Assembly (NCBI RefSeq): GCF_905475395.1
Contig: NC_058341.1
Coordinates: 34,425,501-34,489,500 of the forward strand
Reading direction: 5' to 3'
DNA length: 64,000 nt
Origin: Chrysoperla carnea
Lineage: Eukaryota > Arthropoda > Insecta > Neuroptera > Chrysopidae
Shown: one piece after another, positions 1-64,000 of the stretch
Position numbering within the stretch: position 1 is the first letter of the stretch
Layout of the letters: every line of letters starts with the position of its first letter
Program-made: the position numbers and the translations under genes
Notes under the pieces: model-generated
Databases searched by the model: none
Told to the model about the DNA's origin: nothing
The model's input: only the letters and a program-made list of their open reading frames with translations

Positions 1-537
1 TTACCTGCACGGATAAAAGCCGTACTTATTGATATTAAGGAAAAAATTTTGTTGGCTGTTATTAAAACTTGTTAAAAGGTTAAAACGTGATAAATCTTGT
101 TTGTACTAATTGGCTAGTTTACGTTTACGTGGTCTTTTATTAGTTTCTTTGTGTTATCTTGACGTAAACAGAGTACATTCACATTAGCAACATCTATCTT
201 CAATGTTTACACTTTTTTACATCTGTCGAATTCTTTTCGAAGCATTTTCTAAATTCGAGCGGTAAAACTATTTTAATTATTAATGACGTAATTAATTAAA
301 TCTAATTTGTTTTTGTTAGTTATACTAAAATATTTTTTTTTTACAAAAAGAAAATTAGAATATTTAGGTAATTAATATGCGGAATTATTATTTTTTGACA
401 ACAATGGCGTACGAATTATGATAAATTGATTGTTATACTATATTGATTCATTAAAATTCAAGTTTAATTGTTATAAAAAAGAAATAAATGCATTTGCATT
501 TTTCAATATGTTCAGTTTATCCATGTATAACACCATC
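1..537. other. gene-free AT-rich stretch left of the tRNA
   Basis: I see no open reading frame of note, no RNA gene and no repeat shared with the rest of the window here. The sequence is AT-rich and includes an A/T homopolymer-rich patch near 330-360. Confidence 0.6.
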
Positions 538-610
538 GCCGAAATAGCTCAGTTGGGAAAGCGTTAGACTGAAGATCTAAAGGTCCCTGGTTCGATCCCT
601 GGTTTCGGCA
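538..610 (+). tRNA. tRNA-Phe-GAA: tRNA-Phe (anticodon GAA), slightly degenerate
   Basis: The 73-nt sequence folds as a cloverleaf. The acceptor arms GCCGAAA and TTTCGGC pair fully and are followed by discriminator A at 610. The anticodon stem TTAGA/TCTAA (564-568/576-580) closes a loop with anticodon GAA at 571-573. The T loop is the standard TTCGATC. The A and B boxes needed for RNA polymerase III are recognisable, and a T-rich run that could end transcription begins just after the gene. CCA is not encoded, as expected in a eukaryotic nucleus. Two stem positions are mismatched compared with the usual animal tRNA-Phe: C13 opposite A22 in the D stem and T51 opposite T63 in the T stem. The copy may therefore be a weak or decaying gene rather than the main tRNA-Phe. 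The isotype call is firm; whether it works is not. Confidence 0.88.
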
Positions 611-2908
611 TTTAATTTTTATTGCCAATTTTTCATTTAGTTAAACTAATAAAATTTTTCATACTATCCTATCCTATAGAGAATTTTTATTTTAGAATAA
701 AACATTATTTTTAAGTGAAATTTGTATCTCAACTTCAACTGTGCCTCAACTGTCAATTGCTGATATCTCGAGAAACACAATTCGGAAAGGATTTAGTCAG
801 TAGCATCATTTTTAGTGGGTTTAACTTACAAATAGATAATATATTCATGGGCTCTGAATTTTTGCCAGAAATTTAATTATCGATGCAGATAGTATCTTAA
901 TTGATATAATTGCTCTCCCCTCCTGATAAACGACAGAGGTAATTGGATTCACCTAGAGCTCTTGTTTTAGTTGAACGATTCAAAAATTGAGTTCCAGACC
1001 TATTATACTTCGTGCAGCAAATAAATGAAGGAACGAATAAAGATAAGAAATCCAAATTGATGGTTAGAATAAAATTTCCGGAAAATATTTAAATTACAAA
1101 TAAATTGCCTTCCCCACCTTTTTTATGTTTGTTCATATAGGAATTGAAAATCATAAAATTGCTTTTTGAGTGTTCACTACTTGGACTACTATTAAAAAGA
1201 TTAATAAAAATGTTCGTACATTATTAATTAAATTTAATAGATGCCTTTTTAAAATAAACGGCGGAAGTTCAAACAAGTCAGTTGATGGTTGCACTTGTTA
1301 ATTTTTATACCATGCATATGTAATATGCAAGGTATACTAAGTTTAGTCCCAAGTTTGTAACACTTAAAAATATTGATGCTACGCACAAAATTTTGGTATC
1401 GTATCGGTTTTCATAAAATCACCTAATTAGTCCAATTCCGGTTGTCCGTCCGTCCGTCTGTGGACACGATAACTGAAAAACGAACAAAGATATCAACCTG
1501 AAATTTTTACAGTGTACTCGGGAACATAGGTCAATTGGCTCTTGGGTCCGTTGGAGCCATCTTGTAAACCGTTAGAGAAACTACAAAAGTTTAAATATAA
1601 AAAATAAACAACTTTTGTTTGAAACATTTTTTTGTAAACGCCACTGTTTACTCACGAGGGCACACATCAGATGCAAATGTTAAGTATAGTACGTATTAAT
1701 ATGGAATTATCAGTTATGTATGTGTGACATGTATATGTGTAATGTGATAGAGTAATCGATACTGTCTATGCATGGTATTTCAACAGTTAACTCAGTCAAT
1801 TGTTTGTTTTCCTTTGTATTCTCAATATTTTTATATTTTTAATGACTATAGATATAAATTATAATAATAATTTTAATTATGTATACTAACAATAAGTTTA
1901 AAACGCAATTCATTGTTAATATAACTAATTAATAGTTAAGATGATAATAATCATGTGATGTATTAATTATATTTTGGTATTCGTTTGACATTATTACATA
2001 TTGTAATATTCTTTTCCTATGTATTCCGATTTCATTCTTCACATTGTTTGAAATATTTTTCGAGTCCTGAATTAATTTGGACAAGCCGAACAAACGCTGA
2101 TATTTTTGCACTTATTTTAAGAGTTGATACCTCTCGGAAAAAGCTAGAAAATCACAAAACGTTTATTGTTTCGGAATTTGATTAAATTTGGCATATTTGA
2201 GGGTAATTTTGTCCCGTAAAATATGAAAATGGGGTTCATGTAACGATTGAATGAGAAGTTTGGGTATATTATCGTATAGTATCTTGCAAAAGTCGTATAG
2301 AAGTTTTTGTTTCGGAGCGATTTTGAAGATTTAACAACTTTTTGAAGTATGGTCTGAAAAATTTGACAGGGATAAAAACCTTCGTATATATGGCGATATA
2401 AAAAATATATTAGACAAATTTTTTTAAAAATTTTGGTGACGGGTGACGATAAATCGAGTTTATTTCATTCTTGGTCCAGTAGTTTCCGAGATATCGTCTG
2501 AATTCGTATTCTGATATGTCGAACGCTATGAATCCAGTGGTCAAACTTAATTGAGAAGATCAAATTTTATTTCGAATATCTTTCTCTGAAATTTTAGTTT
2601 ATTGTTCACATGGAAACTTACAATCTGATAATCTAAGTGACGTTCCAAGACTCGCCTGCTTTCTTTTTATTCTTAATTATATAAGTTTTATCTTCGTTAC
2701 TTTTGTAAACATTTCCAAAATTCTTTAACTTCTAATTTTAAAATATAAAATTGGCATTTTTTGAATTAAAAAAGAACTTTTGTTAATTCCGTATTCACTT
2801 TCTAAATTGTGTAACGATTACGAAACCTTATTTTATCGGTGTTTCAACGTTTTCTTATCCGAGATGTCAGAATTCAAAATCAGCGATTGAAAATAGACCA
2901 CAAGAAAG
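611..2908. other. intergenic stretch with one dispersed repeat
   Basis: No gene is supported here. The recognisable content is one copy of the palindrome-headed repeat at about 1302-1815. The remainder, including 2180-2640 with its transposon-like wording, shows no reading frame worth calling. Confidence 0.5.
1302..1815 (+). repeat. palindrome-headed dispersed repeat, copy A
   Basis: One of seven copies in the window. It starts with a near-palindrome around CCATGCATATG / ATGCAAGGTAT. It then has the shared block GTTTGTAACACTTAAAAA, a TCCG/TCTG-rich segment near 1440-1465 and the block CTTGTAAACCGTTAGAGA. It ends in a conserved tail around TCAGTCAATTGTTTG. No coding capacity is visible, so it looks like a non-autonomous mobile element of unknown class. 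Confidence 0.75.
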
Positions 2909-4198
2909 ATGTTCAATTATATGAAAAATGTTCTTTATAGTTTGGTAGATGCAGATGAAGAGGCGAAATTAAGCAGAGTAACTGTAACTCGTTTAATTGG
3001 GAAAAAAATTAATACATTCAAATTTACTTTAATCGAATATGAGAATGAACCAATATTTCCAAATAGTAAATTTATCGAACCGGAATCACTTTACCAACGA
3101 TTGAAGATAAAAATGAAACGATTAACTCCAGAAGCAGCAGAAGAAACATTTACTTTCTTATACAAAATAGAAGTAAATATTTCAAAAAATACACCATTTA
3201 CCAAAATTTTAAATCAACACAATGCAATTACAAAAGAAGGGCGATTTTTTAAGAAATTAAAAGAACATGCAAAAATTTTACCGCTATGTATACCAAAAAT
3301 GAGAGAAGCAACTTCAACGCATATTATATTAGAGGATGATTTTGAACATTTTGAAATTTGTCGTGCAAATTGGTACGGTATTAAACATTTTCAAATTGTT
3401 TTGGAAACAATAGCCGAATTTCATGCATTTAGTTTTCATATAAAAAAGTTACATGAACGAAAACGAATGCGACCATTTGCAGATGCAAATCGATTTGTGA
3501 ATGATGAAATTTTTTATAATAAAAAATATGCAATTACTCGAAGATTGCAAAGACAAGAATTTCATAGTCATATGTTTTTAATTGATCAATTAAATGAGAC
3601 GGAATCGTTGCGGAACGATATTAAATTGTTATTTCGAAGAAAATATGATGGATTTTATTATGATTTAAAAAGTGTGAGTCATACGTTCAACGTTTTCTCA
3701 TATTGTGATCCATGGGCAGGGGATAATTTAATGTTTGAATATCAGTTTGGATCGGTGAAATCGTGCCGATTATTGGACTTTAAATTTATTCGGTATTTAC
3801 CCCCATCTCATGATGTCTTAAGTGTTATTTATTATAATTCGACAAAGAAATTCCGAAAAGAATGTTATGTAACATTATTGAATTATTATTACGAACAATT
3901 ATCGGAACGTTTAAAAGCATATAAATATGATCCAAAAGAAATTTATCCAAGAGATGCATTTGATAAAGCATGTTCGGATCGCTTATTAACTATTTTATTT
4001 TATAATATTAATTATAAGGTGATTGCGTTGCTTGGTCCAAAAAAATTTAATGAACATTTTAAAGATAATAGTGTGGTCATTGATTTTTTATTGGATAATC
4101 GTGTCAATCACATTGAACAGTTTATGCAAAAGGATGAATGTTACCGATTGAATATTATAGAGGAATATACTGAGTTTGTATCTGAATTAATGAACTAA
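2909..4198 (+). CDS. divergent EcKinase-like (CHK domain) protein with altered catalytic loop
   Basis: A single-exon gene of 429 residues, close to the usual 400-430 for EcKinase/CHK proteins. The family belongs to the choline-kinase-like fold; some members phosphorylate ecdysteroids, and others are proposed to phosphorylate xenobiotics in the cytosol. Family landmarks are present: E110 in the N-lobe, an LEDD hinge at 141-144, an AEFHAFSF segment at 169-176 and the metal-binding Asp D290 in LLDFKFIRY. The catalytic loop (264-276) is unusual: the standard HGD reads YCD, so the His is Tyr, and one extra residue lies between the Asp and the Asn. It could be catalytically weak, or a non-enzymatic paralogue. 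The start follows a CAAGAAAG context and AATAAA lies at 4206-4211, 8 nt after the stop. It precedes the close-paralogue array on the same strand and is far more diverged than those copies are from each other. Confidence 0.85.
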   Translation: MFNYMKNVLYSLVDADEEAKLSRVTVTRLIGKKINTFKFTLIEYENEPIFPNSKFIEPESLYQRLKIKMKRLTPEAAEETFTFLYKIEVNISKNTPFTKILNQHNAITKEGRFFKKLKEHAKILPLCIPKMREATSTHIILEDDFEHFEICRANWYGIKHFQIVLETIAEFHAFSFHIKKLHERKRMRPFADANRFVNDEIFYNKKYAITRRLQRQEFHSHMFLIDQLNETESLRNDIKLLFRRKYDGFYYDLKSVSHTFNVFSYCDPWAGDNLMFEYQFGSVKSCRLLDFKFIRYLPPSHDVLSVIYYNSTKKFRKECYVTLLNYYYEQLSERLKAYKYDPKEIYPRDAFDKACSDRLLTILFYNINYKVIALLGPKKFNEHFKDNSVVIDFLLDNRVNHIEQFMQKDECYRLNIIEEYTEFVSELMN

Positions 4199-6169
4199 GT
4201 TGATTAATAAATGGTTAAAATAATCTGTTTTTGATCATTTCTTTTAATTTTTGATTTATATAATTGAAGGTATTTGGAACGTACAATCGGAGGTACAAAA
4301 GTACTGAAAACTAATAATTCGTAAATGTAAACGATTTGTAGAATGCAGTATTAACTCATGTTGGGACTCATAGGCAAGACAATTTTTCGGGGCCTCTAGG
4401 GAATGTGAAAATCAGGCAGCGCTGTTTTTTTAGCCTTCGTAAATTAACTTGTGGTTCTTCCTATAAAAATTATACTTCTTTCCCTATTGTTTTTGTTATC
4501 TTCTGATATCAGATTGGACCTAGTTTTGCGGGTAGCTTCAATATGACAATGCACATTCCAAACGGTAAGAGAGAGAATAACTCTTTAAATTAGAAAGATA
4601 ACCCTAATAAAAAAATAACAATTTTTGCTCAAAAAATTTGTTCGAAAAACGTTCGGAGGAATTGCGACTTAAAAATATGTCATTATTTGACCTACAATTA
4701 CCGATAAACTTAAATCGTATTTTCTTACGATTAAATGCAATAATGACATATTTTTAATTTTTAATATGTTTTTTCCGATCTACCCCTTTAGATGCCTTCT
4801 ACTATTTTTTAATCGAAATGATTTAGTGCCTAACCCTGCTCATGCAAGCTCTTCTGTTTGATTTATTTATTATGTAGTGTCTGAAATAATTTAGATATGT
4901 AAATAAAAATTACTCTGTCATTTAGATAAATTTTATTTATTTGTATACACTATCCATTTAAATAAATATACAGGTTGTCAGCCATCCTTCCTAAGTGGTT
5001 TCGTTTTTTCTCCTATTATAATTTTTGGAAAAAAATGATAGGCTCCTTGGCCTACTAAAGAATAGAAGCTTTTGTAATCGAGTCAGGAGAAAATAATAAA
5101 CTCGCCAACCATAAAATTTGGGCTCCGTTATTTGAACTAAACTAGTAACAAACGGTAGATAATTTTCTTTTCGTCGTAAAGCAATATTTTGTGTTGTATA
5201 CCATTGAATGGGTATTGAAAAATAAAAGATTCAAATAACTTTTTCCTCAGTTCAGAATATTTCTTTATCGAGTGCTACTATCGACAATTTTTGCAGATTT
5301 TTTCTTTGCATCTTTTGGAGCTCCATACCGAGAAAGCACTAATCCTACTAGAACTATGGTCATATGGTCCGCCTGTCTTCCTGTCTGCCTGTCTGTCCGC
5401 CTGCCTGTTTATCTGTTTGTAAACACGATAACTCATAAACGAAAAGAGATATCGAGCTGATATTTTTATATCATGCTCAGGACGTATAAATGAGGCCGAT
5501 TTCGTTTCGAGCAACATTTCTGAAGGTCTTGTAAACCTTTAGAGGGCGCAAATTGGCTTAGAAATATTATATTGTAGTATATACTGCAGGCACCTATAGT
5601 TTGTATTTTAAATGTATACGTTACATATATTATGTATGTGTTTGTTTGTTTATTTTTCTTTACTTACATGACAATGTAAAAAAAAAAACGGTTGCGTATT
5701 CAACTATACATGGTATTTCAACAATTAATACAGTCAATTGTTTGTTTAATTGTCGTTTTTAACTACTTGGTGAATATTTGTTTCGTATATGCCTATACTT
5801 TTTTGGTGTGAGACGCCCGTTATATACAACACTTGAATAATTTATATCATGAGTGAATTTTATATTAAATAATTGATAATAATAATGAGATGTTAAGTAT
5901 CATTGATATATATTTTATTGATCATAATCAAGGACAATGGCAAGGTGGGAGAAAGAGAGGGAGCCGCCCCTCTAAAGATTCGAAAAAATTAACCAAATGC
6001 CAGTAATTTATTGTGCGATTTTTAACTTTCACCCAAAAGTTAGTTCACTGTTAGTTCAAAATTGTTCACAGACGAAGGAAAGAATATTTACCAGATTGCA
6101 CAATAAATATAAAACTAATTTTGGTCTTAATATTTTTTTTCAAATTCCATATTTTTGTGTATCTGTGAC
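4199..6169. other. intergenic stretch between EcKinase-like genes
   Basis: No gene is supported. It contains a diverged copy of the palindrome-headed repeat (about 5185-5750). The left edge of a block duplicated upstream of the next two array members lies near 6030. The rest is AT-rich and unassigned. Confidence 0.5.
5185..5750 (+). repeat. palindrome-headed dispersed repeat, copy B (diverged)
   Basis: It shares the CTGTCTGCCTGTCTGTCC-type segment near 5380-5415, the ACACGATAACTCATAAACG block and the tail around CAGTCAATTGTTTG with the other copies. Its first third differs, so it is either an older copy or a separate subfamily. Confidence 0.6.
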
Positions 6170-6918
6170 CAGGGCCCGATCTAGCTATTTCGCCGCTCCG
6201 GACAAAAATTATATTTGTAGCCCTTTACACTCATATTATATATCTTTATTTTTAAAGTTTACATATGCTTAAAAATTAAATAAATTTGATCGAGGAAAAA
6301 TCTTCGAACGAAAAATATTAGTTTTAAAAGTACACATCTTATACCGGCTTCGAATTCGATATAAGTTTTCAGATTCAATTAAAACCTCACTCTAATTCAT
6401 AAAAATTAAAAAAAGAAATTAAGTTGTTCTTTATAAATACGCAAACATTTTTTGCATTTGAAACATTTTTTTGTGTGTTTGTTCATTCAATTTGAACTGA
6501 AATGGTCTTTTCAGGAAAACGAATCAAATTTATTGGATATATTGGAAATTTTTTTTCGAAGAGTGTCCGTATTTCCCAGAAACAACTTTGTGTTATATTT
6601 TTCAGTTTGTTTTTTCATAAACTGTACGGTTTGCAGGAAAATGTTTCGAATAAAAAATGTTACTTTTTTAATCAATAATAACTTTCTAATTTAAAGTGAA
6701 TTGCCAGTTATGGAGTAGAGTGAGCTTGGAAACCTAAATCACGTTTAATGTTGTAAGATGTGCGCTTACACAACCAACATTTTGCGCTTGAAGTACTTTT
6801 ATCGATAAAAGTTATTTTTCGAGTTTTAAGCATAAATCAACTTGAGGGTTTATTTTATATGTAGTTATTTTCGGAATAGCCCTGGTTTTATTGAGTCCGG
6901 CCTCTCCTGGATCTCATA
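6170..6918. mobile_element. 749-bp insertion with 8-bp target duplication (hAT-like?)
   Basis: The flanks are TCTGTGAC (6162-6169) and TCTGTTAC (6919-6926), an 8-bp duplication with one mismatch. The paralogous flank near 11325-11340 lacks the insert and runs straight through, so the empty site is visible in the same window. The left end begins CAGGGCCCGATC, which recalls hAT ends, and an 8-bp duplication also fits hAT. The right end does not form a clean inverted match with it, so class assignment is tentative. No transposase is encoded. Confidence 0.6.
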
Positions 6919-7204
6919 TCTGTTACTATCGCTGCGAGCGTCTGTTAATGTGTTACATTATACAATTTTAATAAACTGTTTAGAAATGTACATTTAGGAC
7001 GTCCTAACATCCTTAATTGTTTATACGATCAGAATTCATATCTGCTGTACCGCTCTAAACTCTAATAATATGTTTCGCAGCACGTAATTATAACTTTGTT
7101 TTAAATAAATACATCGACAATTGAATGTATTCTTTACATTTCTAAAGTATAGTTTGATTATTAAATATTAAATTTGTTAAAGTGCGTACGTGAACCAAAG
7201 AAAA

Positions 7205-8443
7205 ATGCCAGAAGAAGTGTTTGATCAAATTATTACAAAAGAACAATGTTTGAAATTAGTTGAAAAAGTACTAAAAACAAATCAGTTTCAATTGATAAAT
7301 TATTCATTGAAACCATTAGGAGGTGAGAAAAAAGGATATTTAGCAACACATTTAAAAGGAGCATTCGAAATAAAATGTAGAGAAAAGACACAAACTTTAA
7401 ATTTTTTCATGAAATTAAAATTGGATGAAAACGATGCTGTTGGGAAATTAAGTAATGATGAAAATGATGTGTACATACGTGAATCAACATTTTTAAAATT
7501 AGCGACGAATGATTTCCAAGTGATGTGGGCACCCAAATTCTATGATTATATTGATAATAAACTGATTGTTTTAGAAGACTTATCAGAGCGTGGATTTAAA
7601 GTTGCTGATTTGGAAGAGTATGATTTGAATCATTGTTATGTGGGTTTAAAAGCTTTAGCCAGTTTTCATGCATTTAGTTTTAAATTTTTACATGATAAAC
7701 GTTTGAAAAACAGTGACTATTCAATTTTAAAAGAATATCCGTACTTTTTTATGGAAAATTTATTTTCAAATGAGACGGAATTAGGTCGAAAGTTCGTAAA
7801 ATCAACAAAAGATAGTATGAATTATATAATTGAGCAAATGCAACCAAAAAATATTGGACAAGTACAAGTGAAATTCAATGAAATATTTGATCGTATGCCA
7901 GATGAAATAAAACCAAAGGAAAATAAATACCATGTGATTTCGCATGGTGATTTGTGGGCTAATAATATTATGTTTTCATATGAAAATAATGTTCCAAAAC
8001 AATGTTGTATGGTTGATTATCAAATACTACGTTATCTTCCACCTACTGTTGATCTACAATTTTTTTTAATTGTAAACTCTCCACCAAGTTTACGAGCAAA
8101 ACATTTTCGTGAATTATTAGAACATTATTATCAACAATTATCACAAGAGTTAAATGTGTTTGGTTTAGATTCAAATAATATTTATCCAGAGGAAATTTTT
8201 GAAAAACAATGTGCCGATACAATGGGATTAGCTTTGACTCTTGCATGCTCGTATAAATCATTTTTATTAATGCCACGACAAAAAATGACTACATACCTTT
8301 CGGATCCTGCTCACAGTGAGGAAGTTATGTATGGTGCTCGTACGAAATATATTAAAGAAGAATTGGAGATTAATCACGTTTACAAAGAAAAAATATTTAA
8401 AGAAATTCAAGAATTTATTGATTTAATTGAACAGTCATTTTAG
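7205..8443 (+). CDS. EcKinase-like (CHK domain) small-molecule kinase, array copy 1
   Basis: An intronless gene of 412 residues, full length for the EcKinase/CHK family of choline-kinase-like phosphotransferases. Members act in the cytosol on ecdysteroids or, by proposal, on xenobiotics; this substrate is unknown. Visible motifs are a Gly-rich PLGGEKKGY at 37-45, the probable ATP-anchoring Lys in FFMKLKL (66-72), E93, hinge LED 123-125, catalytic loop SHGDLWANNIMF 246-257 (H247, D249, N254) and metal-binding D271 in VDYQ. I chose ATG 7205 rather than the in-frame GTG 15 nt upstream, because a eukaryotic start should be ATG and the paralogues begin MPEE or MTEE. AATAAA is at 8557-8562. It shares extended flanking DNA with the locus at 11575, showing block duplication. 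No signal peptide or membrane segment is seen. Confidence 0.93.
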   Translation: MPEEVFDQIITKEQCLKLVEKVLKTNQFQLINYSLKPLGGEKKGYLATHLKGAFEIKCREKTQTLNFFMKLKLDENDAVGKLSNDENDVYIRESTFLKLATNDFQVMWAPKFYDYIDNKLIVLEDLSERGFKVADLEEYDLNHCYVGLKALASFHAFSFKFLHDKRLKNSDYSILKEYPYFFMENLFSNETELGRKFVKSTKDSMNYIIEQMQPKNIGQVQVKFNEIFDRMPDEIKPKENKYHVISHGDLWANNIMFSYENNVPKQCCMVDYQILRYLPPTVDLQFFLIVNSPPSLRAKHFRELLEHYYQQLSQELNVFGLDSNNIYPEEIFEKQCADTMGLALTLACSYKSFLLMPRQKMTTYLSDPAHSEEVMYGARTKYIKEELEINHVYKEKIFKEIQEFIDLIEQSF

Positions 8444-11400
8444 AATATTTGTTAAAATTTTTTAATTTAAAATATTAAAGTGAAAATTAAGAAGTAAAAC
8501 GATTTTGTAAAAATATTTATATATAAATGATTGTCAAAAATTTATTGGATCATTTTAATAAAAGCCAGTATTTTTTTACCAAAATTTACCAATTAAATAA
8601 TATAATTTTTACCAATTAAATAATTTTATACTTTTTCTAAAATCCCTTCCGTTATTAAGTGAAATTTATTAATATCTACTGATTATCATTGGCTACTGGT
8701 TATCGAATGGTAGTCAATGAATGAACAAATTTATCAATTTTTGCCACACCCGTATCTCCCCAATTTGACCTCAGATCAAATATGTAAAAGAGTTTTTTTG
8801 TTGCTGTTGATGAGCTTATTTTGGTAAGCTATGTTTCTGCAGTCAACAACAGAACACGGTGTATATATTTATATTGGAATACAGGGCTAGTAAAGGTCGG
8901 TTTACATAAGATAATGAAGAAATATTATTACAAATATTTTTAGAAATATTACAATGCGTATATGACCTTAGTAGTTAAACACGCATTATAATAATAAATA
9001 AATAAAAATATTTGTAAATAAATGTAATCTTTCTCTGTAATTTTTAGGATTGCTTTATCTAATTTCCAAAGAATCATCATTAATCAATTAAACAGAATTT
9101 ACCATTTATAAATATGTCTAATGAAGTCACATGTGTTATAAAATCCCTAAAATTATGCTTGCCTTTTTTAACAATTTTAGAAAAATGGTCCTTTAAAATT
9201 TGTTTTTCTCATAATTCTTAGTCTGTATCTTCCAGGTTGCCCCTCTCTGGCCTATTGGCTGGCGACGCCCATGCTAAACATTCTATTATTAAAAAGTAGA
9301 AAAGTAAGTTGGATTTGAATGCGGTTTTCGCCATTCGATTCGTTAGAGCGCCAGGAAATTTTGTGACCTAATTTGATTTACTAGAAATTAAAAATATGCA
9401 ATTAGCATAATTAATATCCATTTTATAATTGCATTTTAAATTGCCCGTAAATATGAAATTAACAATTCGGTTAATAGTGATGAAAATGATTTCAAACTCG
9501 TTAGACAGGAGTTTTAAGTGCGCTGAACATGAATATCGCGACAGAATTGGTCTCAGAGGTATCTGGTGCTCAGAATGATCGATATCCCTGTCACCTCCCG
9601 GAGTTTTCGAGAAATTCGTTATATAATCGGTTCAAACTCGTTATTCGGGGATTTTTTGGTCACTTTTTACACTTTTGATCTTGTAAACCGTTAGAGATAG
9701 AACAAAAGTTTAAGTATAAACAATGTTCCTTATAAAAAAAAAATTAACAACTTTTGTTTGAATAATTTTTTCGTAAACACTACTGTTTACCCGTGAGAGC
9801 GCAAATTGTATAGTATGTATGTTATGGCTATATCAGTTGTATATGTGTGACATGTATGTATGTGTAATGTGACAGAGTAATTAACACTGTCTATGCATGG
9901 TATTTCAACAATTAACTCAATCAATTGTTTGTTTTCACTTGTTTAAATATGAATTTTCAGTTTCTTTTTTTATTTGTGAAATAATCTCATCTGGATTGTA
10001 TTTGTTTTAATGATTACATAATTTATGAATCTTACTTGTAATGTTACGTAAACCTTTTTCTAATATTTTTTGAAAAACAAGTTTATAAACTTAAACAAAT
10101 AAATAAATAATAAAATAATAAAATAATAGGTATGGGCAATTCTTTGAAAATAATCGATTCTTGGAACGAATTTGAATCAGTTTATCGAGAATCGATTCAC
10201 TTAAAAATCAACTGCAATGAATCGATTTAGTAAGAATCAATCTTAAAAATCGAAAAAATTGAAAAAAATGTTTTTTACAATTATATTTTGCTCCATAATT
10301 TTTAAATTCATAATACGATAAATTGTCTAAAAGATTTTTTTATTTTACTCTTTTTCAAATATAGAACAGTTTTTTAATATTCTTTACAATGTATACATAA
10401 AAAAAAGAGTAAGCAATAGTCATTTTGCGTAGTAGCCGCAGATTCACAAATTCGTCTATAGACGCCACTTAGTTCGAAGAAAGTTGAGACAAATAGGCTA
10501 ATTTTGTCGGTTAATTAAACTGAATATTCGTTTATGATATAGGATGGTGACTCAGAAGGTTGGTTTTGCTGCTTTAGATGAATATTTTAAATTAAAAATA
10601 ATATTCCGAATGCATTGTACATATAAAAAGTATTTGTTTTTATTTTGGTATCATTATAAAGAGGGATCCCTACGCTTAAGGACGTACCAGTACGATATAG
10701 CTTTAAACAGATTAACGGTTGTTTTAATTTTATAAAGTAGATACTACCAGGATAAGAAATGCATGGTGTTTAGTACAATGCTGTTATGTTATAGAGACAC
10801 ATACTTTGAGTATGTATGTTGGCATAAGTATTATTACAGTACCTACATATTGAATGGGGCTCTCCACCAGAAGTATTTTGAGCATCACCAACCTGTATGG
10901 ACCTTACGCCATTGACTCGTCCGCCATAACTATTGCTAATTCAAATTGAAAATAAATAAACTTATTCTTCCTGAAAATAATTCAAGGATTCACTTTTTAA
11001 ATGCGTTCTTCAAATGAAAAAACATTATGCATCCTGATGTGAAAAGTGAATAGCTGAATATTACTATTTTCGAAAGCAGTGATTTTTATAAAAAGTAGAT
11101 AAAAGTAGATAATCTGAAAAAACGGAAGTTATACTCAATTTTTATATATATATTTTTTTTAATGTAACACAGACAATATTTATGTTGCCTAATAATGAAA
11201 TAGTTCAATGAAATTAGTATATTGTTCTCAGGCGAAGGAGCAATATTTACCAAATTGCACAATAAATATGAAACTATTTTTTGTGCTTAATATTTGTATA
11301 CAATATTTTTGTATATCTATGATTATCGCTGCGACCGTCTGTTAATTTGTTACATTATATATAGTTTATACAATTTTAATAACTTATTTGGAAATGTCTT

Positions 11401-11574
11401 AACATCCTTAATTGTTTATACGATCAGAATTCATATCTTCTGTATCGCTCTAAACTCCAATAATAACTTTCTTTCACAGCACAAAAATAAAAACTTAGTT
11501 TTAAATATACATTTCTAAAGTATAGTTTGATTATTAAATATTAAATTTGTTAAAGTGTGTGCGTGAACCAAAAA
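8444..11574. other. intergenic stretch with repeats and a duplicated flank
   Basis: No gene is supported. The 3' flank matching copy 2 extends to about 8590. A truncated palindrome-headed repeat lies at 9680-9946, a patch rich in ATCGATT-type words at about 10150-10255, and the duplicated 5' flank of copy 2 starts near 11215. The remainder is unassigned AT-rich DNA. Confidence 0.5.
9680..9946 (+). repeat. palindrome-headed dispersed repeat, copy C (5'-truncated)
   Basis: It begins abruptly in the CTTGTAAACCGTTAGAGA block and runs to the family tail. The first half of the element is missing. Confidence 0.7.
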
Positions 11575-12239
11575 ATGCCCGAAGAAGTATTTGATCAAAC
11601 CATTACAAAAAAACAATGTTTACAATTAGTTGAAAAAGTTATAAAAACAAATCAATTTCAATTGATAAATTATTCATTGAAACCACTAGAGGGTGAGAAA
11701 AAAGGATATTTATCAACACATTTAAAAGGAGCATTCGACATAAAATGTAGGCAAAAGACACAAACTTTAAATTTTTTCATGAAATTAAAATTGGATGAAA
11801 ATGATGCTGTTGGGAAATTAAGTAATGATGAAAATGATATATACGTACGTGAATCAGCATTTTTAAAATTGGCGACGAACGATTTCCAAGTGATGTGGGC
11901 ACCAAAATTCTATGATTTTATTGATAATAAATTGATTGTGTTAGAAGATTTATCAGAGCGTGGATTTAAAGTTGCTGATTTGGAAGAGTATGATTTGAAT
12001 CATTGTTATGTGGGGTTAAAAGCTTTAGCCAGTTTTCATGCATTTAGTTTTAAATTGTTACATGATAAACGTTTAGAAAACTATGGCACGCCATTTTACT
12101 ATTTAATAGGCAAATTTTTATCGAGAAAAAAATTAATTATTTATTTTTTTTCAATCAGAAATTTTATATTTTATATTTTATATTTCGTAAAATAAATCTT
12201 AGTAAAAGAGAGATTGATATAAGATAAGATGAGAAAAGA

Positions 12240-12415
12240 GAGATGAGAATTAAAATTATGATGATAACATAATAAAAATGTATTTTTATTATGTATCATC
12301 ATAATAATAATGTATTATTATTATGATGATACATAATAATAATACATTTTTATTATGTTATCATCATAATAAAAATGTATTATTATTATGATGATACATA
12401 ATAATAAATCAGTTA
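12240..12415. repeat. alternating palindromic ATAATAAT/ATCATCATAAT array
   Basis: Successive segments such as ATTATTATTATGATGATAC and its complement alternate, so the stretch can fold on itself repeatedly. It lies wholly within the inserted element at 12082-12809. Confidence 0.8.
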
Positions 12416-12442
12416 ATTTTATTTGAATTAGATTAAAAAAAA

Positions 12443-12725
12443 ATTATTGAATTAAAATTATGTACATAATGGAAATAGACAATTAAAATTATGTACATAA
12501 TAAAAATGATTGAATTAAAATTATGTACATAATGGAAATAGAGAATTAAAATTATGTACATAATAAAAATGATTGAATTAAAATTATGTACATAATGGAA
12601 ATATATCGCACGCCGTTTTACTATTTAATATGAATTAAAATTATGTACATAATAAAAATGATTGACTTAAAATTATGTACATAATAAAAATGATTGAATT
12701 AAAATTATGTACATAATGAAAATGA
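12443..12725 (+). repeat. minisatellite, about 31-bp unit, eight copies
   Basis: Eight units share the core TTAAAATTATGTACATAAT. Most have one of two alternating tails, AAAAATGATTG or GGAAATAGA, suggesting a higher-order dimer. A fragment of the element's terminal repeat interrupts the array at about 12604-12631. Confidence 0.85.
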
Positions 12726-13912
12726 TTATTATTATGATGATAACATAATAATAATGTATTATTATTACGATCATTTTTTTCGGACATTAAATAGTAAAAT
12801 GGCGTGCCATAGAAAACAGTGACTATTCAATTTTAAAAGAATATCCGTTCTTTTTTATGGAAATTTTATTTTCAAATGAGATGGAATTAGGTCGAAAGTT
12901 CTTAAAATCAACAAAAGATAGTATAAATTGTATATTTGAGCAAATGCAACCAAAAAATGTTGATCAAATACAAGAGAAATTCAATGAAATATTTGATCGT
13001 ATGCCAGATGAAATAAAACCAAAGGAAAATAAATATCATGTGATTTCGCATGGTGATTTGTGGGCTAATAATATTATGTTTTCCTATGAAAATAATGTTC
13101 CAAAGCAATGTTGTATGGTTGATTTTCAAATACTGCGGTATCTTCCACCTACTGTTGATCTACAATTTTTTTTAATTGTAAACTTTTCACCAAGTTTACG
13201 AGCAAAACATTATCGTGAATTATTAGAATATTATTATCAACAATTATCACAAGAGTTAAATGTGTTTGGTTTGGATTCCAATAATATTTATCCAGAGGAA
13301 ATTTTCGAAAAACAATATGCGGATACAATGGTATTAACTATGACTCTTGCATGCTTGTATAAAGTATTTTTATTAATGCCACGAATGAGTACGTACCTCT
13401 CAGATCCTGGTCACAGTCAGGAAGTTATGTATGGTAATCGTGCGAAATATATTAAAAAAGAATTGGAAATTAATCACGTTTACAAAGAAAAAACATTTAA
13501 AGAATTTCAAGAATTTATTGTATTAATTGAACAATTACTTTAGAATATTTGATAAAATTTTTTAATTCAAAATATTAAAGTGAAAATTAAGAATAAAACG
13601 ATTTTGTAAAAATACTTATATATAAAGGATTGGCCAAAATTTATTGGATTTTTTTAATAAAAGCCAGTATTTTTTTACCAAAAAAATTCTTTACGGAGCA
13701 TATTCTTTTAAGAAATTTAGAGAATATTAAAGGTATAAATATAAAATATATATGTAATTGATTAGTTTAACAAAATAAGTTTTATAACAACTAATTTTAT
13801 CTTATATTTTTTCATAATAAGTTGCATACAGTTATATATTTAATACATACATAATTAAAATTATTACCTACGTCATAAGATATTTTACACAAATTTTTTC
13901 TTTATATTTTTC

Positions 13913-13916
<4 letters not shown>

Positions 13917-13965
<49 letters not shown>
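13917..13965. repeat. (AT)n microsatellite
   Basis: About 49 bp of uninterrupted AT dinucleotides. Confidence 0.95.
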
Positions 13966-13970
<5 letters not shown>

Positions 13971-14273
13971 GTTTTTGTATTTAACATTTCTACATCAAGA
14001 ACATAGCTCACTTTGGCTAAATAACATTTATAATCTGTGAATTCTTTCGTATATTTAATTTTTTTTAAATTAACTAATATTTAATTATACATATCTTTTA
14101 AAAAAGTTTTCTTGCCGAAGTTCAATATTATTAATGATAAAAAATTGAAATAAAGTACAAAAATTGATTATATTTTTTTATTTAACAACCCAGTTGTATA
14201 TACAATAAAAACCGTCAAATATTTCCTTCTGTCTTGTCCCTTCCTAGCCGACTTTAGTAATCAAGAGAGTGAA

Positions 14274-14835
14274 TGTGCCTAGGGTAGCGACCTTTTCATT
14301 TTAAAAAGTGATTGCCTTTTGTTCCGGACAGTTTGTAAAAAACTAATATGATAAAATGAATAACAAATATCTTGTATCTTTGTCCAACTTATTACTGTCT
14401 GCCCGAAACAATAATAAATCGTAATTGAAATGAAAAGGTCTATTCCGTCTGGGGTGTGCCTAGGGTAGCGAGTTCGATTCTCGTCGTCACACCAAAATTA
14501 AGTTAATTAATGGTTGTGATGCGCTGGTGTAGTGCATGAAGGAGGTGTACTCAGCCTCTAAAAATAATTGAGGAACTGATAAATGAAATTATCAGCGGAA
14601 AAGGTGATAAACACTTACATAACTTATATGGTAATCTTTGCAAGTAGAAGCAGGTATTCTCAAAGAGTATCATTCATCTCATTTCGTAATATACTTATAG
14701 TACATCATCCATCTCACTTCGGAACATTTCTCTTTAGCTAAAAGTTACTCAGAGCGCAACAAAATCAAAGTCTGCCCAGCACGGCTCTATGGCCTAACTG
14801 CGTCTCGCGTGGACTGCCAATATTACCTAACCTGT
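14274..14835 (+). mobile_element. tRNA-derived SINE-like unit with nested foldback
   Basis: A B-box-like AGTTCGATTCTCG occurs at 14471-14483. It is followed by a body (GGTGTAGTGCATGAAGGAGG, then an ATAAATGAAATTATCAGC block) and a tail around TGGACTGCCAATATTACC. The same order recurs at 34198-34440. The head GTGCCTAGGGTAGCGA appears twice (14275-14290 and 14456-14471), separated by a foldback at 14291-14438. The B box and size suggest a polymerase III SINE, although no good A box is visible. Confidence 0.6.
14291..14438. repeat. 148-bp foldback nested in the SINE-like head
   Basis: The left arm CCTTTTCATTT is mirrored by AAATGAAAAGG at the right end. A further inner pairing links GTTCCGGACAG with CTGTCTGCCCGAAAC. 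The duplicated SINE head on both sides suggests insertion or a tandem head duplication. Confidence 0.65.
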
Positions 14836-14936
14836 TCTATCCTAGAGACTTTCAGATGTGCGTATTTAAACCAAATAAATAATCGGAATATAACCTTGTA
14901 ATAGAATTTATATTTGACAACTAATATCAATAAGTA

Positions 14937-15275
14937 CCTGGGTGACCGAGCTTTGCTTGGTACTTTTTGAGTTAAAAAGACACAAATTTTATCACTAATA
15001 TAAGAACCGTTTAAAATGTCTCCACACAAATACTAATTTGAATGTCCCGCTAATGTACTTTATTTCGTTACGATAAACACGAATAGATGTCAGAAAAAGT
15101 TGCATTTTACAGTTTGTTTCAGTTTTTCCTGAAAACACGGATAAACCAAAATTTTCTAAAAATAGGTAGATCGATTTTTCGCCCCCAAAACTCCCTGCAT
15201 ATTAATTTTCATGAAAACCGTTAGAGCCGTTTTCGAGATTGCTGATATATATATAGGTATAGGATATAAAAGAAA
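14937..15275 (+). repeat. short dispersed repeat with hairpin head and TA-rich tail
   Basis: It begins with a small hairpin in GACCGAGCTTTGCTTGGTA and has a middle block around CACACAAATACTAATTTGAA. It ends GTTTTCGAGATTGCTGATAT followed by TA repeats, which recalls RTE-type LINE or dependent SINE tails. A second copy in reverse orientation lies at about 30860-31025. Confidence 0.6.
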
Positions 15276-15590
15276 TATGTTACAACTAAACAGCGAATAA
15301 TATACTAAGATGCAATTTTCCGAACGCGATCGACCGGTTTCCCACCTGGTATATAATATATATATCTTTAATAAGATTAGATTATCATATCATAAAATGT
15401 TATACCCAAATAAAACTATCACCTACTTTTATAAGAATTAACAAAGTTTTAATTAAATACAACTGCAGTAATTTCAAAATTTGTATGCATTTCTATAAAA
15501 CATCTCAAAAAAGAAGTTAGAATATTTAACAGTGTGTTCACCAATTTTAAATTTATTAAAGTGTGTGCGTTAAAGTGCAACTAAAGAAAG

Positions 15591-16829
15591 ATGCCAGAAG
15601 AGGTATTTGATGAAATTATAACAAAGGAACAATGTTTGAAATTGATTGAGAAAACAATTGAAACAAATCAATTTCAATTGATAAATTATTCATTGAAACC
15701 ACTAGGAGGTGAGAAAAAAGGATATCTAGCAACACATTTAATAGGAACATTCGATATAAAATATATGGAAAAGACACAAACGTTAAATTTTTTCATGAAA
15801 TTAAAGTTGGAAGAAAATAATGGTGTTGGAAAAATAAGTAATGATGAAAATGATGTATACGTACGTGAATCAACATTTTTAAAACTAGCGACGAACGATT
15901 TTCAAGTGATTTGGGCACCAAAATTCTATGATTATATTGATAATAAACTGATTGTGTTAGAAGACTTATCAGAGCGTGGATTTAAAGTTGCTGATTTGGA
16001 AGAGTATGATTTGAATCATTGTTATGTGGGATTAAAAGCGTTAGCCAGTTTTCATGCATTTAGTTTCAAATTTTTACATGATAAACGTTTGGACAACAGT
16101 GACTATTCCATTTTAAAGGAATATCCGTACTTTTTTATGGAAAATTTATTTACAAATGAGACGGAATTGGGTCGGAAATTTATAAAAACAACAAAATGTG
16201 CAATGGATTTTATAATTGATCAAATAGAACGAAAAAACTTTGATAAAATACAAAAGAAAATTAACGAAAAATATTATCGTATAGCTGATGAATTAAAACC
16301 AAAGGAAAATAAATACCATGTGATTTCGCATGGTGATTTGTGGGCTAATAATATTATGTTTTCATATGAAAATAATGTTCCAAAACAATGTTGTATGGTT
16401 GATTATCAAATACTACGTTATCTTCCACCTACTGTTGATCTACAATTTTTTTTAAGTGTAAATACATCACCAAATTTTCGTGCAAAACATTTTCGTGAAT
16501 TATTAGAATATTATTATCAACAATTATCACAAGAGTTAAATGTGTTTGGTTTGGATTCAAATGTTATTTATCCAAAAGAAATTTTTGAACAAAGTTGTAC
16601 GGATACAATTGTATTATCCGTAATGTTTGCATGCTATTGTAAATCATTTTTATTAATGCCACGACATAAAATGACTACGTACCTTTCAGATCCTGTTCAA
16701 AGTGAGGAAGTTATGTATGGTGATCGTACGAAATTTATTAAAGAAGAATTGGAAATTAATCACGTTTACAAAGAAAAAATATTTAAAGAATTTCAGGTGT
16801 TAATTGATATAATTGAACGATTAACATAG
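15591..16829 (+). CDS. EcKinase-like (CHK domain) small-molecule kinase, array copy 3
   Basis: An intronless gene of 412 residues, collinear with the gene at 7205. The Gly-rich PLGGEKKGY, the FFMKLKL Lys region, hinge LED, SHGDLWANNIMF and VDYQILRY are all intact, so it should be an active phosphotransferase. The segment between the two conserved blocks (residues about 199-236) and the C-terminal helix region are clearly different from copy 1; for example RIADELKPKE replaces RMPDEIKPKE. The flanking conserved blocks are almost identical even at silent sites. Its 5' leader keeps the GTGTGTGCGT motif seen before copies 1 and 2. It lies about 2 kb after the split copy 2, on the same strand. Substrate unknown; ecdysteroid or xenobiotic alcohol phosphorylation is the family-based expectation. 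Confidence 0.93.
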   Translation: MPEEVFDEIITKEQCLKLIEKTIETNQFQLINYSLKPLGGEKKGYLATHLIGTFDIKYMEKTQTLNFFMKLKLEENNGVGKISNDENDVYVRESTFLKLATNDFQVIWAPKFYDYIDNKLIVLEDLSERGFKVADLEEYDLNHCYVGLKALASFHAFSFKFLHDKRLDNSDYSILKEYPYFFMENLFTNETELGRKFIKTTKCAMDFIIDQIERKNFDKIQKKINEKYYRIADELKPKENKYHVISHGDLWANNIMFSYENNVPKQCCMVDYQILRYLPPTVDLQFFLSVNTSPNFRAKHFRELLEYYYQQLSQELNVFGLDSNVIYPKEIFEQSCTDTIVLSVMFACYCKSFLLMPRHKMTTYLSDPVQSEEVMYGDRTKFIKEELEINHVYKEKIFKEFQVLIDIIERLT

Positions 16830-18353
16830 AATTTGCATTATCTAAACCTATTTGATTAAATGTACTAATAATTAATGTAATTAAGCGTTAAAATAGTTTT
16901 GTAAAAATTTTTATACAAAATTTTACAAAAAATATTGGGTTTCTGTAATGAAAATGAAATGTCAGTGTTACCAAATCATTTTTCTATTTTTATTTTGTAA
17001 TTTGAGAATTTGTAATTTGGAACTTTTGAGAATTATAAAAAATGTAACATGTTGTAGCCTTTTATAAAAAAATTAAAAAAATAATAAAATTTTTCCAACT
17101 ATCTTATCCCATACTAAAATCTTTTAAAATATTTTAACCAAATAAAATACCAATATGAAACGTTTTAACTTATATTTAGGCAAATATAATTTTATATGAA
17201 TCTTAACAGCTTCATTAAATTCAAAAATTAGCTAGATCTCAATTAGTGAGTAGTAGTCTTTTTATTTTATGGAGATATAATTTCCGTGATTATCACACGG
17301 CAAGACAACCTTTATGAAACAACACGATTGTTTGGTCACCTATTAAGGTTTGTACCTACCTACAAATTAGCAATTTATTGTTAATAAATAATAAATTTTT
17401 AATTCAATGAAACGATCAATGATAAGGTTCTCTTAAAAATTAGTAATTAGGCAATTTGTATGACGTATATGTTAAGTGTTTGTCAAATAATCGAAAATTA
17501 TTGTACATGTATAACGTATACGTAATTCAAGTTGCCTATTTATTAATTTAAGTCAACTTTAACATTAACCGTTCCATTGAGTTAACAATTTATTGTTTAT
17601 TAACAAATAGAAACATTTGCACCACTAACTCATCCGTTAATAGTGATATTTGACACCTAAAAACACATTCCATGAGGTTTTACCAAAATGCGTGCGATTT
17701 TTTTAATTTTTAACCCCCGAACTAAAAAAAAAAGGGATGCTATAAGTTTGACCGCTATGTTTGTGTGTCTCTCATTTTGATTTTTTTGGTCTCGTTTGAT
17801 AGATAATTTCATGGAGAGTGTTCTTAGCTAGTTTTCAAGTGCATGTTTTGGGTTCCATACCCGAAAAAACTAAAAAATTTGCGATGATGTTCAAAATCTG
17901 TTCAATTTGGAAAAGGCTTTAAGAGAAACGGTAATTTAATGGAGAGTCTTCACAGAAATGTTTCAAGTGCGAGTTTAGTGTTCCGCATCCGAAAACTTTG
18001 CCGGTGGTTTTTAAATTTTGTAAATTTCACTTGTCCTTTATTTGTAACATGTTTAACTATACTATTGCTGTAGACAAAGGAAGCAATAATGTATATTGCT
18101 TCCTTCGAAGATACGAAATCCTCTTGTTATCCAGCCTAGGAAATTTAGTTATAATGCCAATTGGATAATAGTGTCTGTTTACCTTAATTTATTATGATCA
18201 TTTCATCGCACAATAACAAACTATTAATTGTATAGAATTATCAAAGGTTTTAAATAAATACTACTGTAGTTGGAAAATAAGCACACACTCTACAACTTTT
18301 CATAATAGAAGGTAGAATATTTAGGAGCGTCTATCAATTTTTAACAAAGAAAT
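16830..18353. other. intergenic stretch between EcKinase-like copies 3 and 4
   Basis: No gene is supported. A dispersed repeat occupies about 17703-18045; the rest is AT-rich and unassigned. Confidence 0.5.
17703..18045 (+). repeat. dispersed repeat beginning TAACCCCCGAAC
   Basis: The head TAACCCCCGAACTAAAAAA followed by GGGATGCTATAAGTTTGACC is a type of repeat start common in insect genomes. It contains an internal duplication: AATTTCATGGAGAGTGTTC (from about 17806) and AATTTAATGGAGAGTCTTC (from about 17934) each lead into a CAAGTG...CCGAAAA segment. Confidence 0.55.
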
Positions 18354-19583
18354 ATGACAGAAGAAGTATTTGATCAAATTATTACAAAAGAACAATGTTT
18401 GAAATTAGTTGAGAAAACAATTAAAACAAATCAGTTTAAATTGTTGAATTATTCCTTGAAACCGTTGGGTGGTGTGAAAAAGGGATTTTTGGCAACGCAT
18501 TTAAAAGGAACATTCGACATAAAATGCAGGGAAAAGACACAAACGTTAAATTTTTTCATGAAATTAAAATTGGATGAAAATGATGCTGTTGGGAAATTAA
18601 GTAATGATGAAAATGATGTGTACATACGTGAATCGACATTTTTAAAATTGGCGACAAATGATTTTCAAGTGACGTGGGCACCAAAATTCTATGATTATAT
18701 TGATAATAAACTGATTGTGTTAGAAGATTTATCAGAGCGTGGATTTAAAGTTGCTGATTTGGAAGAGTATGATTTAAATCATTGTTATGTGGGGTTAAAA
18801 GCATTAGCCAGTTTTCATGCATTTAGTTTTAAATTTTTACATGATAAACGTTTGGAAAACAATGAGTATTCAATTTTAAAGGAATATCCGTACTTTTTCA
18901 TGGAAAATTTATTTTCAAATGAGACGGAATTGGGTCGGAAATTTGTAAAAGCAACAAAAGGTGGAATGAATTGTATAATTGAACAAATGCAACTAAAAAA
19001 TTTTGAGCAAGTACAAATGAAATTAAATGAAATATTTGATCGTATGCCAGATGAAATAAAACCAAAGGAAAATAAATACCATGTGATTTCGCATGGTGAT
19101 TTGTGGGCTAATAATATTATGTTTTCACATGAAAATAATGTTCCAAAACAATGTTGTATGGTTGATTATCAAATACTACGTTATCTTCCACCTACTGTTG
19201 ATCTACAATTTTTTTTAAGTGTAAACTCTCCCCCAAGTTTACGGGCAAAACATTTTCGTGAATTATTAGAATATTATTATCAACAATTATCACAAGAGTT
19301 AAATGTGTTTGGTTTGGATTCGAATGAAATTTATCCAAAAGAAATATTTGAGCAAAGTTGTATCGATACAGTTGTGCTGTCCGTGATGTTTGCAACCTGG
19401 TATAAACCTCTTTTACTATTGCCTCGGCATAAAATGATTACTTATCTTTCTGATCCTGCCTACAGTGAGGAAGTTATGTATGGTGATCGTGCGAAATATA
19501 TTAAAGAAGAATTGGAAATCAATCACGTTTACAAAGAAAAAATATTTAAAGAATTTCAGGTGTTAATTGATATAACTGCATAA
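18354..19583 (+). CDS. EcKinase-like (CHK domain) small-molecule kinase, array copy 4
   Basis: An intronless gene of 409 residues starting MTEEVFDQ. It has the same motif order as copies 1 and 3: PLGGVKKGF, FFMKLKL, E in IRESTF, LED hinge, SHGDLWANNIMF and VDYQILRY. The C-terminus is a few residues shorter, ending in DITA where copies 1 and 3 continue into an IEQ or IER helix end. The catalytic block is nearly identical to copies 1 and 3 at the DNA level, with only one or two silent or conservative changes. AATAAA is at 19724-19729, 141 nt after the stop. The upstream flank no longer matches the leader shared by copies 1-3. All catalytic residues are present, so activity is expected; the substrate is unknown. 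Confidence 0.93.
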   Translation: MTEEVFDQIITKEQCLKLVEKTIKTNQFKLLNYSLKPLGGVKKGFLATHLKGTFDIKCREKTQTLNFFMKLKLDENDAVGKLSNDENDVYIRESTFLKLATNDFQVTWAPKFYDYIDNKLIVLEDLSERGFKVADLEEYDLNHCYVGLKALASFHAFSFKFLHDKRLENNEYSILKEYPYFFMENLFSNETELGRKFVKATKGGMNCIIEQMQLKNFEQVQMKLNEIFDRMPDEIKPKENKYHVISHGDLWANNIMFSHENNVPKQCCMVDYQILRYLPPTVDLQFFLSVNSPPSLRAKHFRELLEYYYQQLSQELNVFGLDSNEIYPKEIFEQSCIDTVVLSVMFATWYKPLLLLPRHKMITYLSDPAYSEEVMYGDRAKYIKEELEINHVYKEKIFKEFQVLIDITA

Positions 19584-22186
19584 TGCATTTAATGCATGCC
19601 TTGAAGTATTGATTAGGATTAAAAATGGTTTTGTAATAAAAACAACTGTGTTTAAATCAATTTTAAATCAACTTAGAAGAAATCTCGATTACTTAAATAT
19701 TATCTGATATAACTATTAGAAGAAATAAAATAGTCCAATGACTCATGAGCTATTTTTTAAGAAAGTATGAATTTATTATATTTAACTCAATAAAATGTTT
19801 TAATTAATTTTAATTGTTGTTTTTTAATATAAATTAGTTAATAAAAATAATTATTACATTTTTTAAAATCCATTAAGAATCCATTTATGCATTCCAACGA
19901 GACAACGACGTAATTTTTGTAATTATAGAAATTTAATAAAATTAATTATAAATATGTTATATATAAATGAATATATAATAAAAATTAATCATATAATCGT
20001 AATAGATTCTGTCGATTTTGAGATATAAATCAAAACGGCAAGATAATTCGGCAAGAATGTCGATTATTGTCTGATAATTAAAGATGAAATGCCTTAAAAA
20101 TTTAAAGAATTTAAAGAATTCGTATCTTTGAAAATAAGTTTATCTTATATATTATTTCTTTAACGTTTTTTCCTGCCCATACCATGTACCCTTTATACCT
20201 TTATAAAATTCCATGTTTTTCTACCCCTCACTTTCAAACCTATCGCACTGCTTACTGGCATAAAATAGACTAACAGTCTAAAAATGTACCGCTTAGGAAA
20301 TAACAGATTGGAGAAATAATATTAAGATTTAATTTTGTTTATTGTGTAATTTGTGTATCATATCTGTAATGAAATTGCCTATAAATAAAAATAAAGTAAA
20401 TTACATATACTGTTGATATTTATCATTGTTTTTAACCAGGGTAACGCACGAGCCGAGCTAGCAAAAACATATTGCTATATGCGTACACTATTTGTAACAA
20501 CAGTCATGCTACTGTACAAAATACTTATACATTGTATAGATACATATACTAATTATACACACACAGCTGCTTAATTTTTATTTTATTTAAGGTCGCTTTT
20601 TAACAACAATAAGTTATTAGCGACCGCAGAAAGATACATTTATGAATTGCTCTTGTCTTTATATTTAAAATTATTCATAAATTAAGGTATTAGGATTTTT
20701 ATTCAAAACTTATATAAAAGTAAATGATTAAACTCTAAAAATTGCTTAAAAACTTTAAAGCTGCTTAACCGATTTTAAAAATTCTTTCAGTAAAAAAAAA
20801 GCCACATTGTCAGCAGTAACTTAATATGTATTTTATTTTAAAAAAAGTTTAGGTTTCCAAGAAATTAAAACCGATGAAATTTGTTTGTAATGAAGTTATA
20901 CATTATCAGCTAGTAACATGGGTCTTATTTTATTTTCATAAAAATTTCGGATTGATTAATGACGATTAGGGAAGTGAAGGCTCAGCAAAGCGCGTGAGTA
21001 ACTGCTAGTAATTCAATAAAAATTTATTTTAATTGTTCATAATTAATATTTGCAAAGCTAAATTTAAAACAATGCATTTTATTATTTTCTTAATATATGT
21101 GCTATGTAATAAACTCAATATTTGACTTTATTATTAAAGAAATGCAAAATGATTAAATTTTTTAAAGATTTATAATCATTTTTATGAAAAAATCGCAAGG
21201 TTATTTATAATTGTGATAATAAACACAATTTTTTTAATTTCCAAGACAAAAGTTGACAGCATACCTTATGGGTTCTGTAAGGGATTTACTGACCTAAGGA
21301 AGCGCGAATCCAGAGGGGAATATTTGAATTAACTAGCAAAAAACATGGATCAAAATTACCCTAGAAACCAGGTTCTATAAAACAATTGTTTTTGATTTCC
21401 TCGATTTTTCAAAAGGAAAAATATTTCTTTTTCATTTTCTAGATTTTGTAAATGAACATGATTTTGTAAAAAAATCTTTGGCCCAAAAAGATACAAAATT
21501 AGGTTCCTTTAAAAATTAATTGGTTGAGTAATTTCTGAAATATGGACTAAAATCACATAAAAAGGGTGATAAATTCAGATCAATTTCTTCAGTCTTTACA
21601 AGAGAAACTTTTCCACTTGACTATTTTAAGAAGAATTTTTCGATATACAATAATTTTTGTATATCTTTAGTACAAATGACAAACAAAACAAATTACGTTA
21701 ATATACTTCATTCCCTTAAGTCTCCAAGCTACCTGTTCGCTTACCTCAGATGAAATACCAAACTTCTTAAAGGTAAGGAATACTGAAATGTTGAGCTAAG
21801 GAAAAGGCTGAAACACTCTAATACAAATCGAAAAGGCTTTGGGCAAAGAAAATTTTATTTTTCTGGGTCTAAAAAATGAAATAACTTCAAATTGGAGTAT
21901 TTTATATCAGTTTGATTAATTAAGGAGTTTGATAATAATTAAAGCCGATACTCTATAAAATGTTAATCATGTTATCGATTCTCTTCTAAAAATATCGTGA
22001 TTTTAAAGATCACAAAGTTCATAGTGTTTAAATTTTTTATAATTTTACTATCAAAAAAATAATTTGTGATGATGGATAACAAATTACCAAAAATAAAGTC
22101 AAGGTAATTATAAATGACCTAAGACGATAATTTTAATAATATTTATGCGTTAAAAAATCAAAAATATTTTCAGTCAATGAAATACC
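19584..22186. other. intergenic stretch between the kinase array and the protease gene
   Basis: No gene is supported. A truncated hairpin/CTAG-terminated repeat ends at 21007. Everything else is AT-rich and without structure I can name. Confidence 0.5.
20870..21007 (+). repeat. Helitron-like-ended repeat, truncated copy
   Basis: It ends GCGTGAGTAACTGCTAG followed by T, the same terminus as the copy at 26012-26349. Only the last roughly 140 bp are recognisable. Confidence 0.45.
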
Positions 22187-25100
22187 ATGGCTAAGATATA
22201 TTACATATTTTCAATTGTTCTATTTGCTTCAGTTTTGTTGGGTAAGAAAATTATTTGGAAAAATTTTATAATTAAGAATCGATTCTGAAAAGCTTTTGCA
22301 TGCGTTTGTGTAATATTTTGAATGATTTGAGTATATATTAGCAAATTTCCGAAGGAAATGGAGCTATTGCTTTTGTACTGTTAATGGTATTTTGGAAAAA
22401 TTTCTTCAAATGTTCATCGATCATACCTCATAGATGTCAAAAATGACCATCGTTAAAATTTATATACATATATGTATATACATATGTATATATACGTTTA
22501 TGTGTCTTATTTGAATAAAATTTGGTATCAAGAAGGGTTTTGGTATTTTAAAGGTCAAATTCGTTAATGAAAAAAATCGGCCGATAAACAAGGGGTACGG
22601 AGGTACGCATAGTTCAAAATTTGAAATTTTTACCAAATATTTTTGTATTTTTTGATCAATTTTAAGCAAAAAAGTACTCTTGTGATTTTTTCATTATTGA
22701 AAAATTAAAAATACAATATTCGATTTTAAGAAATGTTTATTTTTGAATCTCTGGGAATTCGCTTATGCGCTACGAATTTTTTTTATATTCATAGATGATA
22801 GCTGTTATAATACAAAAATAAATTACGAAACAATTCTTTATATTGAATTTTTCTTACGTATATTAATGATTAATTTTAGGTGCTCCAACAAATGAGACAA
22901 TTTCAGAAGATGGTGAGAGTACAAGAATTTTAAATGGTAAATCTGCGACAGCAGGACAATTTAAATTTCAAGTTTCAATCCAAGAAAAAAAATCAGGTTT
23001 GACTTTTTTAGTGTAATAATAATACTTAAACAATAAAATTTTATTATAGCAGGTGTCCCATTAATCCAGATAAAAAAAAGTATAACGTAGTGCTTTTGAA
23101 AGAAAAGAATCAAGTAAAATTAGTTTTATTCTAACCATAAATCGGAGCCCAAACGGTTGTCCAAATTGGTTTTCTGGAAATTGCCTATTGAGTTCAAATA
23201 AGTAACCTTCAACATATCTAGCTAGCTGGCATCGTTTATGTTTAGAACTAGGAAGGTTTAGAGCTACTATCTGATAGAACTTTTGTTCTTGATCAATCAA
23301 AACATTTTTGGCATATGCTTTCGCTACTGTTTGTCTTGTAGCAATCCAAGAATATCTACCTCTAACTTTATATTTCAAATGCCCCCATCTGTCTGAATAA
23401 ATCATTATATCTCGGATATTCCGAAAACCAATGAAAATAGAATTAAGATCCTATTCCATTATTCCATGGTATAATTATACTCTACCTCAAACTATCTCAT
23501 TGGACCTTAAATTTAAGAAGATGCTGGTTTTTTAGAAAGACATACTTCGTTGTTTGAAATTATGAACTATGATACGACTATAGACTTATTTTTGCTTTCT
23601 ATTTCTGCTGTTAGTATAAGGTTTATGAATAAATGTTTCCCATGAAAATTGTTTGGTATTTTATAAAGAATAACTTTCTAATTTAAAATTTTTCTTCATA
23701 TTTTATCATGAGTTGATTTTTAAATCTTGCAAGTATTTATTAAATACATATCCAGAGATATTTCGTACAATGAAAGGTTTGAGGATTTTATCAAAATGAT
23801 CTAATTTATTTTTGGCACATTTGCCGTCCCAACCGGATATATGAAATTTCCATAAAAAGTAAGAAAAATATTTGTTTTTGCTTTTAGGTGGAGCTACAAG
23901 TAAATTTTGTGGTGGTGTAATCCTAAATAAACATTGGATTCTTACTGCAGCTCATTGCTTTGAGGGTAGTACTCCAAGCATACATTATCGAATTAATTGT
24001 GGTGTAACTGCTGCATATGACTATGGCAAAACATCCCAGGACGTTAAAGTTAAAACTGTTTTTAATCATCCTAATTATGATCCAGAGTAAGGTTTTTGTT
24101 TATACGAATGTAACTATAATATTGACTGTAATTGAGACAAAAGTTAAAATCCCACTTTCACTACCTCTGATTTTGAAGAGGGGATATATAAAACTTTTTG
24201 CAAAGATTTTGATAAAAAGGGATCAATGTTAAGACGTTGCTATAGCTTAGCAATCAATTTTAATAACTTTAAATTGTCCGATTTGAACTTAAAATTTGCC
24301 CAAATTTGTGTCAAGGTTCGATGACAATATAATATTTTAATAATCCTAGTATCCTAACCAGGATCAGATGAAATACTCTTATCTTGATAACCTAATAATA
24401 TTATCTTCAATAGATCTAATTCATCTCATTAGATTTTTATTAATTCTACTTTTTTATAAGAAACAAAAATTATAATTAAAAAAACTAAAAAAAATACTTT
24501 TTATAGCACTAAAAAGTGGATAGTGATTTTAATTGTAATGTAAAATTATTATCTTCTTTTTAGTGCAGTAAAGCGTGTCTTTTAGTTTTTTACACTATAA
24601 TTTATTTTCCTATTTTTTGTGTAACTTCATAGATAATTAAATTAACCAGCTATTTAATTTTTAGTACGGTAGCCAATGATATTGCATTATTATTATTAGA
24701 AGATCCCTTGGAATTCAACAAATATGTTCAACCAATTGAATTACCACCAAAAAGTTATGAAGCTCATGGCGATGGAACAATCATGGGTTGGGGTGCTATT
24801 GATAAAATGGAAACAGTTTCTTCACCTGATCTATTATACGCTCAAACATCTGTTTCAACACCTCAAGGTATTATTTCCAAAAAAACTATGGAGTTACATA
24901 CGCTGCCTCTAGTAAGATACTTGAGGCAGCACTTTCAATTCAAATATTTAAGTATTTCATTGTTCTCAGTAAACCTCGAAATATTTCGTTTTAACTCGAT
25001 TAAAACCTTTGTTCTCTCTCTTTTTTCGGTGTTTGCTGTGAACTTAGCAAAACAAATACGATTATACCTATCTCTTCTTATGGCAAAATGAGGAGGAAGG

Positions 25101-25929
25101 TAAACTTGTAATAAATTTATTACTTTTCTGGCTTATTATAAGTAATTCCATAAGTACTAGTAAAAAGGCTTCTTACGTATTTCTACCCTAAAAATTTTGT
25201 ATATTTGAATCTTATTTTGGAATAGATTCTCTTTTTATAAAATTAAATTATAAGCAAAATCAATTTAAAAGAATCATCTTAGCTTACAGTAGTTCGACCG
25301 TCACGTGACTAGTCAACTTGTCAACTAGGCAATTTGTATGACGTAAATGTAATAAAATATCGTAAAAGCGTCAAAAACCAAAGTTTTTTCTGTTTTCTTT
25401 TTGGAAAGCGTCGTAAGGTAAAGTTATTTATAACAGAATCTGTGATAAATTTTCTTCATGATGAAAACTTTTTTGATTCTCAATCACCGATTAATTTTTG
25501 TACAAGTATTGTGAGATTTTCCATAAGGTGTTGTGTTAAAAATCACAATTTTAAAATGAAAAATTCAAAATTTTCTTTTAGAATGTAAGAAATTCTTTGA
25601 AATAACCAGTTCACAAATATGCCTTGGTCTTCATAACAAAAATAACGCCTGCTTTGGAGATTCTGGTGGTCCATTCGTTCAAGATGTGGTAAGTTTAGTA
25701 AATCTTTGGCATAAAATAAACCAAAGAAAAAACAGTATCTATACTTACATTAAAAAAATTATTTGTGACTTTTAAGGATGGAACTTTACGTGTTGTGGGT
25801 GTTACATCGTACGGAGAATATGGATGCGATGCAGATAAACCAATAGTATATACAAAAGTAACAGCATTTTTAGATTTTATCGCTGACACAATTAACAAAA
25901 ATTCCAAAGGATTAACTTTAGTTGATTAA
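22187..25929 (+). CDS. secreted chymotrypsin-fold (S1 family) serine protease zymogen, six exons
   Basis: Exons 22187-22241, 22880-22996, 23888-24086, 24665-24867, 25582-25688 and 25777-25929 join at GT/AG borders in a consistent frame to give 277 residues. Residues 1-19 are a hydrophobic signal peptide. A short propeptide ends at R34, cut before ILNG, so trypsin-like activation is expected. The triad is H80 (LTAAHC), D129 (NDIALL) and S219 (GDSGGP). Expected disulphides are C65-C81, C193-C205 and C215-C244; C95 looks unpaired. The S1 pocket is odd: position 189 is Asn (N213) and position 226 is Ile (I250, KPIVYTKV) instead of Gly. That argues against trypsin or classic chymotrypsin specificity and suggests an elastase-like or narrowed pocket. 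AATAAA is at 25948-25953. Role inferred: digestive or extracellular protease. Confidence 0.92.
23061..23405 (-). other. antisense 114-codon reading frame in protease intron 2, unrecognised
   Basis: A reading frame with no known motif runs on the minus strand inside the intron between protease exons 2 and 3. Its composition (Arg, Lys, Gln, Tyr, Gly, Pro mixed, few Asn/Phe runs) is less AT-driven than other chance frames here. It could be a fragment of a mobile-element gene or chance. I assign no function. Confidence 0.25.
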
Positions 25930-26011
25930 AATATCAAAATGTTGTTTAATAAAAATTAAATATTTACATAAAAATAAAACTATGTTGCATTTATTTAAAT
26001 TATCCAAACTA

Positions 26012-26349
26012 ATATTATAAATGTGAATGGAATTCTGTCTGTTTGTTTGTCTGTTACGTTTTCACGTATAATCCGTTTTATCAATTTTGATGAATTTTGA
26101 CATGGGCTGCTTTTTATAAAAAAAAAACTTGAAGGGAATGAAAGTTTGTATGGGAAATCAATCATTTCTTAAGTTTGGAATAGAAAAATTTGGAACCCAT
26201 CTATCGATAAATATACTAGCTGACTTTAATGATTCACTTAAAACAACGAGGGGTCATTTTACCATGAGGGATCATTATAGAGCACTTTTCCTTATGTGTA
26301 TTTAAAATTGAAGACACTCAGCGAAGCGGGTAGGTAACTACCCGCTAGT
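26012..26349 (+). mobile_element. non-autonomous repeat with hairpin plus CTAG-T end (Helitron-like?)
   Basis: It starts in a TCTGTCTGTTTGTTTGTCTG segment and ends with a perfect 8-bp-stem hairpin GCGGGTAG-GTAA-CTACCCGC (26326-26345). The terminus is CTAG followed by T. Helitrons end in CTRR next to T after a short hairpin. Three related ends in the window (21007, 41500, 45590) also read CTAG-T or CTGG-T. An alternative is the tail of an RTE-type LINE or its SINE. Confidence 0.55.
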
Positions 26350-26947
26350 TAAATATTATAATTTTAATCTGCTAGACAGAATTTAGGTTATTTTACTAAC
26401 GCCCATTGAACTTAAGTTAACGTAACGAGGTGCTAGAGCAGTTGCAATGTCATCCTAAGTTCAATAAGGAAACAAATATGCGAAATTTAGCCGCCTTAAA
26501 ATAAAATCTTGAAAACGTTGCCAAATCTTTTTTATGGAATTTTTACAGTGTTTTATGAAATGAAAAAATATGATCAAATTTTTTCCAATTTAGATAAAAA
26601 CTTCTTTAAATAGGATTGGACATGGAAGGATTGAAATAATTGCATGAATTAGGATGTTTTTTTTATTTTTTATTTTATTTTATATTGAATTTAAAATAAA
26701 AATCAATAATTATACATTTCATAATTTGAATGTAATAATATGTAATTATTAATATGAATGTCATAAAATATAATTACATTAATATTGCTAAAATTTATAT
26801 TTTGTAAATAATCATTAAGGCTACTATACATAGAATGGAAACTTGCTGTTTTGAATACTTACAGTAAAACCCTGACTTATACTATCCTGTTTAATAACAT
26901 GAATTTAAAGTTACGTAATTTACAAATACACCATATACTTCTATTTT

Positions 26948-27830
26948 CACCGGATTATTTAAGAATCGTTAGTTTATAATAAATCTAAGCATATTTATAG
27001 CCAATAATAGATAGTGAACGAACTAGCTAACTGTTTTATTTTACAACTTAAAGATTTACAGCCGTTAGTTTAAGTCTATAGATTAAAAATCCAAATGAAT
27101 AGTTTCAGAGAGTGACTACGAAATATGACCCAAAAATTTATTACAAGTGAAATTTACAAAATTTAATTAAACCCTCGACAAATGCGATTTATTCCTTGTA
27201 AACCGATTTTTGGAAACTTAACTATAAAATGTTCTCAATCAAGTAGGTTCGACCGTTTAGGGCATACGATGCCCCTGAGAAACACGAAGACGCACAGATA
27301 AACATTTTAAACTTATAACACTCCTCCTTAAATCAATATCAAAGTGATGGTCAAGGACATCAGATGAGATGAAAAGGATACTTAGAGAGCTATCCTTTTT
27401 GGGACAAAGTTTTGGAAATATTTTAATTGAAATGGATATATTTGAGTTCAGTTTGTTCTTTTGAATTATTGTTTTGAATTAACTAATTATTTTACCATTT
27501 CAATTTTCAAAATGAATTAGCAAGGTTTATTTGACTATTCATTCCCACAGTTATTATTTATATGTTAAAATTATATACGTCATGCCTTTTCCAAACTGAA
27601 TTGTTATTGAAAATCATACCTCAGATAGGTCGTTCAAAACGAAATGACTTTTCAACTAATTAGCTTTCATCAGGCGCTAAATAACGATTTGACTCGTAAA
27701 CATTGTTAGTTTATAATCCTACGAAAATAAAAGCGTAATATAGTAAATTTTGTTGTTTGTTTAAAACCTATCGTTAGTTTACAATCTGACTAGATTTATT
27801 ATAAACTAACTTTTCTTAAATAATCCGGTG
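26948..27830. mobile_element. 883-bp element with about 40-bp inverted ends
   Basis: The left end CACCGGATTATTTAAGAA, continuing to ATAATAAATCTA, is matched in inverted orientation at 27791-27830 with only a two-base difference in the middle. Short GTTAGTTTA motifs recur inside near 27066, 27708 and 27775, like subterminal repeats of DNA transposons. There is no transposase and no clear target duplication, so the class is unknown. Confidence 0.7.
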
Positions 27831-29350
27831 GCATATACACTGTCTCATATACAATAGTGTATGTACATGTGCGGATCCATAAAAGTTTTTTGGCGGTGCA
27901 ACATGATCGTTTATGAGTATTTTTTGAGTAATTATTACCTCTTTCAAAAATTGAGAAAAAATCAAATTGTTAAAATTTGGTTTCATGTAATTATTCTGGT
28001 GATATCTCGAAAAATACTTACTATCTAATGGTCAAAGACGTTGAATTTTGTTTTTTTTGGCCTTGAATTACCGTAAATAATCAATAATCATTAATATCTG
28101 GTTAAATTTACTATTGAAAATTTCCTTAGGTATAGATATTATTCCGAGATACCATTCGTCCCCCGTCGTATAAGATAATAGTCGATATTTCCGAAACTAC
28201 CACCCTAATCGTAAAAGAGATCCAATTTATGTATTTTCTGGTTCAAAATAGTCTAGAAAATAAATGCCTGGTAGATGACTCGCTTTTCCCGAATTAATTA
28301 ACAAGATACATGCATTCTCTAAACAAACAAGTTTCCATTCTAATATACATAACATAATCTCTTATCTTTTGTATTATTTAATTAATTATTATTGCTAAAC
28401 TATGATTGGTTTTTTGATTGTTTTATTACAATATGTTTCACAACAATTTTCACTTTATTATGTTTTTACAGAGTTTGCTATAAATAATATTCATAAAGTT
28501 TAGTTTTTTTTTATTAAAAATTATAGTCCGCGAGCATACACCCAAAAAACTTACTGATTACATCACCGTCGTGAATATATGTGTTTTTTTAAGCTTGTGT
28601 TTATCGTCTTAATAGAAACATTATCGGTAGAAAGGCAATCATTTTACGGGTCCTGAGAAATCTTTGATTGCGTGCCCGAGCTTCAAATTAAAAAGTTTTT
28701 GTTGTTAGTTATTCTAACAAAAAGATAATCGAAAAATAATTTTGCCTGACCACATAACGCATAACTTTTAGAGCAGGTACCCCATTTTATTGAAGGTCGG
28801 GTAAAATGTTATTTCATTTTATATTCGCTTATCTTTCTGTGAGAAAATAATAAGAGAACAGATATATTTTAATTAATTTAAAGCTTAGCCGAGTATTTTT
28901 TATTGTAATACGCTAACCATAAGGACATAAAAACCCTTAAAAAAAGTCTCAACGATTATATAATCAATAAGGACTATTAATTGAAAAGTTTTTTATGAAC
29001 TGTAAATTGTAAGAAATTAAAGCTTTTTACATTTTTCCATATCATCAGATTTCCGTAATTTTCCTGTTTATTATAGCCATGTAGTACGAGAATCGAATCA
29101 TATACTATGAGAGTGTACACAAGAATAATATTTCAATTCTGAGTTGTTATATTATTCTGTTTAAGATTTAAAATTCTATTTTATGAATATTTCGACACAT
29201 ACTTGAGAAATTTTATTTGTTTTTCATAATGAGCAAATGAGTATGAAATGTTCTGGTAAGTTTGTATTGAAGCAACGATATATAGGTACTGTCCCGAACC
29301 TAGGTATAGTACCGAACTTAAAAAGTTTTGTATTTTCTCGAAATTTCAAA

Positions 29351-29690
29351 CAGGTACTGTGATGTCAGTGTTACGCTAGCTATAACTAATGTGCTTAATT
29401 CCGGGACCAAGGCTCCACATTCTTGAGCCTTCAGATATGATAGAGCAAAATTAAAGTTTTTGGATTCTGATGACGTCATAAAGTTAAAAAATTCGATTCG
29501 ATACATAGGCAAATTTGATTCGATCTTATTAGAATTTTTTTTTTGACCCACTAATTTTGGGTCATTCTTTTCAGCTGTGATGTCAATTTTTCGCTAGCTA
29601 TCACTTATATGCTTAACTCCCGGGCCAGGACTCCACATTCTTGAAACCTGTTAGAGCTTGGTTAATTTTGATCTCAAATTTGAAAAGTTT
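29351..29690 (+). repeat. imperfect direct duplication, unit about 220 bp
   Basis: A block reading TGTGATGTCAGTGTTACGCT and then CTCCACATTCTTGAGCCT (29357-29432) recurs with changes at about 29575-29650, where TTCGCTAGCTATCACTTAT and CTCCACATTCTTGAAACCT are seen. It is old by its divergence. Confidence 0.65.
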
Positions 29691-30729
29691 GACTCAAATT
29701 TAGTAGGATTATATACTTGGTTTATCAAAAATACCAATATGGAACTATTTGATACCTTTTTAATGAACAGCGAATATATTAATTAATCCAATTTTGTTTG
29801 TATTACTCTGTATTATTTATTTTATTTATTATCAACAAAATTTCGATTTTGGATGTTAATCAGTTCCTTGTGCAAAATACCCCAGTATCATTTAGGAAAG
29901 TAATGAGTTTCTTGTTTTGCTCGGAAACGTAGAGAGAGAAATCAATACTTTAATTTGATACTCTATCATAATTATATTTAAAAAGTTAAAATACTATCGG
30001 TAGACGAATTTTCATCAAAATTGTTAGAGTCGATTCCGATATATATAAGGCGCAACATAAGCACTTGCCACCGGCGCTATGTACCTTCGTTACGGCCCTG
30101 GATATTTATTAAAAAATCACAAATTACAAGCTATCGGATGATATATATTTCATTCAAATCCAATCATTTTTCGCCGAGATATATATCTTATATACTTATT
30201 CGAAATTTCGAGAAAATTTTTAAGTGTGCGCTACTTTTTGCGGGGTAGTATATAATAATTAGACATAAGACCGAGGAAGAAAATTTTGCTTCGATACAAA
30301 TTTACCTGCAATAAAAAATGATAAATACCTGCTTCAGTAGATACATAACTGCTAAATTATATAAAGTAGGTATCTAACTTTTATTGGACAGTCGATTTTT
30401 TTTTTTTGAAATAAAATGCAAGACTAATTTTAATTATTTACAGCAACAAATTGAATCTTACGAATTAAACGTAACAATTAATTATTATCTATTACTTTAT
30501 CCAAGTTGTCATTCAAGTTGCAATAACGTGTGATTATAAATTAGATGATAACGATTTGAATAAAATCAGTAAAATCGAAATTACTAAAAATCAACATTTT
30601 TACAAAATTGGGACATAAAATAATTGTTATAGTCAAATTAAACTTCTTGTGATTATTCTTTGGTCATTTTTTGATAAATACATTCTTTTAAAGGAAATGA
30701 AATTTTTTTGTATAACTGTTTATTAGGTG

Positions 30730-31030
30730 AAGTAACCAATTTGAGTATCCCAGTAATATATTTTATTTCATTAACTACGATATACACCAATAGATTTCAT
30801 TTAAATAAAAACGTCGTTTTATTAGTGTTTTCAGGAAAAACTGAAACATAAACTGAAAAATATGACTCTTCTTGACATCTATTGGTGTATATCGTAGTTA
30901 ACGAAATAAAATACATTACCGGGACATTCAAATTTGTATTTGTGTGGAGTCATTTTAAACACTCTTACATTAGTGATAAAATTTTTGTCTTTTTACCTCA
31001 AAAAATACCGAGCAAAGCTCGGTCATTCAG
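30730..31030 (-). repeat. hairpin-bearing dispersed repeat
   Basis: Arms near 30745-30800 (ACGATATACACCAATAGAT) and 30879-30930 (ATCTATTGGTGTATATCGT) are inverted copies. The right part, up to the small palindrome ACCGAGCAAAGCTCGGT at 31007-31023, is the reverse complement of the repeat at 14937-15130. Confidence 0.7.
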
Positions 31031-31292
31031 ATATTGAATATTTAAGAGGAGTCTTAATAATAAAGTTTCACAATCAAATAATGATTTCACGCCATTGAAA
31101 ATGTGTATAGAACCGTCTTAACAGAATAAATAGTTCTATATAATAAGATTACGTTACAAAATGTGTTTGACAGATAGAATTATTTTATCTAGAAGTTTTG
31201 ACATATTTTCGGTAAATTTAACTTGTGTACGTATATTATATTTCTAGGTTTTCTTCATAAGATCCAAGTTTTTTTTAAGACTATTCAAATTA

Positions 31293-34200
31293 TTACAAAA
31301 TTGTACATTTATTTCGATCTAATGCCTCTTGTATATTATCAATGACCGGTGAATTCTCTTTCATTTCAACCGATTCAACCATTAACATTAATTCTTTAAA
31401 TACTGAAACAATACGCCAATTATATTTGGCACTACACTCAATATAACCACATTTCCAATGTTTTTTCACTAAATTTGCAATATCCGTTGCTACCGCTGAT
31501 GGTTCGTGTTGATTCGATGATGATGACGATGAATTATTTGATGATAAACAATTACTACTATTACCATTATTGCTATTAAATCCGCCTGGCATATTTTTAT
31601 CTGCAACTAAATCATGTTTATTACCCACAACTAATACAGGTATATTACGCATATCACGTGATTCAAAAATTTGTTCTTTTAATGTTCGTACATATTGAAA
31701 AGTATCAATATTGGATAGATCAAAAACTAATATATATGCGGTGGCTGAACGTAGACCATAAAATCGGAAATCCGTCCATTCATAATATGAATTGACTGGA
31801 AAATATGGTATGACGGGTAAATCACTTATTTTTATCTCATAAAGATGTTCATTAATTATCACTGATGGATAATATGTATGTTTACGATCCGTTGGACAAT
31901 AATCTTCTGAGAAATTATTCCATACAAATTGCTGTTGTGATGTGGTGTAATAATAATGTTGGTAATATCATTTCATTACATACAAGTTGATGAGTTGATG
32001 ATGGGAAGAAAATACATGGAACAAAAAAAATTACAATTATTAATTTTATTTTCAAGGCAGACATGTTTAAATGAAAATGTGTTTTGTTTATAGATAGGAC
32101 TCAAAAATTATGAAAATAGAATAACGTGTTTGGTAATCGGAAAAAATACATCGGAAATTTTATAGACCCTGAGTATTGTTGTAATTACGAGTTCGTTGGG
32201 TTGATTGAGTTTGTCGACTAAATAGAAGTTGGTTCTTTTCTGAAGTTTTAAGCCTTTGCGTGTTCAAAAATGGGACACTATTACAGAAATGATTTCTATC
32301 TATTTTTTCTTAAATATAAACTTTTTACCCGAATCGATTTCTGTATTCTAATTCATATCACAAACGCCAGAGCATTCAACATTCTGGGTTTCATACAATT
32401 GTTTGCTCTATTGCCCAAAGTACGATCTACTCGGCTGCATTTCTGCGAGAAGTTCGACTTTTGTGGCTTAATCCTCGACCAGAATGTTGAATACTCTGGC
32501 ATATGTGATATAAAAGCCTGGAAGGGATATGTGGCCTGGAAGACTGTAGTTTCGGAGAATCAAGGAAAAAAAATTTACAGCAAAAACTTTCTCTAACTTA
32601 TAATACTATCAGGATTATTTATTATCACTGGGCTATTTACCATAACTGTGGACCGGGTCAGCTTTGGTATAGATGAGTAGACCTCATCAACTATTAAAAG
32701 AACTAATTTTACGGTAAAAGAGTACAGAAAGAAAAGTAGTACACACAGAAAAGCAAATTAATTATGAATGATCTATCTTAAAAAGCCAAAGTGAGTGGGG
32801 GGGGGAGCCTAATTTTAGTATTACAAGAAATAATCTCCCCTTGAAGGGTCTATATGTGTAAGTTACATATTAGCAGAATTAAGGCTAGTACGATTGTAGA
32901 AGTAGCTAAAATAACAGAGAGAGGAATAGAAGATATTGCATCTTCTTTGTAGTGACCAGCTTTCAATCTAATCTAGTTTGATTCTCTCGGCCAAACCAGC
33001 CTAGAAATAAAACAAAGCTTTCATTCTAAATTATACTTACTATAGCTGTTACCCGGTAGTTTACCAATTTATTCAGTTTATACACAGTTCATAGTATAGT
33101 AGAAAGTACAGAAACACCAAACACAGGTTATACGAGTATTTAAACGATTAATTTTGTTAGCTTTTGCTTGTTTGAATATACTATCATTCACTGTGAATGT
33201 TTTATAGAATTTACATTATTGTTTAAAATAGACTATTTATACAGTAATGGGAAAAAGTTCGGGAACAGTCAAATCACTTTGAAACTATTCAAGATAAAAG
33301 GCTGAATTTTTATTCGAATTTGAGAGGACTATAATACGGATCTTTTTACGAAAATTCCGCTTGCGTAGCCTCCATAGGCGAGACAAAGTACGTTTCTTAA
33401 ATGGAGTGGGGGGTCGAGTTTTGACTTATTTGAAAGGGTTTTTTAATACGAATATAAGGAAGGGAATTTGAAATTTGCTACGAATTTTTTTTTGTGGGCT
33501 TGCGATGACAAAAATAACCAGTGTTAGTAGTTTTTTTGTTACAATAAGCGTATAATAAGGAAATGACGAGCTATGGAGTTTTTGCGTTTGCTATGACACA
33601 CACACACACGAGCTTTTTTCTTTTTTCAAGCGGGCGTGCGTGTATTTTTGTTGCGCTTAAGGAAACGAAAAACTACTAAAACCGATTCATTTTAATATAA
33701 AAAATAATTTGTCTCGTATAGTTTAAAAAAAAAAAAGATTTATATTATAATCCACATGAAAAATTGCGGCTCTTTATTTTGAAACGTTTGAAAAGAATTT
33801 GATGGTTGTCGAACTTTTTCCCATCTCTGTATAACATTCAGCTTCTAATCTGCTTCTAGCGTTCACTTTGGTTCGTTCCTCTGTTGATATGTAGATTTTG
33901 ATTTTAACTATAATCAGCTATAATCCAATTATGTAAATGAAAATACTTTATCTGTAAAATTATGATTATGTTGAAAATACTAAAATTTTTTTTCATATCA
34001 GAGTATTATTCTATACAAAGCTAAAAAATAATGAGTATTATTTTAGAAAAAAGGTTTTCATAGTATACCAAATGAGTAAATTGAATGGTTCGTATACCTC
34101 GATGACATTAATAACGATAAAAAATAAATCTCATAAAATTTTCCGTTTGAAATTCGACGCAGAAATTGGTATGTTTCAACATATTATTTTGAAACGTATG

Positions 34201-37200
34201 CTTAGGGTAGCGGGCTCGATTTCCGCCGTCTCAACAAAATAAATTTAATAAATAGTATTGGTGGGCTGGTGTAGTGCATGGTATATGCATAAAGGAGGTG
34301 CATAAAGGAGGTGCACTCATCTGAAATTGAGAAGCTGATAAATGAAGTTATCAGCGGAAAGGTGGTAAAACACATATATGGTATCACAATGGGCTCTATA
34401 GCCTAAGTGTGTCCTTCGTGGACAGCCAATGTAACCTAACCTATCCTAAGTAAGATGAATACCCGTTTTTGGAGTTCTGTTGCTAAATGACAAAAGTGTA
34501 ATCCTCAAGAAAATTGTACTTAAAGGTTTATAAGAAGGGCAATTGTTTGGAAAAGGATTTGATGATTAAAAGAGCAAAATTAACGCCCATAAAACTTTTT
34601 TATGCACTATATCATGGAGGGGTAATAAAATGAAAGAAATATATATATCAAGTAATTTTACTTCGCCTAAAAAATGGTATGCACAAAATTCTATGCGGAT
34701 GATTGTTATGCATAAGTTAAAACTGCAAATTCGTTAACGTTTCGCCATAAAAGTATTACGGATGGTTTTTCGCGATTTGTTCTAATAAAATCCCTTAAAG
34801 AATAATTTGATTTTACATTTAATAAAGCCAGTGGCCGGTTTTGCTGCACCTTATACATTGTATAATATATACAATTTTATTTAAAAAAATGTTTTATTAA
34901 TAAAAAAGTGTCTTGTTAATTATGAAGAATCGTTATGAAAAATTTTCATGCGCAAACTCAGAATGTTGCCAAGAAAACATATAACTTTTATATAGTTTGT
35001 AAATTGCTATATATGGTTGTTTGACGCTATGATGTCGCGACTTTTCTACATTATTATCATACTTCTGAAAAATATTCTAATCATTATAAATAAAATGAAC
35101 TATGATTCTACAGAAATTTAAAAAGTAGATTTTCTAATAGAAAATATCTAAATATTTTCAAACATTAACACAAATAAATGTCTGTTTACGATGAATTGTT
35201 ATTATAATGGACTTTTCAGTTGTAGCTGAATTTGAACCCTTATTAATTCTATTTTGGCACTATTGATTGATAACATAATAGACTTTTAAAACTGTAATAT
35301 TGAAATGCAGACTTTAATGAAAATAGAAATACATTCATCATACCTGTACAATACTAGTTTTGCCAACAGCCGGTGCACCTAAAAGAATTACTTTAACTAA
35401 GTCCAAGGAATCAGGGCTGGGTTCCACTGGTGTACCAATTTGATTTGTAAGACCACTTTTTGAATTTTGTTCAGCATATCCCAATACACCGCCATCAGTG
35501 ACGCCTGCTGTTCGACCCAGTTCTCTTCTTTCTAAATAGTCCAGGTCCAAAGCTGTAAATCAAGAAGAAAAAGAAATTAATTTCAGTTTTCAATCCATGA
35601 ATTAAAAAAATTAATAATCATGTTTATTACTTGTAATTTTATCATTAATTACATTGTAAAAGAAGTGAAAATAAACAATTGACTGAGTTAATTAATGAAA
35701 TACCCTATATAGAAAATGTTGAATATTAGTGTTGCATTTTCTTTTTATAAATAAGAAGAGTTTAAAAAGCAACACAATTATGGCGAACTTTCGACCGACA
35801 TTTATTTGGTCGAAAGTATTTTCTAGAATTTTTTCCTTTGTCAAGAATATTTCATAATACCACTAATTGAAGCTACCTGCAAATTTTCAACTATCTATCT
35901 TTTATAGTTCTGGAGAAAATAGACAGCAAATTTTGGAGCCTAATTTGCGCCCTCAGGGGTAAACAGTGACGTGTACGAAAAATATTTTAAACAAAAGTTG
36001 TTTAGTTTTTATAAGAAGGTTTATTATAAGGAACATTTTTTTATTTGAACTTTTGTTCTATCTGCAACGGTTTACAAGATGGGTAATACGTACCCAAGAC
36101 CCAATAGACCTATGTTGCTCATTTACGAGCTCGATGGCCCTTTTTACGTTCTAAGCAAGCCTAAAAAAATTTATGCTTGATGAAAGTATTCATATCAAAA
36201 TTATTATTTATTTTTTGTGCATTATTTTACAGTTTCAAAAAAGTTTTTCCATTAAACACTTTTTAGTGATTTTAGTAGTCATTAATAACCAGAGTTACCA
36301 AAAGTTTGAAACACTTTATTCCATAATTTTTGAATCCTCCCCCCTCCATGCCATTTAAGGTTGAAAGTTTTTTTCCAATTTAAAACTATAAAGGATGAGA
36401 TCAGCCAAGAAGCGTTGATAATATTTCCCTTCATTTTTGAATCCTGTCTCTTTTTCCCCAGCCAGGGGAGAAATCTAAATGAGGGCACTCCGAAAACATA
36501 TCTTATTCAACAGAAAAATTAAAATCGGTTCACATTCAGCGTAGGTATCGCGTAACAAACATACATAGAATACATTTTTTGTCGGATTCATGGTGTCAGA
36601 ATTGGAATTGTTAAATTGAACTCAAAAATGCAAACAGTTGATGTGAAATGTTTGGGAAATAGGTGGTGTATGTTTGAAATAAAAAACCTATGAACAGACA
36701 AAACTGATGTATTGGGGGAGTTAAAATGTATTGACATTATTTATCACCATCATGATAGTAATTGTTTATTCACCTATACTAATTCAGGAATAATTTTCAG
36801 CTTTTGACAACTCACAAATAGTTTGGTAAAATTCTACAATACATCAATGCGTCACGTTTACAAAGCTTTAATAAATAATTAGTTCGAATGACCGAATAAA
36901 TGCTATAAAGGCGTGTATAGTTTAGTTTGTGTTTATTTTTGACGCAGAATATATATGCATTTTATCAATTTGTATCTGTTTGTTCTATACAGGACATGTC
37001 AGGCTATAAATCTCATCTCTTTTAAACTGGGAGAATAGTATTAAAAAATAAAAACATTTTTCGATATGAATATGAAATATAGGAATAATCGGTTAAATTT
37101 GCGTTTGTATTGGATTTCAATATAGGAATATTTTTTTTGATTATTCATGAAAATTTTGTAACTAGTTTATCAGCGTCTTACAATGGAGTATTAGGTTTTT

Positions 37201-40200
37201 ATATAACATACTCTTTTAGTTTTTCCATGGCTTAGACAACTTAACAGACTGATCTTAATCAGTCAGGTATGTTAGTTCTGACGAAAAACAGCCAAAACTA
37301 TAATATGACTATTTCAAAAGGAAAATCAAAAGAATTGAAAACATTTCCTATTGAAAACTTATTTTTAAGGATAATACAGACCATTTAGTTTTTAAATTGA
37401 AAATTTCTTTAGCAGTGTGCGATTTTATCATAATAGTTTTTTCGTAGGGGGTAAAAAGTCTTGTTTGGTGGTTTTCGTGGCTTGGATCGTAGCACGTTCA
37501 AATATCGTATGCTTGTGGCCAAAAAACTCAAAAAATAGTTGAAGGTTGGTTTTTTTTTAAATGGCATTACCTACATACTTTTTGTAGCAGATTCTTGTTC
37601 TTAGAGCCAAATATTTGCAGCCAAAATTTGATTTTTAGCGTTTAGCGCGTAGGCCTTCATTTTAAGCGCCTTAATTCAAAAATTTTCTGTTTAAAAAACT
37701 ATATACTGTATTTTCATTCCCTCTAAAAATGAGCCACATGTGTTTTTGCGTTTTTTAATTTTTCATTCCTTTTAAAAATAAGCACCATGTGTTTTTGAGT
37801 TTTTTTATTTTTCATCCTGATTTCGAAATATATGAGGATGGAAACTATTTGAAAATCACTCTCTAATATACAGTTATAGAGGTAAAAGAAAACTTTTAAC
37901 TTCCAATTAAACTTGCAAGTTACTCTTAGTTCATTAACTTTTTGAAAACATTTCATTTTCTAATCACTCTGTTATGTATTATTATCATTACTAGGATAGT
38001 CATAACTTTATGCTACCAAACAAACGTAAAGATAAACATTATTTAATTTAAATAAACAAGTAAACATTCATGGTAAATATTATATCCATCAAAATTATAA
38101 TAATAATTCAATACATAAATATTTAATCAATATATATATCTCTATATAACCATAATAATATGCACATAGAGATGAACTTTAAATACCTTTAGTATTCGTA
38201 CCTACAGGGATGGATGCATAATGTATTATTAATAATCCCTTTTAAAATAGATTAATAGAATATTTATAAATATGAACTGAATATGATATATTAAACATAA
38301 TCGTAGATATAATCCCTATTTAGGCTTGCATTTTTAACTTCCCTTAGGAAAAGCTCTTGTATGGGTCCGAAAATTCAAATGAAATTTTCAATATATCTTT
38401 ACATTTCAAAGCCAGGTCAATGTACTAACACTACTTTTAGATTGATGTCTGTGTGTACCCATTATGTGCGTTATTGATCTCGAATATATTTGGGCCAATG
38501 GCTGCATCAAGAAGATTGACAAAAGTACCATCAAGATATACTGAAAACATTGACAAAAGTAACGAATAGAAATTGAGGGGAGGGACCAGTAAAACTTGAA
38601 ATTATTAAACAAAAAGTGAGATACTTAAAAAGTGATGTAGTGTCATAGAGATTACATATAAAACTGTTTTGTCCAGAAAAGAGACGGGTAACAATCATTG
38701 AATGCTTAACTTCTTCGTTTTTTTATCAATTTTAATGTAACCTTCTAACTTAACTTCTTTATGGGTAATGTGACAATTTTGTTATGAGTCATCTACCAAA
38801 ATAAATGATCCATGCTACAAAATTTTGCGATGAGGGACAATTTGATAGTAAAAAAGTGATTTTTTTCATGTAAATACGAATGAAACATATTAGAAAGGTC
38901 TTTTTGTTCAAAGGAATTGAAGCGGAAATCTCATCCATTTTGCCTGCTAGTTCTCCATTTCTAATGTTAGAAGTATACCATAATAATCTGTATGGATTCA
39001 TTTATATCCAGATATACGTTTTTTAACCTGTTAACTATGTTCGTTATTCTTTTCTCTTGTTATTATTAATCCTTTTGAGAACAGAGTTAGTGTTGTGTAA
39101 GGATGGATATAAGTTGTAATAAATATTTCATTATAATTTGAACCTTTGTAGACCGGGAGCCCATAATGAAGGCAAAACTAATTTTTGTTGGATTGATAAA
39201 TACAAGATTGGCGAATCTTTCGAGGGTTTGGCTGATTTAAATTTTGCGGGTTTAGTAAGAACCCATAACAATACAATAATACGATATCAAAATAAAATTC
39301 GAATATACAGTACATGAACTTCTGGGCCTATAACGATTCTCAGCAAATGCAACCGGTCGAACATAAAAGAAGGCAAAAATAACGTTCAAATGAATCCGAT
39401 GTTTGACGATTAGTTATTACGGGAATTCGGAAATATTCGACAACTAACTTGTAAGACCAAGACCAATCTTAAGATTACCTTTACGTACCAAAACCAAAAT
39501 CAAGTGCGATCAAATCGTTAGGAAATTCTGCCCAAAAACAGTGTTTATTGTTATTATTTGAACTTAATGACGAAAAGACGAAATCAAATCCTTTATTTAC
39601 TGGGTGCTCGCATCTGATTACATTCAGAAAAGTTTGAAACGGCTTAATTTTTATATCTCGACTCTTCCAAGTCAGAATCTTTCAGATTAAGATCAAGACT
39701 TTATGTGCAACATCAAGACCAAGACCCTAGAGTCTTGATCTAGATCTTGCTCGTCACTAACAGCAAGTTGAAAAGAATAATAGTATATTGTGTAGCAAAT
39801 GACCTAAATTGGCAATTACACACGGCGCACGGTTTATTCTCTTTAGATAATATAAATTGGATTAATTTAATCTCTTGAGAATGAACGAAAATTTTGAGAT
39901 AGTAAAATAAAACTTGTATTCATACACCTATAATACACCTATAATTAAATTATTTTTATTATTTTTTAATTGTTTATTGTATAGCATATACTACCAAAAA
40001 CCAAATATAAATTCAATGAATTAATTATGCATTATTATATTTTTAAAACTATACGTTTAGCGACCACATTACGATCACTTAGGAGAACATGAAAAATTAG
40101 TGGAATTCATCAGGGAATAGTATATTAAAGCCTCGTGAATGTCAGTTGCGGTTCCGTGAGGGGGGCGTGGAAGCCCGCTGACATATGCATCTATTCACAG

Positions 40201-40336
40201 TTGCATATAAGCTATGATCAAGTAAATTTTTAGTTGAGAGGAAATCATTGAAACAACGAATTTTTATTTCATGCGATCAGCTGACGGATAATAGACCATG
40301 TAGTCAGCTGATTGTTTTACACTTACCGTCACTCAT
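31293..40336 (-). CDS. RASL10: RASL10-like small GTPase, three coding exons
   Basis: Minus-strand exons are 40336-40327, 35552-35344 and 31931-31293, giving 285 residues. The last two show the family plainly. The P-loop GAPAVGKTS (62-70) is followed by QFVWNNFSED and the atypical ISDLPVIPYFPVN, where other Ras proteins have DxxG. Then come GLRSATAYILVFD, NKHD (177-180), CGYIECSAKYNW (236-247) and C-terminal CAAX box CTIL, whose Leu predicts geranylgeranylation and membrane anchoring. Vertebrate RASL10 lacks the N-terminal extension of about 54 residues and the Asn/Ser-rich insert at about 191-213. Exon 2 has no ATG and starts at a good acceptor in phase 1. The only fitting start I find is ATGAGTGACG followed by GTAAGT at 40327, which restores the frame as MSDALDLDYL. 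The G3 residue used for GTP hydrolysis is absent, as in the family. Exons 2 and 3 are secure; exon 1 is inferred. Confidence 0.88.
32354..32512. repeat. foldback of about 159 bp in GTPase intron
   Basis: The arms at 32354-32387 and 32479-32512 (CATATCACAAACGCCAGAGC versus its near-complement GCATATGTGATAT) pair with few mismatches around a loop of about 90 bp. It may be a miniature element or a transcribed intronic hairpin. Confidence 0.75.
33242..33829. mobile_element. 588-bp Tc1/mariner-type non-autonomous element
   Basis: The ends CAGTAATGGGAAAAAGTTCG and CGAACTTTTTCCCATCTCTG are inverted repeats with two differences, and TA flanks both sides (33240-33241, 33830-33831). That is the Tc1/mariner target pattern. 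No transposase is present. A short CA microsatellite lies at about 33596-33608. Confidence 0.8.
34198..34440 (+). mobile_element. tRNA-derived SINE-like unit, second copy
   Basis: It has the same order as the unit at 14456-14835: GGGTAGCGGGCTCGATTTCC, then GGTGTAGTGCATG, an ATAAATGAAGTTATCAGCGG block and a tail GTGGACAGCCAATGTAACC. A short direct duplication (CATAAAGGAGGTG) occurs at 34288-34316. It lies in GTPase intron 2. Confidence 0.65.
35664..36150 (-). repeat. palindrome-headed dispersed repeat, copy D (rearranged)
   Basis: The reverse-complement tail CAAACAATTGACTGAG-type sequence begins at 35672, and the TTTTGTTCTATCTGCAACGG block lies at 36050-36070. Foreign sequence, including a perfect 10-bp-arm hairpin (35787-35796/35808-35817), interrupts it. 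It lies in GTPase intron 1. Confidence 0.6.
36160..40326. other. remainder of GTPase intron 1, no features recognised
   Basis: This part of the intron holds no exon-like segment or shared repeat that I can support. A local direct duplication near 37716-37813 repeats a CCACATGTGTTTTTG-type unit twice. Confidence 0.4.
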
Positions 40337-41499
40337 CCCAACGGAACTGCAGCTGATGTTCGCTACACTTTATTATACTATTATCTGATGCATTCTGAGA
40401 GAAACGAGGTAATGAAAATCTGTCACTGGCTCACGGACTAAACGATTTCCTACATTTAGTTGTAGGTATAACAGACTGTGTTGAATATGAATGCATGAAT
40501 TAATTGTTGGATTATAGTTACATATATAAGGTAGATATCTAAATTATAGACATGGTATTCAATATATACCATAATAATATATTTCATCATCTGTGCTCCC
40601 AAACATGAATAATCACAAACTAATGTTGGCGTATAATATTTCATCCTGTGATAGGTAATTAATGTTTAAATACAGAATACATTATTAATACCTGGAATCG
40701 AGAATATTATTTCACAACAGCTTAAACTAATTGTTTAAATATCCACTTTGGTAGGACCGGTAGGTTCTCTCCATGATTCGTTTTTCAAAATTCAAGAATC
40801 TTTGGAAAAAAGTTGTCTGTGAGTCAATATTCTCAAAAATTCAAGAAATTTGAAAGGTTTGATATATAAATAGTCTATAAATTGGTCTGATATATAAATG
40901 TCTTGAACTGTATCTACCTACTGGCAGTCACTTGAGCGAAATTATAGGACTTAAACTATTAACGTAAATCTAAATCTTAAATTTAGTACACTCTGTCTAT
41001 CTAATCTGTTTGGTTTTCCGAAATTTTCTAAGAGATTGATTTCTTCCACCCTTGGGTGTTGTTAAAGGCGAGTGAAGTAACTGTCACTGAACCGCGAAAT
41101 TATTCACACTCTCTGGAAAATTCGAGACTACGGTGAATGTAGTCATTCACGGATATACCACGGCGATTCACCAATTGCTTGTAACACATTTGATTGAAAC
41201 TTCTGAAGATTCGATGTTACTATTTCTAGCAGTTTTCCATAATTGGATCCCATAAGTCCGCAAAGGTTTTAAAATTATTTTGTTCACTAGTACTTTATTG
41301 TCTATAATGATAAATTTGATTAATGGCTTAATACTATAGTTTAGAAAATTTTAAATTCAATTATTTTCTCTTAGACCAAATATGTTTGTACTGTGTGAGC
41401 CCTCTACCTAAATAAATTCGCAGATATTTCACTTCATTGTGAAACATTTACATTTTCAGATTGAAAATAAGAAAATAAGCGTAATAAATTATTTTAATA

Positions 41500-41900
41500 C
41501 CAGTTTGTTATCCGCCCGCTTCAGTGGGCTTAAAAGTAAAAACCACCGCTTCACAGCTCAAATATATGCAAAGTTTTCAATTTTTTAAAGTTTAAAATAG
41601 TCATAATTGATTGAGTGTTTCAGAAAAGATGGCCATGAATTATTTTACTTACAATTTTAAATTTTTACAGAAATCTTTAATTATGGTTCAAAATGATAAT
41701 CATAGATGGGACAGTTAATGCCAAACTAAATTTGATTTTTTATTTAAAAAAAATATTTTTAAAAATTATAGCTTATGTGTTATTCTTAAATTTGCTATAT
41801 TGTTGTACAGTTTCATTCAAATCCATTCGCTAGTTTTTGCGTGAAAGCATGACAAACAAACAAACAAACAAACATCCTTACTTTCTCGGTTATAATATGT
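41500..41900 (-). mobile_element. Helitron-like-ended repeat, reverse copy
   Basis: Read on the minus strand it starts in a run of GTTT repeats followed by GTCATGCTTTCACGC and ends GCGGGCGGATAACAAACTGG followed by T. That matches the CTRR-T terminus of the copy at 26012-26349. Confidence 0.5.
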
Positions 41901-42305
41901 AGGGATAAGTTATTATGTATATAATGGTAAAATCTTATTGAAAAGCCCTGTATAACAAGTACATTATGGGAAATTTTGATGATACTTGAGTACACTATAA
42001 AATATTATGCTATATTATATACGATCAATTTAACATGTAAGAATATTTTATTATAAATAGATGAGTTTTAATTAAAACTGTTAAGTGCTATAAATTAGTT
42101 GTTCTAATTAAAATTTGACATGTGATTTCACTGTAAATACCATTTTTATAGTTTCATTTCTTCTAGAAACTGTAGCAGTTAATTATATTATTAATTATGT
42201 TCAGCTGCACCTATGTTTACAATCATGTTCAACGTCATAACGAGTATTTTCTGCTTCTTAACAAAACAGCAAAATGTGAAAAAATTTAATTTAAATATTT
42301 GTATT

Positions 42306-42905
42306 TTTATACCATGTATATATGGAATATATCATAGTATATTCAGTTTAGTCCAAAGTTTGTAACGCTTAAAAATATTGATGCTACTAACAAAATTTTG
42401 GTATAGGTGTTCATAGAATCACCTAGTTGGTCCATTTCCGCTTGTCTGTCTGTCTCTCCGAAAGCACGATAACTCAAAAACGAAAAGATATATCAAGCTG
42501 GAATTAAAGCGTACTTGGACGTAAAAAGTGAGGTCCAGTTCGTAATTTAACAACATAGATTAATTGGGTCTAGGATCTGTAGGACTTATCTTGTTATCCG
42601 TTAGAAATAGAACAAAAGTTTAAATGTAAAAATGTTTCTTATAAAAAAATAAATAACTTTTGCTTGAAACATTTTTTTGTAAACATCACTGTTTACCCAC
42701 GATGCGAGGGCGCAAATTTGGTGCAAATCTTAAAGTATGTATTCTATTAATATGGGAATATCAGTTATTTGTGTGTGGCTATTTAAGAGTGGATATCTTT
42801 TTTTACTTAAGTGACGTCAAAAAACATACGATTGCATCGTCTATACTGTCTATGCATGGTATTTCAACAATTAATTCAGTCAATTCTTTGTTTTCACTTG
42901 TTTTA
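42306..42905 (+). repeat. palindrome-headed dispersed repeat, copy E
   Basis: A full-length copy with the CCATGTATATATGG head palindrome, the CTTGTCTGTCTGTCTCTCCG segment near 42440, the GTTAGAAATAGAACAAAAG block and the family tail. Confidence 0.78.
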
Positions 42906-43876
42906 TATTAATATGTAATTCTATATCATTAATGAAACTGAATGAAGAAGTACAAATACATAAATAAATGTTAAAAGATTGAAGTCAAGAATCTTTCAAG
43001 AATTACTTATCGTTCCAGGAGTATCCAGAAAGCCTAGAAATGTTTGAATAACTCTAGAAAAACTCATTATTGTGAGATAAATGAAAATACAATTTATTTG
43101 TTTATAAATAATTAAAGTTTCTAAAGAAGTATATAAATACATAATATATAAATGCAGACAGAAATTCATATATTATTAAATTAATAAATGCGAAAGCAAA
43201 TTTGCTGCATTTTCCACGTATTATTTATTTCGTATCGGAAGAATCCAAAAAGTAATGATCGAATTACTTTTGAGAAACATATTATTTGTGATAAATGAAA
43301 AAAATATTTATTCAATGTTTTTAAAGAAGCTCTACAAAAATAGGAATCCCAATTTTTTATTACATGTCATATTTTCCATAAAAAAATAAATTATAGTTTT
43401 AAAAGTTTTATGCGAACAATAATTGTTATATTTAAAAGTTTTATTCGAACAAAGTTATGATTTGATTTTTTGTTGACAATTTTTTGTCTACTGTAAATTT
43501 TAAAAAAAAGGGCGACACAAATTTTTATTATTTTATAAATTCATATGAAACTAGATGACTCGGTGAAGTTAATTTCACCTACAATTTATTTAATTGTAAT
43601 TATTGATAATCGATCATTAAGCTTAATGAACCTGCAGCTTTAATTCATTAAGAGCTATACAATGTTTAGTCCGCCCGCTAAGTCAGTTAAGCCCAACCGC
43701 AAGCCTACCCGCTCAACACAAGCATTACTACTATCTCTTGGACATACCTTCGGCCTGAGGTAGTGGAACTCGCTGCGCTCACATATAGCTTTAATAAATA
43801 CCTATGTAGAATACTTGAATAATAATAAATAATATCTCAATACTATTCAAATACCTGCTCAAAATTACAGATAAAT

Positions 43877-43952
43877 ATGGTGGAAGCGCAAATAAATAAA
43901 TAAGTATATAGTAAGGTAATATAATGCATTATTTTATATGCGCTTCCACCAT
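43877..43952. repeat. 76-bp foldback with ATGGTGGAAGCGC arms
   Basis: The 13-bp arms at 43877-43889 and 43940-43952 are exact inverse complements. A single arm-like ATGGTGGAAGCG recurs at about 51674, so this may be a solo-ended miniature element family. Confidence 0.7.
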
Positions 43953-45589
43953 TTATTGCGTTTAATATGACACATCTTCTCCTGACAATAATTAACACAA
44001 CAAAAAAATAAATAACGAAATTGTTAAACTCGTTCACGTGCGATTCGATGACTAGAAGAAATAGGGTTTAATTTATATACATCACGTTTTTGTTTCGTTA
44101 AAAATACACAGTATTTATTGGCATGTAAATTTGTTATTATTGACCATTTTGGACTGTACCATCGCTCATTTTCAGGTTAAACAAATGAAGTTGAAAATAC
44201 GCTACTCCAATAAAATATGCTACTTAAAGGACTTGAAATACCATGGCAATCGGGAATCCATACTGTGTAGTCGTAGAGTATTGTATACCTGCAAAAAATT
44301 GTGTATTTTTAACAAAACAAAAAATGTGTCGTTTTTGTTGGCGGTATTTTTGATATTTTATCGTATTACAAATTCGAGGACAGTCCCAAAAAAAAGTATT
44401 AATTTTGTTCGATAAATTTAAAATGAAATATGACATCAAAAGACAAGTACAAGTGTCCGTATTCCAGAAAGATTTACCATACATTTACATATCGTATTGT
44501 TTGATATTGAATATTCGTCATATTATTGTTCCTAATGCAATATAGACCATCGTACATACAAAATGAATTGAAATAAGCGACCGACGAAGATATCGATGAA
44601 AACTATACATTTTTCAATAAAGGTTGGGATACACAAAGAGGCCCAAGAACGAAAGAGACGCAGGGAAAGAAAGATGTGATAAAATATGTAGGTATAAAAA
44701 AAATATGTAGATGTCTTGTCTAGTTTTTCTTAAATATATTGTGAGAGGGAGAGAAATGTGCAATTTTAAAAACACTATAAAACAAAAATATTTCATTTTT
44801 TCAAAATTATCTTACCATCATCTTAAAATGCATAAGAAAATTTTATGAATTAAAATTGTATATTTAACTAAATAAAATTTATTAATGAAGTTATAATTTA
44901 TCGGAATCTTACAACTTGTGATTTTCTCTTGTGAGTTTTTCGAGTATCAAAAGAAAGAGAGTAGGAGAGAAACTTTACCAGTAGAGCCCACCATCAACAG
45001 TTAAAGTATTGCAAATAAAGAAAATGACATTAGGAGGATCAAAAACTGGAAAATGTGTTAAATAATTTGCTCGTGGAAGAATGTGTACGCTTGAATGGAC
45101 ATCATCGTATTCTTCAATTTCATTTATTTACAATTTATGTAATTTTCAATTATTTTTTATGTATTTATGTAAGAAAAATACCTAGAAAAGTTGGTGGATT
45201 TTTGTGTAACATTTTTTTCAAAATCGTAAATTTCTTTGCCTCACCTTATATACTTAGAGCTATTATTTATTCAGTATAGATATATCAGAGAAATGTATCT
45301 AGATAGAATAATTCTGTTGTATTCTATCCATTTCAAAAGAAAAGGTACATTTCAAATGTAAAATTTATCTACCTTTCGAAGAAAATACCCGAAAACTAAA
45401 TGTACAATAGCTTTTCATAAATTTTGTACTCACATTAGATAGATCTACATTTTTCATTATCAGATAACAAACTGAATTTTTGTATATGATCACATTCCGT
45501 AATATTACATCGTGCACAATAATTAATATGGTGGGAAAAGTTCAATAGATCGTATTCATATAATAGAAAATATAATTAACTAGCTTGAT

Positions 45590-45860
45590 ACCCACCCGTT
45601 TTACTGGTCTTAAAAGTAAAAACTACCCCTTTATAGCCCCTACCTCTCTTGATCTTACTTATTTCCTTTCCATAACACTCGAAGGAATTGCTTTACACAG
45701 CTAAAATATTTGCTCAATTTTCAATTTTTAATTCATTGAATTATATCAGAAAAGGAGGCCGTGAATTGTTTGACATTTACTATTATCAATTTTTACAGAA
45801 ATCTATAAATCAACATACCACTTATAAAATTTTACCTTGATACTTATCATCTCGAATCTT
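45590..45860 (-). mobile_element. Helitron-like-ended repeat, truncated reverse copy
   Basis: Its minus-strand end reads GGGTGGGTATCAAGCTAG followed by T. The adjacent CTTAAAAGTAAAAACTACC block matches the copy at 41500. The far end is not recognisable. Confidence 0.45.
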
Positions 45861-46430
45861 AATAGAAAGAATTTTTATTCACAATCCCCACAAGTAAAAA
45901 TGAGCTAGGTTTAGAGAGAAGAAAAAGAAAGGATTATTAAGAAAGTAAGCAATAAGACAACTACTTTCATATCCAAACAACTTTAATTTGTTAAATTTGA
46001 TCAAAAGCTTTTCTCCATTTTAAAAATTACCTTTTATAAGAACGAAATAATGTTCCCATGTAAAAAAAAACTTGATGGACAGGCGTATTCAACATTTCTC
46101 TTAGAATTTTAAATTTGCAAATAAAATTTAGTTGTAAATAATATCCTCTCAAATTTTAAGCAGAGCTAGAAGAACTAACATTTATAAAGATGATAGTAAA
46201 ATTTGTTGATACATGACCTTTTTTTTATGATGATAAAAATATAGCACAACATGTATGATAAATTATTCTGTTTGACAAAAGAATGTTCATTAATGTTTTA
46301 AAAGATTTTCCATTAAGAGAGTCCAAACTTTAAACTAAATAATTTATGTGTGACGAGTTATGTATCATTGAAATTTTTAAAAATTTAGAACAGTATTTTA
46401 TGTCGTTTTGTATGATAATTCTTCGATGAA

Positions 46431-46570
46431 TCAACCACATTCATCGGTCGGGTTGAATATCATTGATGGCATTTTCATTGTGTCGAATTTGCGGTAAGTA
46501 CCACGAATCATCAAGCGGCCCAAGGAAGCTGTGGCTGCCATTTGGCTGGTGTTATACATCATAGAAAAGG
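46431..46570 (-). other. GC-richer island with a 44-codon minus-strand frame
   Basis: Between about 46443 and 46565 the composition rises sharply above the neighbouring AT-rich DNA. The minus strand reads from ATGATGTATAAC through a strong start context (CAA-ATGGCAGCC) to a stop near 46435, about 40 residues including RLMIRGTYRKFD. The plus strand is also open and ends at a good donor, TTGCG-GTAAGT. I recognise neither product. It could be a microprotein, a single exon or a retrocopied fragment. Confidence 0.25.
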
Positions 46571-49500
46571 ATATAAAATAATATAAAAATGACATGTATT
46601 ATATACAACATGTTTAATTTATTTAAAAATTGTGGTACTCTAAATGGAAAACCCCTCATATGATGTATATACTTGCGGAAATACGTATAATTTTTAACGT
46701 TGATACCTATGTTGCCCGAATGACCTTTTTATATTTCACACGTTACGTGCTTCTGTAATATGCAAATATCTTACATATTACATATATCGTACCTATATGC
46801 AAAATAAAAACTTTAAACATATATTCGTTCTGTAAAAACAAGATGAAGCAAAAGAAATGGTCATGAGGACACTAAAATATGAACTAGTTAAAGCTACATA
46901 ATTGGACACAACCACTTTCTCCTTTAATAAACAAACCTACAATTAACGTAGAGGGGTAACAATTTTTGCAGTTTTTGAAGCTTCGTACCTGGCGCTTTAT
47001 TTGAGAAAAAAAATTATTTAAAAATATTGACTCTCCTCGAAAAGAGTCTTCTAATGATGCTATTATAATTATTGCTATTATAATATTTTTCCCTTATTGG
47101 GATTTAATTTTAAGCCCTAAGCCCTAAGAAACGATCTAAGATGTCTGAGGAAAAACGTTTAAATTCTCTTAAAAATATAGGATTGATTTATTGAATTAGA
47201 AAATATTTAAAAAAATTTATGCATTTGAAGGTTTTACCCGCACTTAATCAATAATAATAATAATAAGTAATCCAACGAACACATTTAGATTAGATTTGAG
47301 CAGGGATTAAATCTACGAAGATCTTTTTTACTGCGAATTTGATATATTTTGTCTCCTTTGTTTCAAAGGTGCTGTAGCAGCCCTACAGCTGTAATAAAGT
47401 CTCGGATATTTCTGGACGACACTTCATGTATTTCACTTCAAGTGATTCGATGCATTCGTTCAAATTTTGAAGTTTATATTTAGGAGAATTAAGCGCTTTT
47501 TAGCACAGCCTGAATATCTGACAAAGAATATATATATTGGTTTATTATTGTGGTTTCGGCTATGAATTCAGTGGTTTTCAGCTTTGAAAACTGAGGCGTA
47601 TTTAGCATGGCTGGCATAAATTCCCGTTTTAGGTACTCATCAATACACTTGGTTTCAAATGGATTAATATTCCATTAACCATCATTTGATTATGTATAAT
47701 TGCCATCATTTAATAATTTTCTAATTCAATTTTTATATATTAATGTCATTTACATGTCATTTATGTCAGACAACTAAAACTAGGATGATATATTTTGATA
47801 TGATATGTAAACGGTATAATAAACAACATACAAATATGCAAATTTTTATATAAAAATTGAAAAATATAGTAGACATAATTTAATAGTTGATAATTAATAT
47901 TATGTATTGAAATTCTCTTGAATATTCTCTGTTCAAATAAATGAAAATTGAAATTATAATATTGTAAGATATAGAAGTACTCGAAAAAATGTTTTGAATT
48001 TAGGAAATTCGATCTGTTGTAACAAATTTTCGATAATGCCTATACAACATTTAAGGAGATATGCAAGGATTGAATAATACTAGGGATTTCAATCAAACCT
48101 TTTGAATACATTTTTTGATTAACAAAGTTTCCAAAAATCACTAAAAATTCCTAGGTCATTGGGCTTTTTATTATTATTTTATCGTTCAAAGGCTGAAAAA
48201 ATGATAGGTTATCTTTCAATTGATTATTTCTATATAAAAAAATCTAGAGAGTGTGATAAAAAACTATCTAAATATTTAGACAATCTTGTAGTTTATAAGA
48301 ATACCATAAATATATAAGGTTTCCGAGGATATAAAAACAAAATTTTAACTTAATTATGAATTCATCGAAGATCCATCATTTGATAAACAGAGACGACTAT
48401 AGTTAGAGTATTGATTGAAGAGCGATATCTATATTATCAAATTTATAAGCATTAATTGCAAACAATATATTATATATTTTTGTAGTTGCGTGGTATTGTT
48501 TGTAAAGCTAAAAATAACTAATTACTACATTACAAGGCAGATATTTGGTTTATATGTATGTACCGTGCGATAAACCAAAACTTTCTTTACTGTAGGTTTA
48601 CAATCACTTAACGGGTCATGCATTGACAAAATGAAGCGAGTAGTGGAGAACTTAATTAACAAGAATTTTTTGTCAATTATGGTAATAAAAGTACCTGTAA
48701 AGAGCGAGAAATATTTTGGTATTTTGAACTAGCGATTTATTGTTCAATCGTAGCTATTTCGTGAGATAAATTGTATTTAATATACATCTTAAAAACGAAC
48801 TGAAAGATGACACCCTATCCGTATCGAGACGTATCGAAAATTGAAAGAATATTACATAATTTTGTTATCAATAGTGCAACCATTGGCAAGCGTGTATTTT
48901 GAGCTGTTTACTCAACTGAATATGAACATAGTTACAAGTAGCGTTCCTAAGTGACAAATTTTAAGAAATGCTTGAATAGATTTTCGGAATATTTGTTCGT
49001 TAAAAATTATGTAGACAGTAATTTTAGATAACCGGGCTTTATAAACCATACATTTTTCAACCCAAATAAGAATTTATTTCTTAAAAGCTTCACTTCTTCC
49101 AACAGTTGTGAGAAAATATTTATGATGTGTAAACATTAATTGTCAACATGTGAATGCGATTTAAAGGTGGAGAATGACGTTATTTTACTTATACAACATT
49201 TTTTAATGTAGATTTTGAAAATAACTTGATTTTTTTTAACTGTTGGTTATTTCCAGACGTTTATATTTCGGCTTTCTTCATATAAAATCAAACCATAACG
49301 CTTTAAATAATTTATGATGAACTATTTTTTTAAGAATGGTACTTGAACCGTTGATTTTTCAACAGGTTTTCAATTGGTAATATAATAAAAGATGAATAAT
49401 TAAGCGAGAACTATTTGCTAATAACTTAACTCCGTCGTATGGTATATGTGTTGTATGTGACAACCACGAATTATTTAATATTCTTGACACCACATGTATA

Positions 49501-49842
49501 GATGATAATATTTTAATTATTATATGAATTGTGATTAAAATAGTTTGCAGCATATCGTATTGTTGTAGAATAGAGAGATGCATGCGATTATTAATACTGG
49601 GGGACACATTATTTATTGGATACGAGCTTTTAAATGGTAAAGGTTATTCCAAAATTAACGTTATATTTGGATTTTAGGCCATTTATGCGGTCATGTTTTG
49701 ACAACCCTTAGGCTCTTTTAGAGCATCGTTTTGTTAATAATGAAGATATTGCATTTACAGCAGGCAAATTTTGTTCAAAATTTGGTTGGAATGGTAATTT
49801 TATGGAATGTGAAGCCATATATTTAAAAAAATGATATAATCT

Positions 49843-49869
49843 AGATCATAATTGATCGAATTATGATCT
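49843..49869. repeat. perfect palindrome, 11-bp arms
   Basis: AGATCATAATT, a GATCG spacer, then AATTATGATCT. No neighbouring context suggests a function. Confidence 0.85.
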
Positions 49870-50447
49870 ATTATCGGATAGCCTAGGTATATTAGGTTTG
49901 TCAGAAGCAAGTTTTGGTTAATTTTTTATTTTCTCAACTTCTATGTTATCTGGGTCACTGAACACGAATTTGAAAATTGCGGTCAAAAATTTGACCCAGA
50001 ACTTGATTTTTTGGACCCTTTTTGGAAAAACTTTTACTTTTTTTTCAGTTTTTGGCCTATACTTCAGAAAAGAACCGTTTTTTCAACAAGCCCATTCTAT
50101 GGAAAATAAAAGAAGACAATATCTTTTAAGATCATTAATAAAAATTAACTGGTATTATAACTTTTTCAATGCAATCTCACCAACACCATTATTTTTTGTC
50201 AAATATATAGACAGAGTAGAATAATTATGAAATGAAATAAATGGATATTTTCAATTTCGCATCAAAAGAATTAAACAAAAACGTTACAATTAAGCTTGCA
50301 TATAAATGATCATGTTATTTACATTATATTTATCAATATCAATACGGAATCATTATTTACGAAAATATCCCTTGAGGCTTATGTTTAAATGAAAAGTAAA
50401 GAAAAAATATATTCATACAATATAAATTGATTAATGTTTTTTATTTG

Positions 50448-50892
50448 AAAACAAGTGAAAACAAACAATTGACTGAGTTAATTGTTGAAATAACATGTAT
50501 AGACAGTATGGATTACTCTGTCACATTACGTTTCAAACAAAAGTTGTTCATTTTTTGATATAGAACATTTTTTACATTTAAACTTTTGTTCTATCTCTAA
50601 CGGTTTGCAAGATGGGTCCCACGGATCCAAGACTCAATTGACATATGTTGCTCACTTTTTACGTCCTCAGCACGCTATAAAATATTGATATCTCTTTTCG
50701 TTTTTGAGTAATCATGATGATAGACGGACAGACAGACGACAACAGACATACAACCGGTAATGGACTAATTAGGTGATTCTATAAACACCTATACCAAAAT
50801 TTTTTTCGTAGCATCAATATTTTTAAGTGTAACAAACTTAGGACTGAACTTAATATACTATGTATATTTCATATATACATGGTATACAAAAA
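50448..50892 (-). repeat. palindrome-headed dispersed repeat, copy F
   Basis: The reverse-orientation tail is at 50460-50480, the CTATCTCTAACGGTTTGCAAG block at about 50591-50611, the GACGGACAGACAGACG segment at about 50723, and the head palindrome at 50858-50884. Confidence 0.78.
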
Positions 50893-50935
50893 AAGTTAAA
50901 TATATTAATAAAATATATTATAAATAATACAGTAC

Positions 50936-51212
50936 AGGGTGGAACAGAGAAGCCAGCGATTTTGAAAACGCTGTTAAACAAAAACCCATCAATTTTTTAA
51001 TTTATTTCTTTACTATCTCAAAATAAATTGTATTTTTATAACTAGATCTGGCAAATAACTTAAATAACAATATTTAGCTAATAATTATAATTTACTTAGG
51101 AAATTTTTTTAAATGCTTTTTAAGGTGGTAAAAATAATTTGGAAAAATTGATAGCTTTTTATTTCAAAACATTTCTAAAATCACATACTTCTCTGCTCGA
51201 CACATGTATATA
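50936..51212. mobile_element. TA-flanked miniature element with imperfect inverted ends
   Basis: The left end ACAGGGTGGAACAGAGAAGC resembles the inverted right end around CTTCTCTGCTCGACACATG, and GATTTTGAAA/TTTCTAAAATC pair further in. Length and TA flanks fit a Tc1/mariner-type miniature element. Confidence 0.45.
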
Positions 51213-54200
51213 ATAAATATAATCGCTTGGGTTTTATCAGAAATAAATAATTCAAATAAATACATTTTTGATGTTTATAATTGAATTACGTTCGTTATAA
51301 CTCATGTTTATACAATGCAGAAGCGTATTTAAATTAGATTAAATAATAACCTATGTATATTACAAAAGCAATTTATAAAATTAAAAAAACCTCGTTAACG
51401 TGAAACGTAAAACAAACTTGTATGCATATTCCATAAACAAGATATTAGCAGATTATAGAAAATTAGTTTAACATAACTCGGGATGAGAGGGGAGGTCGGT
51501 TTGGCTTCTGGATTAAATTTTATAGTATATTTCACGGATCTGTGCTCCGCTAAAATTCTTTCTTTCGTTCATCATATTTCCAGAAATGAATGATATTATT
51601 ACCTATTACCAAAATATCCAGACAATGAGATGTTTTCCCAGCTGTATACGCTTGAGATCCAATTATGATAAAAATGGTGGAAGCGTGTAAAGAGACAAAT
51701 GAATTTTAGTAATAGGTAATAATACTAATTTAAAATTTAATTTTTCATTTTTAATATTCGAAGCAAAAGTGGTGATATTTTATGAATATTGCCCATCATG
51801 TATTTATTTCTGGAAGGTATTGAAAAGAATCTGACAAAACTTAACATTGATCTTTCCCGTTTTAAAAATAAGACACATTTACACTAAGTGTGTAAAAATT
51901 TTAAGAATTTAAAATAAAATTTTGAATTTTCTAGAATTATCAAAGTTTTCAGAATCTCGTTGCTCTAAAATGTATTATACCTGGCCATTTTAAATATGAG
52001 TAATAATTTTACCAAAATTAAATAGTGAATTACGAAAGGCATTGGTGAATCCAGTCAAAAAATAGTCAGTTTAAATCGAGTATTTATATTACAATAAGCA
52101 CTGTAATGGCAGGCACTGAAGCTTTTCTTTCTATATTTACACAATTTACTCTATTTTTAAAATATTTTGTGTTTTTCGGCCCTTATATAAACAGTTAGTT
52201 TCTATATTTATTGTATTATTATTAAAATAAAAGTTTGAGTGAGTTTTAGAAGTTGGTAAACTATAATTTGCGTTATATGAATAAATTTAGCTACTGAGGA
52301 TGGTTGCGTTGCAATCGAAATATCGATATGTAAGCCTGTTGTATGTTCTTTAATTATATTTTTTAAATCGAATAAATTTGTGTATAATTTTATTTCAAGT
52401 GTCGTGATATTTATTTAAATAAGTAATTTTAAAACGTTTTTTGGAGTTCGAGAAGCTTTTAAATAAACAAAATTCGATAAAACCACAAAATGATGGTTAA
52501 GTTTTAGAAGGTGGTAAACTATAGTTTGTTGACAAACGAAATGAATGTACAAATAAAATTGAAACATAACATTCGTAATATTTCATATTTTATACAGACA
52601 GTAACAGAGATAAATTTTTATATTTATTTTATTTGGTCTGTAGATGTAGACAGTAACTTTTATTTATGTTTTGTACGCGTTTACAATTCACCAATTACAT
52701 GACTTTTAATGTTCTATTCATATGTTTTACTCATATACATTTATATGTTCAGTCATATATTGTAATCTATATATTATAGAGAAATGGTCTGGACTGTGTG
52801 GATAATGTGAATGCTTATATGATAGGGTAAAATATAGTACCTAGAGTCAAATGTACCTTACACCATTCTGTTTTTCTTGGCAGATATTGACATTAAATGA
52901 ACGGAATTTGTATTAAAGTGAGGCTACTTAATCAGAAATTTAAGTAGGCTGAAAACTGACTGTCAAGGTAATATAACAATGTTTCAATGACAATTTTTGC
53001 TTAAAATTCATTCCTAATCGATTCATTTTCAGCATAAAGTATTCCACTCCCAAGAAAGGGTGGCTCCCACCACCTGGACAATATTGCAACAAATTTTTGT
53101 TTTTATCTTCTTTAAGCTTTAAACAATGCAGTCGCACAGTTCTTATAAAGGTTCATTGAGTTTTCCTGGATTTCGAAAATTTAAGATATTAAAACCTTAC
53201 GACTCTCTGTTAATGATATTTGGTAGAACTAATAAAAATTTAGCATGCTTTCTAAAGGCTATAAATATTTTTATAGTAACGTTTTATTTTTTATACTGGA
53301 GTTAATTTTTACCTCTTAAATGAATATTAAAGTAGTCTTATTCCATTAAAATCTTTATTTCTGTTCAAAATAAAGAAAATTCCCTCATTAATGTCAGTAA
53401 AAGGATATTTTGTGCATTTGTAGGGAAATCGAGATAGATAACTTTTTGGTTAAATTGACCAGTTGTAATTCTAACCAGAAATTTTTTTTTATAACATTTG
53501 TTTACTATACGACACTGTTATACTGTTTGCTATAATAATGTTAAAAACGTGATTATTAACAACAATTACACATTTACGTGACATAGATAATAATTGTAAA
53601 ATTATCCTGCAACATAAAAATATGAAAAATTTTATTATAAAATAGATAAACTAATTTTTCACAGGGAAAGTTGTAAGTAAACGCTGTTATTTAACTTAAT
53701 AACTATAAAACTTTTTAACTGCTACCTGGGTTTTGTGAATGTGAAACGCTTCTGATAATTGTATTTTGTCGAGTTATCTGAATTTCTCTGTTTTATTACA
53801 CTAACATTATAAAGATCTTCTACATTGATAAAAACCAGTTATTCAGTCAACGTAGATTTTAAAATGGAGGGATTTAAATAAATGTGCTTTGAACCCTTAG
53901 CTAGTTGAATATTAGAAAAAGAGCGTTGTTTTCGGAAGCCAATATCACCCATGCACAAATATTGCTATAAGCTAATAATATGCCATTAAAATGGATTAAA
54001 AATTACAAAAGACATTTTCCCTTACGATTGTTATTTTTGTTTAAAAAAATTAAAAAAACCATTTTCGAAGTTTCAAACATAAACTACTTCATTAAAAAAA
54101 TGCAAGAAAAAGATATCTATAAAAGGTATTTCGAACGTCGACTCAAGTAATATTTACTTGTTACAAGAAAACCAACAACCAAGTAAACACGCTTACTTCA

Positions 54201-55343
54201 ACCACCAAAACTCAAAAAAGTAGCTTTAAAATTCGGTGGATTCGCTCCTAACTAAGTAATCTTGGGATTAATTGAATACCAATTAATTTTAGCTCCAAAA
54301 CAGTTCTGATCTTTGGTAAAAAATTTTAATTGACTAAAATTTCATGTGTTTTACGAGTACATTGTTATCAGCCCAATTTTTATAAAAACTACAAGGCCCG
54401 TTTTGATGATTCTGACATTGGATTGAATACCAATTAATTTTAGCTTCAATTTACGAGTGCATTGTTATCGGCGCAATGTTTATAAAAACTATAAAGCCGA
54501 TTTTGATGATTCTGACATTGGAACAATTCTTATACTCAGGGGAAGGTTTTAATATAGAATTAATCAATTTCATAACAAAATAAATATTGTGTTTTTAATA
54601 AATTAAACATTTATAAAATCACTTATTAATTATTCAATTTATTAAAAATCTTTATTAACTTTTTTTTTTTGCTTTTTTGAACTCGATTCAATTTTTCTAT
54701 TATTATATTTAATCAAAAGTTCCGACCAATTCTACTACTATTATTATTTTTATTATTATTTAAAAAAAAGTAGGTTTTATAAAAAAAAATGTTTTCACTC
54801 TTGTCGATTCAAATCTTCAATTACACTAAAAGCAAAAACATATAGAAAAAATTTTTTAATACACTATACACATCCATTCTCTTTCTGTGTGTATTACAAA
54901 AAAATTGGGGAAAACTGGGATTTCTTCAGTCTCTCAATGAAGTACTCTGAATAACAATTTTAATACACACGTTCACAAAAAAAAAAAAAAAACTACAAAT
55001 TTTTATGTTCCTATTTTGTTCTCTGTTTTCCCAAATGAAATACTTTTTATAATTTTTTATTTCTGTTGGTATAACTCTATAGAGATTTAAAATAAAAAAT
55101 AAAATAAACTCATATACATTTCTTTATGATAGGTTCATTATATGGAGCTTAAATTATAGTACACAAAATACATTTTGTTGCACAAAAAATGCTTTATCTA
55201 CTTTTTATCAGAAACTGTTCATATGAATCTCTCCGTGTTTGTCATAAAACTAGGTATATGCGCTTTTTGTTCTCCAAAAATTGCATCAACTATAAATATG
55301 TGAAAATAACTACTAACAGAATAGTTTAAATATCCGGCATATA

Positions 55344-56118
55344 CAGAGTGGTGCAGAAAAGTGTGTGATTTTAAAAACGATGTTAAAAGGTGTTTCATAA
55401 ATTATTTCAAATTTTCAATTTAGTAAATTCTGTTTATTTCTTTTTTAACCGACTTCAAGCAAAAAAGGAGGAGGTTTCAATTCGACTGTATTTTTATGTG
55501 TGCTACCTCAGAATTCTCGACTGGGTGAACCGATTATGATGATTCTTTATCTATTTGAAAGCTGGTGCTTCCCGTGTGATCCCATTTCATTTTGGTCCAG
55601 TTCTGACAACGGTATCCATGAGAAAACCATAAAAGTCTTAAATTTGCTTTAAGCACGGTAAGAGGACGAATAACTCAATATCACTGCAACCGATTTCGAT
55701 GATTCTATTTTTAATGACAAATTAGTTAGTGTACTTTACATTCACCAAAAATCACAAGTCGATTTTCTTTTTGTTGAGATGCAGATTTCTTGGCTTCCTT
55801 CCTGTACCTTTCTATCCTCTACTTTTTTCGTGGCTTCTAAAAATTCATACAAATTCAATTTTAAAATTTTTTTTATCAACAGAGTTAAAAAATAAGTAAA
55901 AGAAATATGCATTTCCATCTCCGGCTTATACGTTTTGCTTGAGTAGCAGAATTGAATATTGATGAATATTTCCTTAATATTATCGCGCACACAATTCTTT
56001 GTGGCACTTATGGCCCTATTGGTCGTTTTCGCATTTCGTAGTCTGCTCATATTGAAGAACTTCAACTAGTGTTTGCGTAATGTTCGTTTAAAATTTAACA
56101 AAGTTTTTATCCACTCTG
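55344..56118. mobile_element. TA-flanked element with a nested repeat and a 107-codon frame
   Basis: CAGAGTGG at 55344 is mirrored by CCACTCTG ending at 56118, with TA on both outer sides. A different dispersed repeat starting ACCGACTTCAAGC sits inside from about 55446. A minus-strand frame (56065-55742, beginning MKFFNMSRLRNAK) starts close to the right end, as a transposon gene might, but I recognise no domain. The interpretation of one element with a nested insertion is tentative. Confidence 0.4.
55446..55735 (+). repeat. dispersed repeat beginning ACCGACTTCAAGC
   Basis: The head ACCGACTTCAAGCAAAAAAG followed by GGAGGAGGTTTCAATTCG is a repeat start common in arthropod genomes. The block GAACCGATTATGATGATTC and a later CGATTTCGATGATTC follow. 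Confidence 0.55.
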
Positions 56119-57984
56119 TATATTTGTTTTATAGGGTTTTCCATTGAAAATGTTGAACTTTTTTTATCGAAATGAGTGTTCAGTTTGAGCTACTACCGTG
56201 TATCACATAATTTTCATTGGGCTATATCGTCAATATGAGTTTATCTTTTATCGATTGGTAGGAAATTTTGAATCAAACTGTCCAGGAAATAATCAAAAGA
56301 CGAACATGAGTAATCAAAAAATAGTGTTTTTTGCTTCGTTGATATCTGTCACAAAAATTGTCATAAAATACACAAATAAATTTTTATGTTATACACAAGT
56401 TCATTAATTTAAAGTTCTGTCATTTTAAATGAAAAACCCTTTAGAAAAATTGCCAATTTAAAATAAGATCATTCCTTAGAACAATTCTACTTTTTTGAAT
56501 AAATTTTCATAATAATTGAAACTATAAGAAATTGTTCAAACGTTTTTCAATTTTCTAGAACAATATACCTAATGCGAAAATGCTCATGTTGGTTTCCATT
56601 ATGTTTAAATAAAAATTGTTATTCTCAAGAATTTGACAAATAGTTTGCATCGATTCTTTCTTTCAATGTCTCTAAAGATTATATTTGATTATATCCTGTT
56701 TTTAGTAAATTACCTTTGTCAGTATACTTAATTTTGTTGGAACAACAATCTTTTCATATTATTGAAAACTCAAAAGATCAGCAAAATAAGTTTATAGTTA
56801 ACAGTGAATTTCTTTAGAATTGCTTTCAGATAGTTCTGCCAGTAGGTAATTTACGAATGAGTGATAATCAATTTAATGATAATCAGGATTTGAAATATAT
56901 TTTTAGTAACAATGGTGAGAAATTTATTGTCAACTTTGCGAATTTGTTTGAATTTTTTTCATATTGGTAAGAGCGAATAAAGCTTTTTTCTACCATTGTA
57001 TGTATTTTACCATTGTATGCATTCTACCTTTGTATGCCCGGTAATCCTTAGTCAATCTTTCATGAGATGTTTCTTTTCAGTTGAGTCAAATAACAAAAAA
57101 AAAAAAAAAAAAAAAATGTTTTAAGCAAAAATTGTTCGTATCAAAATGGAGTATCTCCTTGGATTAAACTGACGTTAACCTTCAGGATCAACAAAAAGTC
57201 AACTCATGTAGGTACTGGTAAATAACGGAGGATCACTTTGAATTAGAAAGTTTTTCTTCCTAAACAGCTAAAGATAAAATGTTTTTAAATGAAAGTATTG
57301 GTATGTACTTAAAACCTTTACGAGAACTTTTGAATTTAGAAATTACTTTCATGGTGAATTCTTAAAACATTTCCACATAAATTTGACATTTTCCATAACT
57401 TAATGCCCTTTTAAAGACAATAAAATTTTTGAAAAATAAGTGTTACAAGGAAATGTTAACTAGGACCATTTAAATTATTTTGAATATGAGAATATTGAGA
57501 GCCGCTACAAAAAATTCAAGTGGCCATTTTCCTTGGACTTATTTGATTATCTTGAAGCAAAGAATCGTTAAATATGTTTACTAAAATTACTTTTCTTCAC
57601 AATATTGTTCCATTTTCAAAACTGAACCTTGTACTTTTACAAGGGCGATAAAAAACGCATTGAAAATGGATTAAAGTGGTATTAGAAAAGGTTTACTATC
57701 ATCGCCTCTCTGAACATTATTATTAGTTCCTATTTTTGTTGTTGTCATAATCGATTGATGTCTTTTGTATGACACAGTTAGACACATAAACTTTGTAAAG
57801 GTATATCAATGTTCATCAAGTATTTTCATCAGGTAAACAAAGAATCCCAGGTGACATAATGCTGTTATATGCTTTAAAAAAATAAAAGAAGGTACTTCTG
57901 AATTCAGCTCAGATAATATCTTTATCATGATGAGGTTGATAATAATCAATATAATTTCGTATACGAGCATCTATAAAATATATG

Positions 57985-58291
57985 TACAGAGTGTTCAAAT
58001 CTACCACATTAGAAGACCAGTGTGATAAATAGGAAAGCAGTAACAGAGAGCAGTTTTTGAAAACGATGCTGATTACCGAAATTTGTTAATTTAGAATCGA
58101 CGCAGAGAAAGGAGTAGATAAATTGTAATAATTATGAAAAAATCAATTAGAGTAGTATTAATTGTGATAATAATTAACTACGCCTTATCTCGTAAATGAA
58201 TCCACCATAAATAACAAAAGTACAAAGGAATTTTTTTCTTAGAATTTTGTACCATTTTGCTCTTCTTTTTGTGGTATTTATGGGACACCCT
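57985..58291. mobile_element. possible TA-flanked miniature element
   Basis: The left end CAGAGTGTTCAAATC and right end GGGACACCCTATA are of the kind found on TA-inserting miniature elements, but the two arms match only loosely. Confidence 0.25.
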
Positions 58292-58545
58292 ATATATGCT
58301 GGTGTAATAAAAAATGTCTAGATATATTCTTGAAGCATATTTGTGAAACTTACTTCATATATGAGTGTATCCCACTTTAATGTGTGTACCCGAATCAGAA
58401 AAATCTTATTGAATCAATTTTATTGGAATCAAATAATCTATATCGGGAAAATATTTCTAACTAAAGCAATTTCATTAAAAGGTGTCTCGAAAAGAAGTGT
58501 TGTAATTTTCTAACATTTTTGTACTTGTTTACAAAAAAATTATTA

Positions 58546-59140
58546 TACCATGTATATATGAAATATACATAGTATATTAAGTTTCGTCCCAAGTTTGTAA
58601 CGCTTAAAAATATTGATGCTACGAAAAAAATTTTGGTATAGGTGTTCATAGAATCACCTAATTAATCCATTTCCGGTTGTCCATCCGTCCGTCCGTCTGT
58701 GGACACGATAACTCAAAAACGAAAAAAGATATCGAGCTGAAATTTTTACAGCGTACTCAGGACGTAAAAAGTGAGGTCAAGTTCGTAAATGAGCATCATA
58801 GGTCAATTGGGTCTTGGGTCCGTAGGACCCATCTTGTAAACCGTTAGAGATAGAACAAAAGTTTAAATGTAAAAAATGTTCCTTATAGATAAATAAAAAA
58901 CTTTTGTTTGAAACATTTTTTTGTAAACATCACTGTTTACCCACGAGGGCGTTAAATAGGTGCAAATTTTATAGTATGTATTAATATAGGAATATCAGTT
59001 GTGTGTGTGTTGTGTATTTAAAAGTGAATATCTTTTGTTATTTACGTGACGTCAACACTTTCTATACGATTGGGCATCAACACTGTCTATACATGGTATT
59101 TCAAAAATTAACTCAGTCAATTGTTTCTTTTCACTTGTGT
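58546..59140 (+). repeat. palindrome-headed dispersed repeat, copy G (best preserved)
   Basis: It has a complete head palindrome (CCATGTATATATGAAATA then TACATAGTATA), the GTTTGTAACGCTTAAAAA block, GTCCATCCGTCCGTCCG near 58678, the GTTAGAGATAGAACAAAAG block and a full tail ending CAGTCAATTGTTTC and CACTTG. Confidence 0.8.
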
Positions 59141-59812
59141 ATTTAAACTGTGTATTTAAAATAAGAAAAATACTTTGGAATATGAATAAATAAAAATACA
59201 TAAATAATACATTAATATCGATTTAGAAAATATTTCTAACGATTTGGGATTTTCCTTGACCTAAGAGAGTCCGGTTCCTAACTTTGATAATGAAAATACG
59301 AAATTTTTCGTTATTTGTCTTGGTTATCGAAATATCGAAAGCTAAATAATTAAACAAAATTTTCATTTTTCGATATTTTAAAAATTACTCCACATATCGA
59401 AAAATTTTAATGATAATCATTATGTTAATCATTTACAGTGGAAAAAAAAGCATTAATCATGTGAAATCTGTAAAAAAAACTTTTCGTATAAGAGATTAAC
59501 TACAACATAAATGTAGTAAAAAAACCGAGGAAAAACCTGATATTTGTAGTAGAACATTTTATAATAGAAGCCAAAAATTCTTAATAAATAGGGTCTATGA
59601 ATAGTTATTACTACACTGTATCCGAATGACTTAATGTGTTTCGGTTTAGAAGCATGTGTTTTCGGTTTATACTTATTCGGTTTTCTCACTCAAATCTCGG
59701 ATAAGTATAAACTTTAATTTTTTTTTAAATAAATTTATTAATATGATTTTTTGCAAATCAATTAAATTAATTTGAATACGCATTTATTTTGGAATAAGTT
59801 AAATTTATTTAT

Positions 59813-60026
59813 TCATTAGGTTAATATAATTTTCTCACTGATATTGGTTGTGTAAATTGTATGTATATATATCGGGTCATATGGAGAAGTGGTGAGCGAG
59901 TCCGACTCGAGGTACTAAGATCGTGGGTTCGAAACCCACTAAGGTAAAAAATTTTTTTTTCCCTACGTTATTAATTTAAGTTTGTGTAACAATCCCACAG
60001 GTGTTTTAGTCACTCAAAGTTTTTCA
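59813..60026 (+). repeat. tRNA-like-bearing tandem unit 1
   Basis: The unit runs from one TTCATTAGG to the next. A tRNA-like core at about 59876-59946 has an A-box-like TGGTGAGCGAG and the B-box-like GGTTCGAAACC. An A/T-rich tail containing TTAATTTAAGTTTGTGT follows. It looks SINE-like but is arranged in tandem with unit 2. Confidence 0.6.
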
Positions 60027-60273
60027 TTAGGTTTGTACAGCTTTATCACCGATAATGTGTCTTGATATTGTTTCATCATATAAGAGGTGTCGCAGCTCAG
60101 TGTTAAGCGCATGCGACTCGTAGATCGAAGGTCTATGGTTCAAAGCTCGGGCAAATAAAAATTTTAAATTTTTTCTCTACATTTCATGTTCTGATTTATT
60201 CAAATTAATTTCATTAATTTAAATGCGTGTTAAATTTCCGCGCTTTTTTCGGGTGTGGTCAATCAAAATTATT
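60027..60273 (+). repeat. tRNA-like-bearing tandem unit 2
   Basis: The lead-in TTTGTACAGCTTTATCACCG precedes a tRNA-like core at about 60086-60152 with A-box-like CAGCTCAGTGT, a CTCGTAGA loop resembling a Thr anticodon loop, and B-box-like GGTTCAAAGCT. The tail resembles unit 1. Unlike real tRNAs, the arms pair poorly. Confidence 0.6.
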
Positions 60274-60833
60274 CATTAGGTCAGTTGTGTTTCATCGTTC
60301 ATAGTGGACAGTTGGTTACATTTGTGCTTTGTGTTTCACCTTCATTTGACTTCCAAACGTCAAATTTCATTTTCGAATTTGTTCCTGAGTAAGTTTTTGT
60401 TTTAATTTACATTTTTCTAATTTTTTTTTTTGTACATTGTAAAATTCTATATTATATTTAATTTGTTTCACATTTTGTCCAAATACTTTTTTACAGTAAA
60501 CTTGTAATATTAATTAAAAAAAATTATGTTTGAATCATTTGTTTATTTTTTCCAATTGAAATCACATTCTAGAATTAGTTGTTTTATTATTAGTGATTGA
60601 CTACAAGTATTTTTATTTGATTTCAAAATTTTTCGAGCTTGCGTTTATTCCCAAGAGATTCAATCTCATTTATACAAAATTTATTTATAATAAATATAAC
60701 AAAATGAATATGTACTATGGTTCGATAAAATTTTTTGACGTTAGTGTTATTTTAGATGTAGAGTTTACTAATAAACACACAGTTTTAATATTAATAATTA
60801 TAATTTTTATTTAAAGACGTTCATTCATCAACC

Positions 60834-61328
60834 TGTTTTGCTATGTGCGTTTATATGGAAACAGTATTTAAATTTGAAATAATTTTGAAATTTTATTAAA
60901 ATTTTTAATAATTACTAACTGATAAAAGTTTCAAGTATAGTTATCGATATAATTTTTGAGAAATATCGATTTATATTTTCCATTTAAACCTATGTTAAAG
61001 ATTAATTTTTGTCACTTTTTGAATTTAAAATTTAACATTAATTACGTTTCGATTAATTTATACAATTGTATATCTTTTCTTTCTTAAATCATTCAAAATC
61101 ATTTAAACTTTTTTATCATCATAATTATTTTTATTTGTCTACTTACAAGTCTCATGAATGTACGTCCTTAAATGAATAACTAAATAACTTTACAATCACT
61201 TGAACATTCATAATATTAATGAAATGTTTTAATATTATTGTTTTAATCAACAACTCCGTTACAAACATCGAAAAAAATTCTATCAAAATAATAAATAAAA
61301 CTAAATTTGTATTCAATTGATTTCAACA
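60834..61328 (-). mobile_element. Ty1/copia fossil: LTR, minus orientation
   Basis: A segment with TG...CA ends on the minus strand (TGTTGAAATC to GCAAAACA). It follows directly on a purine-rich tract and a copia-type pol fragment, the expected position of a 3' LTR. The element is broken; no matching complete partner is in the window. Confidence 0.6.
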
Positions 61329-61450
61329 CTCCGCTCAATTCAAACAAAACAGATTCCTATGGACTTAGCAAATTTGTGAAATTTTTGATTTGATAAACCT
61401 TTGGTACAAATATCAGCCAGTTCATTTTTTGTAGGTATATAATCGATTTT
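61329..61450 (-). mobile_element. Ty1/copia fossil: end of pol (RNase H C-terminus)
   Basis: A minus-strand reading resembles the IPT..ELADICTK end of copia RNase H and lies just before the LTR. It is an old, broken remnant. Confidence 0.65.
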
Positions 61451-61505
61451 TTTTTAAATTCTGATCGAATGCAATGTTATTTAAGCTCACGTACATGCGT
61501 GAACC

Positions 61506-61965
61506 TGTTTTGCTACGTGCGTTCATAGGGAAACAGTATGTAAATTTTAAAGAATTTTAAATTAATAGAAATTTTTTTGAAATTCTATTAAAAGTTTAAG
61601 TAATTATTACCTGGTAAAAGCTTGTAAAAAAAAGTATTGGTATCGATATAATTTTAGAAAAATATCGTATTTATATTTTCCATTTAGTCCCATATTAAAT
61701 CTTACTTTTAGTCAATTTTTTAAACTTAAAATTCAATGAAAATAATTCGATAACAGGTTATTTTTCTTGTCTTAAATCATAGAAAATCATTTAAACTATC
61801 GCATTACCATATTGTTTTTTATTTCTCTACTATTATCGTTGACGCATGTACGCCCTTCAATTATTTGGAAATAATATATTTTGAAAATCTAAAAAACAGA
61901 ATATTGTTGCATTAGCTAGCTGCGGTTTGTAAAATGAATGTTTTAATATTATCGTTAAACCAGTA
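61506..61965 (-). mobile_element. Ty1/copia fossil: second, diverged LTR-like copy
   Basis: It is collinear with the LTR at 60834-61328, sharing TGTTTTGCTACGTGCG-like, GAAACAGTAT and TATATTTTCCATTTA blocks. The two differ greatly, so it is old or comes from another element of the family. Confidence 0.55.
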
Positions 61966-62004
61966 ATTTTTGAGGATAATCAATCAAGTATTCAATAAGT
62001 TAAG

Positions 62005-62130
62005 AATTGGGAAAGTAAAAGAAGTAAACATATTGGCATTAAATACCATTTCATTCGATCAGAATTAAAAAAAGATAATTTAAAAATTGAACATATACCT
62101 ACAGAGAATCAATTGGCTGATATTTGTACA
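62005..62130 (+). mobile_element. Ty1/copia fossil: RNase H end, plus orientation
   Basis: The plus strand reads a typical copia RNase H ending (SKHIGIKYHFIR, then IPTENQLADI). It is a broken fragment lying opposite in orientation to the one at 61329-61450, so at least two insertions are mixed here. Confidence 0.7.
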
Positions 62131-62189
62131 TTTACTAATAATAAAATTATTTTTAATTATTTTAATTATTTATCACTAAAATATATTTA

Positions 62190-62500
62190 TTCATTAGGTT
62201 GGTCCAGTTTTACCACCGATTATGGCCGTTTAAATTGTAACAAGCATCAAGTCGTGTGGCAGAGAGTATAGCGAGTCCTACTCCTCTTACACAGGTATGG
62301 AGTTCAAAATCCAGGTAAGTAAAATTTTTATTTTTATTTTCTAAATCTCATGTGATAATTTATTCTTAGTAATATAATTAATTTGAGTGTGTGTTTTACT
62401 ATTCACTACGAATAGCTTATTTATTTGACATTTATCTATTCCCTTCATTTGAATTCCAAATCTTAAATTTCATTTTCGGGTTTGTTTCTAAGTAAGTTTA
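62190..62500 (+). repeat. tRNA-like-bearing unit 3
   Basis: It starts TTCATTAGGTTGGTCCAG, has a tRNA-like core at about 62251-62317 (GCGAGTCCTACTC, then B-box-like GAGTTCAAAATCC) and is followed by CTTCATTTGAATTCC and TTTCTAAGTAAGTTT. Those same trailing blocks follow unit 2 at about 60341-60400, so unit and trailing DNA were copied together. Confidence 0.55.
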
Positions 62501-62530
62501 TGTTAATAAAGGTAAATTAAGATTAAATGA

Positions 62531-63030
62531 GCCATCTTTAATTGTTTATGCATAAATATTATTGAAAATTAAGCAATTTTTAACTTTTATGCCCAGAGAT
62601 ATTTTTGGTTTTTTTCAATTTATTTTACTCTAAATATCAGTTCATTAATTTAAATTTGTAAAATCGGTCTGCCCTATATCCTGAGAAGCGACGTTGACTA
62701 ACTAAGGTTAGTATGATGTTTCTCAGGAAAAACTCGTTCGATTTGTTGCATGTGTTATAACACTATGAGAAATTGTGTAGTCAAAAATCAATTTTTTCTC
62801 GTTATGTCTGTCTATAAGCCAAGCGCCTCGATAGGGGACTGTATCAACTCATGATGTCGTTCAGTCTCATCTGCAACGTGAGCAGTCATCACTTAAAATG
62901 AGTTAGGTATATCTAGACAGATAATGTACGGAAAAAATGATCTTGATTACATGGATTTTTCGCCTGTGTTATAGCCTGTGATATATTGGATTGGTTTCAT
63001 TCTGGGGTAAGTCTACTTATAACTGGGTTG
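62531..63030 (+). ncRNA. structured repeat copy 1 (candidate ncRNA), with 5' flank
   Basis: The core is about 62650-63030, with a 119-bp flank that recurs before copy 3. Complementary arms are dense and nested. CCTGAGAA/TTCTCAGG (62680-62687/62720-62727) encloses ACTAAC-TAAG-GTTAGT (62697-62712). GTGTTATAACAC (62752-62763) is a palindrome. GAGAAATTG pairs with CAATTTTTTCTC (62767-62775/62789-62800). TCTGTCTA/TAGACAGA (62807-62814/62914-62921) encloses AACTCAT/ATGAGTT (62846-62852/62898-62904), TGATG/CATCA and CTCA/TGAG. There is no open reading frame. I could not match it to tRNA, U1-U12, U3, 7SK, SRP or RNase P/MRP signatures that I know. It may be a mobile element derived from an RNA gene. 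Confidence 0.45.
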
Positions 63031-63088
63031 AAAAATTGCCTAATTTTTCTTTTTAAATTTTTTTTATTTTCTTTTTTAAATATATTAT

Positions 63089-63470
63089 TTTAAATTTGTA
63101 AATTCGGTCTGCCCTAAATTCTGAGAAGCGACGTTGACTAACTAAGGTTAGTATGATGTTTCTCAGGAAAAACTCGTTCGATTTGTTGCATGTGTTATAA
63201 CACTATGAGAAATTGTGTAGTCAAAAATCAATTTTTTCTCGTTATGTCTGTCTATAAGCCAAGCGCCTCGATAGGGGACTGTATCAACTCATGATGTCGT
63301 TCAGTCTCATCTGCAACGTGAGCAGTCATCACTTAAAATGAGTTAGGTATATCTAGACAGATAATGTACGGATAAAATGATCTTGATTACATGGATTTTT
63401 CGCCTGTGTTATGGCCTGTGATATTTTGGATTGGTTTCATTCTGGGGTAAGTCTACTTATAACTAGGTTG
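63089..63470 (+). ncRNA. structured repeat copy 2 (candidate ncRNA)
   Basis: It starts 440 bp after copy 1 and differs from it at only a handful of positions over about 380 bp. The one change in a stem, C to T at the start of CCTGAGAA, keeps pairing as a T-G wobble. All other arms listed for copy 1 are unchanged. The flank differs from that of copies 1 and 3. Confidence 0.45.
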
Positions 63471-63696
63471 ATATGGTTAATTCAAATGGACCTTCAGAAA
63501 TATTTATGCATAAAGGTTATTGTAAATTAAGCAATTTTTATTTATTCCTTTTCTTTTTAAAATAATTGAATTTTTTTCCAGAGATATTTATGCTTTTTCA
63601 TCTCCGACATTGTCATTTGTATAATTCTGTGTTTGTGACTTGTAAAATTCATATCCTATCCTAGAATTACCTTTTTTTATCATATCCTATCCTAGA

Positions 63697-64000
63697 ACTT
63701 TCTTTAATTGTTTATGCATAAATATTATTGAAAATTAAGCAATTTTTAACTTTTATGCCCAGAGATATTTTTGGTTTTTTTCAATTTATTTTACTCTAAA
63801 TATCAGTTCATTAATTTAAATTTGTAAAATCGGTCTGCCCTATATCCTGAGAAGCGACGTTGACTAACTAAGGTTAGTATGATGTTTCTCAGGAAAAACT
63901 CGTTCGATTTGTTGCATGTGTTATAACACTATGAGAAATTGTGTAGTCAAAAATCAATTTTTTCTCGTTATGTCTGTCTATAAGCCAAGCGCCTCGATAG
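63697..64000 (+). ncRNA. structured repeat copy 3, cut by the window end
   Basis: The flank from about 63697 and the core from about 63816 match copy 1 with an offset of 1166 bp. I find no difference in the visible 185 bp of core. The remaining half lies outside the window. Confidence 0.45.

Follow-up and report, generated by a model that had tools for sequence, protein, structure and literature searches.

A composite DINE-1/HINE-type element of Chrysoperla carnea with a central array of strand-biased hairpin repeats, perhaps a hairpin-RNA unit

Results

Genomic setting of the repeat array

The stretch of DNA analysed here (the window) comprises 64,000 nucleotides of Chrysoperla carnea contig NC_058341.1, referred to below as C5, from position 34425501 to 34489500, in a genome of 559 Mb. 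A tRNA-Phe gene at 538-610 accounts for the Rfam matches in the window, which are to tRNA only. Ecdysteroid kinase-like (EcKL) genes, or fragments of them, are clustered on the + strand between 2909 and 19583, where six open reading frames match PF02958. The right end of the window is occupied by part of an element of 11,192 bp, which extends from 58538 to C5:34495229 and contains the repeat array described in this report (Table 1).

Table 1. Features of the repeat array and its carrier element, in window coordinates (a slash marks the putative exon boundary)
Feature	Position	Strand	Remarks
Left portion of composite mobile element	58538..64000	+	continues beyond window to C5:34495229
DINE-1/HINE-like unit, 5' end of element	58538..59138	+	own 3' end retained (...TTTTCACTTGTG); composite continues beyond
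Putative first exon zone	62195..62314	+	GC 0.44; ends in donor-like CAG/GTAAGT (GT at 62315); 5' limit chosen by us
Core copy A (368 bp)	62661..63028	+	
Hairpin 1 of copy A	62679..62728	+	holds branch-point-like CTAAC (62698-62702) and acceptor-like TTTCTCAG/G
Putative 280-nt hairpin exon, copy A	62727..63006	+	closed by donor-like GGG/GTAAGT (GT at 63007)
Putative intron, 160 nt	63007..63166	+	T 0.46, GC 0.26
Core copy B	63101..63468	+	98.1% identity to copy A
Putative 280-nt hairpin exon, copy B	63167..63446	+	
Putative intron, 446 nt	63447..63892	+	T 0.44, GC 0.26
Third core copy	63827..64000	+	window end cuts off remainder; complete at 2827-3194 of locus L009

An earlier note on this DNA had described three near-identical copies of about 380 bp. 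These were recovered as cores of 368 bp, the third of which runs past the window end to C5:34489694 and is 98.9% identical to copy A. With no more than 3 mismatches allowed, a 33-base core probe matches the genome 698 times (383 forward, 315 reverse), and a 32-base probe from the opposite core end has 687 (377 forward, 310 reverse). By our count, the first 100 of the 698 matches form 21 clusters on C1, and the genome matches listed fall into at least 64 separate array places; extrapolation from the 698 matches suggests a total of about 150 arrays. Viral contigs gave no match to one exact 23-base pattern.

Across the 17 loci fetched, successive cores are mostly spaced by 440 and 726 bp in alternation, giving a period of 1,166 bp that holds two cores. 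Some steps depart from this; the longer spacing, for instance, occurs twice in succession in L009, L016 and L020, and the shorter twice in L024. Each locus carries 3 to 11 core matches, one of those in L019 being partial, and the loci are dispersed over C1-C6, a pattern other than the long head-to-tail arrays in heterochromatic blocks of a classical satellite.

Structure of the carrier element

Sequence adjoining the array is common to all 17 of the arrays first fetched: each of the 16 other loci matches L009 both to the left and to the right of the array, with just 82 bp on the left within the fetched stretch of L011. The 5' end at 58538, beyond which the flanks differ, is common to the seven copies read there (the window and L026-L031). 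The 3' end lies about 2.0-2.07 kb past the last core in 14 of the 17 loci. The stretch fetched for L018 is too short to reach it, and in L014 and L020 the match is lost 570 and 741 bp past the last core. A right flank is common to L017 and L022; otherwise the flanks beyond the element ends that were reached differ. These boundaries support the suggestion, also made in the earlier note, of a mobile element built on the repeat. Among six arrays of other subfamilies, the predicted 3' end matches in three (L068, L069 and L073) and not in L070-L072. A search for an empty insertion site of the element found none.

The element is a composite in which a complete short HINE is followed by about 3.4 kb of non-coding DNA, the array, and a further 2 kb or so that closes with a second HINE 3' end. 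All six other copies read retain the 3' end of the first unit at an internal position, as TTTTCACTTGTT, which suggests that the composite arose by replication past a terminator. This first unit resembles shorter repeats elsewhere in the window, present as copies or pieces, including those at 1300-1817, 9678-9942 and 42303-42901, and further HINE-like pieces lie within 35663-36181 and 50451-50886. In L019 the element 3' end occurs twice (oriented positions ~2240 and ~6718), each time followed by the same 60 bases, and one of the two stands between the partial core and the remaining array, as though a duplication had carried one copy along together with its flank. Elsewhere within the element, two inverted arms (61404-61484 and 62039-62129; 85% and 91% complementary) lie about 550-630 bp apart. 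A frame of 90 residues ending near 62260, which includes the right arm, is reminiscent of the end of copia-like polyproteins. This candidate was rejected, as the frame has no Pfam match and its one PDB match is weak (E 0.14).

The termini carry features of DINE-1/HINE-type Helentrons. Inverted repeats of the roughly 13 bp typical of subterminal repeats in this family join element positions 7-19 and 11141-11153 (of 11,192), with 11 of 13 positions complementary. They are offset by 6 nt from the 5' end and 39 nt from the 3' end; for mite families the available text gives 2-4 and 38-60 (PMC4067079). A stem-loop (AACAATT...AATTGTT) lies shortly before the 3' end, and the last 60 bases fold at -4.0 kcal/mol. 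Elements of this type insert in TT without target duplication; here the last bases read CTTGTT in 12 of 14 loci, ATTGTT in L021 and CTTGTA in L010, and the 5' boundary shifts by a few A/T. The region 58538-64000 has no open reading frame of 100 aa on either strand, and the longest open stretches in the two parts flanking the array (90 and 85 aa) are without a Pfam match. The repeats very probably form the central array of a non-autonomous, composite element of the DINE-1/HINE (Helentron) type. The earlier statement that the sequence cannot be placed in a known family therefore holds in that no Rfam family corresponds to it, but not for its carrier, which belongs among the already described non-autonomous Helentrons of DINE-1/HINE type that bear tandem repeats in their centre.

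The array itself, searched over 62000-64000, has no Rfam match up to an E-value of 5, and a known structured RNA was ruled out on this basis. The absence of a reading frame noticed earlier is borne out by the joined hairpin blocks, whose longest open stretch on the + strand is 50 residues, as well as by the element part as a whole, and a protein-coding repeat was likewise ruled out. A Pol III gene was judged unlikely from sequence, a run of six T lying inside the core.

Predicted fold and strand bias

Copy A is predicted to fold at -122.1 kcal/mol on the + strand (z -7.38), a stability reached by none of 100 shuffles, and at -75.1 kcal/mol on the - strand (z -1.53). The + strand fold is richer in G-U pairs than the - strand fold, with 25 versus 9 in copy A and 26 versus 6 in copy B. 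With DNA parameters, applied to the + strand only, z is -3.41. The complementary arms reported in the earlier note reappear as a predicted fold of 11 helices, and the long-range TCTGTCTA/TAGACAGA pairing that it pointed out forms helix 5 (columns 146-155 with 259-268).

The hairpin block of 280 nt, taken alone, folds at -89.5 kcal/mol (z -6.18), a long hairpin of the kind expected of an hpRNA. The background was taken from 280-nt windows outside the element, at 209 positions on both strands with 16 shuffles each; 6 of these 418 reach z <= -6, and they come from only three stretches (starting at 12321, 12601 and 17361), each of which contributes its two strands and so folds symmetrically, unlike the array. 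With the same 16 shuffles, block A gives z -8.7 on the + strand and -1.1 on the - strand, and block B gives -6.0 and -1.0. Roughly equal folding of the two strands would be expected of a decayed palindrome, and the strand bias of the array therefore points to RNA. The stretches 12321-12880 and 17361-17640, which fold very strongly whichever strand is taken (z about -7 to -14), are strand-symmetric palindromes and perhaps MITE-like insertions.

Divergence and covariation among cores

Copies 1 and 2 differ by 7 substitutions, at columns 3, 17, 20, 278, 318, 330 and 370 of alignment A1, and five of these fall in predicted pairs. The changes at columns 20 (C-G to U-G), 318 (U-A to U-G) and 370 (U-G to U-A) keep the pair, whereas those at 278 and 330 break it. 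The stem change kept as a wobble, to which attention had been drawn earlier, is thus real but not the whole picture.

The copies had also been described as much more strongly conserved than the AT-rich sequence around them, and this is not borne out between arrays, where the hairpin blocks diverge more than the spacer. Relative to 20 other arrays, the array in the window differs by 2.6% in the 72-bp spacer and by 5.6% and 7.2% in the two 280-nt hairpin blocks. Within one array only the core is duplicated, and it therefore looks conserved there. Core columns 203-227 of alignment A1, the hairpin apex, are among the most variable stretches and occur in a few distinct subfamily versions.

Covariation was assessed in 39 sequences of our choosing, two from the window and 37 from distinct cores. 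These contain 1 double-sided pair versus 0.8 in shuffles, a comparison of little power at such low divergence, and the proportion of paired cells, 95.0%, equals that in shuffles. At pairs 20-67, 82-330, 89-323, 90-322, 109-304, 129-284 and 155-259, changes unpair 11 to 22 of the 39 sequences, and at six apical pairs (helices 9-10) 10 to 36 are unpaired. With double changes not above shuffles, covariation was rejected as proof of RNA. Of the structured RNA proposed in the earlier note, folding energy and strand asymmetry speak in favour, but covariation does not.

Wider comparisons used 184 complete cores from 52 loci, 107 of them distinct; this set replaced an earlier one of 144 complete cores (73 distinct), and partial copies were dropped from both. 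Pair-keeping transitions number 21 versus 7 pair-breaking ones in the 107 distinct cores. Control stretches of the element match this excess in one partition (22 versus 6) and show it only weakly in another (17 versus 11, the sum of 14 versus 7 and 3 versus 4), the first stretch of which contained 2 sequences only, and so the excess in the cores is not used as proof of RNA. Folds of the + strand beat the mean of randomly substituted sequences in 13 of 15 diverged copies, as against 7 of 15 for the - strand; 2 of the 15 + strand cases fall below 0.05, in a set of sequences related by descent. Similarity among the copies is too high to allow a firm structural test either way.

Splice-like motifs at the hairpin ends

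Donors and acceptors were scored with approximate splice matrices. On these matrices, the ten top donors on the + strand of the 11.2-kb element are the site at 62315 (13.8) and nine core-closing GGG/GTAAGT sites (11.7), and the best donor on the - strand scores 9.5. The acceptor is fair (7.7; rank 16-24 of 448 on the + strand), and better-scoring acceptors exist within the same putative introns, for example at 62597 and 63763 (8.3 versus 7.7). On the - strand, a higher acceptor score, 9.2, is reached in the mirror arm of hairpin 1. As read from the sequence, CTAAC precedes the acceptor at a branch-point-like distance. Donor, acceptor and branch motifs thus frame the putative exons in the manner of a spliced non-coding RNA, with a strong donor and a fair acceptor by these matrices.

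The 280 nt between acceptor and donor coincide almost exactly with the long hairpin. By background rates, a donor and an acceptor of this quality would each lie no more than 4 nt from a hairpin end with a probability of about 3e-6, a value from the same approximate matrices and a test chosen post hoc. Among the 107 distinct complete cores, the donor is retained in 106, the acceptor in 104 and the branch motif in 104; the shares of core 9-mers conserved at least as well are 18% (donor), 28% (branch) and 37% (acceptor). Base composition differs along the unit, with GC 0.37-0.44 in the exon zones and 0.24-0.26, with T in excess of A, in the intervening parts. Two junction patterns gave no match to genomic copies of joined exons.

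Discussion

The anatomy of the element is shared in large part with known families. According to the available text on DINE-1/INE-1 and HINE Helentrons (PMC4067079), these too have subterminal inverted repeats, a 3' stem-loop, T-rich boundaries, no coding sequence and, in some, central or tandem repeats. The present element differs from them in being an 11.2-kb composite with a complete HINE in its 5' end, and in a 1,166-bp period that holds two 368-bp cores, a strand-biased hairpin and splice-like ends. In Crassostrea gigas, short satellite-like arrays are likewise spread as central repeats of Cg_HINE; their monomers are, however, mostly of 140-180 bp, and the word hairpin does not occur in the text of that paper as available (PMC7492417). 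DINE-TR1 of Drosophila is a fly Helitron with internal tandem repeats able to form arrays, but its repeat (154TR) is short and unlike the present one, and the accessible part of that report mentions no hairpin or exon (PMC6922343). No Helentron with hairpin exons is named in the titles and abstract openings of the literature searched, a scope within which absence is not proof.

The reading we favour, tentatively, is that the array is a + strand transcription unit of tandem hairpin exons within a HINE-type element. Whether the predicted fold corresponds to a real hairpin RNA from the + strand is, in our estimate, evenly balanced. Such a transcript, which we infer from the anatomy, fold and strand bias observed, would begin with the first exon zone ending at 62314. 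The repeated 280-nt exons would follow, two per 1,166-bp period, with T-rich introns of 160 and 446 nt between them that the splice-like motifs would serve to remove, and each exon would fold into a single long imperfect hairpin.

The likeliest role of a transcript of this form would be that of a tandem hairpin-RNA precursor diced to endogenous siRNAs, by analogy with the Drosophila hp-CG4068 cluster; on that analogy, function as an siRNA precursor may be suspected but is doubtful. The available text on hpRNAs of the hp-CG4068 type describes tandem long hairpins, a common transcript and fast change in copy number, all of which recall the present array (PMC10317233). The same source presents another Drosophila hpRNA, hp-tHMG-solo, as a spliced transcript. 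The systems differ in that hp-CG4068 is a single cluster of 9-20 copies giving Dicer-2-dependent siRNAs (PMC10317233), whereas the present cores number several hundred and have been dispersed by a transposon.

The chief rival to a hairpin-RNA unit, and one we rate almost as likely, is an inert satellite-like central repeat, carried as a passenger of the HINE, its units kept alike by unequal exchange and dispersed by transposition, with a fold and splice-like motifs that have no function. Satellite-like repeats in the centre of HINEs are well documented in the available texts (PMC7492417, PMC4067079), and a passenger of this kind would accord with the absence of covariation, the faster divergence of the hairpin than of the spacer, and the variable array size of 3 to 11 core matches per locus. 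It leaves unexplained, however, the folding of a single strand and the position of the element's best donors at the hairpin ends.

The read-through layout, in which the 5' end encloses a complete HINE, and the exon/intron-like composition could also be understood if a Helentron had taken up part of a host non-coding RNA gene whose exons form hairpins, the captured part now drifting among the copies. Gene capture by Helitrons is familiar and appears in the accessible part of a published account (PMC6544945). We nevertheless consider such a capture improbable: no separate host copy was recognised among the best or first matches listed, beyond which one could be hidden, and an Rfam match is lacking. 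An action of the fold in DNA, with hairpins on a single-stranded intermediate aiding replication of the element, is the least probable reading and appears very unlikely. Elements of the Helentron kind are held to move through single strands, and with DNA parameters the + strand, the strand so analysed, is more stable than its shuffles (z -3.41). Folding as RNA widens this margin considerably (z -7.38), however, and the gain leans on G-U pairs; the array is also absent from the shorter HINE-like repeats in the window.

It is already known that HINEs spread satellite-like repeats, and if the array is inert it amounts to one further HINE with central repeats. If a hairpin-RNA unit is present, a strand-biased hairpin repeat with splice signals would make such elements a means of multiplying RNA genes and would link the dispersal of transposons with endogenous RNAi. 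The element itself is of a familiar kind, but its cargo is unusual and may be a hairpin-RNA gene. A wider proposal, which we regard as rather unlikely, is that a rolling-circle transposon took up and multiplied a spliced hairpin-RNA gene; the many dispersed loci (at least 64 seen, about 150 extrapolated) would encode strings of 280-nt hairpin exons, possibly feeding the siRNA pathway or shielding the element.

As a member of its family, the element would move by rolling-circle replication with proteins made elsewhere, and in its formation replication would have run past the first terminator, taking in the sequence beyond. The Helitron_like_N Rep domain has 64 matches in the genome, several of them in open frames of more than 1,400 aa. 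At C3:3767553-3809834, seven Helitron-like Rep domains stand in one orientation, with five of the six steps between them measuring about 5,813 bp, and this stretch is a tandem run of a Helitron-like element.
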